A program made the position numbers and the translations under genes. A stretch of 64,000 bases of DNA from Burkholderia sp. BCC0322 (lineage in GTDB: Bacteria; Pseudomonadota; Gammaproteobacteria; Burkholderiales; Burkholderiaceae), in contig NZ_CADFDU010000001.1 in assembly GCF_902833045.1 (NCBI RefSeq), positions 947,927 through 1,011,926 on the forward strand, in the 5' to 3' direction. Of the stretch, positions 1 to 64,000 are shown one piece after another (positions within the stretch are counted from its first letter, which is position 1; each line of letters begins with the position of its first letter). The notes beneath the pieces are model-generated. The model was not told where the DNA came from, made no database searches, and was given only the letters and a program-made list of their open reading frames with translations.

Positions 1-3000
1 GGCGCGATCACGAATACGGGCGGTCAGATCAGCTCGACGCACGACTTGTCGGTCGCGGCTGCCACGCTGCAAGGCGGTGGCACATATAGCGCGACGCATG
101 ACGCCAACGTGAACCTGCAGGGCGACTACACGGCGGCGGCCGACACGCAGTTCAACGTCGGTCACGATCTTGCCTTCACGTTACCCGGCACCTTCACGAA
201 CAACGCGAACCTGCAGTCGGTCAACAACCTGAGCGTCAACGCGGGCAACATCGTCAACGTGGGCGCCCTGACTGCCGGCGGTCTGCTGCACACGCAGTCG
301 ACCAACCTGACCAATACCGGCGCGCTCGTGGGCGCGAGCGTGTCGCTTAACGCGACGAATACGATCTCGAACCTCGGCCCGACCGCGTTGATTGGCGGTT
401 CAGATAGCAACGGCACGCTCGAAATCCTCGCGCACGACATCGAAAACCGCGACGACACGACCGCGACCGATTCGATGGCGACGACAGCCATCTTCGGGAT
501 GGGCAAGGTCGTGCTGGCTGGCGGGAAGGACGCAAGCGGCAACTACACGAACGCGGCGCTCGTCAACAATGTGTCGGCCCTGATCCAGTCGAGCGGCGAC
601 ATGGAACTGCACGCGGACAAGGTGACGAGCACCCGCCGCGCGATGAAGACGTCCACCAGCCAGATCGATCCGGCATTGCTCGCGCAGTTCGGTATTCCGA
701 TCAGCGGTCGCACGGGCCAGATCGGCGTGAAGGATCCGGACAGCATCGGCGGCGTCTATACCGAGCCGCCTCATGGCGGTCAGTGGAACAGCACGTATCA
801 GTTCACGACCTACTACGCGGACAGCGCGACGGCGACGACCGTGACGGACATCAGCCCGGCCGCGCAGATCGTGTCGGGCGGCAAGATCGATGCGTCGTCG
901 GTCGGCACGCTGCAAAACTACTGGAGCAACCTCGCGGCGGTCGGCGATATCAAGATGCCGGCCTACTACGACGCCGACGGCTGGGCGGCGTCCGGCCAGA
1001 AGCTGCCGGGCGTGTCGGTTTCCTACTCGGGCCAATATCACTACAACAACTACGACAACACGGAACACGACTGGCAATTGCCGTTCGGCAACGCGCCGTT
1101 CGTGACCGGTCGCCCGGGCGGTTACACGCAGGCGGCACCGGCCTCGATCAAGGATTACAAACTACCGAAATACGACTCGACGTTGAGTTCGAACGGCACG
1201 ATTTCGGGCACGGGTGTCAGCGTCAACAACGCGGCGGGCAACGCCTCGATTCCGTCGCTCGGCTTGCTGCCGGGGCAGTCGGTGCCGGGTCTCACCCCCA
1301 CCAACCTGAGCGGTAACGCGAGCGGCGCGAAATCGGGTGCGTCGGCCGTGCACGGTGGCCCGTCGGCGCCGGTCGATCCGATCATCGCCAGTGCAACGGC
1401 ATTGATCGTGCTGAACAACCTCACCATTCCGCAAGGCGGCTTGTTCAAGCCGACGACTGCGCCGAATGCGGGCTACGTGATCGAAACGAATCCGGCGTTC
1501 ACGAACCAGAAGAATTTCATTTCGAGCGACTACTTCTTCAGTCAGCTTGGCGTCGACCTGACTCATATCCCGAAGCGGCTCGGCGACGGTTTTTACGAGC
1601 AACAGCTCGTGCGCAACGAGATCACATCGCTGACCGGCAAGGCAGTGCTGGGGCCGTACACGGACCTGCAGACGATGTACCAGTCGTTGATGGCGGCCGG
1701 CGCGGATCTGTCGAAGTCGCTCGATCTGCCGATCGGAGCCAGCCTGTCGGCCGATCAGGTGTCGAAGCTGACCAGCAACGTGATCATGATGGAAACGCGG
1801 GTGGTCGACGGCCAGTCGGTGCTGGTGCCGGTTGTGTATCTCGCGAAGGCCAGTCAGCAGAACATCGATGGGCCGTTGATCAGCGCGACGAACATCGACT
1901 TCCAGAACGCGCAGTCGTTCACGAACAGCGGCACGATCAAGGCGGACAACGCGCTGGCGATCCAGGGTAAGCAGATCGACAACGCGTTCGGCGCGCTGCA
2001 AAGCGGCGGACTGATGTCGTTGAAGACCGAGAACAACATCGACCTGACATCTGCGAATGTGAAGGCCGGCAGTCTGCAGCTCGATGCCGGGAAGGACCTG
2101 ATTCTCGATACGGCGACGAAGACGAATACCCGGGTGAGCCGCGACGGCGCGACGAGCGTGGTGACGACGCTCGGGCCGATGGCGAAACTCGACGTCGCAG
2201 GTGACGCGTCGATCACGACGGGTGGCAACTTCCAGCAGAACGCGGGCAATTTGTCGGTCGGTGGCAATCTCGGCATGAATGTCGGCGGTAACTGGGATCT
2301 CGGCGCGGTGCAGACGGGCGAGCACAAGATCGTGCAGCGCGCGAACGGCGTGTCCAACACCGACATCAACAAGGTTACCGGTAGCTCGGTGACAGTCGGT
2401 GGGCAATCTAATGTCGTCGTGGGTGGCGATCTGACGACGAAGGGCGCGCAGATCGACCTCGGGCAGGGTGGAACGATCGCGGCCAAAGGTAACGTCACGC
2501 TGGGCGCGGCGAGCGCGACGTCGACCGTAAACAGCAATAGCTCGGGTAGTGACAGTCACGGCAGCTATGCGGAAACGCTGCATACGTCGGACCAGGCGCT
2601 GACCGGGACGATGCTCAAGGGCGGCGATACGGTCAATATCGTCTCGGGCAAGGACATTACCGTCAGCGGCAGTGCGATCAGCCTCGACAAGGGCAACGCG
2701 AACTTGCTGGCGGCCGGCGATGTGAATGTCGGCACGGCAACCGAGACGCATGAGCTGAACTCACACGAGACGCATAGCCACAGCAATGTGGTGAGCGGGT
2801 CGAAGGTCGCAAGCGGAATCGACCAGACGGCGACCTATAGCCAGGGCAGTACGATTTCGGCGGATGGCGTGACGGTCACGAGCGGCCGGGACATCAACGT
2901 GACGGGCAGTAATATCGTCGGTACAAACGATGTGTCGCTGTCGGCTGCGCGGGACGTGAACATCAAGACCTCGCAGGACACGATTCAATCGTCTACCTAT

Positions 3001-6000
3001 TACGACAAAAAGGAAACCGGCCTGATGTCGAATGGGGGCCTCTCGGTGTCGGTCGGTTCTCGTTCGAACTCGGACAAGCAGCAGTCTTCATCGGTGACAA
3101 GCAACGGCAGTGCGATTGGAGCACTGAACGGCAACCTGACTGTGAGTGCGGGCAACGATTTGCACGCGACCGGCAGCATCCTGCATGCGGGCAACGACGT
3201 GAATCTTGCCGGCAAGACCGTGAAGATCGACGCCGCGACGGATACATCCAACTTCGCAGAGCAGCAGCAGTTTCGTCAGGCCGGCGTGACGGTGGGCGTG
3301 ACGAATCCGGTCGTGGCCGCGGTGCAGACTGGTCGGCAGATGACGAACGCTGCGCAAAGCGTGGGTGGCGATCCGCGCTTGATCGCACTGGCAGCCGCCA
3401 CGACGGGCCTTGCGGCGAAGAACACCTATGACTCGCTGAAGCAGATGGGCGGCGACCCGGTGAAAGCCGCGACAAGTGTCGGGATCAACGTGTCGGTCGG
3501 CGCGAGCAAGAGCGACAGCCAAATGCAGGCACAGTCGAACACTGCGGTGGGGAGTACCGTGTCGGCAGGCCGCAACGTGACGATCGCTGCCGCTGGCGCC
3601 GGCAAGGACAGCAATATCGACGTGATCGGCAGCACGATTTCTGCAGGCAACAATGCGAAGTTGGCCGCCGAAGGCAATGTGAACCTTCAGGCGGCAGAAA
3701 ATACCAGTAGCCAGCACAGTACGAACAGTGGGTCGAGTGCGTCGGTGGGCGTGTCGTTCACGGTCGGCGACAAGTCGGGGATAGCCTTCACGGCGGGCGT
3801 TGCAGGCAATCGAGGCAACGCGGATGGGGATTCGTCGACGTGGACGAATACGCACGTGGCTGCAGGCAACCAGCTTGCAATCCAGTCGGGCGGCGATACG
3901 AATCTGAAGGGCGCGGTCGTGTCAGGCAAACAGGTGGTTGCCGATGTCGGCGGTAACCTGAACATCGAGAGCCTGCAGGACAAGGATCACTATGATTCGA
4001 AGCAGCAGAGCGCCGGTATTTCGGCGAGCGTGTGTGCGCCGCCGCTTTGCGCCGGGAAGTCGAGCGTGGCGGGCAGTGTCGGCCAGACCAAGATGAACAG
4101 CGATTACGCAAGTGTGATCGAGCAATCGGGAATCAAGGCGGGTGATGGCGGTTTCCAGGTCGATGTGAAGGGCAATACCGATCTCAAAGGCAGTGTGATC
4201 GCGAGCAGCGACAAGGCAGTGCAGGACAACCTGAACAAACTGACGACCGGCACCCTCACCCATAGCGACATCGAGAACCACGCATCGTACGACGCATCGT
4301 CGGTCGGGCTCTCGGGCGGCTATGGCGGCACTATCGGCAAGGATCAGAAAGGCACGGCGGATAACGTGAATCCGGTGCCGGGAACCAGTGTGCCGAGCAA
4401 GGGCGGGGTGTCGGTTGCGCCGCCAGTGGTGATGGGCGCATCAGGTGACGCGAGCTCGACCACGAAGAGCGGTGTGAGCGGTGGTACGGTCACGATTACA
4501 GACGGCGCGAAGCAACAGCAACTGACGGGCGAGACCGCCGCCGAAGCGGTAGCGAACATCAATCGCGACACGTCGAACACGAGCAGTGCGCTCGCGCCGA
4601 TCTTCGACAAGGACAAGATTCAGGCCGGGTTCGACATCACGAGCCAGTTTATCAACCAGGTCGGGACCTTCGTCGACAATCGATTGAAGGAAGCGGACGC
4701 GGCACAGACTGCCGCCAAGAATCCGAATTTGACGCCCGAGCAACGATTGCAGGCGCAGCAGCAGGCCGACCAGTTGACGGCGGAATGGGGCCCAGGCGGT
4801 ACGTACCGGCAAGTGCTGTCCGCACTGACCGCAGCTGCGGGCGGCAACGTTACCGGCGGCGCCGGTCAGTTTGCGCAGGCCGGTGTGGTGAATTACCTGC
4901 AGCAGCAAGGTGCATCGTACATCGGCAAGCTGGTCGAAAACGGCACCGTGACGGAAGGTAGCCCGCTGCATGCAGCGCTGCACGCGATTGTGGGGTGCGC
5001 TGGTGCGGCGGCTAGTAGCCAGAGCTGCGGCGCTGGGGCGATGGGCGCGGCGGCATCCAGTCTGCTGACCAATCTGTTTGCACCGCCTACTCCCGACATG
5101 ACCGAGCAGGAGAAGGAAGCGAAACAGAATCTGATTTCGTCCATCGTGGCAGGTGTGGCGGCGGAATCGGGCGTGGGCGGTGCTTCGGGCGCGGCCACGG
5201 CAACGACCAGCGCGACAGCTGCCGCGCAGAACAATTGGCTCGCGACCGAACAGCGCGTTCAGATGCAAAAGGATCTGGTTGCCTGTAACGGCAACCTCGG
5301 ATGTCAGTTGCAGACCAACGCGAAGTGGTTCGCGGTCAGCGGGAAGCAGGATTTGCTTACGGCTGGGGGCGTGTGGAAGGGCTTGAACGAGGCTGCGGTC
5401 TTTGACGCCGCTGGGCTCGTGCGTTTTGCGGCCGATCCCGTCGCTGGACTGAAGGGGCTTCAGGCGCTGGTCGAAGATCCCCAGGTGCGCGCTGCGCTCG
5501 GCGATCAGATCGTCACCTCGTTGAAGACTCGGATCGCCAGCATGGACAATGCGCTGACGGTCGGCGGCGACGCGAATGCCGAGCAACTCGGGCGCGATTT
5601 AGGCAATCTTCTGTGGCAGGCTACGAGTGTCGTCACGGCGGCCAAAGGCGCGGTCGAAGCAAGTGCGACCCTCGGTCGAGTAGGGCTGGACGTGACGGCT
5701 GGTGCGCTCGAGACCCTCGCACGCCGGGCACCGCCACTTGTGACTGGCACGATGGCCGATATGGCGGGTAGCTATCGCTTCACGGCGGATCAGTTGCCGG
5801 CGTTGTCGACTATTTGGCGGAACGATGGGAAGCTCGGGGAACAGTTGTCATCTCAACTGATGAAGGAAGCGACTGGGCAGAATTTTGTGCCGATCCAGAA
5901 CGCATCCGGACATGGCATTGATTTGGTCTATATCGATCAGCAGACCAGGACGATTTATCATGTCGAGGTGAAAACCGTTACCGGTGATCGGATTCCCATC

Positions 6001-6234
6001 ACACCGGAGGATGATCTCACTGGTCGATTTGGAAATTGGATTGGACAGGCGTCTCAAGGTAAGCTCAGTGGGCAAGTATTGCCGCAAGATGCTGTTGACC
6101 TGGCGAACCGGATTGGTAAGGCGCAGGACGAAGGTTATACGGTTAGTCACAATGTCATGCAGGTCCAAATTCCTCGGCCGGGGAGCACTGGTTCGATTTC
6201 CGCGAACCTTTTGCCGTGGCCACCTGCAAAATGA
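1..6234 (+). CDS. bcpA: BcpA/CdiA contact-dependent inhibition exoprotein, 3' part
   Basis: This is the C-terminal 2077 residues of a two-partner-secretion exoprotein; the reading frame is open to the left edge, so the signal and TPS domain lie outside the window. Most of it is the filamentous haemagglutinin beta-helix, with repeated G-[ND]-[VL]-T-[IL]-x-A-G-like turns. Numbering from the first codon seen, a degenerate VENN-like boundary (AAAQNNW, QNN at about 1743-1745) precedes the variable toxin tip. The tip holds a PD-(D/E)XK-like nuclease core: GIDLVYID (D about 1974), then HVEVK (E about 1989, K about 1991). In this family the tip is delivered into neighbouring cells and the adjacent gene protects kin. 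The gene is followed by immunity, small membrane protein and transporter genes, the Burkholderia bcpAIOB order. That the toxin is a DNase or tRNase is inferred from the motif only. Confidence 0.93.
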   Translation, partial: GAITNTGGQISSTHDLSVAAATLQGGGTYSATHDANVNLQGDYTAAADTQFNVGHDLAFTLPGTFTNNANLQSVNNLSVNAGNIVNVGALTAGGLLHTQSTNLTNTGALVGASVSLNATNTISNLGPTALIGGSDSNGTLEILAHDIENRDDTTATDSMATTAIFGMGKVVLAGGKDASGNYTNAALVNNVSALIQSSGDMELHADKVTSTRRAMKTSTSQIDPALLAQFGIPISGRTGQIGVKDPDSIGGVYTEPPHGGQWNSTYQFTTYYADSATATTVTDISPAAQIVSGGKIDASSVGTLQNYWSNLAAVGDIKMPAYYDADGWAASGQKLPGVSVSYSGQYHYNNYDNTEHDWQLPFGNAPFVTGRPGGYTQAAPASIKDYKLPKYDSTLSSNGTISGTGVSVNNAAGNASIPSLGLLPGQSVPGLTPTNLSGNASGAKSGASAVHGGPSAPVDPIIASATALIVLNNLTIPQGGLFKPTTAPNAGYVIETNPAFTNQKNFISSDYFFSQLGVDLTHIPKRLGDGFYEQQLVRNEITSLTGKAVLGPYTDLQTMYQSLMAAGADLSKSLDLPIGASLSADQVSKLTSNVIMMETRVVDGQSVLVPVVYLAKASQQNIDGPLISATNIDFQNAQSFTNSGTIKADNALAIQGKQIDNAFGALQSGGLMSLKTENNIDLTSANVKAGSLQLDAGKDLILDTATKTNTRVSRDGATSVVTTLGPMAKLDVAGDASITTGGNFQQNAGNLSVGGNLGMNVGGNWDLGAVQTGEHKIVQRANGVSNTDINKVTGSSVTVGGQSNVVVGGDLTTKGAQIDLGQGGTIAAKGNVTLGAASATSTVNSNSSGSDSHGSYAETLHTSDQALTGTMLKGGDTVNIVSGKDITVSGSAISLDKGNANLLAAGDVNVGTATETHELNSHETHSHSNVVSGSKVASGIDQTATYSQGSTISADGVTVTSGRDINVTGSNIVGTNDVSLSAARDVNIKTSQDTIQSSTYYDKKETGLMSNGGLSVSVGSRSNSDKQQSSSVTSNGSAIGALNGNLTVSAGNDLHATGSILHAGNDVNLAGKTVKIDAATDTSNFAEQQQFRQAGVTVGVTNPVVAAVQTGRQMTNAAQSVGGDPRLIALAAATTGLAAKNTYDSLKQMGGDPVKAATSVGINVSVGASKSDSQMQAQSNTAVGSTVSAGRNVTIAAAGAGKDSNIDVIGSTISAGNNAKLAAEGNVNLQAAENTSSQHSTNSGSSASVGVSFTVGDKSGIAFTAGVAGNRGNADGDSSTWTNTHVAAGNQLAIQSGGDTNLKGAVVSGKQVVADVGGNLNIESLQDKDHYDSKQQSAGISASVCAPPLCAGKSSVAGSVGQTKMNSDYASVIEQSGIKAGDGGFQVDVKGNTDLKGSVIASSDKAVQDNLNKLTTGTLTHSDIENHASYDASSVGLSGGYGGTIGKDQKGTADNVNPVPGTSVPSKGGVSVAPPVVMGASGDASSTTKSGVSGGTVTITDGAKQQQLTGETAAEAVANINRDTSNTSSALAPIFDKDKIQAGFDITSQFINQVGTFVDNRLKEADAAQTAAKNPNLTPEQRLQAQQQADQLTAEWGPGGTYRQVLSALTAAAGGNVTGGAGQFAQAGVVNYLQQQGASYIGKLVENGTVTEGSPLHAALHAIVGCAGAAASSQSCGAGAMGAAASSLLTNLFAPPTPDMTEQEKEAKQNLISSIVAGVAAESGVGGASGAATATTSATAAAQNNWLATEQRVQMQKDLVACNGNLGCQLQTNAKWFAVSGKQDLLTAGGVWKGLNEAAVFDAAGLVRFAADPVAGLKGLQALVEDPQVRAALGDQIVTSLKTRIASMDNALTVGGDANAEQLGRDLGNLLWQATSVVTAAKGAVEASATLGRVGLDVTAGALETLARRAPPLVTGTMADMAGSYRFTADQLPALSTIWRNDGKLGEQLSSQLMKEATGQNFVPIQNASGHGIDLVYIDQQTRTIYHVEVKTVTGDRIPITPEDDLTGRFGNWIGQASQGKLSGQVLPQDAVDLANRIGKAQDEGYTVSHNVMQVQIPRPGSTGSISANLLPWPPAK

Positions 6235-7253
6235 GAGAACACATGAAGCGCCTTGGGATTCTTCCGCGTTGGGAGACTGAAGCTCAACTCCTTTCTCAGG
6301 TTGAAGGGAATTGGGAGCAATTGCGGAAAAACGTATGGGAGCCACGTCGGAAAGACTTGGAGGCATATGCGTTTGGTGAAAACCCATTTACAGATGTATC
6401 TGGCGTGTCTCCGGCGAAGCATCTATCTCTGGGTGTCAGCAATTCATTGGTCTGTGCTCAACAGGAGCAGGCTGAAGCTGCAAAGCTTATGTTTTCTCCT
6501 GGTAATGATTTTGGATGGGATGAATATTTGGCGAAGAATTGGGCTTATGAGTATTGGCGAACACGAATTGATCAGTATAAACAAATCAATTCTACGCGCG
6601 CCGACTATCTGACGTCACTGAATCGCGCCGTCGAAACCCTGTCGACTTGCCTATGCGCGGGATGGATCGATCAGGCACGAATGCTGGCGGAAGAAATAAA
6701 AACTCTATACGAGCGAAGGCGGTTCTTTGATGCTGACCATTATCCGCTTTATCATTGGTTGCTGCGAGTCTGCTTCGATCACTGGAACATCCAATTTGAC
6801 GCATGGGGCCGCCCTGATGAAGAGAAGCCGCAAGCATTGAGCCAGCCCGTATTGAATGAATTGTTTGAGCATTGGCGTGATACCGATCTAACACCGATGC
6901 AGGATCACATCATCTGGTTATGTGATTACTATACGCACCGGACGCGCAGGAAAGAGTGGTACGAGTTCAGTAACAGCCATCTTCTTACGCGTTTTCCAGC
7001 ACTGATACTGGCATGGCAACGGCTCCGGGAAGTTCGAGGGCTGGAGAGCGAGCCGATTGATCACCCGCTGATGAAACCCACCTACGCGCGACTCCGGCCC
7101 GCGACGCCGCTTTATACGGATTCGGTGTTGGAGGTCGCGTTGGAGCGGCTTCGTCGCGAGGAAATGCCAGATTTGGGTAGTGCGCGTCCGTCATCTCCAT
7201 CCGTTGGTCGTGAGAAACGTGGCCTGATCGCCAGACTGTTTGGACGAATCTGA
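6231..7253 (+). CDS. bcpI: Candidate CDI immunity protein (BcpI position)
   Basis: A 340-residue protein without signal peptide or membrane segment, rich in Trp and charged residues, and so probably cytoplasmic. It is called immunity protein by position: directly after the toxin tip and before the transporter. The chosen ATG at 6231 overlaps the bcpA stop as ATGA, which suggests translational coupling; an alternative ATG at 6243 has a GAGAG just upstream. The first 500 bases are much richer in A and T than the bcpA shaft, as expected for an exchangeable toxin-immunity cassette. It is long for an immunity protein, and I do not recognise its family. Its role is inferred; neutralisation of the PD-(D/E)XK toxin is the prediction. 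Confidence 0.7.
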   Translation: MREHMKRLGILPRWETEAQLLSQVEGNWEQLRKNVWEPRRKDLEAYAFGENPFTDVSGVSPAKHLSLGVSNSLVCAQQEQAEAAKLMFSPGNDFGWDEYLAKNWAYEYWRTRIDQYKQINSTRADYLTSLNRAVETLSTCLCAGWIDQARMLAEEIKTLYERRRFFDADHYPLYHWLLRVCFDHWNIQFDAWGRPDEEKPQALSQPVLNELFEHWRDTDLTPMQDHIIWLCDYYTHRTRRKEWYEFSNSHLLTRFPALILAWQRLREVRGLESEPIDHPLMKPTYARLRPATPLYTDSVLEVALERLRREEMPDLGSARPSSPSVGREKRGLIARLFGRI

Positions 7254-7285
7254 ATTCAGGTATCTTTATCCATGAAGGCATAGCA

Positions 7286-7501
7286 ATGAACCATGCGATG
7301 ACGACGTTTGCGAGTTGGGGGCCGGTTGCCGTAATGATGTCGGCTCTATTCTTTTGCCTGTTCCTTTATCCATATGTTCGAATTTTGCGCCGAACAGGAC
7401 ATTCGGGCTGGTGGGTGATTGTGCTGTTGATTCCTGGTGTGAATCTCGCTTCGATTTGGATTTTTGCGTTTGCGGAATGGCCCGCGTTCAACCGAAAGTA
7501 A
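7286..7501 (+). CDS. Small two-helix membrane protein, DUF805-like, in the bcpO position
   Basis: A 71-residue inner-membrane protein. Two hydrophobic segments (about 12-31 and 42-63) flank a basic loop, with the pattern RILRRTGHSGWWVIVLLIPG, which resembles the R-x-x-x-x-G-x-S-G-W-W signature of DUF805-type proteins. It lies between the immunity and transporter genes, where Burkholderia CDI loci usually place bcpO. Its sequence has no lipobox, so it is not the lipoprotein type of BcpO. The function is unknown; it may simply be part of the exchanged cassette. Confidence 0.6.
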   Translation: MNHAMTTFASWGPVAVMMSALFFCLFLYPYVRILRRTGHSGWWVIVLLIPGVNLASIWIFAFAEWPAFNRK

Positions 7502-7557
7502 CGCGTTGATAAGCGCACGACATCGCTATCGGTCACGATCAAGTTTCTAAAAAATAC

Positions 7558-9297
7558 ATGAAAACTATTCGCCGGGGAAATTCCGCAGCCGCAACGCTGC
7601 TGTTTGTCGCGACCAGCTTGTCTGCGCAAGAAGCGCCGCGCGCTATTCTTCCGGGCAATGACCAGCAGACGCGTCAGCAAGAAGAAGCGCGCGAGCGTGA
7701 ACGAAGAGTTTCCGCGCCGGGCGTACGCTCGGGCGTGACGGCACGCCCTGGGCATCCAATGCTTCCGTCGGAAGCCCCCTGCTTTCGCATCGACCGGTTT
7801 GTGCTCGACGCACCGAGTACATTGCCCGATGCGGTAAAGGCACAAGGTGCGTCGGCCCTCCCAATGGATCGTTTCACGTTCGCGCGCGAATGGCTTGACC
7901 ACTACGCGGGGCAGTGCGTCGGCAAGCAGGGGCTCGACTTGCTCGTCAAAGGCCTATCGCAAGTGATTCTGGCGCGTGGCTACGTCACGACGCGCGTACT
8001 GGTGCCCGAGCAGGATCTGGCCTCCGGTACGTTGAAACTCGCGCTAATCCCCGGCGTGATCCGCCATGTGCGCTTCGCCGATGAAAAACTGCGCGGTACG
8101 TGGAAAACTGCCTTCCCGACTCGCGATGGCGAACTGCTGAACCTGCGCGACCTCGAACAAGGCCTCGAGCAGATGAAACGCGTATCGAGCCAGGACGTCT
8201 CGATGCAAATCGTTCCCGGCGATCTGCCTGGCGAAAGCGATGTCGTGCTCGATGTGAAGCGCGGCAAGCCGTGGACGGTCGTCGCGTCGATCGACAATTC
8301 CGGCACGCGCGCCACCGGCAGGTTGCAAGGCAATCTGTCGGTCGGCATCGACAACCCGCTCGGCCTGAACGACGTATTCAACATCGGCGTCAGCCAGGAT
8401 CTCGAACTCGGCGACAAGCGCCTTGGTTCGCATGGCTGGAACGGCTTCTATTCGATCCCGTGGGGCTACTGGACGGCCACGCTGTCCGCCTACACGAATA
8501 CGTACTACCAGCAGATCGCCGGCGTGAACCAGACGTTCGTCGCGAGCGGCAATTCGAAGACGGTCGATTTGAAGCTGGCCCGTGTGCTGGCACGCAGCCA
8601 GAACGACGTGTTCGGTGGATATTTCCGGTTGTCGCGCCGTTTCGGGCAGAGCTTTATCGAAGACACCGAGATTTCGCAGCAGCGCCGCAATAACACGATG
8701 ATCGAACTCGGCCTGACCGATCGCCACTACTTCGGCGGCGCGCAGTTCGATGGCTCACTTGCATATCGTCAAGGCGTCGGCGGGTTCGGCGCGCAGGATG
8801 ATGTGCTGGCGGCAGGCGATGGCCAGACCTATCGCTTCAAGATGGCGGTACTCGACGCGAACCTGTCGGTGCCGTTCGCGATCGCACAGCAGCCGTTCCG
8901 GTACGTCACGACATTTCACGGCCAGTACACGGGTAACACGCTGCACTACATCGACGATCTGACAATCGGTAGCCGCTACACGGTGCGCGGCTTCGACGGC
9001 GAAACGATGCTCGCCGCAGCACGCGGCTTCTACTGGCGCAACGAGCTACAGGCACCGATCGGGCAAACGGGGCAAGCAGTTTATGTGGGACTAGATTATG
9101 GCCGCGTATGGGGTCCGCAGCCGATCGCACTCGTCGGGACGCAACTGGCCGGTGCGGTGATCGGCGTGAAGGGCAGCGTCGGCACGCGTTTCGGCGCCTA
9201 CGCGTACGACCTCTTTGCGGGTACGCCTGTCTACAAGCCGTCCGGGTTTCCGACGGCGCGTGTCACGGTCGGATTCCAGGTGACGGCGCAGTTTTGA
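7558..9297 (+). CDS. bcpB: BcpB/CdiB two-partner secretion outer-membrane transporter
   Basis: A 579-residue ShlB/FhaC/HecB-type Omp85 protein that exports the BcpA exoprotein across the outer membrane. It has an N-terminal signal region ending near SLSAQ and then a charged Q/E/R-rich stretch. Next come POTRA domains (beginning near CFRIDRFVLDAP) and a C-terminal 16-strand barrel with the conserved VRGF motif (YTVRGFDGE, about residue 479-487) that tips the lid loop, ending in the aromatic F typical of outer-membrane barrels. Its length matches the family. It sits 56 bases after the small membrane protein, so it is probably in the same operon. Confidence 0.93.
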   Translation: MKTIRRGNSAAATLLFVATSLSAQEAPRAILPGNDQQTRQQEEARERERRVSAPGVRSGVTARPGHPMLPSEAPCFRIDRFVLDAPSTLPDAVKAQGASALPMDRFTFAREWLDHYAGQCVGKQGLDLLVKGLSQVILARGYVTTRVLVPEQDLASGTLKLALIPGVIRHVRFADEKLRGTWKTAFPTRDGELLNLRDLEQGLEQMKRVSSQDVSMQIVPGDLPGESDVVLDVKRGKPWTVVASIDNSGTRATGRLQGNLSVGIDNPLGLNDVFNIGVSQDLELGDKRLGSHGWNGFYSIPWGYWTATLSAYTNTYYQQIAGVNQTFVASGNSKTVDLKLARVLARSQNDVFGGYFRLSRRFGQSFIEDTEISQQRRNNTMIELGLTDRHYFGGAQFDGSLAYRQGVGGFGAQDDVLAAGDGQTYRFKMAVLDANLSVPFAIAQQPFRYVTTFHGQYTGNTLHYIDDLTIGSRYTVRGFDGETMLAAARGFYWRNELQAPIGQTGQAVYVGLDYGRVWGPQPIALVGTQLAGAVIGVKGSVGTRFGAYAYDLFAGTPVYKPSGFPTARVTVGFQVTAQF

Positions 9298-9430
9298 GTT
9301 GATGAGGTCCGCCTGGATCCTACGGTAGCTTTTCCCGGCGCTTCCTGGCGTGGCGTCGAGCGGTAGGCAGAAATCGATCACGAGGATCATCGATTTTATT
9401 AGTTGTATTTATCAAATGAGAGAGTGAAAG

Positions 9431-10021
9431 ATGAAAAACAATATTTTTCTGGCGATCCTGGCAGGTTCTACCATCTTGTTGTCGGCATGCGGTGGTGGCG
9501 GTGACGGCGGCGGGAGCAACGCGACGAGTAGCGACAGCGCGGCGGGAACCCCTTCGCCGACCGCGCCGGACCCTCAGCCTGTCACGTTCAAGTGTCCGGA
9601 CGGCTACAAGTCGATCCAGCTCACCAAGAGTGCCGTTGCGAATGCGACGATGACGCTGGTCACCGACGACGGCATCGCGACGTTGACCTTCAAGACCCCG
9701 CCGGATGGCGTGGTTCGCGACGGATTGATTTGCCTGGGCAAACCGGATCCGGTGCCGGCAGGCGTGAACGCGGACTTTGTCTACGAGATCAAGTCCTACG
9801 GTGGGTTCGACAACATGTACGACCGTACGCTGACCCTGAACTTCACCTCGAACATCATTCCCAATCCGAGCCCGGCGGTCATCGAAATGGCCGACCTCTC
9901 GGGCGGGACCGTCACGTACAAGCCAACCATCATGGGATCGATCATTTCGACCCCGCCGAACTTCAGCCTGGCGGCGGCTGCAAACTTCACCGGCCTGTAC
10001 GTTGTGCGTCTGAAGCATTAA
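9431..10021 (+). CDS. Secreted lipoprotein downstream of the CDI transporter
   Basis: A 196-residue predicted lipoprotein: a basic start (MKNN), a hydrophobic segment and the lipobox LSAC (Cys about 20), followed by a flexible Gly/Ser/Thr/Pro linker (about 21-50). The rest is a single predicted beta-rich domain with two cysteines (CPDGYKS and ICLGKP). It lies 133 bases downstream of bcpB. I do not recognise the domain. It could be an accessory of the CDI system or an unrelated surface lipoprotein; the sequence gives no way to decide. Confidence 0.8.
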   Translation: MKNNIFLAILAGSTILLSACGGGGDGGGSNATSSDSAAGTPSPTAPDPQPVTFKCPDGYKSIQLTKSAVANATMTLVTDDGIATLTFKTPPDGVVRDGLICLGKPDPVPAGVNADFVYEIKSYGGFDNMYDRTLTLNFTSNIIPNPSPAVIEMADLSGGTVTYKPTIMGSIISTPPNFSLAAAANFTGLYVVRLKH

Positions 10022-10302
10022 CGCTCGGCGACGCGAGCCGGGGCCGCGAAACCGCCGGGGATGTGTCGATTCGCGGCGGCGATCGCGGCGCGGCCAGCCA
10101 GACAGCGTGCGAACCGGATCGGGACTTTGTGGGCCACGTTCCGTTCCACCGGAATGCGCGGCGCCGTATTGCACGCGGCTGGCCAGCACGATACGCGAGC
10201 TGGCCGACCGGGTCGCAACCACTCGGCCGTGCGTGCACGGCTGGTGCCGTTCTGTCGAACCGACTACACTGCGCAGTCAACGCACACCGCAAGGATTCCT
10301 CC

Positions 10303-10332
10303 ATGGGAGCCGGCCCGTCCACGGATCGCTAA
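10303..10332 (+). CDS. Nine-codon leader ORF upstream of the CmlA-like pump
   Basis: A tiny ORF encoding MGAGPSTDR and stopping at TAA. An AAGGA ribosome-binding site at 10291-10295 lies seven bases before its ATG, better placed than the site of the pump gene itself. The stop codon directly abuts a 12-bp perfect hairpin. Translational attenuation of chloramphenicol resistance genes (cat, cmlA) uses short leader peptides in just this arrangement, and the integron cmlA leader is also described as nine residues. Translation of this leader is inferred from the ribosome-binding site and context. Confidence 0.55.
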   Translation: MGAGPSTDR

Positions 10333-10366
10333 GCCGCAACGACCTTCGTCAACCGGTCGTTGCGGC
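10333..10366 (+). promoter_or_regulatory. Perfect 12-bp hairpin between leader ORF and pump gene (candidate attenuator)
   Basis: GCCGCAACGACC at 10333-10344 pairs without mismatch with 10355-10366, with a 10-base loop. No T-run follows, so it is not a usual intrinsic terminator. It starts on the base after the leader stop, so a ribosome stalled late in the leader would melt its left arm. It lies 70 bases before the pump start, so any masking of the pump ribosome-binding site would need an alternative pairing that I have not resolved. Confidence 0.55.
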
Positions 10367-10436
10367 GATCTCCCGTTGTCTCTCGCTGACCAGGCAGATC
10401 GCCGCCAGATTCCCTTTTCTGAGCGGATGCCTTGTC

Positions 10437-11669
10437 ATGCCTGAACAATCCACGCCCGTCTGGGCCTATTCGTTGCCGTCGGCGCTGCTGCTGATGGCGC
10501 CTTTCGATCTCCTCGCTTCGCTGGCGATGGACGCGTACCTGCCGGTGATCCCCGAGATGCCGTCCGCGCTGGGCACGTCGCCGGCCGTCGTCCAGTTGAC
10601 GCTGAGCGTCTACATGGTCGTCCTCGGGCTGGGCCAGATGATCTTCGGTCCGTTGTCGGACCGCGTCGGCAGACGGCCGGTGGTGCTGGGCGGCGCGCTG
10701 TGTTTCGCGGCGGCTTCCCTGGCGCTTGCGATCGCCACCGGCGGCGGCCTGTTCGTCGCGCTACGGGTGCTGCAGGCGCTGGGCGCGTCGGCCGCCCTCG
10801 TCGCCACGTTCGCGACCGTTCGCGATGTCTACGCCGATCGCCCCGAAGGCCGCCTCATCTACAGCCGGTTCGGCGCGATGCTGGCGTGCGTGCCCGCGCT
10901 GGGGCCGCTGCTGGGCGCGGCCATCGCGACAGCCTGCGGATGGCGCGCGATCTTCGCGACGCTCGGCCTGCTGGGTCTGCTCGCGTGCGGTCGCGCGTGG
11001 CCACGCTGGCACGAAACGCGGCCACGGACGGCGAACCGGCAGGGGCCGTCCGTCGCATCGATTCTCGGCAGCCGGCCGTTTCGGGTTCATACGCTCGCGT
11101 TTGCCGCCGCGATGGCGGCGTTCTTCGTGTTCTTCTCCACCGCGCCGCGCGTGCTGGTCGGCGGTGCTGGCTATTCCCGCGAGGCGTTCAGCGTGGCCTT
11201 CGCGACCGTCGCGATCGTGATGGTCGTCGTGTCGCGCTTCGCGGGGACGTTCGTGTCGCGGTGGGGCGAGGCAGGCTGCGTTGCGCGAGGGGCGCTCACG
11301 ATGATGACGGGTGCGATCGTGCTGGCCGTCGGTACGGTCCTGGCGAAGCCGTCGTTCGTGACGTTCGTGATGCCGATGTGGCTGGTTGCGGTCGGTATCG
11401 TGCTGATGTCGTCGGTGTCCGCGAACGGGGCGCTGCGCGATTTCGGCGATGCTGCAGGCAAGGCGGTTGCGCTCTACTACGCGGTGCAGGGCGTGATCGT
11501 CACCGGCGTGGGCACGCTCGCGACACTGGTCTTCGACGGGGCTACCCCGTGGCCGTTGGTGGCCTGCTGCTTCGGCATGGGCGTCGCGAGCTTCGTCGCG
11601 ATCAGGGGGCTGGCGCGGGCGACTGGTCGCATGGGCGACAGGCGCGACAGCAGTGTTTCGTTCGACTGA
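10437..11669 (+). CDS. cmlA: CmlA/FloR-like (Bcr/CflA-type) MFS drug efflux transporter
   Basis: A 410-residue, 12-helix major facilitator. The N-terminal part closely follows CmlA/FloR chloramphenicol and florfenicol exporters as I remember them: PFDLLASLAMDAYLPVIPEM, then QLTLSVYMVVLGLGQ and the MFS motif A region FGPLSDRVGRRPVVLGG. The middle has TFATVRDVYADR and VPALGPLLGA, also family-typical. The length agrees (CmlA about 419). I chose the ATG at 10437 because the homology starts there; longer upstream starts would add an unrelated Arg/Pro-rich tail. The role inferred is proton-driven efflux of phenicols. The leader ORF and hairpin upstream suggest inducible expression. Confidence 0.85.
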   Translation: MPEQSTPVWAYSLPSALLLMAPFDLLASLAMDAYLPVIPEMPSALGTSPAVVQLTLSVYMVVLGLGQMIFGPLSDRVGRRPVVLGGALCFAAASLALAIATGGGLFVALRVLQALGASAALVATFATVRDVYADRPEGRLIYSRFGAMLACVPALGPLLGAAIATACGWRAIFATLGLLGLLACGRAWPRWHETRPRTANRQGPSVASILGSRPFRVHTLAFAAAMAAFFVFFSTAPRVLVGGAGYSREAFSVAFATVAIVMVVVSRFAGTFVSRWGEAGCVARGALTMMTGAIVLAVGTVLAKPSFVTFVMPMWLVAVGIVLMSSVSANGALRDFGDAAGKAVALYYAVQGVIVTGVGTLATLVFDGATPWPLVACCFGMGVASFVAIRGLARATGRMGDRRDSSVSFD

Positions 11670-11747
11670 GCACGCGTGCGGCGACGCGTGGCGGTTGCGG
11701 GCCGGGCGGCGCGCCGGTGAAGTCGCGGTTGCGTGCGGCCGGCGTCG

Positions 11748-12245
11748 TCAACCGGCCACCGCGCGCTCGTAGAGCGAAGCGATGTAACCGCTGGGCAGCG
11801 GGCGAAGCCCGACACGTTCAAAGCCGAATGCCTCGTAATACGCACACAGCTTTGCGTTGCGCGGATCGCAATCGAGCCGCAGAAACGTGCGCTGCTGCGC
11901 GCGTACCTGATCCGCGCACCAGTCGATCACGTGGCGGCCGAGCCCGCGGCCGTGGAAGCCGTCACGTACCGAGAGTCGGTGCAGATAACCGGCGACGGGC
12001 GCCTGCGGCCCCCAGTACGCCTCGTCTTCCCACCTCAGCACGAACGTCGCGGCCGCGATGCCGTCCTGCTCGACGATGTGAAGGCTGCCGGCGTCGAGCA
12101 TCGGCCGAACGTCCCGTTCGGTTCGCGCGCGGTGTCCCCATGCCGGGTCGTCGTGCGCGGTCTTGAACGCAACGGCATCGGTCAGGATGCGTGCGGCAAT
12201 CGCCGCATCATCGATCGTAGCCGGCCGTACCGTGGTGACGCTCAT
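11748..12245 (-). CDS. GNAT-family N-acetyltransferase
   Basis: A 165-residue GNAT-fold protein. The acetyl-CoA pyrophosphate loop is in HRLSVRDGFHGRGLGR (pattern R/Q-x-x-G-x-G/A near residue 105), followed by a C-terminal segment LDCDPRNAKLCAYYEAFGF typical of motif B in small-molecule acetyltransferases. The start ATG at 12245 gives MSVTTVRPAT, a normal GNAT beginning. The acceptor is not predictable. It is oriented toward the efflux gene and separated by about 80 bases. Confidence 0.85.
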   Translation of the reverse strand: MSVTTVRPATIDDAAIAARILTDAVAFKTAHDDPAWGHRARTERDVRPMLDAGSLHIVEQDGIAAATFVLRWEDEAYWGPQAPVAGYLHRLSVRDGFHGRGLGRHVIDWCADQVRAQQRTFLRLDCDPRNAKLCAYYEAFGFERVGLRPLPSGYIASLYERAVAG

Positions 12246-12339
12246 CGTTCGTCTGTCGCACCGTTCTGAAGGGAGCGCGCATTGTGCGCCGGAACCGGCG
12301 AAACGTCGATGCGGGAACGCTAACGCTAACGCAGACGAG

Positions 12340-12364
12340 GGCGGGGCAGCCGGCCCCGCCTTTT
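12340..12364. terminator. GC-rich hairpin with T4 tail after the ICMT-like gene
   Basis: GGCGGGGC (12340-12347) pairs with GCCCCGCC (12353-12360) across a five-base loop, and TTTT follows on the plus strand. It lies ten bases past the stop of the minus-strand gene that ends at 12374, so it may serve that gene. The T-run, however, is on the plus-strand side. Confidence 0.5.
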
Positions 12365-12373
12365 GCCGCCGCG

Positions 12374-13657
12374 TCAGGCCGGCGCGCGCTGCCCGAACGC
12401 CTGCCTGATCCGCGCGAACAGCCCGTGTTGCGCGATCCATTCGGCATACGCGCGATAGTCGGGATCGCGCATCAGGTGGCGCTCTTCCGTCTTCGCCCGG
12501 GTGTAGTAGATCAGGTTGACCGCGACGAGCCCCGCGCAATGCATGAGCCCGACCTGCCAGCCGAGCGGCTCGACGAACGGCACGGACACCATCCAGTACG
12601 ACAGGTTCTTCGTGATGTACGCCGGATGCTTCGTGAAGCGGTAAGGGCCCGACGTGATGATCCCGCGGTTGGTGAGGTTCGAGAAACGCAGCCCGAACGA
12701 GATCGTGCACAGCGCGTAGGTCAGCAGCAGCAGGATGATCACGGTGCCCCAGATCACGCGCAGCGTCGGAGCCGACATCAGCCAGTTGTCCCAGAACATC
12801 GAGCCTTCGTAGCGGATGTAGTTGTTCGAGAACAGCGACCAGAACGGCTGGTAGCACATCAGCGCGGCCACCCAGCCGAGTGTCGTCGGCTCGACGGTGC
12901 GCACGTGGCTGTCGAGGATGCGGAACGTGCACAGGTAGCCGACGGTGCCGAACATCAGGTCCATCGTGAACGACAGGTCATACATGAACACGAAGGCCGC
13001 GATCGTCATCGGCGCGTGCATCGCGTTCGTGAGGGACGCGGTCAGGTGATCGGCGTCCTTCGACAGGTAGACGGTCATCAGCGGCAGGAAGAACGCCTTC
13101 ACGCCCCAGCCGGCCAGCATCTCGCGCACCGGCTTCCAGCTCGCGGGCTGCTCGCGGCGGAACAGGAAGCGGCCCCACAGCAGGTAGGCGTCGTTGGTCT
13201 CGCGCTGGTGGCGGTCCATCCACGCGAAGTAGAACGGCGCGGCGACGATCACGTACGGTGCGAGCGAGCGCAGCAGCGACCAGAACGGCAGGTAGAACGC
13301 GCCATGGTATTCGGGCAGCAGCCAGTAGATCGCGCCGATGCCCGCATAGATCGACGTCAGCGCGCCGAGCCGCGTCGCGACGCGCGCGATGCCGAGCGGC
13401 CGGACCGCCTGCCGCGACAGGCCCGCGCTCGGGCGCAGGTAGACGCGCGAGATGAAGATTTCGTGCAGCGCGATCGTGCCGATGATCGCGAGGCTGGCGA
13501 TGACCGCGCGCGTGGCTGCGTCGAGGGTCGGCTGGCCGCGCGTGATCCACAGCGCGAAGAGCCCGGCGGCAATGCCGAGCAGGCCGGCGCGCAGGGGCGT
13601 GGCGGAACGGGGTAGGCGGTCCTGGACCGCGGCGATGCCGTCAAGCGTGGAATTCAT
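12374..13657 (-). CDS. Polytopic membrane protein with ICMT/PEMT-type methyltransferase C-terminus
   Basis: A 427-residue integral membrane protein with about nine hydrophobic segments. The C-terminal third has the signature of isoprenylcysteine carboxyl methyltransferase-like and PEMT enzymes: SGPYRFTKHPAYITKNLSYW (cofactor-binding G-x-Y-x-x-x-R/K-H-P), and about 50 residues on, TEERHLMRDPDYRAYAEW (the E-E...Y pair). The N-terminal half is not recognised and may bind the substrate. The ATG at 13657 is preceded by GAGGA at good spacing. The substrate is unknown; bacterial members methylate lipids or are uncharacterised. Confidence 0.75.
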   Translation of the reverse strand: MNSTLDGIAAVQDRLPRSATPLRAGLLGIAAGLFALWITRGQPTLDAATRAVIASLAIIGTIALHEIFISRVYLRPSAGLSRQAVRPLGIARVATRLGALTSIYAGIGAIYWLLPEYHGAFYLPFWSLLRSLAPYVIVAAPFYFAWMDRHQRETNDAYLLWGRFLFRREQPASWKPVREMLAGWGVKAFFLPLMTVYLSKDADHLTASLTNAMHAPMTIAAFVFMYDLSFTMDLMFGTVGYLCTFRILDSHVRTVEPTTLGWVAALMCYQPFWSLFSNNYIRYEGSMFWDNWLMSAPTLRVIWGTVIILLLLTYALCTISFGLRFSNLTNRGIITSGPYRFTKHPAYITKNLSYWMVSVPFVEPLGWQVGLMHCAGLVAVNLIYYTRAKTEERHLMRDPDYRAYAEWIAQHGLFARIRQAFGQRAPA

Positions 13658-13777
13658 GATCGGGTCCTCGTACGTTTGAGGGCCGGCGCCCCCGCTTGGC
13701 GGGTGACGCCGGCCGTCGGCCGGGCTTGGTAGGGATGCGCGCCCGGCCATTGGCCTGTGGTTCTGATAGGTAAAGCG

Positions 13778-16252
13778 TTACTTCTTGTTGCCGCCGCCCA
13801 GCAGACCGCCGAGGAGGTTCGTCACCGGCGAGAGCAGGTTGCCGGCGCCGCCCGCGGCACCGCCGTTCGAGCTACCGGTCAGGCCACCCACCACGGTGCC
13901 GCCGCCAGCCGGCGTCGTGACCGAGCCGGCCGCACCGCCGGGGCTGGCCGTGCCGGTGGCGCCCGCGGCGCCGGCCGGCGTCGTCAGCGCACCCGTCACC
14001 GTGCCGACCGGGCCGCTCGACAGCAGGCCGCCGAGCGTGCCCGTCACGTTGCCGCCGGGCGTCGTGACCGTGCCGGTGAGGCTGGCGCCAAGCGGTGTCA
14101 GCGCGTTGACGAGGTTGGTGACCGGCGCCAGCAGGCCGCCGATACCCGCGCCACCGGTGCCGCTGGTGCCGCCGGTGCCACTCGTTCCGCCGGTACCGCT
14201 CGTGCCGCTCGAACCGAGGCCGCCGAGCGCACCGGTCAGCGAGCCGAGCAGGCCCGTGACCGGTCCGAGCGGGCCGCCGCTGCTGGTGCCGCTGGTGCCG
14301 CTGGTTCCGCCCGAACCGCTCGAGCTGCCGCCGCCCAGGCCGCCCGTCAGCGAGCCGAGCAGGCCCGTGATCGGGGCGAGCGGGTTGCCGCCGCCCGTGC
14401 CGCTGCTGGAACTGCCCGCGTTGTTGTCGTGGACGAGACCGCCGGTGGACGTCACGGTGTTGCCGAGCTGCGCCACGACGCCGCCGAGACCGGCGCCGAC
14501 CGGGTTGTCGGTTGCGCCGCCGACCTTCGTGCCGGCGCTTGCGAGGCCGTTGCCGAGCGCGCTCAGCAGGCCGTTGAGCGGTGTGCCGAGCAGCGTCACG
14601 CCGCCGAGCGTCTGCGTGGCGCCCGGCGTCGAGACACCGCCGGTCAGCGTGTTCGTGATCGGGTTGATCACCTTGCCGACCTGCGTCTCGAGCTGCTGGA
14701 CCGGCGAGCTGTTCAGCGCCGTGTTGAGGCCCGACGCGGTCGAATTGACGGCGCCGCCGACGGTGTTCACGAGATCGCCGACGAGCGTCGTGACCGGCGA
14801 CAGCGGCGACAGCGGGCCGGAGCCGAGGCTCTTCACCGCGTTGCCGAGGTTGTTGACCGCGCCGCCGGCGCCGGTCAGCAGGCCGGTGGTCGACGTCAGC
14901 GTCGGTCCGAGCGGGTTGGCCGACACGCCGATCGAGCCGAGGCCGGCCGCGACGCCATTGCCGAGCGCCTGCACGCCGTTGCCGAGGCTGGTGACCGCGT
15001 TGCCGACGCTGGTGGCCGTCGTCGGGTTCGTGCCGGGGATCTGCACGCCGCCGATCTGGCCGCCGCCGTTCGCGACCGTCGTGCCGACTGCCGTCACGAG
15101 GTTGCCGGATTTCTGGAGGACATTGCCGAGGGGGGTGACGCCGGTGCCCGACGTACCGGAAGTGCCTGAAGTGCCCGAAGTGCCCGAAGTGCCCGAAGTG
15201 CCCGAAGTGCCCGAAGTGCCGGAGGTGCCCGACGTACCCGACGTACCGGAGGTGCCCGACGTACCCGACGTACCGGAAGTACCCGACGTACCGGAAGTAC
15301 CCGAGGTACCGGAAGTGCCCGAGGTACCGGAAGTGCCCGAGGTACCGGAAGTGCCCGACGTACCGGAAGTGCCCGAGGTACCGGAGGTGCCCGAGGTACC
15401 GGAGGTGCCCGAGGTACCGGAGGTGCCTGAGGTACCGGAAGTACCCGACGTACCGGAGGTGCCCGAGGTACCGGAAGTGCCCGAGGTACCGGAAGTGCCC
15501 GACGTACCGGAAGTGCCCGAGGTACCGGAGGTGCCCGAGGTACCGGAAGTGCCCGACGTACCGGAAGTGCCCGAGGTACCGGAGGTGCCCGACGTACCGG
15601 AAGTACCCGACGTACCGGAGGTGCCCGAGGTACCGGAAGTACCCGACGTACCGGAAGTACCCGACGTACCGGAAGTACCCGACGTACCGGAAGTACCCGA
15701 CGTACCGGAAGTGCCCGAGGTACCGGAAGTACCCGAGGTACCGGAAGTGCCCGAGGTACCGGAGGTGCCCGAGGTACCGGAAGTGCCCGAGGTACCGGAG
15801 GTGCCCGAGGTACCGGAAGTACCCGAGGTACCGGAAGTGCCCGAGGTACCGGAAGTGCCCGAGGTACCGGAAGTGCCCGAGGTACCGGAAGTGCCCGAGG
15901 TACCAGAAGTACCCGACGTACCGGAGGTGCCCGAGGTACCGGAAGTGCCCGAGGTACCGGAAGTGCCCGAGGTACCGGAAGTGCCCGAGGTACCGGAAGT
16001 GCCCGAGGTACCAGAAGTACCCGACGTACCAGAAGTAGTCCCCGACGTACCGGAAGATCCCGAGGTGCCCGAAGAACCGGATGTACCGGAAGAACCCGAC
16101 GTCCCCGAAGTCCCCGAGCTGCCGCCCGTCCCTGACGTGCTCGGCTTGATCGTCGGCGGCGTCGTCGGTCCATCGACCGAGCCGCAACCATAGAGTGCGA
16201 GCAGCGACGAGACGGCCATCGTTACCGTCGTCTTCTTGAAGAGTTTGTGCAT
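13778..16252 (-). CDS. Lipoprotein with about 100 Gly-Thr-Ser triplets (collagen-like repeat) and a Gly/Leu/Val-rich C-terminal domain
   Basis: An 824-residue predicted lipoprotein. The basic start MHKLFKKTT, a hydrophobic stretch and the lipobox LYGC (Cys23) suit lipid anchoring. After a short Pro/Thr segment comes an almost uninterrupted run of T-S-G (phase G-T-S) triplets from about residue 45 to 370, formally a Gly-X-Y pattern. Burkholderia is known to make collagen-like proteins with low-complexity, Thr/Ser/Ala-rich triplets. The C-terminal half is a second repeat type: LGN-x-[LV]-x-x-x-[GA]-type segments and PV-T-x-LLG-x-LTGGLGG units, with further short TSG runs, ending GGGNKK. No enzyme motif is present. 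A surface adhesin or extracellular spacer is the best guess. Start chosen at 16252 because the signal peptide begins there. Confidence 0.8.
15144..16118. repeat. Minisatellite of 9/18-bp units encoding Gly-Thr-Ser
   Basis: About 970 bases built from near-identical 18-bp units. Coding-strand unit: GGCACTTCCGGTACCTCG, i.e. two G-T-S triplets written with alternating codons. Units differ only at a few third positions (GGTACC versus GGTACG versus GGCACC). Every unit is a multiple of three, so slippage changes protein length but not frame, and all six frames stay open, which produces long false reading frames on both strands. Confidence 0.95.
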
Positions 16253-16608
16253 GTTGGCCTCGACATTGGAAGTGTGTCCAAGCCTCCTCTGCAAATTCCG
16301 CGCCACGACATCTTTCCCGAAACGGCGTCGCGCTTTATTGCAGAAATCGGGAATAACGGTGCGATTTAAACGGAGTTGCGGCAGTTTCGCGCGACGGGCA
16401 CGCAGGGTGCGCCGGTGCGGCGGTTGCGATGTTCCCGCAAGCCGCCGTAACGCGCGGCGCGATGTTACGTAGCGTTCGATATCGCGCGACGCGGCGGCCG
16501 CGAACTGAGGGCCGCATCTTTGACGAAACGCGCCGGCCCGATGAACATGACGCGACTCCCCGGCTGCCGACGCCGCCGCAGCCGCCACGACCCACAGAGG
16601 ACACGGAC
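16253..16608. other. Divergent intergenic region between the repeat lipoprotein and the CMD-family gene
   Basis: About 355 bases with no convincing gene. It must hold the lipoprotein promoter on the minus strand and the CMD promoter on the plus strand. An AT-richer stretch at 16330-16375 is the likeliest place for the minus-strand promoter. I see no clear operator or riboswitch. Confidence 0.5.
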
Positions 16609-17007
16609 ATGAGCGAACAGGACAGGGAATACGGCAAGGCGCGACGCATCGACGTGATGGGCGAGGCGTTCGTCGAGCGCGCGATGCGCGACCTCGACGG
16701 TTTTTCGCGCCCGCTGCAGGACTGGCTGAACGAGCACGCATGGGGCAGCACGTGGCAGCGGGGCGGGATCGACCTGAAGACGCGCAGCCTGTGCACGTGC
16801 GCGATGCTGGCGGCGCTTGGCCGCAGCACGGAACTGAAGGGTCACATTCGCGGCGCGCTCAACAACGGCGCGAGCCTCGTCGAAATCCGCGAGGTGTTGC
16901 TGCACAGCGCGCTGTACGCGGGCGCACCGGCTGCGGTCGAGGCGTTCCGCAGCGCACGGGAAGTGATATCGGATCTCGGGCTGCGGGTGCCCGACGACGA
17001 AGCCTGA
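16609..17007 (+). CDS. Carboxymuconolactone decarboxylase (CMD) family protein
   Basis: A 132-residue AhpD-fold protein resembling PcaC, gamma-carboxymuconolactone decarboxylase. Visible family features are the N-terminal helix region WLNEHAWGSTWQRGGIDLKTRSL, CTCAMLAALGRSTELKGHI (the helix with conserved ELK-H) and ALNNGASLVEIREVLLHSALYAGAPAAVEAFR. The Cys pair here is C-T-C rather than the CxxC of peroxidatic AhpD, so a decarboxylase or uncharacterised role is likelier than a redox role. AGAGGA precedes the ATG. It lies outside the protocatechuate operon, so the physiological substrate is uncertain. Confidence 0.85.
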   Translation: MSEQDREYGKARRIDVMGEAFVERAMRDLDGFSRPLQDWLNEHAWGSTWQRGGIDLKTRSLCTCAMLAALGRSTELKGHIRGALNNGASLVEIREVLLHSALYAGAPAAVEAFRSAREVISDLGLRVPDDEA

Positions 17008-17041
17008 ATCCGCGCCGGCGCCGGCGGCACGGCGCGGATTC
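17006..17041. terminator. Perfect 12-bp hairpin shared by two convergent genes
   Basis: GAATCCGCGCCG at 17006-17017 pairs exactly with 17030-17041. It begins inside the CMD stop codon and ends 24 bases before the end of the minus-strand hydrolase gene. There is no T-run, so its terminator role is inferred from position between convergent genes. Confidence 0.55.
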
Positions 17042-17064
17042 AGGCCTGGTGACGCGGTCGCGGC

Positions 17065-18048
17065 TTATGCGATGCGTGCCGCCGGCGCGGCACCCTCGGC
17101 CGGCGGGGCGGCGACTTCGAGCAGCCAGTCGGCCGTTGCTTCCGGCATCGTGACCGGCAGCATGTGCCCGCCCTCGACGACCTTCAGCCGCACCCGCGCC
17201 GATTTTTTCGCGAGCGCTTCGCCGTGCTCGCGCCAGTTCAGGATCGGATCGGCACGGCCGTACAGCACGTCGACCGGCAGCGCGAGGTCCGGGTAGCGGC
17301 GCTCCATCGCGGGCAGGTCGAGCGGGGCCGACAGCAGGTCGGTCGCGGTCGCGTAGAACACGTGCGGGCGCATCCCGAGCAGTCCACCGCCCTTGACCGG
17401 AAAGTCGCGCGGCACGTCTTCCGGCGCGAACACCTGGCGCACCGCCTTGCGGCCGGTCAGGATCGTCAGCGGAATCGCGAAGGTCCACGACACGAAGCGG
17501 CGCAGCAGCGGCGAGGGCAGCATCAGCGGCTTGAACGGCGCCGGCGGCTCGCTTTGCTCGTGCGACAGCGGCGCGATCAGCGCGAGCCGGCTCACGCGGT
17601 CCGCATGATTGAGGCCGACCGCAAGCGCGATCGCGCCGCCGAGCGAATGGCCGACGAGCACCGGCTTGTCGAGCTGCAACGCATCGATGAACGCGGCGAC
17701 CGTGCGGGCCTGCGCGAACACGTTCGCCTGCGAGCCCGCGCCGCGGAGCGAGCGGCCGGCGCCAGGCCGGTCGATGAGGATCACGCGATGGTGCTGCGCG
17801 AGCCGCGCGAGCGGCAGGTACGCGAAATTGCGCAGCTGCCCCGCGAGCCCGTGGACGAACACGAGCGGCGGGCCGTTGCCGTATTCGACGTAGTGGATGC
17901 GGTCGCCGCCGATATCGACGAAGCGGCCTTCGGGCGGAAACGCGCGCGTCACGCGGCGGCCCACGTAACCGGTAAACAGCGCGAGCGCGGCGAGCACCGC
18001 GACGACGCCGAGCAGCACGTTCTGGATCAGATGGAGCGTAGGGGTCAT
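17065..18048 (-). CDS. Membrane-anchored alpha/beta hydrolase
   Basis: A 327-residue alpha/beta-hydrolase-fold protein with an N-terminal hydrophobic helix (about residues 8-27) that should anchor it in the membrane. Motifs seen: VFVHGLAG (oxyanion region), the nucleophile elbow GHSLGG (Ser135), the acid in LYGRADPIL and the histidine in VEGGHMLP. It is the last gene of a three-gene unit, seven bases after the monooxygenase stop. Together with an SDR and a Baeyer-Villiger-type oxygenase it suggests oxidation of a ketone to an ester followed by hydrolysis. The substrate is unknown. Confidence 0.87.
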   Translation of the reverse strand: MTPTLHLIQNVLLGVVAVLAALALFTGYVGRRVTRAFPPEGRFVDIGGDRIHYVEYGNGPPLVFVHGLAGQLRNFAYLPLARLAQHHRVILIDRPGAGRSLRGAGSQANVFAQARTVAAFIDALQLDKPVLVGHSLGGAIALAVGLNHADRVSRLALIAPLSHEQSEPPAPFKPLMLPSPLLRRFVSWTFAIPLTILTGRKAVRQVFAPEDVPRDFPVKGGGLLGMRPHVFYATATDLLSAPLDLPAMERRYPDLALPVDVLYGRADPILNWREHGEALAKKSARVRLKVVEGGHMLPVTMPEATADWLLEVAAPPAEGAAPAARIA

Positions 18049-18055
18049 GTCGGCC

Positions 18056-19630
18056 TCAACGGGTTTCGAGTGCGGGTTCGGCAACCGGCGTCGTGGCGGC
18101 CGGGCCGGCTTTCGCGCGGCGTTCGAACTGCATCGCCGAATCGGCGAGTCCGCTGAACTTCAGCGATGCGAGATCGAGCACGTAGTTCTGGTGGAACTTC
18201 CAGGGCTTGCCGTGCCCCTGCTTCGGCAGGATGCCGGCCGCGCGCTGGATGTAGCCCGAGCTCAGGTTGACGGCCGGCACGTTGCCGAGATCGCCGGGGC
18301 CGAGCCGCGGCACGCATGTGTCGTAACCGTTCGCGCGCATGTGGTTGAGCAGCCGGCACACGTAGCGCGCGATCAGCTCGGCCTTCAGCGTCCACGACGC
18401 ATTCGTGTAGCCGAACGATGACGCAAGGTTCGGCACGTCGCTGTACATCATCCCCTTGTACGACACGGTATCCGGCAGGTTGACCGCGCGACCGTCGACG
18501 GTGACGCGCGCGCCGCCGAGCATCTTCACCTTCAGCCCGGTCGCGGTGACGATCACATCCGCGTCGAGCTGCTGGCCGCTTTTCAGCTTGAGGCCGGTCG
18601 GCGTGAAGCGCTCGATCTCGTCGGTGACGATCGATGCGCGGCCCGCGCGGATCGACTTGAACAGGTCGCCGTTCGGCACGAGGCACACGCGCTGGTCCCA
18701 CGGCATGTAGCGCGGCGTCAGGTGCTTCGCGACGTCGAAGCCGGGCCCGACCTGCTTGCTGGCCGCGCGGATGATGAACTGCTTCGTCCGGTCGGGTTTG
18801 CGGCGCGACACGTTGTACAGGTACATCGTCAGCAGCACGTTCTTCACGCGCACGAGCCGGTGGGCGAGCCGCGACGGCAGTACGCGGCGCAGCGCGTTCG
18901 CGATCTTGTCGCGGGCGGGCAGCGACAAGATGTAGGTCGGCGAGCGCTGCAGCATCGTCACGTGCTGCGCATCGGCCGCCATCGACGGCACGAGCGTGAC
19001 GGCCGTCGCGCCGCTGCCGATCACCACCACGCGCCGGTTCGCGTACGACAGGTCCTTCGGCCAGTGTTGCGGATGCACGAGCGTGCCCTCGAACGTGTCC
19101 ATGCCGGCCCAGTCGGGCAGGTAGCCGGCGTCGTAGTCGTAGTACCCGCTGCACATGAACAGGAAGCGGCAGGTGTACACGAGCGTGTCGGTCGCGCCGT
19201 TCCGCGTGCGCTCGATGCGTACCGTCCAGCGCGCGCGGTTCGAGTCCCAGTCGGCCGCGACCACTTTCTGGCCGTAGCGGATCGTCTTGTCGATGCCGTA
19301 CGCGCGTGCGGTGTCGCGGATGTAGTCGAGGATCGTCTGGCCGTCCGAGATCGCCTTGTCGCTGTGCCACGGGCGGAAGCTGTAGCCGAGCGTGAACATG
19401 TCGGAATCCGAACGGACGCCCGGATAGCGGAACAGGTCCCAGGTGCCGCCGATCGCGTCGCGCGCCTCGACGATGGCCACGCTGGCATACGGGCAGCGCT
19501 GCTTCAGGTGATAGGCCGCGCCGATGCCGGACAGGCCGGCGCCGACGATCAGCACGTCGAGGTCGTTACTGTCGCCGCGGGCATCGGGGGCGGGCGGCGC
19601 GTCGCGCCGGTCGGTCGTCGTCGAGGTCAT
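18056..19630 (-). CDS. Flavin-containing Baeyer-Villiger-type monooxygenase
   Basis: A 524-residue class B flavoprotein monooxygenase. It has an N-terminal FAD Rossmann motif (VLIVGAGLSGIG, about 26-37), ATGG-like GGTWDLFRYPGVRSD, the Baeyer-Villiger fingerprint F-x-G-x-x-x-H-x-x-x-W-P (Phe180 to Pro191) and the NADPH Rossmann motif VVVIGSGATA (about 202-211). It resembles the EthA/MymA group. Its ATG overlaps the stop of the upstream SDR gene by four bases, so the two are translationally coupled. Probable reaction: NADPH- and O2-dependent oxidation of a ketone to an ester. Confidence 0.9.
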   Translation of the reverse strand: MTSTTTDRRDAPPAPDARGDSNDLDVLIVGAGLSGIGAAYHLKQRCPYASVAIVEARDAIGGTWDLFRYPGVRSDSDMFTLGYSFRPWHSDKAISDGQTILDYIRDTARAYGIDKTIRYGQKVVAADWDSNRARWTVRIERTRNGATDTLVYTCRFLFMCSGYYDYDAGYLPDWAGMDTFEGTLVHPQHWPKDLSYANRRVVVIGSGATAVTLVPSMAADAQHVTMLQRSPTYILSLPARDKIANALRRVLPSRLAHRLVRVKNVLLTMYLYNVSRRKPDRTKQFIIRAASKQVGPGFDVAKHLTPRYMPWDQRVCLVPNGDLFKSIRAGRASIVTDEIERFTPTGLKLKSGQQLDADVIVTATGLKVKMLGGARVTVDGRAVNLPDTVSYKGMMYSDVPNLASSFGYTNASWTLKAELIARYVCRLLNHMRANGYDTCVPRLGPGDLGNVPAVNLSSGYIQRAAGILPKQGHGKPWKFHQNYVLDLASLKFSGLADSAMQFERRAKAGPAATTPVAEPALETR

Positions 19631-20529
19631 GCGGGATCCTTGGTCGGCGTGGTCGGGAGCGCGGCCGGGGCGTGCGCGCGTTCAAGGTTGCGGGCGCGGG
19701 CGCGGCGGACGTGGCGCAGCATCAGCCACTGGTAACCGGCGCCGAGCAGGCGCGCGATCCGGTCGAGCCGGCGCGCGTCGGCGCCGACGAGTACGCGGCG
19801 CGCATTGCGCTCGACACCCGCGAGGATCTGCCGCGCGGCATCGTCGGCCGTCGTCGCGTTGATCAGGCGGTTCGCCTGGCGGCGATGGGTCGCTTCGTCC
19901 TGGCCCGTGAGCGCGTGGATGCTGGTATCGACGCGGCCCGCATCGACGATGTTCGTCGCGACGCCGCCCGGATGCACGCAGGTCGCGCTCACCGGCGCGC
20001 CGTCGAGTTCGAGCTCCATCCGCAGCGCCTCGGTGAAGCCGCGCACCGCGAACTTGGTCGCGTTGTACGCGCTTTGGGTGGGCATCGCGACGAGGCCGAA
20101 CAGGCTCGACGTGTTGACGACGTGTCCGTCGCCCGACGCGCGCAGGTGCGGCAGGAACGCCTGGGTGCCGTGCACGACGCCCCAGAAGTTGATGCCGACG
20201 ATCCATTCGAGATCGGCGATGCGCGCGGTCTCGGCGCTGGCGGCCAGCGACACGCCCGCGTTGTTGAAGACCAGGTTGACCTTGCCGTGCTCGGCGCGCA
20301 CGAAATCGGCCCACGCGAACACCGCATCGCGGTCGGACACGTCGAGCCGCCGCGTGCTCACGCGCACGCCGTGCCGCGCGCAGGCGGCCGCCGTGCCGGC
20401 GAGGCCGGTTTCGTTGACGTCGGCGAGCGCAACCTCGCAGCCGCGCCGCGCGAGCTCGACCGCGAGGCTGCGGCCCATGCCCGAACCGGCGCCCGTGATC
20501 GCGGCGACCTTGCCGGAAAACCCGTTCAT
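19627..20529 (-). CDS. Short-chain dehydrogenase/reductase
   Basis: A 300-residue classical SDR. NAD(P) is bound by TGAGSGMG (12-19); further motifs are NNAG (89-92), the catalytic Ser in NTSSLFG (about 141-142), and YNATK (Tyr155, Lys159). The C-terminus after about residue 250 is an extra basic tail. It is the first gene of the SDR / monooxygenase / hydrolase operon and faces the TetR gene across an 88-base gap holding a clear palindrome. Likely role: alcohol-ketone interconversion feeding the Baeyer-Villiger step. Confidence 0.9.
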   Translation of the reverse strand: MNGFSGKVAAITGAGSGMGRSLAVELARRGCEVALADVNETGLAGTAAACARHGVRVSTRRLDVSDRDAVFAWADFVRAEHGKVNLVFNNAGVSLAASAETARIADLEWIVGINFWGVVHGTQAFLPHLRASGDGHVVNTSSLFGLVAMPTQSAYNATKFAVRGFTEALRMELELDGAPVSATCVHPGGVATNIVDAGRVDTSIHALTGQDEATHRRQANRLINATTADDAARQILAGVERNARRVLVGADARRLDRIARLLGAGYQWLMLRHVRRARARNLERAHAPAALPTTPTKDPA

Positions 20530-20572
20530 CCGTTGCTCCTCCCGTTCCGCTTGCCCTGCGCCGATGGCGCGT

Positions 20573-20602
20573 CTAATGTGGTGTTGTTCGTCACCACTTT
20601 AG
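20573..20602. promoter_or_regulatory. Inverted-repeat operator between the TetR and SDR genes
   Basis: CTAATGTGGTG (20573-20583) and CACCACTTTAG (20592-20602) form arms that match at ten of eleven positions around an eight-base centre. It lies between the divergent starts, 15 bases from the TetR ATG, and its outer ends give -10-like sequences on both strands. This is the expected placement for a TetR-family self-regulating operator. Confidence 0.7.
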
Positions 20603-20617
20603 TTTTCGGGTGTCCTG

Positions 20618-21274
20618 ATGTCAAATAGCGGAATGGAGAAAGCACTCGAAACAAAGAAAAGGGGCCGGTCGTATGGCGGCGTGGCGCCCGAGGTGCGGGC
20701 CGCGGAGCGGCGCGACGCACTGATCCGCGCGGCGACGCGCGTGTTCGGCACGGTCGGGTTCCGCAAGGCGACCGTGCGGTCGATTTGCCAGGAAGCGAAG
20801 CTGAACGATCGCTATTTTTATGCGGCGTTCGACAGCACCGAGGATTTGCTGCGCTGCACCTACCTGCATCACGCGCAGCAGTTGCACGACGCGGTCGCGC
20901 GGGCGGTGGCCGAGCGCGGCGGCGATCTGCGCGAGAGCGTCGATGCGGGGCTCGCCGCGTTCTTCGCGTTCCTGCGCGACCCGTGCGCGGCGCGCGTGCT
21001 GCTGCTCGAGGTGATGGGCGTGAGCGCGGACACCGACATGACCTACCAGCGCATGCTGATCGACTTCGGCAAGCTGATCATGGCGATCGGCGCGCCGCGC
21101 GAAGCGGCGACGCCCGCTGAGCGCACCGAGCAACGGCTGGTCGGGCTCGCGCTCGTCGGCGCGATGACGAACGTCGGCGCGGCGTGGCTGCTCACCGAGT
21201 ATCGCGATCCCGAGGCGCAGATGGTCGCGAGTTGCAGGAGGGTGCTGCTGGGGACGCTGCGGGAGATCGGCTGA
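20618..21274 (+). CDS. TetR-family transcriptional regulator
   Basis: A 218-residue TetR regulator. The N-terminal helix-turn-helix spans about residues 29-75: RRDALIRAATRVFGTVGFRKATVRSICQEAKLNDRYFYAAF, with the family-typical end Y-F-Y-x-x-F. The C-terminal ligand domain is unassigned. It is divergent from the SDR-monooxygenase-hydrolase operon with a palindrome between them, so it most likely represses that operon and itself, released by the substrate or a related compound. Confidence 0.9.
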   Translation: MSNSGMEKALETKKRGRSYGGVAPEVRAAERRDALIRAATRVFGTVGFRKATVRSICQEAKLNDRYFYAAFDSTEDLLRCTYLHHAQQLHDAVARAVAERGGDLRESVDAGLAAFFAFLRDPCAARVLLLEVMGVSADTDMTYQRMLIDFGKLIMAIGAPREAATPAERTEQRLVGLALVGAMTNVGAAWLLTEYRDPEAQMVASCRRVLLGTLREIG

Positions 21275-21560
21275 CCGGAAGAGATTACCGGTTGAAAATG
21301 AAGCATTGGCTGCACGGCGCCCCGAATGCCGTGTCGATTTCTTGCTCGATTTAATCGCCTGTTGCGTAAATAAAAATCCGGAGATTTTGGGTAAAAAATA
21401 AAGTTCAATAAGCTGCCGTTTTTTCTCGATTTCGATTGCGTGTGGCGGTGGGTTGATCGATACAAGGTGGCGAAACAAAAAAAGCGGCGCAATGCGAAAT
21501 TGGGTTCGCATTGCGCCGATCGTGGCGCGAAAATCCTCGCGCCCCAGGCACGCTTGGTCG

Positions 21561-21818
21561 CAAACCCGTATAGCCGCTCCGGGCCCGGCAGTCGTCATCC
21601 TGGTACCACTCGGTCGTCGAGCCGCCGGTTGCATGCACGCGGATGCGTATCGCGCTTCCGACCAGCCGGCACGTTGCGGATAGGTTGTCGCCCGTCTGGA
21701 TGAACGTGCCCGTGTTCCCGTTCCGGCCGCCGTGGCAGCGCTCGGTGACCTTGTTGCCGTTGGCCGTCTAGACGCGGACCAAAGGCGTGGTTCCCCATGA
21801 AATCACGGCGGCTTGCAT
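21561..21818 (-). pseudogene. Decayed BambL/RSL-like fucose-binding lectin
   Basis: Read on the minus strand from ATG at 21816-21818, the frame gives MQAAVISWGTTPLVRV, then a TAG stop, then TANGNKVTERC, later GDNLSATCRLVGSAIRIRV and GGSTTEW. This is the two-blade pattern of the six-bladed-propeller lectins BambL (B. ambifaria) and RSL, whose native form I remember as beginning MQTAAISWGTTPSIRVYTANGNK. Codon 17 is TAG where the family has Tyr, and several sugar-contacting Trp positions are Arg, Gly or Cys here. After codon 86 similarity ends but the frame runs on, so the original stop is also lost. It is not functional as a lectin. Confidence 0.8.
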
Positions 21819-21854
21819 TTCAGACTCCTGGATTGAATAAAGCCGGGAATTGAA

Positions 21855-21934
21855 GCGTTTAGGTAAACGCAAATCAGCGTATTGCTGGAAACAAGATTAG
21901 TAGAAAATCAGGAAAGGCAAAGCCTGATTTTCTA
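21855..21934. repeat. Two perfect palindromes upstream of the lectin pseudogene
   Basis: GCGTTTA-GG-TAAACGC at 21855-21870 has perfect 7-bp arms. TAGAAAATCAGG (21901-21912) pairs perfectly with 21923-21934 across ten bases. Both lie 37-116 bases upstream of the pseudogene start in AT-rich DNA (21820-22000), where its promoter would be. They look like operators or an RNA hairpin; no T-run supports a terminator. The rest of 21275-22070 holds no intact gene that I can support. Confidence 0.6.
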
Positions 21935-22070
21935 TAAAAATAAAGGGCGTATTCATTCTGAATCAGAAAGCCCGGAGCAAGGAAATTGGAGGTGAGTTAA
22001 AGCGCATCGATCGCCGGCGGTCGTGCAGGTTGACGCCGGCAATCCGGCATCTACCGCGCGTGGGCTTCAC

Positions 22071-23000
22071 TCATGTCGAGCGCACCGGCGCTGCCGCCAT
22101 CTCCCCGATCCTCGCCTTCATCGCATCGACGAACGCCCGCACCTTCGGCGAAGGCAGCCGCGTCGACGGATACACCGCGTGAATCCCGGCCGGCGCGGAG
22201 CGCCACGCGGGCAGCAGCCGCACGAGCCGGCCGGCCGCGACGTCGTCGGCGGTCGAGAAATCCGTCAGCAGCCCGAAGCCGCCGCCCGCGAGCACGATCG
22301 CGCGGCACGCGGTGGCGGTGTTCGACACGACTTGCGCGGCACAGCGCACGGAAGCGGCGCCGCCGTTCGTGTTTTCGAGTTCGACCGTATGCGGGCGCGG
22401 CAGCGTCGACAGCATCACGAACGGCAGCGCGGCGAGCGCATCCGGATCGTGCGGCCGCCCGTGGCGCGCGACGAACGCGGGGCTCGCGACCAGCCATTTC
22501 TCGTACGTGCCGAGTTGCACCGCCCGATAGTTCGAATCGGCGAGGCGGCCGATGCGGATCGCGACGTCGAGGTTGTCCGCGACGAGATCGACCACGCGGT
22601 CGTTCGCGACGAGTTCGACGTCGAGCCCCGGATGGCGGTCGCGCAAGGCGACGACGGCAGGCGCGACAACCAGCGCGCCGTAGTCGACCGGCACGCTCAC
22701 GCGCAGCGTGCCGCGCAGCGGCCCCGCGTCGGACGACACCGCGTCGAGCGCGCTTTCGGCGGCACGCACGATGTCGCGGCATGCGTCGTAGAACGTCCGC
22801 CCCGCGTCGGTCACGCTCAGCCGCCGCGTCGTGCGCACCAGCAGGTTCGCGCCCACCTCGGATTCGAGGCGCTGCATGTGCGTGCTGACGACCGTCTTCG
22901 CCAGGCCGAGCCGCTCGGCAGCGGCGGTCAGCGAGCCGGCGTCGACCACCGCGACGAAGATCGCCAGCCGGTTCAGGTTCACGTCGCGCAGATCGGCCAT
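22071..23000 (-). CDS. LysR-family transcriptional regulator
   Basis: A 309-residue LTTR. The N-terminal winged helix-turn-helix is LNRLAIFVAVVDAGSLTAAAERLGLAKTVVSTHMQRLESEVGANLLVRTTRRLSVTDAG (split here: helix-turn-helix about residues 8-65), followed by a periplasmic-binding-like effector domain. The start at 23000 removes a 12-residue upstream extension that lacks a ribosome site. It is divergent from the GST gene with about 125 bases between, the usual arrangement for an LTTR and its target. It probably controls the GST and the flavo-iron-sulfur fusion gene after it. Confidence 0.9.
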   Translation of the reverse strand: MADLRDVNLNRLAIFVAVVDAGSLTAAAERLGLAKTVVSTHMQRLESEVGANLLVRTTRRLSVTDAGRTFYDACRDIVRAAESALDAVSSDAGPLRGTLRVSVPVDYGALVVAPAVVALRDRHPGLDVELVANDRVVDLVADNLDVAIRIGRLADSNYRAVQLGTYEKWLVASPAFVARHGRPHDPDALAALPFVMLSTLPRPHTVELENTNGGAASVRCAAQVVSNTATACRAIVLAGGGFGLLTDFSTADDVAAGRLVRLLPAWRSAPAGIHAVYPSTRLPSPKVRAFVDAMKARIGEMAAAPVRST

Positions 23001-23126
23001 CGTCGATTGTCCTATGAAAGAGGATAATGTTTCCACGATTATCCGTCTTCTGGTGATGAACGGCGAGCGCTACGCTGCAGGTGTTCGTCGCCGATCCCCG
23101 GCGGCGCGAGATTCCGGAGTGCTTCC

Positions 23127-23771
23127 ATGTCTGCTGCCCGCCAGCTCGCCTCGCCGATTCGCGTCTATTCGTTCCTGCTGTCCGGGCACGCCCATCGCGT
23201 CCGGTTGTTCCTGTCGCTGCTCGGCCTGCCGTCCGAGACCGTCGACGTCGATCTCGCGGCCGGCGCGCAGCGCGAACCGGCGTTCCTCGCGGTCAATCCG
23301 CTCGGGCAGGTGCCCGTGATCGACGATGGCGGCACGGTGATCGCCGATTCGAATGCGATTCTCGTCTACCTCGCGAAGCGCTATGGCGACGCGCACTGGT
23401 TGCCTGACGACCCGGTCGGCGCGGCAGTCGTGCAGCGCTGGCTGTCGTATGCGGCCGGGCCGATCGCATCGGGGCCGGCCGCCGCGCGGCTCGTGACCGT
23501 GTTCGGCGCGAAGCTCGACCATGAGGCCGCCAAGCGCACGGCCGCGAAGGTGCTCGACGTGATCGACCGCGAGCTGGCCGGCAAGCCGTTCGCGGCCGGC
23601 GCGCAGCCGACGATCGCCGATATCGCCGCGTATTCGTATATCGCGCACGCGCCGGAGGGCGGCGTGACGCTCGAGCCGTATCCGCACGTGCGTGCGTGGC
23701 TGGCGCGCATCGAGGCGCTGCCGGGCTTCGTCGCCATGCCGACGACGCGCGTGGGCCTGCTCGCCGCGTAA
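23127..23771 (+). CDS. Glutathione S-transferase
   Basis: A 214-residue soluble GST. The thioredoxin-like N-terminal domain has the active-site Ser/Tyr region [17 protein letters not shown], the cis-proline segment [11 protein letters not shown] and the gamma-Glu-binding [14 protein letters not shown]. The all-alpha C-terminal domain has the N-capping motif [11 protein letters not shown]. It is followed 36 bases later by the PPOX/reductase fusion, so the two may be co-transcribed. Likely a detoxifying transferase; the substrate is unknown. Confidence 0.9.
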
Positions 23772-23807
23772 CGCCCACCCAAGCCGGGCCTGAACAGGGA
23801 GAACGTG

Positions 23808-25865
23808 ATGAACACCCCGACCGCCGTCGTACCGGGCTGGGAACTCGATGCCGCGCCGTTTCACGCGGGCGAGCTCGCCGTGCAGCAGCGCGCGGGCGTG
23901 ACGGAGGCCGCGGGTTCGGCGGGCCGGCGCGGGATCCGGCGCTTCATGCCGGATCAGCACCGGACGTTTTTCGCGCAACTGCCGTTCTTCGTGCTCGGCG
24001 GCGTCGACGCGAACGGTCAGCCGTGGGCGACGCTGCGGGCCGGCGCGCCGGGGTTCGTGTCGTCGCCCGACGCGCGCACGCTGCGCATCGCGGCGCGCGC
24101 GCTGCCGGGCGATCCGCTGGCCGGCGCGTGGCAGCCGGGCGCGCCGCTGGGCGGGCTCGGCATCGAATTCGATACGCGGCGGCGCAATCGCGTCAACGGC
24201 GTCGTGCGCGCGGTCGACGGCGATGCGTTGACGATCGCGGTCGAGCAGAGCTTCGGCAACTGCGCGAAGTACATCCAGGGCCGCAAGCCGGCGTTCGTCG
24301 CACGGGAAGTCGATACGTCCACCGGGCCCCGCGTGTCGGACGCGCTGAACGATGCGGATCGCGCGCTGCTGGCGCAGGCCGATACGTTTTTCGTCGCGAG
24401 CGCGAACACGTCGGCGGACGCGGGCGCCGCGCGCGGCGCGGACGTGTCGCATCGCGGCGGGATGCCGGGCTTCGTGCGCGTCGACGATGCGCGCACGCTG
24501 ACGACGCCGGATTTCAGCGGCAACCGCTTCTTCAACACGCTCGGCAACCTGCAGCACGATCCGCGTGCCGGGCTGCTGTTCGTCGATTTCGACAACGGCG
24601 ACCTGCTGTATGTGGCCGCGCATGCCGAGATCGTGTGGGATGGGCCGCTCGTTGCGTCGTTCGACGGCGCGCAGCGGGTCGTGCGGTTCCATGTGCGGGA
24701 AGTGCGGCGCATGCGCGCTGTGCTGCCGTTCCGGTGGTCGGCGGTCGAGCGTGCGCCGCAGTTCGCCGCGATGGCGGCGGGCGCAGGGGCAGGGGCAGTG
24801 CCGGTGCCGTCGACATCCGCACCTGAATCGGCATCGGCATCGGCGTGGCGGCCGCTGCGCATCGCGAAGATCGTCGACGAAGCGCGTGCGATCCGTTCGT
24901 TCCATTTCGAAGCGGCGGACGGCGGCGCGTTGCCTGCCTACGAAGCCGGGCAGCACCTGACGCTGCGCGTCGCGCTGCCGGGCGGCGATGCGCCGGCGAT
25001 TCGCAGCTACACGCTCTCCGATGCACCGGGCGCTGCGCATTACCGGATCACGGTGAAGCGTGAAGGGCGCGTATCGGCGTGGCTGCACGATCACGCGCAG
25101 GCGGGCATGACGCTCGACGCGCAGATGCCGCGCGGCCGCTTCTCGTTCGATCTCGCGAGCCCGCGCCCGGCCGTGCTCGTGTCGGCCGGTATCGGCAACA
25201 CGCCGATGATCGCGATGCTGCGCCGTGCGCTGGCCGACGATCAACCGTCGCGCCGCGTGGTGTTCGTACACGGCGCGCGCGAGCCGGAAGATCGACCGTT
25301 CGCCGAGGCGCTGGCACGCGTCGCGGCCGCCGATGGACGATTGTCGCTCCACTGGTTCGACAGTCATCCTCACGAAGGCTCGGCGGCACATGCCGGCCGG
25401 ATCGACATCGCTCGACTGAAGCGGATCCTTTCGTTCGATGATTACGACTTCTACCTCTGCGGACCGTCGGCGTTCATGCGCGACTTGTACGACGGACTGC
25501 GCGCGCTGAACGTGCCCGACGAACGCATCCGCTTCGAGGCATTCGGGCCGTCGAGCGTGGCGCGCAGCGCGACCCGCACGCCTGCAACGCCCGCGGTGGC
25601 TAGCGTGCCGGTCGTATTCCGGCGCACGGGCCGCGAGGCCGCGTGGACGCCCGCCGACGGCACCTTGCTCGAATTCGCGGAGGGGCAGCGCGTGGACGTG
25701 CCGTCCGAATGCCGATCCGGGTCGTGCGGCACATGCGCGACGCGCGTGCTGTCCGGGGCGGTCGACTACGAGCAGGCGTCCGATGCGCCGGTTGAACCCG
25801 GTTGCGCGCTGCTGTGCATCGCGCGGCCCGCACAAGGGACAGACCCGCTCGTGCTCGACCGCTGA
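23808..25865 (+). CDS. Three-domain PPOX / ferredoxin reductase / 2Fe-2S ferredoxin fusion
   Basis: A 685-residue fusion. Residues 1 to about 320 are a pyridoxamine-5'-phosphate-oxidase-like split-barrel flavin domain (FFAQLPFFVLGGVDANGQPWAT; later FFNTLGNLQHDPRAGLLFVDF). After a low-complexity linker comes an FNR-type reductase: flavin site RSYTLSDAPG, nucleotide site SAGIGNTPMIAM, C-terminal YLCGPSAFMRD. The final 85 residues are a plant-type [2Fe-2S] ferredoxin with CRSGSCGTC (C-x4-C-x2-C) and CALLC. The three domains form an NAD(P)H-to-iron-sulfur electron chain feeding the flavin domain. ATG 23808 has AGGGAGA upstream. The physiological substrate is unknown. Confidence 0.9.
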   Translation: MNTPTAVVPGWELDAAPFHAGELAVQQRAGVTEAAGSAGRRGIRRFMPDQHRTFFAQLPFFVLGGVDANGQPWATLRAGAPGFVSSPDARTLRIAARALPGDPLAGAWQPGAPLGGLGIEFDTRRRNRVNGVVRAVDGDALTIAVEQSFGNCAKYIQGRKPAFVAREVDTSTGPRVSDALNDADRALLAQADTFFVASANTSADAGAARGADVSHRGGMPGFVRVDDARTLTTPDFSGNRFFNTLGNLQHDPRAGLLFVDFDNGDLLYVAAHAEIVWDGPLVASFDGAQRVVRFHVREVRRMRAVLPFRWSAVERAPQFAAMAAGAGAGAVPVPSTSAPESASASAWRPLRIAKIVDEARAIRSFHFEAADGGALPAYEAGQHLTLRVALPGGDAPAIRSYTLSDAPGAAHYRITVKREGRVSAWLHDHAQAGMTLDAQMPRGRFSFDLASPRPAVLVSAGIGNTPMIAMLRRALADDQPSRRVVFVHGAREPEDRPFAEALARVAAADGRLSLHWFDSHPHEGSAAHAGRIDIARLKRILSFDDYDFYLCGPSAFMRDLYDGLRALNVPDERIRFEAFGPSSVARSATRTPATPAVASVPVVFRRTGREAAWTPADGTLLEFAEGQRVDVPSECRSGSCGTCATRVLSGAVDYEQASDAPVEPGCALLCIARPAQGTDPLVLDR

Positions 25866-25987
25866 CGCACCCTGCGACATGCCGCCGCAGACGGCCTGCT
25901 GCGCGAAAAGCGCGCGCAACTGCTTCTTTTTTCGGATGCCGGTCGGATCGACGATAGCGTCAACCGATAGATGAAAGGAGCGCAATC

Positions 25988-26191
25988 ATGAAACTGCTCG
26001 GCATGATCCGACTGGTCCTGTGGAGTTTCTTCGGCGTACGCAACAGCAAGGCGCACGCGACGGATCTCGCGAACGCGAACTTCACCCTGCTGCCGTTCGT
26101 GGCGATCCTCCTCGCGCTGCTCGTTGGCGCGGTCATCTACGGCGTCGTGCACCTGGTCGTCGATCCGACGGTGACGATGCAGGGGTTCTGA
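25988..26191 (+). CDS. DUF2970 small membrane protein
   Basis: A 67-residue protein beginning MKLLGMIRLVLWSFFGVRNS, the diagnostic pattern of DUF2970 (L-x-x-V-x-W-S-F-F-G-x-R), followed by one transmembrane helix (about 35-58). AAAGGAG precedes the ATG. Members are widespread in Burkholderiales and their function is unknown. It is followed by a terminator 60 bases on, so it is a single transcription unit. Confidence 0.85.
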   Translation: MKLLGMIRLVLWSFFGVRNSKAHATDLANANFTLLPFVAILLALLVGAVIYGVVHLVVDPTVTMQGF

Positions 26192-26250
26192 GCGACCGGC
26201 CGCCGAACCGCGAGCGGGCCAACGCACCCGCTCCGAATGGCGGCCGCATG

Positions 26251-26276
26251 ACCGGCGCGCCACTGCGCCGGTTTTC
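26251..26276 (+). terminator. Intrinsic terminator after the DUF2970 gene
   Basis: ACCGGCGC (26251-26258) pairs with GCGCCGGT (26265-26272) over a six-base loop and runs into TTTTC. It lies 60 bases after the stop of the DUF2970 gene. Confidence 0.65.
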
Positions 26277-26794
26277 GAGGCTGCCGCGCACGACGCCAGT
26301 CACGCGCACGTCGGCGCCGTCGTCGTGCCGCACGAATCGCGCTTTCGCGATTTCCGCCTTCGCCGCCCCCCGTTTCGCCCGATTCCGGGGCGGCCAGCCC
26401 CGCCCGGGGTAAAATGCGCGCCGCGCCGCGATGTCGCGCGCGACGGGCACGCCGCCGTTCCATCGAATGGTGCGCGCAAGCGCGTCGCACCCGCACCGAG
26501 GCGTTCGAAGCGTCCCTCCGCATGGCAAGGCCGCGCGATGCAGCCGGCCGCCCGACACCCCCCGACGAACCCGTCGACGGCTGCGTCGGTGCCCGGTGCG
26601 TCACCCGAATCCGATGTCCCATCCTGCGTCGTCCCGACCGAGCGGCCCGCTTGCGCGCCGTATCGTCCGGTTCGTCTGATGAATATCGAGCCGACGCATG
26701 CGTCCGGCTGAAGGGCGGGGGCCGGTCGCGGGCGCGCTTCGCAGCTTTGTAACGGGTTTCGACAGGTCGAGTGGCGAGTTTTCCATCCAGAACA
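26277..26794. other. Long gap upstream of the TonB receptor operon
   Basis: About 520 bases without a credible gene. A TAAAAT at 26410-26415 could be a -10 box, but no good -35 is seen. I looked for a cobalamin riboswitch, a TPP (thi) box and a Fur box and found none that I could support. The 380 bases after the candidate -10 would be a long 5' leader of unknown function. Confidence 0.4.
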
Positions 26795-29026
26795 ATGACG
26801 GTGAATAGAACAACAGCGTCGCCCGCACGGCGGCGGCGCGCGAAGATCGGGCTTGGCGTCGGTCTCGGCATCACGCTTTTCGCGGCCCAGGCCGCCGCGG
26901 CGCAGGGCGATGCGCCGGCGCCGGACGCCGAGGCAGCCGGCAGCGCGACGCTGCCGACGATCACGGTGAGCGGCGAGCGCGGCAATACGCTGCGCGCACG
27001 CAACGCGTCGGTCGCGGGGCTCGACGATACACCGCTGCGCGACACGCCGGCGTCGGTGAGCGTCGTCACGCGCGCGCAGCTCGACGACCAGCAGGCGAAG
27101 CGGTTGAGCGACGTCGTGCGCAACGACGCGTCGGTCGTCAACAACTATGCGCCGGTCGGTTATTTCGAAGGTTTTGCGATCCGCGGCTTTCCGGTCGACC
27201 TCGCGAGCGCGATCCGGATCGACGGGCTGACGGTATCGGCCGAGCAGAACGTGCCGCTCGAGAACAAGGAGCGCGTCGAGATCCTCAAGGGGCTCGCCGG
27301 CATCGACAGCGGCGTCGTCGCGCCGGGTGGCGTGATCAACTTCGTGACGAAGCGCTCGGCTAATGTCGCGAGCGTGACGGGGGGCGTCGACAGCCGCGGC
27401 TCGACGTCGGCGGCCGTCGATCTCGGCCGCCGCTTCGGCCCCGACAACCAGTTCGGCTTCCGGATCAATGCCGCGAAGGAGAACTTGCACTCGTACATCG
27501 ACGGCACGAACGGGCGGCGCACGTTCGGCTCGATTGCCGCCGACTGGGACATCAGCCCGCGTGCGAGCCTGCAGCTCAACGCCGAATTCCAGCAGTGGAT
27601 CCAGCGTTCCGGGCCCGGCTACCAGCTGCTCGGCGGCACCGTCGTGCCGTCGGTCAAGACGACATCGAAGGCGCTCGGCACGCAGCCGTGGGCGAAACCG
27701 GTGACGACCGACGCGCTGAACCTGAACGCGCGCTTCGACTACCAGTTCAACGACGACTGGAAAGCCTACATCGCCGCCGGCCGCAGCCGCACGATGATCG
27801 ACGACAACAGCGCGTTCCCGTACGGCTGCTCGTATGCGGCGAGCTGCACGGCCGGCGCGACGTCGCCGTTCTTCTTCGGCGCGAACGGCGACTACGACGT
27901 GTACGACTTCCGCAGCCCCGGCGAATATCGTCGCAACGACGACCTGCGTGCGGTCACGACGGGCAAGTTCGCGACGGGCCCGCTGCGACACGAGCTGACA
28001 CTCGGCGTGAGCGTGCAGCGCCGCGTCGTGAGCATGGCCGACGCCGTGTACGACTACGTGGGCAGCGAGAACATCTACGGGCCCGACACGACGTTTTCAC
28101 CGTCGCCGAATTCGCCCGGCCCGTCGTATCCGCGCCTCGATGCGTGGCAGTACGGCGTGTTCGGGCTCGACCGCATCAGCCTCGGCGAACACTGGCAGGT
28201 GCTCGCGGGCGGCAAGGAAGTGCTGCTGCGCCAGCGCAGCTGGAGCAGCCTCGACGGCGACGCGACGCATACCGACCGCTCGGTGTTCCTGCCGCAGGTC
28301 GCGCTCGTCTACAAGCCGGTGAACGTGCTGTCGCTGTACGCGTCGTACAGCAAGGCGCTGTCGCTCGGCGACCAGGCGCCGGTGCGCGCGACCAACGCGT
28401 ATGCGTTCCTGCCGCCCGTCGAATCGCACCAGTTCGAAGTCGGCGCGAAATACGACTGGCTCGACCGGCTGAGCCTCACGGCCGCCGTGTTTTCGATCAG
28501 CAAGCCGTTCCAGTTCGCCGACCCGGACGCATCGGGCACGACCTACACGTTCGTGCAGCGCGGCACGCAGCGGCACCAGGGGATCGAGCTGGGCGCGGCC
28601 GGGCGCGTGACCGAGCGCCTCGCGCTGACGGCCAGCGTCGCGGCGATTCGCGCGCGTGCATACGATTCCGGGTCGCCGGCGTACGAAGGACACCAGATCA
28701 TCAACGTACCGGCGCTGCGCGCGTCGCTGTATGCGGACTACGCGGTGCCGGGCGTCGCGGGGCTGAACGTGCTGGGCGGCGTCGAGTACAGCGCGGCCCG
28801 CAACGCGAACGAGGAGGGCACCGCGCGTGTGCCGTCGTGGTTCGTGTTCAATCTCGGCGCGCGCTATACGACGAAGATCGGCGGCCATCGCACGGTGTTG
28901 CGCGTGTCGGTGGACAACCTGTTCAACAAGTTCTACTGGCGCGACGCGGGCGAGCAGCAGGGCGATGCGTACCTGTTCCCGGGTGCGCCTCGCACTGCGC
29001 GCGTGTCGTTGACCTATGATTTCTGA
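26795..29026 (+). CDS. TonB-dependent receptor (siderophore-receptor type)
   Basis: A 743-residue outer-membrane receptor with a signal peptide ending near AQAAAAQG. The plug domain begins at ARNASVAGLDDTPLRDTPASVSVVT and has GFAIRGFPVD, the VEILKGLAGI box and GGVINFVTKRS. A 22-strand barrel follows, ending in the C-terminal Phe (VSLTYDF). This matches TIGR01783-like siderophore receptors in sequence. The two genes downstream, a PnuC-type permease and a small-molecule kinase, argue that the ligand may instead be a vitamin or nucleoside. Start: ATG 26795 (GTG 26771 is possible). Confidence 0.9.
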   Translation: MTVNRTTASPARRRRAKIGLGVGLGITLFAAQAAAAQGDAPAPDAEAAGSATLPTITVSGERGNTLRARNASVAGLDDTPLRDTPASVSVVTRAQLDDQQAKRLSDVVRNDASVVNNYAPVGYFEGFAIRGFPVDLASAIRIDGLTVSAEQNVPLENKERVEILKGLAGIDSGVVAPGGVINFVTKRSANVASVTGGVDSRGSTSAAVDLGRRFGPDNQFGFRINAAKENLHSYIDGTNGRRTFGSIAADWDISPRASLQLNAEFQQWIQRSGPGYQLLGGTVVPSVKTTSKALGTQPWAKPVTTDALNLNARFDYQFNDDWKAYIAAGRSRTMIDDNSAFPYGCSYAASCTAGATSPFFFGANGDYDVYDFRSPGEYRRNDDLRAVTTGKFATGPLRHELTLGVSVQRRVVSMADAVYDYVGSENIYGPDTTFSPSPNSPGPSYPRLDAWQYGVFGLDRISLGEHWQVLAGGKEVLLRQRSWSSLDGDATHTDRSVFLPQVALVYKPVNVLSLYASYSKALSLGDQAPVRATNAYAFLPPVESHQFEVGAKYDWLDRLSLTAAVFSISKPFQFADPDASGTTYTFVQRGTQRHQGIELGAAGRVTERLALTASVAAIRARAYDSGSPAYEGHQIINVPALRASLYADYAVPGVAGLNVLGGVEYSAARNANEEGTARVPSWFVFNLGARYTTKIGGHRTVLRVSVDNLFNKFYWRDAGEQQGDAYLFPGAPRTARVSLTYDF

Positions 29027-29085
29027 GTGTCCGGAACCGGCCGCGTGACACGCGGCCCCGGCAGCTAACCTGGAGAGCACAGACG

Positions 29086-29718
29086 ATGTCCCCACTCGAA
29101 ATCGCCGGCGTGATCGTCAGCGCGCTCGCGATCTGGCTGACCGCGAAGCGGCGCATGCTGTGCTGGCCGGTCGGGCTCGTGTCGGTCGCGCTGTACGGCT
29201 GGATCTTCTTCGACGCGAAGCTGTATTCGGACATGCTGCTGCAGGGCGCGTTCGCGGTGCTGCAGGTGTACGGCTGGCAACGCTGGCTCGCGCAGCGTGC
29301 AAGCGAGGCCGACGGCAATGCGGCGCCGGCCGGCGACGTGGCGCCCGTCACGGGCGTGCGGCCGATGCAGATGCTGCCCGACCTGATCGCGGCCGTCGTC
29401 GGCAGCGCGCTGCTCGGCGGCATGATGGCGCGCTGGACCGATGCGGCGCTGCCGTTCGTCGACGCATCGCTGACCGCGTTCAGCCTCGTCGCGCAATACT
29501 GGACCGCGCGGCGCTACATTGCGTCGTGGGGGCTGTGGATCGTCGTGAACGTCGTGTACGTCGGGATGTTCGTGTTCAAGGAACTGTATCTGACGGCCGG
29601 ACTCTATGCGCTGTTCATCGGGCTGGCCGTCGTCGGCTGGCGCGACTGGAGCCGCACGGCCGCGGCGCTGCGCGCGGCGGCCGGCGGTGCGCTGGCAACA
29701 GGCGGCGGCGCGCGCTGA
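29086..29718 (+). CDS. pnuC: PnuC-family vitamin/nucleoside transporter
   Basis: A 210-residue, seven-helix inner-membrane protein of the PnuC family, related to SWEET-type transporters. Family features: the N-terminal LTAKRRMLCWPVGLVSVALYGWIFFDAKLYSDMLLQ (split: about residues 18-54), and AQYWTARRYIASWGLWIVVN with the conserved W-x-x-W-x-x-x-N. PnuC proteins carry nicotinamide riboside, thiamine or riboflavin by facilitated diffusion, and a cytoplasmic kinase traps the cargo. It follows the TonB receptor by 59 bases and precedes a kinase by 42. The cargo cannot be read from sequence. Confidence 0.9.
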   Translation: MSPLEIAGVIVSALAIWLTAKRRMLCWPVGLVSVALYGWIFFDAKLYSDMLLQGAFAVLQVYGWQRWLAQRASEADGNAAPAGDVAPVTGVRPMQMLPDLIAAVVGSALLGGMMARWTDAALPFVDASLTAFSLVAQYWTARRYIASWGLWIVVNVVYVGMFVFKELYLTAGLYALFIGLAVVGWRDWSRTAAALRAAAGGALATGGGAR

Positions 29719-29760
29719 TCCACGCGCCGATTCGGATTCAACCACGGAGCAACGTCGTTC

Positions 29761-30951
29761 ATGTCATTCCCACTCGAGCCGGACGGATCCCTGCCGCGTG
29801 ACGTCGCGCCGCCGCAATTCGGCGTCGACGGCGAGCAGGCCGAACGCGACTGGCCGCTGATGACGCACGACGAGGTGGCGGCGGTGCTCGCGCGGATCGA
29901 CGGCGCCGGCGAGCCGGCGCGGCTCACATGGCACAGCCCGCGGCAGTTCGCGGCGGCCGTCCTGGTGCAGATGACGGACGGCCGCGGGCTGTTCGTCAAG
30001 CGTCATCACGTGAGTCTGCGCGATGTCGAAGGGCTCGAGGAAGAGCATCGCTTCATCGCGCATCTGCGCAACCGAGGGACGCCCGTGGTCGACATTCTCG
30101 CGGATCGCGACGGCGCGACCGCATTCGCGTCCGGCGAGTGGACCTACGAGGTGCACGTGCGGGCGCCGGGCGTCGATCCGTATCGCGGCGTGATGTCGTG
30201 GCAGCCGTTCACGCATGCTTCGCACGCGTACGCGGCCGGCCGCGCGCTGGCCGAGCTGCATCGCGCGTCGGCCGGCTACGATGCGCCGGCACGGCCCGTG
30301 CGGACCTTGCTGTCGAGCTTTCGCGTGCTGTCGTGCGCCGATCTGGCGGGCGCGCTTGAACGCTGGGTCGACGCGCAGCCGCTGCTCGTGCGCGCGCTTG
30401 GCGCGCGCGACTGGCGCGGCGACGTGGCCGACGCGATCGGCCCGTATCACGCACGCCTCGTGCCGCTGCTGCCTGCGCTGCCGCCGCTGTGGACACACGG
30501 CGACTGGCATGCGTCGAACCTGTTGTGGACCGAAGCGGGGCCCGGCGCGCAGGTGCGGACCGTGCTCGATTTCGGACTGTCGGATCGCACCTGCGCGGTG
30601 ATGGACCTCGCGCTCGCGATCGAGCGCAATACGGTCGACTGGATGGCGCCGGCCGACGCGCGCCGCGTCGAGTACGCGCAGATCGATGCGCTGCTCGACG
30701 GGTACGAATCGCTCGAACCGCTGGGCGACGAAGCCTATGCGGCGCTGGTCGCGCTGCTGCCGATCGTACACACGGAATTCGCGCTGTCGGAGGTCGCTTA
30801 TTTCGGTTGCATCATCGATGCGCCGGCCATCGTCGACATCGCGTACGACGGTTATCTGATCGGGCACGCGCGGTGGTTCGGCGAACGCGACGGACGGCAA
30901 CTGCTCGACTGGCTCGTGCAGCGCCGGCGCGCGAAGCACGGGATCGTTTGA
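29761..30951 (+). CDS. APH-family small-molecule kinase
   Basis: A 396-residue aminoglycoside-phosphotransferase-fold kinase. The candidate ATP lysine is in GLFVKRHHV (Lys80), the Brenner catalytic loop is HGDWHASN (246-253, Asp248) and the metal-binding loop begins LDFGLSD (Asp270). Relatives include thiamine kinase ThiK, choline kinase and homoserine kinase, besides antibiotic kinases. Third gene after the TonB receptor and PnuC permease, so phosphorylative trapping of the imported compound is the natural inference; antibiotic resistance is less likely. Confidence 0.85.
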   Translation: MSFPLEPDGSLPRDVAPPQFGVDGEQAERDWPLMTHDEVAAVLARIDGAGEPARLTWHSPRQFAAAVLVQMTDGRGLFVKRHHVSLRDVEGLEEEHRFIAHLRNRGTPVVDILADRDGATAFASGEWTYEVHVRAPGVDPYRGVMSWQPFTHASHAYAAGRALAELHRASAGYDAPARPVRTLLSSFRVLSCADLAGALERWVDAQPLLVRALGARDWRGDVADAIGPYHARLVPLLPALPPLWTHGDWHASNLLWTEAGPGAQVRTVLDFGLSDRTCAVMDLALAIERNTVDWMAPADARRVEYAQIDALLDGYESLEPLGDEAYAALVALLPIVHTEFALSEVAYFGCIIDAPAIVDIAYDGYLIGHARWFGERDGRQLLDWLVQRRRAKHGIV

Positions 30952-31125
30952 GTTTTGAGAGCGCCCTGATAGCTTCACCCGTGCGGCGGTTGATACGTTG
31001 CTCGAATCATTACTGAATCGAACATCGAAATATCGTCCGGCCAGATTCGATGGACCGCTGCAGGCGAGCGTTGGAGATGGGCAACTCAACGCAAGCGCGG
31101 CGGCGATGAATGAGCCGACTTCATA

Positions 31126-31575
31126 TCAATGGCCCGTACAGCAGTTGTCGAGGCAGCCGGGACTTACCTGAACGGTGACCTCACGGGTTTCCGATGTTGA
31201 TTCGGTTGTGCTGCCGGCTGGATAAATTTGCGTTTTTATCTGAAATGGTGCGTTTATCAGGCCATCGTCTATGACGGTCTTTGCCACCGCGGACGCACGT
31301 TTCTTTGCAAGTTGATCGGGGGTGATTTCATTTTTGGACGCACTGCCAATTATATCGATCCATTTTTGAATTGGGTGCTTGGAGTTGATTTCCGACACCC
31401 ATTGTTCGATGCGTATTTTCTCGGATTCGCTGATTTCGTAGCTGTCTGATGAAAAAGAAACAAAAAATTGTCGGGATGGCAAATTTTGCGAACCCTGGCA
31501 TTCTGCAATGGAATTTGTGGAAAAAAGGGATAGAGCTGAAAAAATAGACGGTAGTGCCACAATCGCGATGTTCAT
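31126..31575 (-). CDS. Secreted protein paired with the metallopeptidase domain (candidate periplasmic immunity protein)
   Basis: A 149-residue protein with a Sec signal peptide (MNIAIVALPSIFSALSLFST, cleavage near NSIA). The mature part has five or more cysteines, including a C-L-D-N-C-C end. It also has an OmpA-C-like stretch (FFVSFSSDSYEISESEKIRIEQW ... IDIIGSASKNE, split here) resembling peptidoglycan-associated folds. The DNA is strikingly AT-rich against its flanks. It lies 15 bases downstream of the metallopeptidase gene on the same strand. That pairing suggests an effector-immunity relation, but this is inference. Confidence 0.6.
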   Translation of the reverse strand: MNIAIVALPSIFSALSLFSTNSIAECQGSQNLPSRQFFVSFSSDSYEISESEKIRIEQWVSEINSKHPIQKWIDIIGSASKNEITPDQLAKKRASAVAKTVIDDGLINAPFQIKTQIYPAGSTTESTSETREVTVQVSPGCLDNCCTGH

Positions 31576-31590
31576 GCTGAATTCGACTTC

Positions 31591-32007
31591 TTACTCTGCA
31601 AATAAATCTTCACCATAGATCACGAATCCAGTGAGTGTATCCGCATTTCTCAATGCGAGATCAGGATGGGCTCTTGCCCATGCGGTCGCCGTAGGGTCGA
31701 GCCCGTAACGAGGATCGCTGCTGCCGAAGGTGTCGGCGAAGTGCGTTACTTCATGAATGAGCGTGGATAGGCGAGAATCTCCGAACATATTCTGATCACG
31801 CAAATCGGCGCCGCCGAACCAGAGGTCATGACGCGGCATGATTACGTTCGCGTTCCAGCAGCCTTGAACGGTCATCTTTTCAGATGAAGATGTCCATAGA
31901 ACTTGTTCGAAATTTCGGAATGGACAATTATTTTTTGTGATCCAGACGCGACCGAATTGAGCGTTCGAAAGCGAGGCGACGAGTCCGACGAGATGTGACG
32001 ACACCAT
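31591..32007 (-). CDS. Lysine-specific (M35-like) metallo-endopeptidase domain, probably a truncated effector
   Basis: A 138-residue protein that is little more than a catalytic domain: STLIHEVTHFADT carries HExxH, followed by D-P-R-Y-G, as in aspzincin and peptidyl-Lys metallopeptidases where the third zinc ligand is Asp. A Cys pair precedes it. No signal peptide is visible. An in-frame stop lies seven codons upstream of the ATG, but the next frame reads GHICPDSYLHTTFERSR up to the same point, so a frameshift may have cut the gene from its N-terminal carrier. Such domains occur as C-terminal toxins of polymorphic and type VI effectors. Confidence 0.6.
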   Translation of the reverse strand: MVSSHLVGLVASLSNAQFGRVWITKNNCPFRNFEQVLWTSSSEKMTVQGCWNANVIMPRHDLWFGGADLRDQNMFGDSRLSTLIHEVTHFADTFGSSDPRYGLDPTATAWARAHPDLALRNADTLTGFVIYGEDLFAE

Positions 32008-32095
32008 CGGATCGCGCGCGAGCGTTCAAACGTTGTGTGCAGGTAGCTATCTGGGCAGATATGCCCGGTGATTCCGCGAGTACCACGCGCCGAAC

Positions 32096-32123
32096 ATGAC
32101 GGAAATGTCATCTTCGCCTCATG
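32096..32123 (+). promoter_or_regulatory. Metal-region motif, copy 1 (upstream of czcC)
   Basis: Fits RTGAS-N6-GTCAT-N7-TCAYG. The core GTCATCTTCGCCTCATG spans 32107-32123, 57 bases before the czcC start. The GTCAT and TCAYG half-sites are 11 bases apart, one helical turn, as for OmpR-family direct repeats. CzcR, encoded downstream, is the likely ligand. Confidence 0.6.
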
Positions 32124-32179
32124 TTCACACTGCGGCCGGACCGTAGCATCGGTCGCGAACCGTTACCGCAGAACCGAAC

Positions 32180-33517
32180 ATGCTCAAACTCAACCTCGCC
32201 GCGGCCGTCGCTTTCGCGATGGCCGCGACGGCTCACGCGCAGCCGTCGCTGTCGCCGGCCCCGGCCCCGGCCCCGGCTGCCTCCGGCAGCGCCGCGCCGA
32301 TCCGCGCACCGGCACCCGACGCTCTCCCTTCCACCTCGTTGACGCTTTCCGACGCGCTGTCGGTCGCGGCCCGGAACAATCCGGCGTTGCGCGGCGCGCG
32401 CGCGGACGTCGATGCGTCGGCCGGCGCGCTGATGCAGGCCGGCGCGCGTCCGAACCCCGAAGTGTCGTTCCTGCAGGAGGGCTTTCGTCGCGCCGAACGC
32501 ACGTCGACCGCGCTGATCAACCAGACGATCGAACTCGGCGGCAAGCGCAGCGCTCGGCTCGATGTCGCGTCGTACGGCAGGGAGGCAGCCAATGCATCGC
32601 TCGACGAGCAGGGCGCCGTCGTGCGCGCCGACGTGATCGCCGCGTTCTACGGGCTGCTCGCCGCGCAGCGCCAGCTGCAGGTGACCGAGGAATCGGCCGC
32701 GATCGCTGCGCGCTCCGCGGATCTCGCGAGCCGCCGTGCACAGGCCGGCAAGGTGTCGCCGGTCGAGGCGACCAAGGCGCACGTGGCGGCGGCCGGCGTG
32801 CAGATCGAAGTCGTGACCGCGCGCGGCCGTGTCGAGGTCGCGCGCGAGAAGCTGAATGCGGTGATGGGCGAAGCACGCGGTGGCCGGCTGGCGGTGCAGG
32901 GCGATCTCGAAGCCCTGCCGCCGGTCGAGCCGCTATCCGCGCTGACCGCGCAGCTCGACGATGCGCCGCTCGCGCGGATCGCGCGCGCCGAGATGCTGCG
33001 CTCGAACGCGGCCGTGTCGCTCGAACGCGCGCGGCGCATTCCCGACGTGACGATCAGTGCCGGCGTGAAGCGCGTGACCACGGGCGGCGTGCCGGACAAC
33101 CAGGCGGTGGTCGGCGTGTCGATCCCGATTCCGCTGTTCAACACGAACCAGGGCGCGCTGCTCGAGGCGACGCACAAGGCCGAGCGCGCGAACGCCGATC
33201 TCGATCGCGAGCGCACGCGCCTGCGGCTGGACCTCACGCAGGCGTATGCGAATTTCGAAGCCGCCGCGCAGGAAGCGCAGCGCCTGAAGGCCGACATCCT
33301 GCCGGCCGCGCGCCTTGCGCTCGACGCGATGTCGCGCGGCTACGAGCTCGGGAAGTTCAGTTTCCTCGACGTGCTCGACGCACAGCGCACGCTGTTCCAG
33401 GGCCAGTCGCAGTACGTGCGCGCGCTCGCCGATGCCCATACGGCCCGCGCCGACATCGGCCGGCTCGTCGGTACGCCGCTCGCGTCGCTTGCACCGCCCG
33501 AGGCGGTCACGCAATAG
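32180..33517 (+). CDS. czcC: CzcC-type outer-membrane factor of a heavy-metal RND efflux system
   Basis: A 445-residue TolC-family lipid-free outer-membrane channel. The signal peptide ends at AATAHAQ, followed by a Pro/Ala-rich stretch. Two tandem outer-membrane efflux repeats follow; the first starts LTLSDALSVAARNNPALRGARAD and ends with the family pattern LINQTIELGGKR. The second contains VSIPIPLFNTNQG and ends GYELGKFSFLDVLDAQRTLF. First gene of czcCBA-RS; with CzcB and CzcA it forms a trans-envelope pump for Co, Zn or Cd. Confidence 0.92.
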   Translation: MLKLNLAAAVAFAMAATAHAQPSLSPAPAPAPAASGSAAPIRAPAPDALPSTSLTLSDALSVAARNNPALRGARADVDASAGALMQAGARPNPEVSFLQEGFRRAERTSTALINQTIELGGKRSARLDVASYGREAANASLDEQGAVVRADVIAAFYGLLAAQRQLQVTEESAAIAARSADLASRRAQAGKVSPVEATKAHVAAAGVQIEVVTARGRVEVAREKLNAVMGEARGGRLAVQGDLEALPPVEPLSALTAQLDDAPLARIARAEMLRSNAAVSLERARRIPDVTISAGVKRVTTGGVPDNQAVVGVSIPIPLFNTNQGALLEATHKAERANADLDRERTRLRLDLTQAYANFEAAAQEAQRLKADILPAARLALDAMSRGYELGKFSFLDVLDAQRTLFQGQSQYVRALADAHTARADIGRLVGTPLASLAPPEAVTQ

Positions 33518-33551
33518 CGCAACAGACGCCTCATCTACCTGAAGGATCACC

Positions 33552-35027
33552 ATGTCACGCAGCAGAATCCTGATCATCGCGGCGGTCGTGCTCGGCAGCG
33601 CCGGGATCGTCATCGGCGCACTCGGCGTCACCCGCAACGGCGGCGGCAACGGCGCGGCCGCATCGACGGCTTCCGGAGCCGCGTCATCCGCCGAAGCCGC
33701 CGGCGAGCGCGGCGGTGTCGTGCTCAAGCGCGGCAGGCTGTCCGTCGAAATCGTGATGACGGAGAAGCCCGGCGATGCGCGCCTCGTCGTCTATCCGTTC
33801 GTCGACGGCAAGTCGGCCGACAAGGGCGTCACCGTGACCGGCACGCTGATTCGCTACGACCGCACGCACGAACCCCTGCGTTTCGACGCGGCCGGCCCGA
33901 AGTTCGTGTCCGCGCAGTCGATCGGCAAGCCGCACGTGTTCGATGCGACGATCGACGTGAAGGCGGGCAAGGAAGCCGCGTCGTTCCCGTTCGCGCGCGC
34001 CGACGGCGCGATCGCGCTGACCGACGCGCAGCTAGCGACCTCGAAGATCGCGCTGGCGAAGGCGGGCCCCGCGCAGATCGCGACACCGTTCCAGTTGCCG
34101 GGCGAGATCAAGTTCAACGAGGATCGCACCGCGCACGTGGTGCCGCGCGTGGCCGGCATCGTCGAACAGGTGTCGGTGTCGCTCGGGCAGAACGTCGCGA
34201 AGGGGCAGGTGCTCGCCGTGATCGCGAGCACCGATCTTGCCGACCGGCGCAGCGAGCTGCTGACCGCCGAGCGGCGGCTGTCGGGCGCACGCGCGACCTA
34301 CGAGCGCGAACGCACGCTGTGGACGGAGCGCATCTCGGCCGAGCAGGACTATCAGCAGGCGCAGGTGCAGTTGCGTGAAGCCGAGATCGCCGTGCAGAAC
34401 GCGCGGCAGAAGCTTGCCGCGCTGAACGCGCCGGCCGGCGCGGGCGCGCTGAACCGCTACGAACTGCGCGCGCCGTTCGCGGGCACCATCGTCGAGAAGC
34501 ACGCGACGCCGGGCGAAGCGATCGCCGCCGATGCCAGCATGTTCGTGATCTCCGACCTGTCGACGGTATGGGCCGAGATGGCGGTGCCCGCGCAGCGGTT
34601 GAACGACGTGCGGGTCGGCCGCGACGCGACGGTCGTCGCGACCGCGTTCGAATCGCGTTCGAGCGGCCCGATCGCGTACGTGGGCTCGCTGCTCGGCGAA
34701 CAGACGCGCACCGCGCCGGCGCGCGTTGTGCTGCCGAACCCGGACCGGGTGTGGCGGCCCGGGATGTTCGTGAACGTGTCGGTCGACGCGGGCAGGCAGG
34801 GCGTGCCCCTCGCGGTCGCGAGCGACGCGCTGCAGGACGTCGACGGCGCACCGTCCGTGTTCGTGCGCTCGCCGAAGGGCTTCGTCGCCCAGGCCGTCGA
34901 GACGGGGCGGCGCGACGACCGTGCGACTGAAGTGCTGAAGGGCCTCAAGCCGGGCCAGGAGTACGCGGCGTCGAACAGCTTCGTGCTGAAGGCCGAACTC
35001 GGCAAGGGGAGCGCGGAACATGAATGA
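33552..35027 (+). CDS. czcB: CzcB-type periplasmic adaptor of the heavy-metal RND pump
   Basis: A 491-residue membrane-fusion protein. An N-terminal membrane anchor (about 5-23) is followed by an extended domain of about 100 residues found in CzcB-like adaptors. Then come the barrel-sandwich half FQLPGEIKFNEDRTAHVVPRVAGIVEQVSVSLGQ, a coiled-coil hairpin (about residues 225-295) and the second half-motif RYELRAPFAGTIVEKHATPGEAI. GAAGGA precedes the ATG. It couples the inner-membrane pump CzcA to the outer-membrane channel. Confidence 0.93.
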   Translation: MSRSRILIIAAVVLGSAGIVIGALGVTRNGGGNGAAASTASGAASSAEAAGERGGVVLKRGRLSVEIVMTEKPGDARLVVYPFVDGKSADKGVTVTGTLIRYDRTHEPLRFDAAGPKFVSAQSIGKPHVFDATIDVKAGKEAASFPFARADGAIALTDAQLATSKIALAKAGPAQIATPFQLPGEIKFNEDRTAHVVPRVAGIVEQVSVSLGQNVAKGQVLAVIASTDLADRRSELLTAERRLSGARATYERERTLWTERISAEQDYQQAQVQLREAEIAVQNARQKLAALNAPAGAGALNRYELRAPFAGTIVEKHATPGEAIAADASMFVISDLSTVWAEMAVPAQRLNDVRVGRDATVVATAFESRSSGPIAYVGSLLGEQTRTAPARVVLPNPDRVWRPGMFVNVSVDAGRQGVPLAVASDALQDVDGAPSVFVRSPKGFVAQAVETGRRDDRATEVLKGLKPGQEYAASNSFVLKAELGKGSAEHE

Positions 35028-35125
35028 GCGTTACGTGTGCGCCGTTGCACGACTCGCGGCCCGCCATGCGGCCCGCGTTCCGGCCCGCCGCCTGACCGGC
35101 CGGGCGGCCCGTCCGTCGAGGGTGA

Positions 35126-38376
<3,251 letters not shown>

Positions 38377-38377
<1 letters not shown>

Positions 38378-39057
38378 TGCGAATTCTGATTGTCGAAGAT
38401 GAACCGAAGACGGGCGCCTACCTGCGCAAGGGGCTCACGGAGGCCGGCTATGTCGTCGACTGGGTCGAGGACGGCATCACGGGCCAGCATCAGGCCGAGA
38501 CCGAGGAGTACGACCTGCTCGTCCTCGACGTGATGCTGCCCGGGCAGGACGGCTGGACGCTGCTGCAGAACCTACGGCGCAGCAAGTCGACGCCCGTGCT
38601 GTTCCTCACGGCGCGCGACGACGTCGGCGATCGCGTGAAAGGGCTCGAGCTCGGCGCCGACGACTATCTCGCGAAGCCGTTCGACTTCGTCGAGTTGACC
38701 GCGCGCATCAAGTCGATCCTGCGACGCGGCCAGCCGCGCGATTCGAACACGCTGCGCGTGGCCGATCTCGAACTCGACCTGACGCGCCGCAAGGCCACGC
38801 GGCAGGGCGACACGATCCTGCTGACCGCAAAGGAATTCGCGCTGCTCTGGCTGCTGATGCGCCGTGAGGGCGAGATCCTGCCGCGCGCGACGATCGCGTC
38901 GCAAGTCTGGGACATGAATTTCAACAGCGACACGAACGTCGTCGATTCGGCGATCCGGCGCCTGCGCTCGAAGATCGACGACGCGTACGACCCGAAGCTG
39001 ATTCACACCGTGCGCGGGATGGGCTACGTGCTCGAGGCGCGCGGCGGCGCGGCATGA
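38377..39057 (+). CDS. czcR: CzcR-type OmpR-family response regulator
   Basis: A 226-residue response regulator. The receiver has the acidic pocket (ED, 7-8), the phospho-acceptor Asp51 in [10 protein letters not shown], Thr in LFLTARD and Lys in [10 protein letters not shown]. The C-terminal winged helix (about 125-223) ends [14 protein letters not shown]. The ATG at 38377 overlaps the czcA stop as TGATG; GTG 38374 is an alternative. It belongs to the heavy-metal branch (CzcR, CopR, IrlR). The four tripartite motifs in this region are its likely targets. Confidence 0.93.
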
Positions 39058-40478
39058 TTGCGCGCCTGCTGCCGCGCACGCTGCGCGGACGCCTGACCGC
39101 GCTGATCATCCTGTCGACATCGGTGATCCTCGCGTCGAGCGGCGTTGCGCTTTATGAAGCACTGAGCAATCGCATCGAAACGACGGCGGCCGAGCAGATG
39201 GCCGGCATTTCCGCCGCGTTGGGCGCGCACCTGGCCGAAGCGCGCTCGACGGCCGACGTCGCGCGCAACACCGATATCTGGATCGACCAGTTGCACGGCC
39301 ACCCGAACATGGATCTCGCGATCTTCGATGCGAAGGGTACGCGCCTCGTCGGCACGCCCGGATTTCGTCCGGTTGCGCCGTTGATGTCGCTGGATGCAGG
39401 GCGTGTGCCGGTCGGCGTCGCGCCTCCCGGCGCGCGGCAGCGCTATCTCGTCACGACCGTGCCGCTTGCCGGCGCGGGCGCGCCCGTGGTGCGCGTCGTG
39501 GTGCAGTACGACCGTAGCGCCGACGTGCTGTTGCTGCGCACGCACGCCTATACGATCGTCGTGATCGAGGTGTTCGGCGTGGTGCTCGCGGCCGCGATCG
39601 CATACGGCATCGCGGCGCTCGGGTTGAGCCCGCTGCGGCGGTTCGCGGCGCGCGCCGAACAGATGTCGACGAGCCGGCTCGCCCATCCGCTGCCGGCGCT
39701 GGATACCGCCGGCGAGCTGAAGGAGCTCGAGCACGCGTTCAACGGCATGCTCGGGCGGTTGAACGAATCGTTCACGCGGCTGAGCCAGTTCTCGTCGAAT
39801 CTCGCGCACGACATGCGCACGCCGCTCACGAATCTGCAGGCGGCCGCGCAGGTCGTGCTGTCGCAGCCGCGCAGCGCGGATGAATACCGGAGCGTGATCG
39901 AGTCGAGCATCGACGAATACCAGCGGCTGTCGCGAATGATCGAGGACATGCTGTTCCTGGCGCGTTCGGAACAGGCCGGCACGTCAATCAGCCTGCGGCG
40001 CCTGGACGCGTCGGAAGAGGCGGGGCGCGTCGCCGGATACTACGAGCCGCTGGCGGAGGATGCCGGCGTGACGGTGAAGGTCGACGGTCATGCGTGGGTC
40101 GATGCGGACCTGACGTTGTATCAGCGCGCGCTGAGCAACCTGCTGTCGAATGCGCTGAGGTACGCGCCGCGCGGCAGCGTCGTGACGATCGACTGTGTGG
40201 AGCAGGGCGGTGCGACGACCATTGCCGTGTCGGATACGGGGCCCGGCATCGAGGCCCGGCATGTCGGAAAGATCTTCGAGCGCTTCTATCGCGTCGATCC
40301 GTCGCGGCACAATTCGGCGTCGGGGACGGGGCTCGGCCTTGCGATCGTCCGGTCGATCATGGACAACCACGGCGGCGAATGCGGCGTCGACAGCGACCCG
40401 GGCCGGCGCACGACGTTCTGGCTGCGCTTTCCGTGCCAGCTGGCCGAACTGAAACGGCCGGCGGCCATCAGCACCTGA
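39054..40478 (+). CDS. czcS: CzcS-type heavy-metal sensor histidine kinase
   Basis: A 474-residue membrane kinase. Two transmembrane helices (about 14-34 and 164-186) bracket a periplasmic sensor of about 130 residues. HAMP follows, then the H-box [15 protein letters not shown] (His252) and the ATP-binding N box ([13 protein letters not shown]), G1 (VSDTGPGI), F box ([11 protein letters not shown]) and G2 ([10 protein letters not shown]). ATGA overlap with czcR shows coupling. It senses periplasmic metal and phosphorylates CzcR. Confidence 0.93.
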
Positions 40479-40560
40479 CACCGCGGGCGGGCCCGCCCGC
40501 GCGTTCGCCATGAGGCGGCCGCGCGCGGCGCGCTGCCCGCGGTCGTGTGGCCGAGCGTCA

Positions 40561-40845
40561 TTACCGCGCGGTCAGGTTGTCGTGATTGTCGGTCTGCGGC
40601 TTTTTCTCGCCGCCATGCACCGAAATGCCGTGAAGCTCCTTGTTGCGCGCGACGAGCTCGCCGGTCGGCGGGTACTGCGTCTTGCTCGTCGGCACGACGC
40701 CGTCGTGCTGCGCCTGCTTCAGTTCATTGACGACCTGCGTGCGGGTCTTGCCCTGCGTTTGCGTCTGCGCGAACGCGGCCTGCGTGGCCATGCCGAGCGA
40801 CAGCGTGGCGGTGACGAACAGTGCTGCGAGTGTTGCCGTTTTCAT
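40561..40845 (-). CDS. DUF4148 secreted small protein (first copy)
   Basis: A 94-residue exported protein: signal peptide MKTATLAALFVTATLSLGMA ending at AFAQ. The DUF4148 body TRTQVVNELKQAQHDGVVPTSKTQYPP and the tail ARNKELH follow. AAGGAGAG precedes the ATG. DUF4148 proteins are abundant and uncharacterised in Burkholderia. It converges with czcS and its upstream side faces a metal-region motif at 40987-41014, so metal-linked regulation is plausible. Confidence 0.88.
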   Translation of the reverse strand: MKTATLAALFVTATLSLGMATQAAFAQTQTQGKTRTQVVNELKQAQHDGVVPTSKTQYPPTGELVARNKELHGISVHGGEKKPQTDNHDNLTAR

Positions 40846-40986
40846 CGAGTGCTCTCCTTGATCAGGGCCGCCGGGTGGCGAACCATGGACCCAGTATGCG
40901 AAAGCAGCCGTGCGTGATCGTGATCGCGAGATGAAAAATGCGTCAGATAGCGTGATGCGCAGATACGCCGTCCGGACGCGGCCGAC

Positions 40987-41014
40987 ATGACACATTCGTC
41001 ATGTTCGCGTCACG
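40987..41014 (+). promoter_or_regulatory. Metal-region motif, copy 2
   Basis: Same tripartite pattern as copy 1; core GTCATGTTCGCGTCACG at 40998-41014. It lies in the divergent gap between the first DUF4148 gene (start 40845) and the small lipoprotein (start 41144), so it could serve either. Confidence 0.6.
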
Positions 41015-41143
41015 GGCGCGATGAGCGGGAAGCGGAACATGAAGTCTGCCGAGGGTCGATGTGGCCGGAGGCATTCGCGCCGTTCGCGACAGCAGCATGG
41101 CAAGCGGGCGGCCCTGTTCTGACTTTCACACCGGACTTGAAAC

Positions 41144-41392
41144 GTGTATCGTCCCGCCACTCGCCTAGCCTGGATCGCAGTCCTGATCGTCCCGCTGTTC
41201 GCGGGATGCGCATCGACACGTTCCGGCACGACGTCAACTACGCAGGCCACGCCGGCCCTGGCTAAAAAGCCGGTGCCGGTCGATCTCATGCCCGGCGAAC
41301 AGATCGACTATGCCGGGCATCGCTGCGGCAATCCGAACCTGTACGTGAAAACGCATCCGTGCCTGTTCCCGCGGCGCAATTCGACACCCTGA
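41144..41392 (+). CDS. Small lipoprotein in the metal region
   Basis: An 82-residue predicted lipoprotein with GTG start, hydrophobic segment LAWIAVLIVPLFAGC and lipobox LFAGC (Cys22). The mature part is Thr/Pro/Lys-rich and has two further cysteines in YAGHRCGNPNLYVKTHPCLF, which with the nearby His residues could bind metal. No family recognised. It lies downstream of a metal-region motif. The start could also be later, but the signal peptide needs this one. Confidence 0.6.
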   Translation: MYRPATRLAWIAVLIVPLFAGCASTRSGTTSTTQATPALAKKPVPVDLMPGEQIDYAGHRCGNPNLYVKTHPCLFPRRNSTP

Positions 41393-41408
41393 TCACTTGG
41401 ACGCAACC

Positions 41409-41440
41409 AAAAAAATGCCCGGCACTCGACGTGTCCGGGC
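41409..41440 (-). terminator. Intrinsic terminator of the porin gene
   Basis: On the minus strand GCCCGG (41435-41440) pairs with CCGGGC (41417-41422), with further partial pairing inside, and is followed by A then T7. It lies about 150 bases past the porin stop. Confidence 0.65.
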
Positions 41441-41591
41441 CTAACGCGTGACGTGCCGTGCGGCAGCGACCCGCTTGCGTGGTCTGGAACGGGCGCTGCC
41501 CGTCACGTTTACGATCGTAGCGACACGACGCTTCGCGAACCTGATCGGAACATGAAATTTTCGTCATGCGGCGCGCGTATCGCCTGCGCGG

Positions 41592-42752
41592 TCAGAACCG
41601 GTGGCGCAACCCGAGATTGACGATGCCCTGCGTGCGCGTTCCGCCATAGCCATAGGAGCCGATCGACGCCTGCGCCGTTTGCGTGCCGCCGTCGAGCGTG
41701 CGCTGTTCGCCGTTCGCGCGTTGCCACGCGCCGACCGCGTAGAGATCGGTACGCTTCGACAGCACGTAATCGGCGCCGGCGGACACCTGATGGTAGGTCG
41801 CGCTCGTATCGCCTCGGGCGCGCGTGTAGCTGTAGCCGACACCGACGAGCAGGCTGGGCGTCGCCTGGTAGTTGAAGAAGCCGCGCGCGGTGTCGTACTT
41901 CTGCGTGCTGCGAAACGCGGACATCGCATCGGCCTTGTACAGCGCGTTGCTGTAGTCGATGCCGAGCGCGAACGGCGCGAAGGTGTAGCGCAGCGCGCCG
42001 CGTGCGATGCCGATCGATTTCGCCGAGACGTAGCCGCCATTGACCAGCGACCCGTCGAACGTGCCGTCGGAGGTGCCATTCCAGCCGGTCCGGACGCCGT
42101 TGGCGAGCGAGGCACGATTGGCTGCATGGTAGTAACCGCCCGCCACGTCGACCGGGCCGTTGCTGTACGACAGGCCGGCCGACCAGGTTTGCCCGGCGCC
42201 GCTCTTGCCGGCAACGCCGCCGAGCGCATACATGCCGACGAACTGGAGTCCGTCGATCACGGGCGACGTGTATTTCACCGCATTGTCGGTGCGCGACGAC
42301 GTGTCGTAGTTGTCGACGTCGCCGGGTGTCGCATAGACGCTGCCGAAGTAGAAGTCGCCGGTGACCGGCCATGCGACATCCGCGAGTGCGTCGTACTGGC
42401 GGCCGAGCGTCAGCGTGCCCCAGCGCGCGCTTTCGAGGCCGACGAATGCCTGCCGTCCGAACATCCGGTTGCCTTGCCCGAGCGCGCCGGTGTTCGGATT
42501 GAAGCCGTTTTCCAGCGTGAAGATCGCCTTCAGCCCGCCGCCCAGATCTTCCGCGCCCTTCACGCCGAAGCGGTTGCCGAGCAGGTTGCCGTTGCCGAGG
42601 CCGACGAGATGCTTGCCGTCCGCGTTGGCGTTCCATACGTACGTCAGCGACGTATCGAACAGGCCGTATAACGTGACTTCCGACGCATGGGCCGCGTGGC
42701 CGGTCGCGAGCAGCGCGCCCGACATCACGGCGAGCCGAACTGGAGTTTTCAT
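41592..42752 (-). CDS. OmpC-like general porin (Burkholderia type)
   Basis: A 386-residue trimeric-porin-type protein. Signal peptide to HAAHAS; the mature start EVTLYGLFDTSLTYV and the segment SRFG-like GNRFGVKGAEDLGGGLKAIF are diagnostic for betaproteobacterial porins. L3-type region GDVDNYDT follows, and the protein ends in Phe (LGLRHRF). Sixteen strands are expected. It is divergent from the second DUF4148 gene, with two metal-region motifs in between, which suggests that outer-membrane permeability is adjusted together with metal efflux. Confidence 0.92.
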   Translation of the reverse strand: MKTPVRLAVMSGALLATGHAAHASEVTLYGLFDTSLTYVWNANADGKHLVGLGNGNLLGNRFGVKGAEDLGGGLKAIFTLENGFNPNTGALGQGNRMFGRQAFVGLESARWGTLTLGRQYDALADVAWPVTGDFYFGSVYATPGDVDNYDTSSRTDNAVKYTSPVIDGLQFVGMYALGGVAGKSGAGQTWSAGLSYSNGPVDVAGGYYHAANRASLANGVRTGWNGTSDGTFDGSLVNGGYVSAKSIGIARGALRYTFAPFALGIDYSNALYKADAMSAFRSTQKYDTARGFFNYQATPSLLVGVGYSYTRARGDTSATYHQVSAGADYVLSKRTDLYAVGAWQRANGEQRTLDGGTQTAQASIGSYGYGGTRTQGIVNLGLRHRF

Positions 42753-42888
42753 GGTGTGCCCCTGAAGTTCAAGATGATCGTTTCGCGCATCGGTCGATTC
42801 CGCGCCGTGCGTGGTGCCGGCGGACGCGGAATATCGCAATGGCGCTGCCGATTCTGGAAAGCGTTCGGATCGTGGCGGTGAGGGACAA

Positions 42889-42916
42889 ATGAGAAAAATG
42901 TCATCGCCGCGTCATG
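42889..42916 (+). promoter_or_regulatory. Metal-region motif, copy 3
   Basis: Tripartite motif with core GTCATCGCCGCGTCATG at 42900-42916, 137 bases upstream of the porin start on the divergent side. Confidence 0.6.
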
Positions 42917-42975
42917 GATGCACAAACTGACGACGCATTTTTCATTCGCAGTGCGATGCAGAGGATGCCGAGGCG

Positions 42976-43003
42976 GTGACGAAACCGTCATGCTGCGATC
43001 ACG
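42976..43003 (+). promoter_or_regulatory. Metal-region motif, copy 4
   Basis: Tripartite motif with core GTCATGCTGCGATCACG at 42987-43003, 67 bases upstream of the second DUF4148 gene, a distance close to that of copy 1 from czcC. Confidence 0.6.
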
Positions 43004-43069
43004 ATTCCGCACCGCCGCCGGATCAAAGTGAAGGCTCCTGTCATGGATTACAAGCAAGGAGCGAACCAC

Positions 43070-43345
43070 ATGAACATTCCGCGACCGATGATCGCCGTTG
43101 CCGCCGCCGCACTATCGTTTGCGGCCTTCTCGCAGGCAGCGGCCGCGCAGCAAAAGACCCGGCAGGAAGTCCGTCAGGAACTGGTGCGGGCACGCCACGA
43201 CGGCGTGATCCCGAGCCCGAATCACGATTATCCGGCGAGCCCGGCCACCGTCGCACGCAATCAGGAGATCCATCGCGCGACGGTGCATCGCGGCGAAGCG
43301 GCGCCGCGGGTCGATGCGCATGACAACCGTATCACGGTTCGCTGA
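43070..43345 (+). CDS. DUF4148 secreted small protein (second copy)
   Basis: A 91-residue paralogue of the protein at 40561-40845. Signal peptide ends at AAAAQ; then TRQEVRQELVRARHDGVIPSPNHDYP and ARNQEIH, the same blocks in the same order. CAAGGAG precedes the ATG. The end DAHDNRITVR matches DNHDNLTAR of the first copy, so the two share a duplicated origin. Its promoter region holds copies 3 and 4 of the metal-region motif. Confidence 0.88.
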   Translation: MNIPRPMIAVAAAALSFAAFSQAAAAQQKTRQEVRQELVRARHDGVIPSPNHDYPASPATVARNQEIHRATVHRGEAAPRVDAHDNRITVR

Positions 43346-43410
43346 TCGTTCATTCACGCCTGACCGGCGCGGTGCCGGCCGGGCGCATCCCACACGAAGA
43401 GGAGGGCGCC

Positions 43411-43914
43411 ATGCGCCATTTCGCGAAAGGAATCGTGCTTGCGGCGGCCTTGATGTCGACGGCCGCGATGGCGGCCGGCTGGCCGGAACGTGCGCTGTCG
43501 CACGCGTCGGCGCATGACGTCGGCCGGCGCGCGAACGAGCGGATGCGCTGCGAGTTCGCGGCCGTGCCGGCCGGCGAGTGGAGCGCGACGTTCACGCGCG
43601 GGCAATGCGAGGTCGACAACGGCCGGCTGACGTTCGTGCCCGCCAATGAGGGCGGCCGATCGATTGTCGCGGAGCAGCGGATCGTGCTCGGCGAGGTCCG
43701 CACCGCATCGCATCAGTCGCGCAAGCTGAAGGAGCAGTTGCAACTGGCGACGCGCGACGAAGTGATCGCGCTGAACGTGCTGACCGACGACGGCAGCCGC
43801 AAGTCGCGTGAACATGCGATCGACCTGTGGGCGGCGCTGCGCAACGAGGGCGTGACGCCCGTCAACGGGACGCGCATCGTCGAGTCGTACCCGACGGGTG
43901 CGACGACGTGGTAG
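43411..43914 (+). CDS. Secreted protein of unknown function
   Basis: A 167-residue protein with a clean Sec signal (MRHFAKGIVLAAALMSTAAM, cleavage after AMA-A). The mature part has two Cys residues about 22 apart (MRCEF, QCEVD), probably a disulfide, and a predicted alpha/beta body. GAGGAGGG precedes the ATG. It is 65 bases after the DUF4148 gene and could be co-transcribed with it. I do not recognise the family. Confidence 0.7.
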   Translation: MRHFAKGIVLAAALMSTAAMAAGWPERALSHASAHDVGRRANERMRCEFAAVPAGEWSATFTRGQCEVDNGRLTFVPANEGGRSIVAEQRIVLGEVRTASHQSRKLKEQLQLATRDEVIALNVLTDDGSRKSREHAIDLWAALRNEGVTPVNGTRIVESYPTGATTW

Positions 43915-43936
43915 CCGGCGCGCAGCCGCGCCGGGC

Positions 43937-44662
43937 TTATCCGGCCTTCACCGATCCTTCGATCAGGAAGAACACGATGAAGCCGATGAAGAACGCGGCC
44001 GTCGCGAACGGCGTTTCGGGTACCTCGTGCGCTTCGACCAGCAGTTCCTCGGTCACGAGGTACAGCAGCGCGACGGTGCCCAGCCCGAGCAGCGCCGCGT
44101 AGATCGTGGGCGGAAGTCCGGCGAACGCCGCGTTGCCGGCAACGGCCGCGAGGCTCAGCAGCGCCGCGAGCCCGACCGGTACGACGATCGACAGCATGCG
44201 GCCGACGCCGGCGGCCGCGAGCGCCGCGCTGACCGACAGCGCGAGGAACAGCACCTCGAGCGTCAGCGCGACGGTCAGGATGATGCCGCTTTCGTCGCTT
44301 GCCGAGAACGCGATGCCGAGCACGAGGCCGTCGATGACGAGATCGATCGCGGTGACGATGATGAGGCTCATGGGCAGCCGCGCTTGCTCGAAGCGCGTCT
44401 CGATCGCACCCGACAGCGCTCGGATCGCGAGCATCAGCGCGATGCCGAGCACGAAGCCGACGACGACCGGAAACAGCGCATGCGCGCGGTCCTGCGGCAG
44501 CAACTCGAGCGCGGCGGCCGCGAACACGATGCCGCCGGTGAAATGCTGGATGACGCTGGACATTTTCGGGCCGGGGGCACGCCAGGCGGCCGCGAGGGCG
44601 CCGAAACAGGCCGCCAGCACGGGCGGTAACGTGAGCAGCGCAAGCTTCGCGGTCGGTGTCAT
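43937..44662 (-). CDS. ZIP-family metal transporter
   Basis: A 241-residue, eight-helix ZIP-like protein. The N-terminal HFTGGIVFAAAALELLP corresponds to the conserved H-x-x-x-G...LLP helix. The core helix reads TAIDLVIDGLVLGIAF, where most ZIPs have H-x-x-x-D-G, so the first metal His appears replaced by Asp. Later EELLVEAHEVPET gives a Glu/His-rich site. The Asp substitution could change selectivity. Import of divalent metal beside an export operon would make this a metal-homeostasis cluster. Confidence 0.82.
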   Translation of the reverse strand: MTPTAKLALLTLPPVLAACFGALAAAWRAPGPKMSSVIQHFTGGIVFAAAALELLPQDRAHALFPVVVGFVLGIALMLAIRALSGAIETRFEQARLPMSLIIVTAIDLVIDGLVLGIAFSASDESGIILTVALTLEVLFLALSVSAALAAAGVGRMLSIVVPVGLAALLSLAAVAGNAAFAGLPPTIYAALLGLGTVALLYLVTEELLVEAHEVPETPFATAAFFIGFIVFFLIEGSVKAG

Positions 44663-44845
44663 GAGGCCTCTCGAACGGTTGGCGTACCGCAGCGGGCCCG
44701 GCGTCGCGCTGCCCGGCTGCATGGTACGGTTCATACGCGCGGGGGCGCGGCCCCGGCATCAACCGGCAATTGAACACCTTGAAGCCGCTTCAAGGTCAAC
44801 CCATTCGATGCGGCGCGCACCGGCAAGCCGGCGCGCCGGTGCCGG

Positions 44846-46141
44846 TCAAAGCTGCGCGAGCGCCTGGTCGAGATCCGCGAGCAGGTCGTCGATATGCTCG
44901 ATGCCGATCGACAGCCGCACCGTTTCTTCCTTCACGCCGGCCTTCGCGAGTTCGGCCGGCGACAGTTGCCGGTGGGTCGTCGACGCCGGGTGTGTCGCGA
45001 GCGATTTCGTGTCGCCGATGTTGACGAGCCGCGTGAACAGCTTCAGCGCGTCCTGGAATTTCGCGCCGCCGTCGCGGCCGCCCTTCACGCCGAACGTCAG
45101 GATGCCGGGCGCGCGGCCCGACAGGTAGCGCACGACGAGCGGATGGTCGGGGTGATCGGGCAGGCCCGCGTAGTTCACCCATTCGACGTTGTCGTGGCGC
45201 GCGAGATGCTGCGCGATCTTCAGCGCGTTGTCGCTGATCCGCTCGACGCGCAGCGCCAGTGTTTCAATGCCCTGCAGGATCTGGAACGCGTTGAACGGCG
45301 AGATCGCCGCGCCCATGTTGCGCAGCGGCACCACGCGCGCGCGGCCGATATAGGCGGCCGGCCCGAACGCTTCCGTGTAGACGACGCCGTGATAGCTGAC
45401 GTCGGGCTCGTTCAGCCGCTTGAAGCGGTCCGCATGCTCGGCCCACGGAAACTTGCCCGAATCGACGATCGCGCCGCCGAGGCTCGTGCCGTGCCCGCCG
45501 AGATACTTCGTCAGCGAGTGCACGACGATGTCCGCGCCGTGCTCGAACGGGCGCAGCAGGTACGGCGACGGCACCGTGTTGTCGACGATCAGCGGGATGC
45601 CGTGGCGATGCGCGACTTCGGCGAGCGCGGCGATGTCGGTGATGTTGCCGAGCGGGTTGCCGACCGATTCCGCGAAGATCGCCTTCGTGCGTGCGTCGAT
45701 CAGCGGCTCGAACGATGCGGGGTCGCGCGGATCGGCGAAGCGCGTGGTGATCCCGTATTGCGGCAGCGTATGCGCGAACAGGTTGTAGGTGCCGCCGTAC
45801 AGCGAACTCGCGGACACGATGTTGTCGCCGGCTTCGGCGATCGTCTGGATCGCGTACGTGACGGCCGATTGCCCCGATGCAAGCGCCAGCGCGCCGATGC
45901 CGCCCTCGAGAGCGGCAATCCGCTGCTCGAGCACGTCCGTCGTCGGGTTCATGATCCGCGTGTAGATGTTGCCCTGGACCTTCAGGTCGAACAGGTCGGC
46001 GCCGTGCTGCGTGTCGTCGAATGCGTACGCAACGGTCTGGTAGATCGGTACGGCGACTGCGCGCGTGGTCGGGTCGGGACGATAACCGCCGTGCACGGCG
46101 ATGGTTTCGAGACGCCAGTTCGATGCGGCCTGATCGGTCAT
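44846..46141 (-). CDS. metY: O-acetylhomoserine sulfhydrylase (MetY)
   Basis: A 431-residue Cys/Met-metabolism PLP enzyme that makes homocysteine from O-acetylhomoserine and sulfide. The start WRLETIAVHGGYRPD, YTRIMNPT, the ALASGQSA turn, DNTVPSPYLL and the PLP-lysine motif HSLTKYLGGHG (Lys212) are all present. The length fits the long MetY group (about 430) rather than MetB or MetZ (about 390). It is divergent from an O-methyltransferase gene. No SAM riboswitch is visible in the 130-base upstream gap. Confidence 0.94.
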   Translation of the reverse strand: MTDQAASNWRLETIAVHGGYRPDPTTRAVAVPIYQTVAYAFDDTQHGADLFDLKVQGNIYTRIMNPTTDVLEQRIAALEGGIGALALASGQSAVTYAIQTIAEAGDNIVSASSLYGGTYNLFAHTLPQYGITTRFADPRDPASFEPLIDARTKAIFAESVGNPLGNITDIAALAEVAHRHGIPLIVDNTVPSPYLLRPFEHGADIVVHSLTKYLGGHGTSLGGAIVDSGKFPWAEHADRFKRLNEPDVSYHGVVYTEAFGPAAYIGRARVVPLRNMGAAISPFNAFQILQGIETLALRVERISDNALKIAQHLARHDNVEWVNYAGLPDHPDHPLVVRYLSGRAPGILTFGVKGGRDGGAKFQDALKLFTRLVNIGDTKSLATHPASTTHRQLSPAELAKAGVKEETVRLSIGIEHIDDLLADLDQALAQL

Positions 46142-46273
46142 GGGTGCTCCTTCCGTTGTTGTGGTGGTCGAGCGATTATAGGAGCACGTGCGCGGCCAGC
46201 TTTAGAACGAATGGTGTGTTGCTTATGGCGGGGCGCCGCATAAAATGCCTGTTCCGCAAACAAGGGGTGCGCG

Positions 46274-46942
46274 ATGAATCAGGATCACTGGAACCAGGTG
46301 GATGCGTATTTCTCCGCGACGCTCGTGCCGTCCGACGACGCGCTCGACGCCGCGCTGGCGGCGAGCGACGCGGCCGGTCTGCCCGCGATCAACGTCGCGC
46401 CGAACCAGGGCAAGCTGCTGCAACTGCTCGCGACGATTCGCGGCGCGCGGCGGATCCTCGAAGTCGGCACGCTCGGCGGCTACAGCACGATCTGGCTCGC
46501 GCGCGCGTTGCCGCCGGGCGGCACGCTCGTGACGCTCGAACTGAACCCCGCGCATGCGCAGGTCGCGACACGGAACATCGCACGTGCGGGGTTTGCGCAG
46601 GCCGTGACGGTCGTGGTGGGCAGCGCGAAGGACAGCCTCGCGCGGCTCATCGACGCGGGTGAAGCGCCGTTCGATTTCATCTTCATCGATGCCGACAAGG
46701 ACAACAACCCGGCCTATCTCGACGCGGCGCTGAAGCTGTCGCGGCCCGGCACGGTGATCGTCGTCGACAACGTCGTGCGCGGCGGGCGCGTGGCCGATCC
46801 GGACAATCGCGAGCCCGACGTGGTCGGCGTGCGCGACGGGTTCGCGCGTCTCGCGGCCGCCCCGAACGTCACGACGACCGCCGTGCAGACGGTCGGGCAG
46901 AAGGGCTGGGACGGGTTCTCGATCTCGATCGTCGGCGCGTGA
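46274..46942 (+). CDS. SAM-dependent O-methyltransferase (class I, CCoAOMT-like)
   Basis: A 222-residue methyltransferase of the Methyltransf_3 family. SAM motif ILEVGTLGGYSTIWLA (about 61-76), acidic LVTLELNP, and the metal/catalytic DFIFIDADKDNNPAYL with VIVVDNVVRGG, as in catechol/caffeoyl-CoA methyltransferases. These usually act on vicinal hydroxyls with Mg2+. The substrate is unknown. AAGGGG lies upstream of the ATG. Confidence 0.9.
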   Translation: MNQDHWNQVDAYFSATLVPSDDALDAALAASDAAGLPAINVAPNQGKLLQLLATIRGARRILEVGTLGGYSTIWLARALPPGGTLVTLELNPAHAQVATRNIARAGFAQAVTVVVGSAKDSLARLIDAGEAPFDFIFIDADKDNNPAYLDAALKLSRPGTVIVVDNVVRGGRVADPDNREPDVVGVRDGFARLAAAPNVTTTAVQTVGQKGWDGFSISIVGA

Positions 46943-46978
46943 TGTGATGGCGGGCCGCGCGTGCGGTCGTCCCGCACG

Positions 46979-48268
46979 CTAGTTCTTGTCGGGATTCTTC
47001 TCTTCGCACTGGTCGGGTTCGTCGCGCAGCACGATGCGGCGGATGCGGCCGTTGTCGTAGAACGGGACATCGGGGCAGAACTTCATGCCGGCGCGGGTTT
47101 GCGTGCGCTTCCACGTGACCTTCTCGGTGCGTACCCGCGTCGGCGCATGGCCGGGCGCGCCCGGCTTCCAGATATCGATGTACACGCGCGACATCCACGG
47201 CGAAGCGTTCGCGTCGCACGCCTTCGGGTCGCCCAGTGTCGAACGCAGCCCGGTGTCGGTCTGCTCGATCCGCTGCGGAAACTCGATGTAACCGTCGCCG
47301 TAGCCGGGCACGACGTAGCAATAACGACGCGTGTTCCCGTCGAGCACCGGCAGCATGTAGCTGCTGGCCGAGTCGACTTCCTTCACGTCGTCGCCCTGCC
47401 AGCGGTAAGTCGTCACGCCATGCTCGCAGCAGCTCGCGCGCCAGCTTGTCCAGACGATCCGGTGCTCGGGATCGAATTCCGGCGACGTGATGCCCTGCAG
47501 CCCCGGCGGCGCATCGACGAAGCGCCGCGTCTTCGGATCGAAAATCCACGTCTGGTACGGAATGTTCGGGCTCGCCCCCAATGCTTGCGCGAGCATCAGG
47601 TCGGGCCAGCCGTCGAAATTCACGTCGGCGAATTCGGGCGTGAACAGGCTGCAGGTGCCTTGCGAATCGGTCTGCAATGTCTGAACGAGGCGGCCTCGAT
47701 CGTACAGGCGGATCGCGGAAACGTGCGGCGGGTCGTTGCACGCACTGCCGTCGTCGGGCAGGTTGTTTGCGACGAGGCGGATCTCGTAAGGGAACGGCCT
47801 GCCGTCTGGTTTCGGCGCGAGCGAGACGGGCAGCGTGCGCCTGCCGTCCGGCGACGCCCACGTGCCGGACACGCCATGGTCGAGGGAGGCAACGCGCCAC
47901 GTGCCCGTTACGCGCTCGGCGTTCGCTGTCGCGCCGCTGTCGCGTTCCGACAGCGTGGCGCCGTGTGCGTCGAGCGTTCCCTTCAAGGCGAGCCGATAGC
48001 GTTTGTCGGATGTGCAGGGGGCGTAGCAGTACCAGCCCGATACCGCATCGGCCACGCGCGACAACGACACTTCGACGTGCCGGTTGCCGATCGTGCCGGT
48101 CCAGTGACGCGACCAGAACGGGATTTCGACCGAATCGTCGGCGCTTGCCGCGCGCACCGGCGCGGACGCGGTGATGGCGACCAGCGCGAACGCAAGCGCG
48201 CCACGCCAGCCGCGCGTGCGTCGCGTCGCGCTCGCGTGGCGCGACGCATCGATGAGCGGGAGATACAT
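46979..48268 (-). CDS. Secreted XAC2610-like protein with a VCBS/FG-GAP-type repeat
   Basis: A 429-residue exported protein; the signal region is long and basic (MYLPLIDASRHASATRRTRG), then a hydrophobic stretch ending APVRA. The N-terminal half is a small beta domain (WTGTIGNRHVEVSLSRVADAVSGWYCY). The middle has FADVNFDGWPDLMLAQALG, a calcium-binding D-x-N-x-D-G-x-x-D loop as in integrin-like propellers and XAC2610-type proteins. Ten or so cysteines suggest disulfides. The function is not known; a lysozyme-inhibitor-like fold has been proposed for relatives. Confidence 0.72.
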   Translation of the reverse strand: MYLPLIDASRHASATRRTRGWRGALAFALVAITASAPVRAASADDSVEIPFWSRHWTGTIGNRHVEVSLSRVADAVSGWYCYAPCTSDKRYRLALKGTLDAHGATLSERDSGATANAERVTGTWRVASLDHGVSGTWASPDGRRTLPVSLAPKPDGRPFPYEIRLVANNLPDDGSACNDPPHVSAIRLYDRGRLVQTLQTDSQGTCSLFTPEFADVNFDGWPDLMLAQALGASPNIPYQTWIFDPKTRRFVDAPPGLQGITSPEFDPEHRIVWTSWRASCCEHGVTTYRWQGDDVKEVDSASSYMLPVLDGNTRRYCYVVPGYGDGYIEFPQRIEQTDTGLRSTLGDPKACDANASPWMSRVYIDIWKPGAPGHAPTRVRTEKVTWKRTQTRAGMKFCPDVPFYDNGRIRRIVLRDEPDQCEEKNPDKN

Positions 48269-48330
48269 GCTGCGGCCCCTCGGTTTGTTATGGGTGATGT
48301 CTGCCGGCGTGTTTCGGTGCGATGCGCGCG

Positions 48331-49479
48331 TCAGCGGCTCGCTGCCGCATCCGCCCGTCGATACAGGCGTGGCCACTGATCGTCGAACAGGCCGTTGCAC
48401 GTGCCGTGCGTGGCGATATCGGCGAGCACGAAGCGCCGGCCGTCGAAGATCCAAGATGCGGTCGAACCGCAATCGCCGAGACTGCGTAGCCGGACCTTGC
48501 TCGACAGCGTCGCGGTGGCGGAATCGTAGCCGGCGTCGGTCAGTTCGTTCGCGAACGACGCCGAATCGAGCCCCGCGTTCGCGTTCTCGCCGAAATTCAT
48601 CGCCGTCGGCGCGAGCGGCGCCGTCCGTCGCACCCGATACCACAGGTCGGTGTGGTTATACATGCTGCTGGTCTGGCACGGTATCGCGACCAGGGCTTCG
48701 TCGGCGGAGATCGCCACGGCGCGCGACGCCTTCCTGCGATCGCTCGCCGGCATTTCGTCTTCGACATCGGCCGCACATTGCTTCACGTCGCCGCCGAACT
48801 TCGCGAGCACCGCGTCGACCAGCGCGCGTTGCTCGGCGGCCGACAGGTTCGCGACGGCCGGTGCCGGCGTGACGGCGGGCGGCAGCGCCGGTGCGGCCGG
48901 CACCGACGATGCGGCCCGGGTGCCCGGGCGCAGCAGCGCGGTGACGGTGCCGACACGGCCCTGCGTATCGTCGATCAACAGCAGCGCGGCATTCAATCCC
49001 GTCAACGGCGTGCGGGCGGTTTGCGCCGACGCCGGATCGCCGAAGCTCAGCAGTTGCGCATTGCGCGACGCGGCGAGCCATGCGGCCACCGTGGCCGGAT
49101 CGTGGGTCCGGATCCGGAACGGGTACGGTTCGTCATCGTCCGGTTTGCCGCCGAACGCATGCCATTGGGCCGCCATTGCATCGAACGGGCGGCCGTCCAC
49201 GCGTGCGGTGCGCAGGTCCAGCGGCGCCGACGCGTAGAGGGCGAGCGATGCTTGCGCGTCCGGGCCGGCATCGCGCGTCACGCGCAGGATGAGGCGGGTG
49301 CGTGCGTCGTCGCTATCGTCGGCTTGGCTTTCGGCAATGCAACGGTTGCCGTTGTCGCAGACGACCGACCAGTTCTTGAAATCGCGCTCGACCGGCGGCC
49401 GCGCGAGCGGGCGGGCCTGGGCAACGATCGGGGAAGCGGCGAGGAGCGCGGCGATGGCGAGCGAAAGGCGGTGCGACAT
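48331..49479 (-). CDS. DUF1176 exported protein
   Basis: A 382-residue exported protein of the DUF1176 family (YbgT/b-type, uncharacterised). Signal peptide ends AQARP; then FKNWSVVCDNGNRCIAES, the family's opening pattern with its Cys pair, then SLALYASAPLDLR. The C-terminal half has CQTSSMYNHTDLWYRV and the closing DCGSTASWIFDGRRFVLAD...CNGLFDDQWPRLY. It lies 62 bases upstream of the XAC2610-like gene on the same strand, so the two may form one operon. Function unknown. Confidence 0.85.
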   Translation of the reverse strand: MSHRLSLAIAALLAASPIVAQARPLARPPVERDFKNWSVVCDNGNRCIAESQADDSDDARTRLILRVTRDAGPDAQASLALYASAPLDLRTARVDGRPFDAMAAQWHAFGGKPDDDEPYPFRIRTHDPATVAAWLAASRNAQLLSFGDPASAQTARTPLTGLNAALLLIDDTQGRVGTVTALLRPGTRAASSVPAAPALPPAVTPAPAVANLSAAEQRALVDAVLAKFGGDVKQCAADVEDEMPASDRRKASRAVAISADEALVAIPCQTSSMYNHTDLWYRVRRTAPLAPTAMNFGENANAGLDSASFANELTDAGYDSATATLSSKVRLRSLGDCGSTASWIFDGRRFVLADIATHGTCNGLFDDQWPRLYRRADAAASR

Positions 49480-49699
49480 GACGGTTCGTATCGACGGTGA
49501 ATGGGCGGGCGGAAACGTCGGACTGCAAGCGCATCGTCAGCAAGCGGGGCAGGGCGAAGGCTGCGGCGCATGCGGCGGCGCGCTTTACCGGAACGGCATC
49601 GAGTATACCGCCGCAATCGGCTGCAATCGTGACGTCGACGCGTAGTGTGCGGGCACGACCATGGCTGGCCGGCATGGGGCGGACACGTGCGGATGCGAA
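49480..49699. other. Intergenic gap between DUF1176 and the RNA-repair operon
   Basis: About 220 bases with no gene that I can support; it holds the DUF1176 promoter on the minus strand and ends at the RNA-repair terminator. Confidence 0.4.
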
Positions 49700-49731
49700 A
49701 ACGGCGCGATGCCCGCAGGCATCGCGCCGTT
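49700..49731 (-). terminator. Strong terminator of the rtcB operon
   Basis: A perfect 14-bp stem (49700-49713 with 49718-49731) and a four-base loop begin seven bases after the nucleotidyltransferase stop. On the minus strand the stem ends in TTTTC. Confidence 0.85.
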
Positions 49732-49737
49732 CACTTG

Positions 49738-50553
49738 TCATCGATCGTCGACCACGTCGCGCAGGAACGCGTCGAGCATCGCCACGTCGCCCCACGGCCG
49801 CTTGTATTCGCGATCGTGTTCGGCATCGGCGAGCATCGTCTCGACGAGCGCGTGGATCGCCGGCCGGCGCGGCCCGTATTCGCTTTCGTTCGCGCTCATC
49901 TTCAGCGCGAGCAATGCGTCGAGTTCCGCGCGCACCGCCGGCGCGTGCACGGTGCCGTCGACGAGATCCGCGAAGCGCATCGGCGGCATCCCGAGCCCCA
50001 TGTCGATCCAGCGTACCGCGAGCAGCGGCCGCAGCACGTACAGGTACTTCTTGTAGCGCACCGTGTCGCCTTGCAGATAGCCGCGAAAGTTCTTCTTCGC
50101 CATCGCGAGGTAGTGGTGACGCCCGCGCACCGGCGAGAAGAACGCCGATGCCAGCGACCTGAGCCGCGGCGCCCAGCGTGCGTCTTCGCGATACACGACG
50201 GGCGAGTCGAGCCATTCGAGCAGCGTCGGGTTCGAGCGGCGCAGCAGTTGCAGCGCCTTGCGCAGTTCCCAGCCGCTGACGTCGAGCTCGTCGTCGAGCG
50301 GCCGCTCGATCACGTCGCGCTGCGGTTCGACGCTCAGGTACCAGTCGCGCCGGCGCGCATACACGAAGCGCACGTCGTAATCGCTGTCCGGCGATGCGAA
50401 CCCCCAGCCGCGGCTGCCCGATTCGCATGCGAACAGCACGCTCACGTCGTGGCGGCGCTCGACTTCCGCGAGCTCCGCCATCACGCGCGCCCGCACGGCC
50501 GGGTCGACCGGGTGCGCGCTGCGCACGGTCGTCATTGCCTTTTCCGTTTTCAT
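49738..50553 (-). CDS. RtcB-associated nucleotidyltransferase (PF10127, DNA polymerase beta superfamily)
   Basis: A 271-residue nucleotidyltransferase. The catalytic strand is ACESGSRGWGFASPDSDYDVRFVY: GSRGWG (the G-S motif) and D-Y-D, the metal-binding pair, followed by a helical region with KKNFRGYLQGDTVRYKKYLYVLRPLLA. PF10127 proteins are repeatedly linked to rtcB operons and are named as RNA-repair pathway members. It may add or restore 3' nucleotides before ligation. Last gene of the slipin-rtcB unit, 55 bases after rtcB. Confidence 0.88.
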   Translation of the reverse strand: MKTEKAMTTVRSAHPVDPAVRARVMAELAEVERRHDVSVLFACESGSRGWGFASPDSDYDVRFVYARRRDWYLSVEPQRDVIERPLDDELDVSGWELRKALQLLRRSNPTLLEWLDSPVVYREDARWAPRLRSLASAFFSPVRGRHHYLAMAKKNFRGYLQGDTVRYKKYLYVLRPLLAVRWIDMGLGMPPMRFADLVDGTVHAPAVRAELDALLALKMSANESEYGPRRPAIHALVETMLADAEHDREYKRPWGDVAMLDAFLRDVVDDR

Positions 50554-50608
50554 GGTTGTCGTTTCCCTTTCGTTGCGCGCGGCCGCCGGCCATCGGCCGC
50601 GCACCGCG

Positions 50609-51832
50609 CTATCCTTTCACGCACACCACCTGGCGCAGCGTATGCACCACTTCGACGAGGCTGCGCTGGGCCGCCATCACCGCGTCGATGTCCTTGTAGG
50701 CCATCGGGATTTCGTCGACGACGCCCGCGTCCTTCCGGCATTCGACGCCCTGGGTGGCCTTCACCTGGTCGTCGACCGTGAAGCGGCGTTTCGCTTCGGT
50801 GCGGCTCATCGTCCGGCCCGCGCCGTGGCTGCACGAGCAGAAGCTTTCCGGATTGCCGAGCCCGCGCACGATGAAGCTCTTCGCGCCCATCGAGCCCGGA
50901 ATGATCCCGAGCTGCCCCTTCTGCGCGGACACCGCACCCTTGCGCGTCACGAGCACGTCTTCGCCGAAGTGGCGTTCGCGCTGCACGTAGTTGTGGTGGC
51001 AGTTCACCGCGTGTTCGTCGACCGAGAATGGCTTCGCGATCACGCCGCGCGCCGCACCGATCACCGCGTCCATCATGGCCTGCCGGTTGCGGCGCGCGTA
51101 GTCCTGCGCCCAGCCCACCGCCTCGACGTAGTCGTCGAAGTGGCGGCTGCCCTCGGTGAAATACGCGAGGTTGCGATCCGGCAGGTTCGCGATGTGCTGC
51201 CGCATGTCGGCCTGCGCGAGCTCGATGAACAGGCTGCCGATCGCATTGCCGACGCCGCGCGAGCCGCTGTGCAGCATGAACCACACGTGGTCCGCTTCGT
51301 CGACGCACACTTCGATGAAGTGATTGCCGGTGCCGAGCGTGCCGAGATGCGCGTAGTGGTTCGTCTTTTCCAGCTTCGGGTACTTGTCGACGATCCGCTG
51401 GAAGCCCGGTTGCAGCGACTTCCACGATTCGGTCACGGTGGCCGGCGTGCGGTCGCCCCACGCGCCCGGATCGCGGCGGCCCGGCGCGCGGCCGTGCGGC
51501 ACCGCGCGTTCGATCGCGCCGCGCAGGCTCGCGAGTGAATCCGGCAGGTCGGACGCCGTCAGCGTCGTGCGCGCGGCCATCATCCCGCAGCCGATGTCGA
51601 CGCCGACCGCGGCCGGAATGATCGCGCCCTTCGTCGGGATCACGCTGCCGATCGTCGAGCCCTTGCCGAGGTGGACGTCCGGCATCACCGCGACGTGGCG
51701 GAAGATGAACGGCATCTGCGCTGTGTTGCGCAGTTGCGCGCGCGCTTCGTCCTCGACGGCGACGCCTTGCGTCCACATCTTCACCGGCTTGCCGTTGGCC
51801 AGTTCCATGACCTGATAATCCATGTTGCTCAT
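50609..51832 (-). CDS. rtcB: RNA-splicing ligase RtcB
   Basis: A 407-residue GTP- and Mn2+-dependent RNA ligase joining 2',3'-cyclic-phosphate (3'-phosphate) and 5'-OH ends. Visible: the GVDIGCGMMA metal motif with its Cys, the LGTLGTGNHFIE loop, HSGSRGVGNAIG, HNYVQRE, and the guanylylated His in CSCSHGAGRTMSR near residue 335. The length is that of E. coli RtcB (408). The start was chosen at MSNMDYQ because CAGGTGA lies five bases upstream; a start six residues earlier is possible. It follows the slipin gene, and no rtcA gene is present. Confidence 0.96.
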   Translation of the reverse strand: MSNMDYQVMELANGKPVKMWTQGVAVEDEARAQLRNTAQMPFIFRHVAVMPDVHLGKGSTIGSVIPTKGAIIPAAVGVDIGCGMMAARTTLTASDLPDSLASLRGAIERAVPHGRAPGRRDPGAWGDRTPATVTESWKSLQPGFQRIVDKYPKLEKTNHYAHLGTLGTGNHFIEVCVDEADHVWFMLHSGSRGVGNAIGSLFIELAQADMRQHIANLPDRNLAYFTEGSRHFDDYVEAVGWAQDYARRNRQAMMDAVIGAARGVIAKPFSVDEHAVNCHHNYVQRERHFGEDVLVTRKGAVSAQKGQLGIIPGSMGAKSFIVRGLGNPESFCSCSHGAGRTMSRTEAKRRFTVDDQVKATQGVECRKDAGVVDEIPMAYKDIDAVMAAQRSLVEVVHTLRQVVCVKG

Positions 51833-51898
51833 TTGCTTCACCTGATTCATTCATTCGTGCGGCGCGGTGCACATGCGCCGCGCCGCTTGTTTTGAGCC

Positions 51899-53038
51899 TT
51901 ATGCGCCCTTGATGCTGACGAGTCCGTTCAGCACCTGGTCGAGACCGCCGAACACCGAGATGCGGTCGATCCGTTCCGCGACGCGCTCGAGCGTTTCCAG
52001 CTCCTTGAGCCGCAGCGCGGTCGGGTTTTCTTCCATCACCTTCGCGGTGTTCAACAGCGAACGCGTGGCCGCCGTTTCCTCGCGGCGGCGAATCACGTTC
52101 GCCTGCGCGGACTTCTCCGCTTCGACCACCTGCGCGAGGATCGTCTTCATGTCGCCCGGCAGCACGATATCCTTCACGCCGACGCTGCGCACGTCCACGC
52201 CCGAATGGCCGAGGCGGGCACGCACCTGCGTGATCACGACGTCGTCGATCGACTGCTTGTCTTCCAGCAGTTCGTCGAGCGAGCGCGTGCCGACAGCCGA
52301 TCGCAGTGCGAACTGCAGCTCGCGATACAGGTGTTCGACCGGCTTCTGCAACTGGCCGAACGCGTGCAGCACGTCCGCATAGCACCACGTCGCCGACAGG
52401 TTGAGCCGCAGCGCGACCTTGTCGCGCGTGAGGATTTCCTGCCCGCCGACTTCGATTGCCTGCAAACGCAGGTCGACGAGTTCGACCGCGACGTCGCGGT
52501 TGAAGCGCCAGAACGCCGCGACACCCGCATCCAGCAGCCGCTCGATCTTGCCGTCGATCTTCAGCACGCCGACGTGGTACGCCGGCACCTGCGCCAGCAA
52601 CACGCCCGTCAGGCCCGCCACGCCGCGCGCACGCAGCGCCGGTTGCGCGATGCGCTTCACGAGGGCGGCCGGCAGCATGCTGTCCTGCGCGAGATCGACC
52701 CGTTCGAGACGGTGCGCGGTCAGGCCGCGCCAGTAAAGCCGGCGCGTGCCGGGCGCGAGGATCTCGACGAGCACGTCGTCTTCGTAGCGCAGGCCCGCTT
52801 CGTCGTCGGCGAGATCCATCGCGACGAAGTGCCGGGCGAGCACGTCCGGTGCGTCGTGACGCAGGTAGTCGGCCAGGGCCGCGTCGGCGAGCGGCGCGTC
52901 GAGACGCGCGGTCTGCACCGACAAACGCTTGAACGGATCGAAGGCCTTGAACACGCCCGGTTCGAGCACCTTCACGAAATCGCCCTCATTCATCAGCAGC
53001 GCGCGTTCGTTCTTTTTCACCACATGTCGCATCCACAT
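51899..53038 (-). CDS. Slipin/SPFH (band 7) protein of the RNA-repair operon
   Basis: A 379-residue SPFH-domain protein. It starts MWMRHVVKKNERALLMNEGDFVKVLEPG; the band-7 core VELVDLRLQAIEVGGQEILTRDKVALRLNLSATWCY (about 195-230) is clear. A charged helical tail VVEAEKSAQANVIRRREETAATRSLLNTAKVM (split: about 310-340) should form the coiled coil for oligomerisation. No strong transmembrane helix is evident. First protein gene after the tRNA-like RNAs; AAGGA precedes the ATG. Slipins recur in rtcB operons with unknown function, perhaps as a membrane or ring-shaped scaffold. Confidence 0.88.
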   Translation of the reverse strand: MWMRHVVKKNERALLMNEGDFVKVLEPGVFKAFDPFKRLSVQTARLDAPLADAALADYLRHDAPDVLARHFVAMDLADDEAGLRYEDDVLVEILAPGTRRLYWRGLTAHRLERVDLAQDSMLPAALVKRIAQPALRARGVAGLTGVLLAQVPAYHVGVLKIDGKIERLLDAGVAAFWRFNRDVAVELVDLRLQAIEVGGQEILTRDKVALRLNLSATWCYADVLHAFGQLQKPVEHLYRELQFALRSAVGTRSLDELLEDKQSIDDVVITQVRARLGHSGVDVRSVGVKDIVLPGDMKTILAQVVEAEKSAQANVIRRREETAATRSLLNTAKVMEENPTALRLKELETLERVAERIDRISVFGGLDQVLNGLVSIKGA

Positions 53039-53235
53039 ATTCTTGTCCTTTTCTTCAATGACCGCCGGATGACGCACATCGTGCGGATCGCGGGGCGACG
53101 CAACCGGGCGGGCGGCGCGCCGGCCCGGCGCCGAAGTGCACGGCGACGCATCCTGCATCGCGTCGTCGTGCGCCTTCGCGCGGGCCGTGCGGCCGTCCGG
53201 CCGATCGCGCGGAACCGCAACCGGTCCGACGCGCG

Positions 53236-53298
53236 GCGGGCCTCGCGGCCCGCACCGGCGGGTACTGCTGCTATCAAGAGACTGTCCTTGCGGACAGT
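53236..53298 (-). ncRNA. Two GNRA-capped hairpins between the tRNA-like RNA and the slipin gene
   Basis: On the minus strand, ACTGTCC-GCAA-GGACAGT (53281-53298, 7 bp) begins on the base after the tRNA-like acceptor stem. Further on, GCGGGCC-GCGA-GGCCCGC (53236-53253, 7 bp) follows. Both loops are GNRA tetraloops. They may protect or process the 3' end of the tRNA-like RNA, or form part of a larger structured RNA. Confidence 0.6.
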
Positions 53299-53369
53299 GT
53301 TCGAGCGGGATTCGAACCCGCTACACACCGGCTTGCGCCGGCTGCTCTACCCAAATGAGCTACCGAACG
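53299..53369 (-). ncRNA. tRNA-like RNA with tetraloop in place of the anticodon loop
   Basis: Minus-strand fold: acceptor GTTCGG (53363-53368) with TCGAAC (53299-53304), six pairs; TA spacer; D arm GCTC/GAGC with loop ATTTGGGTA containing the conserved GG; a 6-bp stem GCCGGC/GCCGGT closed by GCAA (53333-53336) where the anticodon arm should be; a five-base variable region; T arm GCGGG/CCCGC with the canonical TTCGAAT loop. D- and T-loop identities for the tRNA elbow are kept, but there is no seven-base anticodon loop and no CCA, so it cannot be a decoding tRNA. It lies between a sigma-54-type promoter and the slipin-rtcB genes. Confidence 0.75.
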
Positions 53370-53370
53370 G

Positions 53371-53416
53371 TGGGCGCCCCGGGATTCGAACCCGGGCGAA
53401 GTTCCAGTACGCGCCC
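53371..53416 (-). ncRNA. Acceptor/T-arm minihelix-like RNA element
   Basis: Just 5' of the tRNA-like RNA on the minus strand: GGGCGC (53411-53416) pairs with GCGCCC (53372-53377); a T arm CCGGG/CCCGG with loop TTCGAAT (53384-53390) follows; A and CC come after the acceptor strand. Only about 14 bases stand in place of the D and anticodon arms. A competing local pairing of GGGCG with CGCCC is possible. It resembles a tRNA top half. Confidence 0.6.
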
Positions 53417-53540
53417 GTTTGCCTTCGTCTGCCCATGGCGGCATACGCGACCGCGACGAACCAGGTTCGGCGGCGGCGCACCAGCAGGGCTTGTTGAACC
53501 CTGGCTCGCGGGCCAGCGGGACATCCGGCGCCTTCTATTT

Positions 53541-53557
53541 AGCGAGGAGCGTGCCAG
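53541..53557 (-). promoter_or_regulatory. Sigma-54-type promoter of the RNA-repair operon
   Basis: Minus-strand CTGGCACGCTCCTCGCT matches YTGGCACGRNNNTTGCW closely, with -24 GG and -12 GC exactly spaced. Transcription would start near 53530, before both tRNA-like elements. RtcR, a sigma-54 activator, is encoded divergently 150 bases away. Confidence 0.75.
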
Positions 53558-53704
53558 TAGGCGGCTTGATGTGCTCGATAAATCCCAAGCCGTTGAAATA
53601 AAAGGGGAATTATTTTGTGCGGCGGGTTGCGCAGGAAAATCAGGCCGTCGCTCGATTCTGAAAATTCGATACAATCAGATCGTCTATTATCTTGTGGGAT
53701 AAGC

Positions 53705-55321
53705 ATGCGCAAGACCGTCGCGATCGGTTTTCTCGGTACCGTGCTCGACCAGGGCGGCGGCTCGCAGCGCCGCTGGCGTAACTGGCGGCCGACGATTTCG
53801 TTGTGCGAACAGCGCGACACGCCGATCGACCGGCTCGAACTGCTGCATTCGCCGAACTACGCACGTCTCGCGAACCGCGTGAAACAGGATCTCGAGCGCG
53901 TGTCGCCGCACACCGACGTGCGGCTCGTCCCGATGGAGATTCGCGACCCGTGGGATTTCGAGGAGGTCTATGCGACGCTGCATGATTTCGCGCGCGCCTA
54001 CCCGTTCGATCTCGACCACGAGGATTACCTGATCCACATCACGACCGGCACGCACGTCGCGCAGATCTGCTGGTTCCTGCTGGCCGAAGCGCGCTACCTG
54101 CCGGCGCGTCTCGCGCAGACGGCGCCGCCGCAGAAGACCGACGAAGGATTGAGCGGGCCCGGCACGATGTCGGTGATCGATCTCGACCTGTCGCGCTACA
54201 ACCGCATCGCGCAGCGCTTCACCCGTGAGCGCGACGAAACCGTGTCGTTCCTGAAGGCCGGCATTGCGACGCGTAACGCGCGCTTCAACGCGCTGATCGA
54301 GCAACTGGAGCGCGTGGCCGTGCGTTCGCGTGCGCCGATGCTGCTGGTCGGGCCGACGGGCGCCGGCAAGTCGTTTCTCGCGAAGCGCGTGTACGAGTTG
54401 AAGCGCGGCCGCCATCGGCTCGCGGGGCCGTTCATCGAGATCAACTGCGCGACGCTGCGCGGCGACGCGGCGATGTCGACGCTGTTCGGTCACGTGAAGG
54501 GCGCGTTCACGGGCGCGCAGTCTGCGCGGGCCGGGCTGCTGCGCGCGGCCGACGGCGGCCTGCTGTTTCTCGACGAGATCGGCGAACTCGGGCTTGACGA
54601 ACAGGCGATGCTGCTGAAGGCGATCGAGGAGAAGCGTTTCCTGCCGGTCGGCGCGGACGTCGAGGCCACCAGCGATTTCGAGCTGATCGCGGGCACGCAT
54701 CGCGACCTGCGGCAGATGGTGGCGGCCGGCACGTTCCGCGAGGATCTCTATGCGCGGATCAACCTGTGGACGTACGAACTGCCGGGGCTGGCCGAGCGCC
54801 GCGAGGACATCGAGCCGAACCTCGAATTCGAACTCGACCGTTTCGGCCGCGAGCAGGGCGAGCAGGTGCGTTTCAACGTCGAGGCAAAGCGGCGCTATCT
54901 TGCGTTCGCCGCGTCGTCACGCGCGGCATGGGCCGGCAATTTCCGCGAGCTGTCCGCGTCGGTCACGCGGATGGCGACGCTGGCCGATGCCGGGCGGATC
55001 ACCGAAGCGCTCGTCGAACAGGAAGTCGAACGGCTGACGCGCACGTGGTCGCCGCCGGGCGGCGCGGGTGCGTCCGATGCGTGTGTCGACACGGTGTTCG
55101 GCGCGCGCGCGGCGGAACTCGACCTGTTCGACCGCGCGCAGCTCGAACGCGTGCTCGACGTGTGCCGCGTGTCGGCAAGCCTGTCGGAGGCGGGGCGCAC
55201 GCTGTTCGCGGTTTCGCGGCAGAACAAGAAGCAGCCGAACGATGCGGACCGGCTGCGCAAGTATCTCGCGCGATTCGGGCTGGATTGGGAGGGCGTGCGG
55301 CAGGCGCTCGACGGGGCATGA
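53705..55321 (+). CDS. rtcR: RtcR, CARF-domain sigma-54-dependent activator
   Basis: A 538-residue activator of RNA-repair genes. Residues 1 to about 180 form the CARF-type sensor (MRKTVAIGFLGTVLDQGGG; ITTGTHVAQICWFLL), which in RtcR senses RNA-cleavage products. The AAA+ domain follows: Walker A GPTGAGKS (about 216), the sigma-54-contact loop GAFTGA (about 268), Walker B LLFLDEIGE and FREDLYARIN. The C-terminal helix-turn-helix is near SLSEAGRTLFAVSRQNKK. It is divergent from the tRNA-like/slipin/rtcB unit. ATG 53705 is chosen as the family start. A TACAAT at 53670-53675 may be its own -10 box. Confidence 0.95.
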   Translation: MRKTVAIGFLGTVLDQGGGSQRRWRNWRPTISLCEQRDTPIDRLELLHSPNYARLANRVKQDLERVSPHTDVRLVPMEIRDPWDFEEVYATLHDFARAYPFDLDHEDYLIHITTGTHVAQICWFLLAEARYLPARLAQTAPPQKTDEGLSGPGTMSVIDLDLSRYNRIAQRFTRERDETVSFLKAGIATRNARFNALIEQLERVAVRSRAPMLLVGPTGAGKSFLAKRVYELKRGRHRLAGPFIEINCATLRGDAAMSTLFGHVKGAFTGAQSARAGLLRAADGGLLFLDEIGELGLDEQAMLLKAIEEKRFLPVGADVEATSDFELIAGTHRDLRQMVAAGTFREDLYARINLWTYELPGLAERREDIEPNLEFELDRFGREQGEQVRFNVEAKRRYLAFAASSRAAWAGNFRELSASVTRMATLADAGRITEALVEQEVERLTRTWSPPGGAGASDACVDTVFGARAAELDLFDRAQLERVLDVCRVSASLSEAGRTLFAVSRQNKKQPNDADRLRKYLARFGLDWEGVRQALDGA

Positions 55322-55384
55322 CGAGTACGACGGCGCGGACGCCGCGTGGAGCCGGAGGGCCCGGCACGCGGCCGGCGGGATCGG

Positions 55385-55975
55385 TTATGCCGCCCCCGCT
55401 GCGTGCCGGAATGGCGCCAGGAATGCCCACTCCGGCTGCGCTGCCGCGACATCCTCGAGCCCGCGCGCGAACGCGTGTGCCGGCAGCCACGGATATCCGA
55501 ACGCTGCATGCAGCGCATCGAGTTTCGCCGATTCCGGATCGTCGATCGTATCCATCCGGGCGATATGAATGTGCAGCGAGGCAATCCGCGCGGCGTTCTC
55601 GCTTTCGCGGGTGCCCGCGAACTGCCAACGGTACGTGCCGTGCCCGATCCGCAGCGCGCCGTTGTCCTTCTGTCGCATCACGACGAGCCACGACATCCCG
55701 CTGACGCCGTGCGGGTCGACCTCGGGCTCCGTGCAAACGTAATAGGTCCGGCACCGCTCGAACCGCTCGCCGAATTCCACGACCAGCGTGCGCGCAATCG
55801 CGGCCGCGCCTGTCACGTGCGGCGGAAAATCGATATCGTCGTTCGCGAGCGAAAAGCTCAGCTCGGCATCGGCCGCGAAGCAGTCGGCGATCAGCGCGGG
55901 GCGGTTCAGGTCCTTCGCGCGCAGATAGCATTCGAGCAGCGCGCGTACCTGCGCGGGATGAAGCGGGAGGGGCAT
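55385..55975 (-). CDS. SnoaL-like (NTF2-fold) protein
   Basis: A 196-residue protein of the SnoaL/NTF2 fold: ALLECYLRAKDLNRPALIADCFAADAELSF at the start, then a curved sheet with YVCTEPEVDPHGVSGMSWLVVMRQ and GHGTYRWQF. Such proteins are small isomerases, hydrolases or ligand-binding domains; no specific activity can be read. It converges on rtcR with a 60-base gap and is probably unrelated to RNA repair. Confidence 0.75.
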   Translation of the reverse strand: MPLPLHPAQVRALLECYLRAKDLNRPALIADCFAADAELSFSLANDDIDFPPHVTGAAAIARTLVVEFGERFERCRTYYVCTEPEVDPHGVSGMSWLVVMRQKDNGALRIGHGTYRWQFAGTRESENAARIASLHIHIARMDTIDDPESAKLDALHAAFGYPWLPAHAFARGLEDVAAAQPEWAFLAPFRHAAGAA

Positions 55976-56071
55976 GGTGATCTTCCAGTATCGGGTTATC
56001 GGGCCGCACGCTCCGGCATGCGTATGCGGTGGACAGCTGGCCGTTGTGGGCTGACGTCATCGAACGCGCAC

Positions 56072-56833
56072 TCAGGCGCGGCAGATCGCGATGATCTCCG
56101 CGCTGGTCGCGGCATCGAACGGTGTGCGTTGCCAGTCGCCGAACCAGTCGGCCGACGAGAATCCGGCTGCGACTATGCGCGCCTGCAATTCGGGTTGCGC
56201 GATGAAGCGCAGCCGGCTCGTGTTCGTCAGCAATGTGTCGTCGCGGCGGAAACGGTAGTGCGTGTCGAACGTCACGATCGCGCGGTCTACCGCGCGCACC
56301 GCATGATGGAGATCGATGATGCCGGATTCGCGCGATTCGACGCTGCGTGCCGAATGCTCCGGTGTCCATGCACGCCACGGCTCGACGCGCGGGTTACGGG
56401 TATCGAACAGGAAACGGCCGCCGTCGGCGAGCACGCGCCGCACGCCGCGCAATGTCGCGTCGATGTCGTCGTCGGTCAGCAGGCACTGGAATGCGTGACC
56501 GGTCATCACGACCGCATCGAACCGGGCGTCGGGCGGCAGGCCGGCTAGATCGCAGGCGATCCAGCGTACCGCGTCGGCGCCCCGCTGGCGTCGTGCGTAA
56601 TCGATCATCGCCGGCGCAGGATCGATCGCGACGACGTCGTGCCCGGCTGCCGCGAGCCTGCGCGCGAACGTGCCGGTGCCGCAGCCGAGATCGAGGATGT
56701 GTTGCGGCGCGGCGCCGATCACGGAGGCGTAGAACGCGAAATCCCGATCGCCCGCGTTGAACAGGTCGTAGGCCGCGACGAGGCGCGGGTCGGTGTAGAG
56801 GGCTTCGCCGGCAGGCGCCAAGGCGGACGTCAT
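56072..56833 (-). CDS. Class I SAM-dependent methyltransferase
   Basis: A 253-residue methyltransferase of the Methyltransf_25/11 type. SAM motif I ILDLGCGTGTFARRLA (about 45-60), acidic loop VVAIDPAPAMIDYARR, then FDAVVMTGHAFQCLLTDDDI as motif II. The substrate is unknown. The start ATG at 56833 was preferred to GTG-like upstream starts. Its 5' end is 14 bases from the LysE gene on the same strand, so they may be co-transcribed. Confidence 0.88.
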   Translation of the reverse strand: MTSALAPAGEALYTDPRLVAAYDLFNAGDRDFAFYASVIGAAPQHILDLGCGTGTFARRLAAAGHDVVAIDPAPAMIDYARRQRGADAVRWIACDLAGLPPDARFDAVVMTGHAFQCLLTDDDIDATLRGVRRVLADGGRFLFDTRNPRVEPWRAWTPEHSARSVESRESGIIDLHHAVRAVDRAIVTFDTHYRFRRDDTLLTNTSRLRFIAQPELQARIVAAGFSSADWFGDWQRTPFDAATSAEIIAICRA

Positions 56834-56846
56834 GCGGCCGCGCACG

Positions 56847-57473
56847 TCAGCGCTGCTGCACGGCCACGCGCAGCCCGAGCGCGATGAAGATCGAGCCGAT
56901 GATCTTCCCCTGCCAGCGCGTGAGCCACGTGAGCCGCTTCACGACGCGGCCGAGCGGGCGGATCGAGCAGGCGATCAGCGTCGTGTAGAGCGAGCTGAGC
57001 ACGACGAAGATCAGCCCGAGCACCGCGAACTGCACGAACGTCGAGCCGCGTTCCGGATGCACGAACTGCGGCATGAACGCGACGAAGAACAGCGCGGTCT
57101 TCGGATTCAGCACTTCGGCGGGAATCGCCTGCAGGTATGCCTTGAGCGGCGTGACGGGGGACACGCTCGGCAACGACGGATCGGACGGCTTCTCGATCAG
57201 CGCGCGCACGCCGAGGTAGATCAGGTACGCGGCGCCGACCCCCTTCACGACATTGAACGCGAGCGCCGACGTCATCAGCAGCGCCGACAGGCCGACCGCC
57301 GCGAACAGCGTATGCACGAAATCGCCGCTCGCGACGCCGAGGCCGGTCAGGATGCCGGTCTTGCGGCCGCCCTGCACGGTGCGGCTCAGCACGAGCAGCA
57401 CGGCGGGGCCAGGGATCAGGAACAGGCCCAGGACGACGGCCGTGAAGGTGGTCAGCGTGGTCAGGTCGAACAT
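56847..57473 (-). CDS. LysE/RhtB-family amino-acid exporter
   Basis: A 208-residue, six-helix exporter. The family start is FTAVVLGLFLIPGPAVLLVLSRTVQGGRKTGI (PGP motif and the loop GxRxG), followed by the LNPKTALFFVAFMPQFV segment. Members export lysine, homoserine, threonine or related metabolites. Divergent from an AraC regulator, which probably controls it. Confidence 0.92.
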   Translation of the reverse strand: MFDLTTLTTFTAVVLGLFLIPGPAVLLVLSRTVQGGRKTGILTGLGVASGDFVHTLFAAVGLSALLMTSALAFNVVKGVGAAYLIYLGVRALIEKPSDPSLPSVSPVTPLKAYLQAIPAEVLNPKTALFFVAFMPQFVHPERGSTFVQFAVLGLIFVVLSSLYTTLIACSIRPLGRVVKRLTWLTRWQGKIIGSIFIALGLRVAVQQR

Positions 57474-57642
57474 GGCGGCTCCGGCAGGTGGGCGCAGCGA
57501 GGGGATCGGGGCATTGTATTCGCTTCGGCATGCGGCTGCAGACGCAGCCGGGGCAACCGCACGGCTGCTCCCGGCACCTTTCTGGTATAAGCACGAGAGA
57601 ACGCGCGGGCAGCGCGTCCGGCTTCCTCCATCGTCCGCCTTC

Positions 57643-58443
57643 ATGCGCAAGCTTCCACCCACCACCGATCCCGCAGCGGATGACGCAGTCTTTCACGTGC
57701 CGCGTCCGCTCGTCGTGTTCGGCGGCTCGGTCGTCGAGCCCGAATGGCGGCTCGAGCGGCACAGCCATCCGCAGGCGCAACTGCTCTACACGCTGAGCGG
57801 CGTCATCTACTGCGAGATCGACGGCGGCGTATGGAGCGCGCCGCCGCAGTGCACGGTGTGGATTCCGGGCGACGTCCCGCATGCGGCGCGCGGCTCGGCC
57901 GGCGCGACGTTCTATGCGGTGCTGGTCGAGCCGGACGCCGCGCTCGGCCTGCCTGCGCGCTGCTGCACGCTGTCGGTGTCGCCGCTGCTGCGCGAGCTGC
58001 TGCTGAAGGCGGCGAGCTTTCCGAACCTGTACGACATCGACGGGCCGCAAGGGCGGCTGATGGCGACGCTGCTCGACGAACTCGTCGCGGCGCCGGTCGA
58101 GGACCTGTACCTGCCGATGCCGGCCGACCGGCGGCTGCGCAAGCTGATCGACCATCTGCTCGACGATCCGGCCGACAAGTCGTCGCTGCCCGAACTCGCG
58201 CGGCGCGTGGGCATCAGCGAGCGCAGCCTGACGCGGCTCGCGGCGAAGGAGCTCGGGATGAGCCTCGGCGACTGGCGCCGGCGGCTGCATGTCGCGCTGT
58301 CGCTGCGGATGCTGACGACCGGCCGCCGCGTGCACCAGATCGCGATCGATCTCGGCTACGAGAGCGCGAGCAGCTTCGTGACGATGTTCCGCAAAGCGAC
58401 CGGCAAGTCGCCGACGCAATTCCTGACCGACCGGCAACGCTGA
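57643..58443 (+). CDS. AraC-family transcriptional regulator
   Basis: A 266-residue AraC/XylS regulator. The N-terminal cupin sensor has RHSHPQAQLLYTLSGVIYCE and WIPGDVPHAARG. The C-terminal double helix-turn-helix spans about 165-260, with LARRVGISERSLTRLAAKELG and IAIDLGYESASSFVTMFRKATGKSPTQF, the full family signature. Divergent from the LysE exporter with 169 bases between, so it is its probable regulator. Confidence 0.92.
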   Translation: MRKLPPTTDPAADDAVFHVPRPLVVFGGSVVEPEWRLERHSHPQAQLLYTLSGVIYCEIDGGVWSAPPQCTVWIPGDVPHAARGSAGATFYAVLVEPDAALGLPARCCTLSVSPLLRELLLKAASFPNLYDIDGPQGRLMATLLDELVAAPVEDLYLPMPADRRLRKLIDHLLDDPADKSSLPELARRVGISERSLTRLAAKELGMSLGDWRRRLHVALSLRMLTTGRRVHQIAIDLGYESASSFVTMFRKATGKSPTQFLTDRQR

Positions 58444-58536
58444 ACCGCGCGGTCCGCGCCACCCGTGCGCGATTGGCCGGATTGAGCAAGCGGTTGGCCG
58501 GGACGATAAATGACGCCGCGGGCCTCGGCCCATAAA

Positions 58537-58553
58537 ATGAGAATCGTTCTCAT
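58537..58553. promoter_or_regulatory. Fur-box-like perfect palindrome
   Basis: ATGAGAA-TCG-TTCTCAT has perfect 7-bp arms and matches the centre of a Fur box. It is 12 bases upstream of the ATG of the next gene, overlapping a possible -10 (TAAAAT), so repression by iron is likely. Confidence 0.75.
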
Positions 58554-58565
58554 CTGGAGGCCGAC

Positions 58566-58985
58566 ATGCAAATCGTCACGACCGAATTCCCGTTTGTCTG
58601 GTTGCGTTACACCGGTTCGACGCACACCGATCCTGCTCGCCTGATCGCCGAACTCGACGCGTTGCTGGCGCGTCGCGAACCGTTCGTTCTTCTGACCGAC
58701 GACGCGCCGTCCGGCGACGATCGCGGCGCCGACGATCACGCGTTGCGCAAGCAGCTCGCGAAGTGGAGCAAGGCCAACCGCGCGCAGTCGCATGAATGGA
58801 TTCCCGCGATGATCGCGATCGAGCCTGACGCGTCGCGGCGCGTGGCGCTCGATGCATTCTCGGGCGCGTTCGAGAAGGTCTGGGGCTATCCGCTGAACGC
58901 GGCAGCAACCCGCGACGACGCGCTCGCGCTTGCGCGGCGGCTGCTCGACGAACCGGCGCGCGGCGCCGAGGCGGCGAACGGCTGA
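58566..58985 (+). CDS. Conserved hypothetical protein under a Fur box
   Basis: A 139-residue soluble protein without signal peptide: MQIVTTEFPFVWLRYTGSTH start, then an acidic DDAPSGDDRGADDH stretch and a helical C-terminal half (FSGAFEKVWGYPLNAAATRDDALALARRLLDE). The layout (strand, loop, helix, with VLLTDD) recalls STAS/SpoIIAA-like proteins, but I do not assign it. TGGAGG precedes the ATG. The palindrome immediately upstream makes it part of the iron-starvation response. Confidence 0.75.
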   Translation: MQIVTTEFPFVWLRYTGSTHTDPARLIAELDALLARREPFVLLTDDAPSGDDRGADDHALRKQLAKWSKANRAQSHEWIPAMIAIEPDASRRVALDAFSGAFEKVWGYPLNAAATRDDALALARRLLDEPARGAEAANG

Positions 58986-59080
58986 ACCGTCTGCCGCGCC
59001 GGCGACGCGGCGTTCCTCGATACGCATGTACGGCGCGCGAATGCGCGCCGCGGCATGCGGCAACCATGCAGGGGTGTCCG

Positions 59081-60082
59081 GTGGACAATCCGATCCGCTC
59101 GATGCGCATCTTCACGCGCATCGTCGAAATGAACAGCTTTACGCGTGCGGCGCAGGCGCTCGGCATTTCGCGCGCCACCGCGACGCGGACCGTGCAGGAG
59201 CTCGAAACGGCGCTCGGCATGCCTTTGCTGGTGCGCACGACGCGCGCGCTGCGGGCGACGCCCGAAGGCGACGCGTATTACCGGCGCTGCGTGCGCATCA
59301 CGGCGGATGTCGACGAACTCGAGGCCAGCATCCGCGGCGCCGCGCTGCATCCGAGCGGGCCGCTGCGCGTCGAGCTGCCGGCGGCGGTCGCGGACGCGAT
59401 CGTGCTGCCGGCGCTTGGCGCGTTTCATGCGCGGCATCCCGACCTGATGCTGACGTTGGGGGTATCCGGGCGTGCGGCCGATAGGGTCGGCGACGCGATC
59501 GACTGCAGTGTCCGGCTCGGCGAGTTGCCCGATTCGTCGCTCGTCGCGCGCCGGCTCGGCGTGCTCGAGCGCGTGACGTGCGCGAGCCCCGCGTATCTCG
59601 ACCGCCACGGCGTGCCGCGCATGCTCGACGATCTGGCCTCGCATCGCGCGGTCAGCGTGTCGTCCGTGCCGGGCCAGCGCACGTCCGAACTCGATTTCCT
59701 CGTCGATGGCGCGGTGCGCAAGGTGCGGCTCGACGGGATCGTCAGCGTGGACGACGAGCCGGCGTATCTGGCGTGCGGCGTGCACGGCCTCGGGCTGATC
59801 CAGCCGCCGCGCGTCGCCGCGCAGCCGCTGATCGACGCAGGGCGGTTGCGCGAAGTGCTGCCGCGCTGGCGGCCCGGCGCGATCGCGGTGTCGGCCGTCT
59901 ACGTGAAGCGGCCGCATGTGTCGCCCGGCGTGCGCGCGTTCGTCGACTGGATTGCGGAGCGGTTCGTGGACGCCGCGCGGGACGGGGAGGGCATGATCGT
60001 TGCGGGGGCAACGGTGGTTCGGCTCAACGCGCGTGCGACCGCCGCGTGCGAGCGTGAAGACCGGCAGGTCGCGGTGGTGTGA
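59081..60082 (+). CDS. LysR-family transcriptional regulator
   Basis: A 333-residue LTTR of the AaeR/DmlR-like group: IRSMRIFTRIVEMNSFTRAAQALGISRATATRTVQELE is the helix-turn-helix (about residues 5-42), followed by the effector-binding domain (SGPLRVELPAAVADAIVLPAL). GTG 59081 has AGGGG five bases upstream; an ATG at 59066 would add five residues. No obvious target gene lies beside it in divergent orientation, as the Fur-box gene runs in the same direction. Confidence 0.88.
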   Translation: MDNPIRSMRIFTRIVEMNSFTRAAQALGISRATATRTVQELETALGMPLLVRTTRALRATPEGDAYYRRCVRITADVDELEASIRGAALHPSGPLRVELPAAVADAIVLPALGAFHARHPDLMLTLGVSGRAADRVGDAIDCSVRLGELPDSSLVARRLGVLERVTCASPAYLDRHGVPRMLDDLASHRAVSVSSVPGQRTSELDFLVDGAVRKVRLDGIVSVDDEPAYLACGVHGLGLIQPPRVAAQPLIDAGRLREVLPRWRPGAIAVSAVYVKRPHVSPGVRAFVDWIAERFVDAARDGEGMIVAGATVVRLNARATAACEREDRQVAVV

Positions 60083-60271
60083 CGGCGCTCATGCTTCTGC
60101 GAGATGGAATGCGTGCGCCATCCGGTCCTGTTCCCGGGGCGGCAGCGCGAGTCGCGCAGCGAGTGTTTTCCATTTGGCGCCTCACTCATCAACGCGAGAT
60201 CGGCACCTGGGCACCGGGCGGACGCATCGCATGCCCGTCCGGCGCGCTCCATCGAGACGCGATCAGCTATG

Positions 60272-61066
60272 TCAGCTGTGCGTGAGCGTCAGCGCATAGA
60301 ACTTCACGACGGTACCGGGCGTCGTCAGCGGCGTGCCGGACACAGCCGTCTGGTCGTAGTCTCCGGCCTTGAAGTAGAAGCGCTCGCCGTCGAAACTCGA
60401 ATCCATCGTGAAGGTCTTGGTCGTGCCGTTCGCCGTGACGGTGATCGTCGTCCCGCTCAGGCTCAGCGCGTAGCTGAATTGCTTGCCGACGCCGACCGTG
60501 GTGATCGGCGTGGTCGTCGCCTTGCCGCCCTGGTTGGTGCTTTCGAGCAGCAACTGCACGACGCCGCCGGACGTGAACTGCAGTTCGCACAGCGGCTTGC
60601 TCGGGCCGGTGCCCTGGAAGATCTGGCCGATCGTCGTGTGATCGGGCACCTGCGTGACGGCCACCGTCGCATTCAGCCGGTTCGTGCCGGAGGTCGGCCA
60701 GATCGCGTTCTCGCGCAACTCGGTGCGAGGATGCAGCGAGCCGGACGTTGTCCAGCCCTGCGTCGGGTCCATCATCACCATCGATCCGTCGCTGCCGTCG
60801 GTATAAAAGTACGTCGGATTCACGTAGCCGCCCGCGAGCGACGAACCGCTCACCGTGTCGACCTTACCGGACGAGCCGGTCGGCAACTGCAGCGTGAACG
60901 GCGCGAGGTTGAAGTTCGAGCCGGGCGGGTTCGACGGGCTGAGCGCCATCGCGGTGGCCTGCTGGCGGGCAACGGCGGCCGGGCTGGCCGGATCGTCGCC
61001 GCCGCACGCGGACAGGCACGCAACGGACAGAACGGCGACGACGCACGGGATGATCCTGTTCTTCAT
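60272..61066 (-). CDS. Polysaccharide lyase family 7 (alginate lyase-like) lipoprotein
   Basis: A 264-residue predicted lipoprotein (lipobox LSAC, Cys21) with a PL7/alginate_lyase2 jelly-roll. Motifs in order: RTELRE (about 112), the position normally QIH/QVH, and YFKAGDYDQ (about 236), the Y-F-K-x-G-x-Y-x-Q signature. At the second motif it reads GQIFQG, i.e. Phe replaces the catalytic His, so activity or mechanism may differ. It would act at the outer membrane or outside the cell on uronate polymers. Two near-identical operator-like sites precede it. Confidence 0.87.
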   Translation of the reverse strand: MKNRIIPCVVAVLSVACLSACGGDDPASPAAVARQQATAMALSPSNPPGSNFNLAPFTLQLPTGSSGKVDTVSGSSLAGGYVNPTYFYTDGSDGSMVMMDPTQGWTTSGSLHPRTELRENAIWPTSGTNRLNATVAVTQVPDHTTIGQIFQGTGPSKPLCELQFTSGGVVQLLLESTNQGGKATTTPITTVGVGKQFSYALSLSGTTITVTANGTTKTFTMDSSFDGERFYFKAGDYDQTAVSGTPLTTPGTVVKFYALTLTHS

Positions 61067-61107
61067 GGTGTCTCTCTCTGATGGTCCATGGCTGGGCGCC
61101 ATGTTGT

Positions 61108-61324
61108 GGATAACGTTTTCCTTTTCAGGCGCGCGATCGTCGAAGCGAGATCGGTTGCCCGTAGAAAGCACTCCAAAATACAGAAAGCAGGTATGGCGCG
61201 ACGGCGAATAAAAGAATGCGAAAAAGCGTTGGAATAATGGAGCTTTCGATCGGCTTTCCACATGCGAGGGGCAGTCGACCGGGGACGATGCTAGCAAGAA
61301 GCCTCGGAAGAGTAAACGTTTTCC
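61108..61324. promoter_or_regulatory. Pair of LacI-type operator-like sites upstream of the PL7 lyase
   Basis: GGATAACGTTTTCC (61108-61121) and GTAAACGTTTTCC (61312-61324) share AACGTTTTCC around a central CG, as in LacI/GalR-family operators. They are about 204 bases apart (near 19.5 helical turns), one close to the lyase start and one far upstream, a looping-type arrangement. No regulator gene is adjacent. The rest of 61067-61417 holds no gene I can support. Confidence 0.5.
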
Positions 61325-61417
61325 TTCCGTGGGTGATGCCACTATCCGCTGGGTGGCGGCAAGCGCGATTGGCGCAACTCCATGGCGTGCGCGCTCGCGT
61401 AGTCGCGGGCGCAGGCG

Positions 61418-61933
61418 TTATGACTCCGTGACTGCGACGTGCTGCGCAATTCGCGCCGCACAAGCATCAGGCGTCGCATCGGACGTATCGACCACCATCT
61501 GGCTGAATGGCCGCGACGCATAGCCTTCGCGATACATCTCGGCGATCCGGTTCCGCTCCCAGTCCGTCAGCGCGCGCGAGCCTCGATTCGACGAGGCGAC
61601 CGCTTCGGGTGGCGCGAGCGTCAAGACGAGCAACCGCGCATCGCGCGCGTCGCAGGCGGCACGGAGCCGCTCGAATTCCGTTTCGCCGATCGGATAGGCG
61701 ATGACCAGATGACGCTCACGCGCGTTCGTGATCTGCGCGATGAGACGTTCGAGCGCGATCGCCCACTGCACGTCGAACGGCGCATCCTCGGGCGCATCGT
61801 GATCGTCGCCGTCGATGAAGCGCGCATCGGGCAGCACGCGTGCGAGCGCGAGACCGATCGTCGTCTTGCCGCTGTTGATCGGGCCGTTCAGGTGGATGAC
61901 GGTAAGAGGTGGCGGGGCGATGGGGCGTTGCAC
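61418..61933 (-). CDS. P-loop small-molecule kinase (shikimate kinase / AAA_33-like)
   Basis: A 171-residue P-loop protein: VIHLNGPINSGKTTIGLALA holds Walker A (GPINSGKT, about 17-24), then FIDGDDHD as the acidic substrate/Mg2+ region, and the DWERNRIAEMYREGY lid helix with Arg. It resembles gluconate/shikimate-kinase-type or chloramphenicol-phosphotransferase-like enzymes. The substrate is unknown. It faces away from the acquired module to its right. Confidence 0.8.
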   Translation of the reverse strand: MQRPIAPPPLTVIHLNGPINSGKTTIGLALARVLPDARFIDGDDHDAPEDAPFDVQWAIALERLIAQITNARERHLVIAYPIGETEFERLRAACDARDARLLVLTLAPPEAVASSNRGSRALTDWERNRIAEMYREGYASRPFSQMVVDTSDATPDACAARIAQHVAVTES

Positions 61934-62039
61934 GGGGGCTCGTGATTGTCGGAGAGGAGGCGGGACGCGGCACCGATCCGGCGCGGTCGATTGAAATTTA
62001 TTTGTAATGTTTTGGTGGCAAATCCGAAATGAAAATTTA

Positions 62040-62056
62040 TTAGGGATATACCCTAA
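62040..62056. repeat. 17-bp perfect palindrome at the left end of the deaminase module
   Basis: TTAGGG-ATATA-CCCTAA with 6-bp arms, seven bases before the GTG of the truncated deaminase gene and inside very AT-rich DNA (61990-62060). It could be an operator or a scar of the insertion that brought the module. Confidence 0.5.
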
Positions 62057-62062
62057 AGAAAG

Positions 62063-62332
62063 GTGGCGTGTGTGCCGTTAGCTCGCCTCGGTAACTCACA
62101 AAAGCATTACATGGCAGGGATACCTGGCTTGCACGCGGAGGTTCAGTCTTTGAACTACATCTACAACGCAGTGCCAAATCCGGCTGCACTGAACCTGGCC
62201 GATATCAGTATTGCGACCATAAAGCTGGGGCGGAGCAGTGCGGCCGGAACTCAAGGAGGCGCGTTCACGGCATGTCGGAATTGTAGTGGGATCATTCCGC
62301 CCAATGTTAATGTTATTACCGGGAGGAAATAG
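62063..62332 (+). CDS. YwqJ-type nucleic-acid deaminase toxin domain, N-terminally truncated
   Basis: An 89-residue protein consisting almost only of a YwqJ/BURPS668_1122-like deaminase core: GIPGLHAEVQSLN gives the H-A-E motif (His24, Glu26), and TACRNCSGI the C-x-x-C (Cys71, Cys74), together the zinc site of the cytidine-deaminase fold. An in-frame TAA at 62054-62056 cuts it from any delivery domain; GTG 62063 is the earliest start. Polymorphic-toxin deaminases are usually C-terminal tips of larger secreted proteins, so this is probably an orphan tip. Low GC. The next gene starts two bases after its stop. Confidence 0.75.
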   Translation: MACVPLARLGNSQKHYMAGIPGLHAEVQSLNYIYNAVPNPAALNLADISIATIKLGRSSAAGTQGGAFTACRNCSGIIPPNVNVITGRK

Positions 62333-62334
62333 AA

Positions 62335-63213
62335 TTGAGCCGGGTAAATATCGAGTTGTTGGAGCGGAAAGGTGGGAGATATTTTCTTTCCGGAAAGGAG
62401 TTTTCTGGAGTTGCCTTCGAAATTGGGCAAGAGCAAAGGGTGCGCGCGATAGAACTGGTGGATGGTGTCGAAGTGGGGGGCTACCGTCCAATTTGCGCGA
62501 GCCCTGGTGATGGATTCGATCAGGTTGATCTGACCGGAATGTTGTCTGACTATGAGGTGCCGTTGTACCAGGGGCGGCCATTCAGCGGAATCGGATATGA
62601 ATTCGATGACGGTGCCTGCACGCGGGAAGTCTTTCTGCGGAACGGCATCGTGTATTCAGAGGCCAGGTGGACCGAGGCCGGAGGGATGGTTTATTTTGAC
62701 GTTCCTAATGATGAATTTGGCGAGGTTTACGAGTGGTATTCGTCTGGCGGGTTGAAGGGTGTAGATATAACGACTAATGCCGATTTTTATGGCGGGATGC
62801 GTTTTTCTGACGATGGGCGGCTCGTAATATTGAGTGCATGCAATGGCTTTCTTGAAGCTATTCCGCGAATAGTAAGGAGGGCTCGATTTTTTCCCGTTTC
62901 TACAGTTCGCGATTTCGAGAGGTTCGAGATAGCAGATGATCTGACTCTCTTTGGAGGAGATGTTGGAGATGATTTCTTTCGATATTTGAGCGATTGCGGG
63001 ATGTTGAGGGATGTTGTAGTGCTCAAATTGGCAAATGTTGGTGTGAAATTCTTGAGTTTGGTGGATCTTCAGCATTTGAGAGAGTTGCACGTCGACGGAT
63101 TCGAGTTAACGGGAATCAAGCACGGAAGTGGCGGGTGCCTTGATCTTGAGTCATTTGTCAAGAGTGGTGGCTCTTCTGTTAAGGTTTTTGTGGGTGGGCG
63201 TGAGGTAACGTGA
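62335..63213 (+). CDS. YwqK-like MORN-repeat antitoxin (candidate immunity protein)
   Basis: A 292-residue acidic cytoplasmic protein with TTG start behind GGGAGG. The N-terminal half has degenerate MORN/YwqK-type repeats: GKEFSGVAFEIG, GRPFSGIGYEFDDG..EVFLRNG and EWYSSGGLKGVDI. The C-terminal half (about 150-292) is a different domain containing leucine-rich-like LRELHVDGFELTG. YwqK-family proteins neutralise YwqJ deaminases. Its start is two bases after the toxin stop and its stop overlaps the next gene, so the three are one unit. Low GC. Confidence 0.78.
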   Translation: MSRVNIELLERKGGRYFLSGKEFSGVAFEIGQEQRVRAIELVDGVEVGGYRPICASPGDGFDQVDLTGMLSDYEVPLYQGRPFSGIGYEFDDGACTREVFLRNGIVYSEARWTEAGGMVYFDVPNDEFGEVYEWYSSGGLKGVDITTNADFYGGMRFSDDGRLVILSACNGFLEAIPRIVRRARFFPVSTVRDFERFEIADDLTLFGGDVGDDFFRYLSDCGMLRDVVVLKLANVGVKFLSLVDLQHLRELHVDGFELTGIKHGSGGCLDLESFVKSGGSSVKVFVGGREVT

Positions 63214-63716
63214 TTTTAATCGTCGACGTGTCCTACTCCGACGACAGCGCGCTTGCCGCTGGAATGGTGATCGAATCTTGGGAAAGCAGCGTAGCGGTTG
63301 AGAGACTGACGGCCAAAGTCGATGGTCTGGCGAGCTACATCCCCGGAAAATTCTATTTGCGTGAATTACCGTGCATCGTCGAGTTGCTGAAGCATGTCGA
63401 ACATCCGCTTGAATGTATCGTCGTCGATGGCTATGTGACGCTTGGCGCCGACGAATGTCCAGGCCTCGGTATGCGGTTGTGGCAACACCTTGATGGCAAG
63501 GTTCCGGTAGTTGGCGTCGCAAAGACCAAATTCCTGGGAACGCCAAAAAACGCAGAAATCCTGCGCGGAGGCAGTTCGAAGCCGCTGTTTGTTACTGCGG
63601 CCGGTATCGATTTGGAGTTGGCAAAGAGCAATATTGTGAAAATGGTCGGGAAGTTCAGAATTCCGGATCTGATCAAAGCCACTGACCGACTCTCTCGAAA
63701 TCTGGGCGACTCGTGA
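63210..63716 (+). CDS. Endonuclease V (YwqL-like) homologue
   Basis: A 168-residue endonuclease V-fold protein. Three catalytic acids align with the family: Asp6 in LIVDVSY, Glu52 in GKFYLREL and Asp73 in CIVVDGYVTLG, followed by VPVVGVAKTKF. The fourth residue, His in S-V-G-H-R, is missing: TAAGIDLELA stands there. EndoV cleaves next to deaminated purines (hypoxanthine) in DNA or RNA. The GTGA overlap with the YwqK-like gene ties it to the module, where it may remove lesions made by the deaminase. It is short for EndoV (about 220), mainly in the C-terminal part. Confidence 0.85.
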   Translation: MILIVDVSYSDDSALAAGMVIESWESSVAVERLTAKVDGLASYIPGKFYLRELPCIVELLKHVEHPLECIVVDGYVTLGADECPGLGMRLWQHLDGKVPVVGVAKTKFLGTPKNAEILRGGSSKPLFVTAAGIDLELAKSNIVKMVGKFRIPDLIKATDRLSRNLGDS

Positions 63717-64000
63717 TGGCGAGGCTTGACAGTGCCGACCTGTTGCACCAAGCGCCGGCATGCATGGCGTCCTCGATGGTAGGCGCGAGCGCGTAAGCAA
63801 GCTCAACATAGGGTTGCCTCGTCCCGGATAAATTTTCAAAAGAAAGGTAACGAGTCATTTCAAACCACTCGACTTCGCATCGTTTGAATCTGTTAATTAG
63901 CATGCTGATATTTCCGGGCTTGACTATGTTCCGGTTGTCTATAACGGCCATGGTCTGGTTCCGCGGCAGCGCCGACGCTTCACCCGGCGTCAGCAGCCCG
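63673..64000 (-). CDS. C-terminal fragment of a possible conjugative coupling protein (VirD4/TraG-like), partial
   Basis: Minus-strand frame open to the right edge; 108 residues seen. It begins GLLTPGEASALPRNQTMAVI, which resembles the L-L-T-P-x-E-x-x-x-L-P segment near the C-terminus of VirD4/TraG-type coupling ATPases. It continues with RFKRCEVEWFEMTRYLSFE. Composition is AT-rich as in the module to its left, and its 3' end overlaps the endonuclease V gene by 44 bases on the opposite strand. If right, the right end of the window is inside an integrative or conjugative element. The match is short and the call tentative. Confidence 0.4.
   Translation of the reverse strand, partial: GLLTPGEASALPRNQTMAVIDNRNIVKPGNISMLINRFKRCEVEWFEMTRYLSFENLSGTRQPYVELAYALAPTIEDAMHAGAWCNRSALSSLAITSRPDFERVGQWL

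Follow-up and report, generated by a model that had tools for sequence, protein, structure and literature searches.

Burroughs and Aravind (2016) reportedly named SPFH/Band-7 modules, together with a 'novel tRNA-like molecule', as the cofactors in RtcB systems, and the association of an SPFH protein, a tRNA-like RNA and RtcB is reported to be in the literature already. In the excerpted text of Hughes et al. (PMC7790460), the PF06956-type domain of RtcR is classed as a CARF type, RtcR of Salmonella binds 5′ tRNA halves with cyclic phosphate ends, and RtcA is required for expression. The Salmonella operon produces YrlA, an RNA with a tRNA-like domain that nevertheless goes uncut and is proposed by the same authors as a possible competitive inhibitor (PMC7790460, excerpts). 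In Pseudomonas aeruginosa, there is an rtcB-rtcA operon with PA4582 and PA4584 (PMC8619066, in part), and PaFlo8 is an SPFH protein whose gene lies within the rtc locus; deletion of paFlo8 had no detectable effect in the reported assays, and a word search of the partial text finds neither tRNA nor ncRNA mentioned (PMC13086221). A repressor, TrcR, governs rtcB as well as a slipin-containing operon in Anabaena (PMC10272220, in part).

Genes and promoter of the rtc locus

The 64-kb stretch of Burkholderia DNA analyzed here (the window) contains one coherent RtcR-controlled RNA-repair unit with its own tRNA-like RNAs (Table 1). This reading, put forward in the initial annotation, is supported, as is the covariation in homologous loci, and the proteins that were named (RtcR, slipin, RtcB and the PF10127 nucleotidyltransferase) are all above their Pfam cut-offs. 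RtcR matches PF06956 with an E-value of 1.2e-82 and NF038308 with 848 bits (cut-off 650), and slipin matches the Band_7 family with 92.9 bits (cut-off 23.6). The absence of RtcA is likewise borne out: a Pfam scan of the operon proteins found no copy, and PF01137 occurs in none of 25 same-genus genomes other than the source assembly. In a genus without RtcA, the signal for RtcR must arise otherwise than in Salmonella. The 14-bp terminator said to close the operon survives as an inverted repeat, but its run of Ts is only four long and it is not among the matches of a terminator scan. At the start of the window, about 43 kb from the RNA-repair locus, is an orf with haemagglutinin repeats (46-6234); no feature connecting it with the locus was seen, and the initial suggestion of a CDI toxin as the source of damage is unsupported.

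Table 1. Positions of features of the rtc locus within the window
Feature	Position	Strand	Evidence or remark
14-bp inverted repeat 3′ of RlaP, possible terminator	49700-49731	-	run of four Ts
RlaP, RNA-repair pathway nucleotidyltransferase	49738-50553	-	PF10127, 320 bits, above cut-off
RtcB RNA ligase	50609-51850	-	PF01139, 437 bits, above cut-off
Slipin, SPFH/Band-7 protein	51899-53038	-	PF01145
3′ domain: closing helix GCCGGY/RCCGGC, side hairpin, very long helix	53062-53262	-	covariation
Short hairpin after B (CTGTCC/GGACAG)	53281-53298	-	stem position conserved
tRNA-like B, cloverleaf	53299-53368	-	ARAGORN and Rfam tRNA (40.4 bits) at 53297-53369; covariation
tRNA-like A: acceptor stem, ~14-nt insert, T-arm	53372-53416	-	tandem T-arms, sub-threshold mascRNA match
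Three-way-junction leader (P0 closing helix, P1, P2)	53421-53529	-	A1 covariation, flank test
Sigma-54-type site TGGCACGCTCCTCGCT (TGGCACG-N4-TCGCT)	53541-53556	-	sequence match
RtcR: RtcR (CARF-type) domain and sigma-54 AAA+ activator	53705-55321	+	divergent from operon; ATG start

A scan for slipin yielded 71 loci, which make 72 with the window. Queries with the window's proteins (tblastn) detected RtcR in 50 of the 71, RtcB in 52 and RlaP in 21, several loci being cut by contig ends; a divergent RtcB (29-32% identity) is found in four loci (L046, L047, L051, L053). The divergent sigma-54-type promoter that had been predicted is present, as judged from its sequence: nowhere else does the window match the pattern (chance expectation 0.08), which ended in TYGCW, loosened to admit the TCGC that is kept in relatives. 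In 53 of the 72 loci, a sigma-54 site is followed, 103-125 nt further downstream, by a motif of the GYAUGCCG type. The usual spacing between sigma-54 promoters and transcription starts places the predicted start site near 53530.

A structured RNA between the promoter and slipin

Nearly the entire 5′ untranslated region (about 53062-53530, minus strand) forms a single conserved and structured RNA of approximately 470 nt, and that this RNA exists is very probable. To our knowledge, bacteria have few large structured RNAs, most of them without a known partner. From 5′ to 3′, the RNA consists of a three-way-junction leader, tRNA-like element A, tRNA-like element B, then a hairpin and finally the long 3′ domain, and its strongly covarying parts are the leader, element B and the 3′ domain. 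Both tRNA-like elements exist as initially annotated, but they begin some 114 nt past the predicted start, in the middle of the RNA rather than at the 5′ end of the transcript, and they make up only a small share of a larger RNA that had been missed. Across 53 loci, the median distance between a point just past the promoter and the start of slipin is about 498 nt. In a full-length alignment of 35 of these 53 rows (near-identical ones and the divergent L049, L050 and L066 being omitted), the consensus has 115 pairs; 89.7% of cells are paired, compared with 78.0% in shuffled and 37-47% in slid controls, and 75 pairs have double changes, compared with at most 57 in 100 shuffles, figures to be read with the proviso that shuffling loses relatedness and so overstates significance, while sliding keeps relatedness but favors a structure that was itself obtained from these sequences.

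The leader was aligned from the promoter to element A (alignment A1, 40 of 58 leader-carrying loci, near-identical ones omitted) and contains a pair of neighboring hairpins (P1 and P2), the core of which (53437-53516, minus strand) is very conserved and includes GGUGCG...GYAUGCCGCC. In A1, 94.8% of cells are paired (80.1% shuffled, 35-53% slid) and double changes occur at 17 of 23 pairs. The flanks of the leader form a closing helix, P0, that begins at the predicted start site and finishes just before element A. P0 was evaluated by pairing each 5′ flank with its own or a swapped 3′ flank, a test less prone to the weaknesses of the shuffle and slid controls, in 28 of the 40 A1 rows (L027 included, 12 Burkholderia/Paraburkholderia rows omitted): own partners gave -22.9 kcal/mol and swapped partners -14.7 kcal/mol, and none of 5000 permutations was as low as the observed mean. 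The own partner ranked first in 10 of the 28 sequences and among the top three in 18; that of L051 was only twelfth.

The roughly 250 nt between element B and slipin were tested in 23 sequences (Burkholderia, Paraburkholderia, L049, L050, L055 and L066 omitted) and contain 48 pairs, counting the short hairpin after B, the stem of which is paired in 17-18 of these 23 non-Burkholderia sequences. In the 3′ domain, 91.3% of cells are paired (77.9% shuffled, 29-48% slid) and 37 pairs have double changes, compared with at most 30 in 200 shuffles. Cells with G-U outnumber those with A-C both in the leader (148 against 15) and in the 3′ domain (90 against 46); therefore, the strand that is transcribed is the strand that folds, a result that is clear for the leader and less sharp for the 3′ domain. 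Folded as a single sequence, 53290-53530 has an energy no lower than that of shuffled sequences (z = -0.47), so the support for the fold is comparative.

Rfam 15 has no family that covers the leader (nothing at E ≤ 1) or the 3′ domain, with which the only overlap is 40 nt (53223-53262) of a sub-threshold match to YrlA. This match (RF02553) scores 25.4 bits at 53223-53341 (E 0.003, model positions 1-114 of 114) and a second one in the RNA scores 22.8 bits, the cut-off being 69. In a scan that covered 17 of the 72 loci, tRNA is the only family with matches at gathering scores, and within the RNA recognition is confined to element B. No description of the large RNA was found in open-licence papers, a scope that makes this weak evidence of novelty.

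Tandem T-arms upstream of slipin, mostly 68-78 nt apart, are present in 63 of the 72 loci, including cyanobacterial and alphaproteobacterial ones; this count excludes L060, L070 and L071, of which L060 and L070 have two T-arms at other spacings, and includes a doubtful first T-arm in L041. The core leader motif is found in five loci (L041, L051, L054, L055, L058) besides the 53 mentioned above, 58 of 72 in all. The remaining 14 loci comprise two with too little upstream sequence (L029, L040) and 12 from cyanobacteria (L059-L065) or alphaproteobacteria (L067-L071). R1, a covariance model built on the leader, had matches with E ≤ 0.01 in 7 of 398 genomes of a phylum sample and 19 of 399 genomes of an overlapping order sample. 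Slipin adjoins all 18 strong matches in these samples (E ≤ 4.4e-5) and none of the five weak ones (E 7e-4 to 0.0099), and of the 18 short loci with a strong match, 11 had a detected RtcR. At thresholds of E ≤ 1e-4 for the leader and E ≤ 1e-60 for slipin, the set of Burkholderia genomes that carry the leader is identical to the set that carry slipin (40 of 65), and the two are adjacent in all 40 (coordinates compared by eye). By comparison of sequences, then, the RNA is conserved, folds on the transcribed strand and has slipin beside every strong match, and both covariation and position are kept from Burkholderia to Methylococcaceae.

An RNA in this position could act in cis or in trans. As a regulatory 5′ UTR, its modules would sense the state of tRNA or a tRNA-binding enzyme and control the translation or stability of slipin-rtcB; this is the main rival to the trans-acting scaffold proposed below, and the direct juxtaposition with slipin in every strong match, where the 3′ domain ends about 20 nt upstream of the start codon, is in its favor. 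However, the full-length consensus structure leaves the ribosome-binding site of slipin unpaired, no conserved T-run suggestive of a terminator is visible by eye in the aligned 3′ region, the RNA is unusually large and modular for a switch, and transcription is already governed by RtcR and sigma-54. A cis-acting leader is accordingly rated as unlikely.

The tRNA-like elements

Element A of the window is a 45-nt unit of acceptor stem and T-arm, and the Burkholderia versions have no anticodon arm. ARAGORN identified a full cloverleaf for A in L030, L032, L045 (Pseudomonas), L042, L044, L048 and at least five Chamaesiphon-type loci; outside Pseudomonas, the calls fall in some betaproteobacteria and in cyanobacterial loci. 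The mascRNA of MALAT1 resembles A in being a short tRNA-like RNA with a small hairpin and a T-arm, but the match of the window's A to mascRNA-menRNA (RF01684) is sub-threshold (22.4 bits, cut-off 42.5) and A has no CCA. Processing of the RNase P/RNase Z type is how mascRNA is made, and A and B, in tandem straight after P0, might in the same way be cut sites that free the leader and the 3′ part as small RNAs. If this were the role of the elements, the rarity of NCCA in exact register (11 of 63 A elements, 2 of 63 B elements) and the short acceptor stem of B would count against it, and it appears distinctly improbable. In a few further A elements, CCA is displaced by one.

Element B of the window has a 6-bp acceptor stem and no CCA, and a GCAA tetraloop (within CGCAAG) stands in place of the anticodon loop; it differs in both respects from a functional tRNA gene, with its 7-bp acceptor stem, CCA end and 7-nt anticodon loop. 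Covariation in homologous loci, the lack of which had been named beforehand as grounds for abandoning the proposal, was found for B across the 43 loci of alignment A3, with double changes at 12 of 18 pairs. A3 omits 16 near-identical Burkholderia loci, the near duplicates L009, L012, L057, L064 and L065, three loci in which B is shifted, enlarged or without a D-arm (L027, L037, L058), and L060, L070 and L071; L029 and L040 have no B. The covariation, together with a position conserved from Burkholderia to Methylococcaceae, contradicts the notion that the elements are decayed tRNA genes or a functionless scar of a mobile element, which was rejected as having practically no likelihood even though 21 of the 43 B elements have no normal anticodon loop and CCA is missing in nearly all.

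The anticodon loop of B has seven nucleotides in 22 of the 43 sequences and four, five, six or eight in the other 21, among which are GNRA-type and UUCG tetraloops; in the window, the anticodon arm is capped by a GNRA tetraloop, as it is in 8 of the 11 rows of A3 that come from Burkholderia or Paraburkholderia. The seven-nucleotide loops have U36 in 20 cases and A37 in 18, a pattern typical of ANN-decoding tRNAs. Such loops would suit a decoy or damage reporter, B being cut by anticodon-cleaving toxins so that tRNAs are spared or a ligand for RtcR is produced, as the initial annotation had suggested, and a precedent may be seen in the suggestion by Hughes et al. that YrlA might be a competitive inhibitor (PMC7790460, excerpts). 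In this lineage the suggestion is not supported, because most Burkholderia rows have the GNRA tetraloop; nearly half of the homologues, and the window with them, have no seven-nucleotide loop to be cut, YrlA itself is uncut in Salmonella according to the same excerpts, and induction after damage is late for a decoy. A decoy or reporter is therefore considered very improbable. A and B look derived from full tRNA-like units, of which neither the anticodon loop nor the CCA end is required.

Proposed function and comparison with known systems

The evidence leans, if only slightly, toward an RNA that is induced by RtcR and acts in trans, as the scaffold for a repair particle of the SPFH/RtcB type. 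RtcR would sense broken tRNA ends, as shown in Salmonella and assumed here, and switch on the sigma-54 promoter. The transcript would carry the multi-domain noncoding RNA first, then slipin, RtcB and, in some loci, RlaP, and tRNA-type processing around A and B may free the RNA from the mRNA. The RNA would then act in trans as the scaffold of an SPFH particle, comparable to Y RNA with Ro60/Rsr in related operons, and its tRNA-like modules could dock tRNA-handling factors or stand in for a tRNA substrate, in which case RtcB would act on damaged tRNA there. Such a scaffold would be part of the answer to how RtcB locates its substrates in lineages without RtcA. It would also give a concrete job to the SPFH protein of rtc loci, the deletion of which was without detectable effect in the assays reported in the excerpted text of PMC13086221. 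Because the protein neighbor is constant, the inducer pathway is known and the enzymes are known, the function of the RNA is directly testable.

The predicted structure of slipin (pLDDT 84) is made up of repeated SPFH1-like modules followed by a long helix at the C-terminus, and its hydropathy gives no evident membrane helix. Foldseek matched the model to stomatin and to the major vault protein (MVP), with stomatin the better match. Judging from the model, slipin looks soluble and its architecture recalls the vault protein. As predicted, slipin would share with the eukaryotic vault (MVP and vault RNA) the combination of an apparently soluble SPFH protein, repeated N-terminal beta modules, a long C-terminal helix and a link to noncoding RNA, but it has three modules instead of a long series. 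Extending the scaffold to a vault-like ribonucleoprotein, in which a soluble SPFH cage surrounds the RNA of about 470 nt, broken tRNAs induce its synthesis and RtcB (with RlaP if present) mends tRNA, is doubtful. If true, this would establish a second kind of RNA-repair particle, one that does without Ro60, and would give the eukaryotic vault a functional counterpart in bacteria.

The locus brings together an SPFH gene, a tRNA-like RNA, RtcB and a nucleotidyltransferase, as in the definition ascribed to Burroughs and Aravind. Compared with their systems as reportedly described, it shares the SPFH gene, the tRNA-like RNA, RtcB, the new nucleotidyltransferase and the idea of a scaffold, and it differs in that the tRNA-like pair lies inside an RNA that also has a leader and a 3′ domain. 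The rtc locus of P. aeruginosa similarly has its SPFH gene inside an rtcR-rtcB locus but, according to the partial texts, includes RtcA, unlike the operon of the window; the corresponding locus of strain PA7 (L028) carries the leader and tRNA-like B. With rsr-yrlBA-rtcBA of Salmonella (PMC7790460, excerpts), the locus shares RtcR and sigma-54, RtcB, an operon RNA with a tRNA-like domain and an RNA-binding partner. In contrast to the Salmonella operon, that of the window encodes neither a TROVE protein (the scanned proteins are Band_7, RtcB and RlaP) nor RtcA, and its RNA is much larger than YrlA and has two tRNA-like units.

Variation in the RtcB and slipin genes

In four betaproteobacterial loci from metagenome-assembled genomes (L046, L047, L051 and L053), the same slipin and upstream RNA are followed on the 3′ side by a different RtcB, with 29-32% identity. 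In locus L010, the distance from the end of slipin to the start of RtcB is approximately 1.2 kb, against approximately 70 nt in neighbouring loci, a difference that points to an insertion in L010. The number of beta-modules differs among slipins, because the N-terminal module region is partly duplicated in some of them: in two loci (L025 and L057) and three sampled genomes (G771, G774 and G801), tandem matches cover residues 1-202 and then 54-380.

Cyanobacterial loci

Within six cyanobacterial loci (L059 and L061-L065, five titled Chamaesiphon and one uncultured), neither RtcR nor RtcB was found with the proteins of the window as queries. Upstream of slipin, these loci have a third T-arm besides the two tRNA-like elements.

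Other genes of the window

The initial annotation placed a CDI locus on the window and suggested that a tRNA-cleaving CDI toxin would be a natural source of the RNA damage; the orf with haemagglutinin repeats is in keeping with the mention of a CDI locus.

Other features of the window
Feature	Coordinates	Strand	Pfam
Orf with haemagglutinin repeats	46-6234	+	PF13332
Bacterial collagen-like protein	13778-16741	-	PF15984, PF01391

Anticodon loops of tRNA-like B and likeness to YrlA

Among the 22 seven-nucleotide anticodon loops of non-Burkholderia tRNA-like B elements in the alignment of 43 (A3), several different anticodons occur, with U36 in 20 and A37 in 18; such loops are mostly of the ANN-decoding type. 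The Rfam YrlA family matches the window at 53223-53341 (minus strand) over its whole model, although below threshold (25.4 bits against a cut-off of 69; E 0.003), and this match extends over the T-arm of tRNA-like B and into the first part of the 3′ domain.
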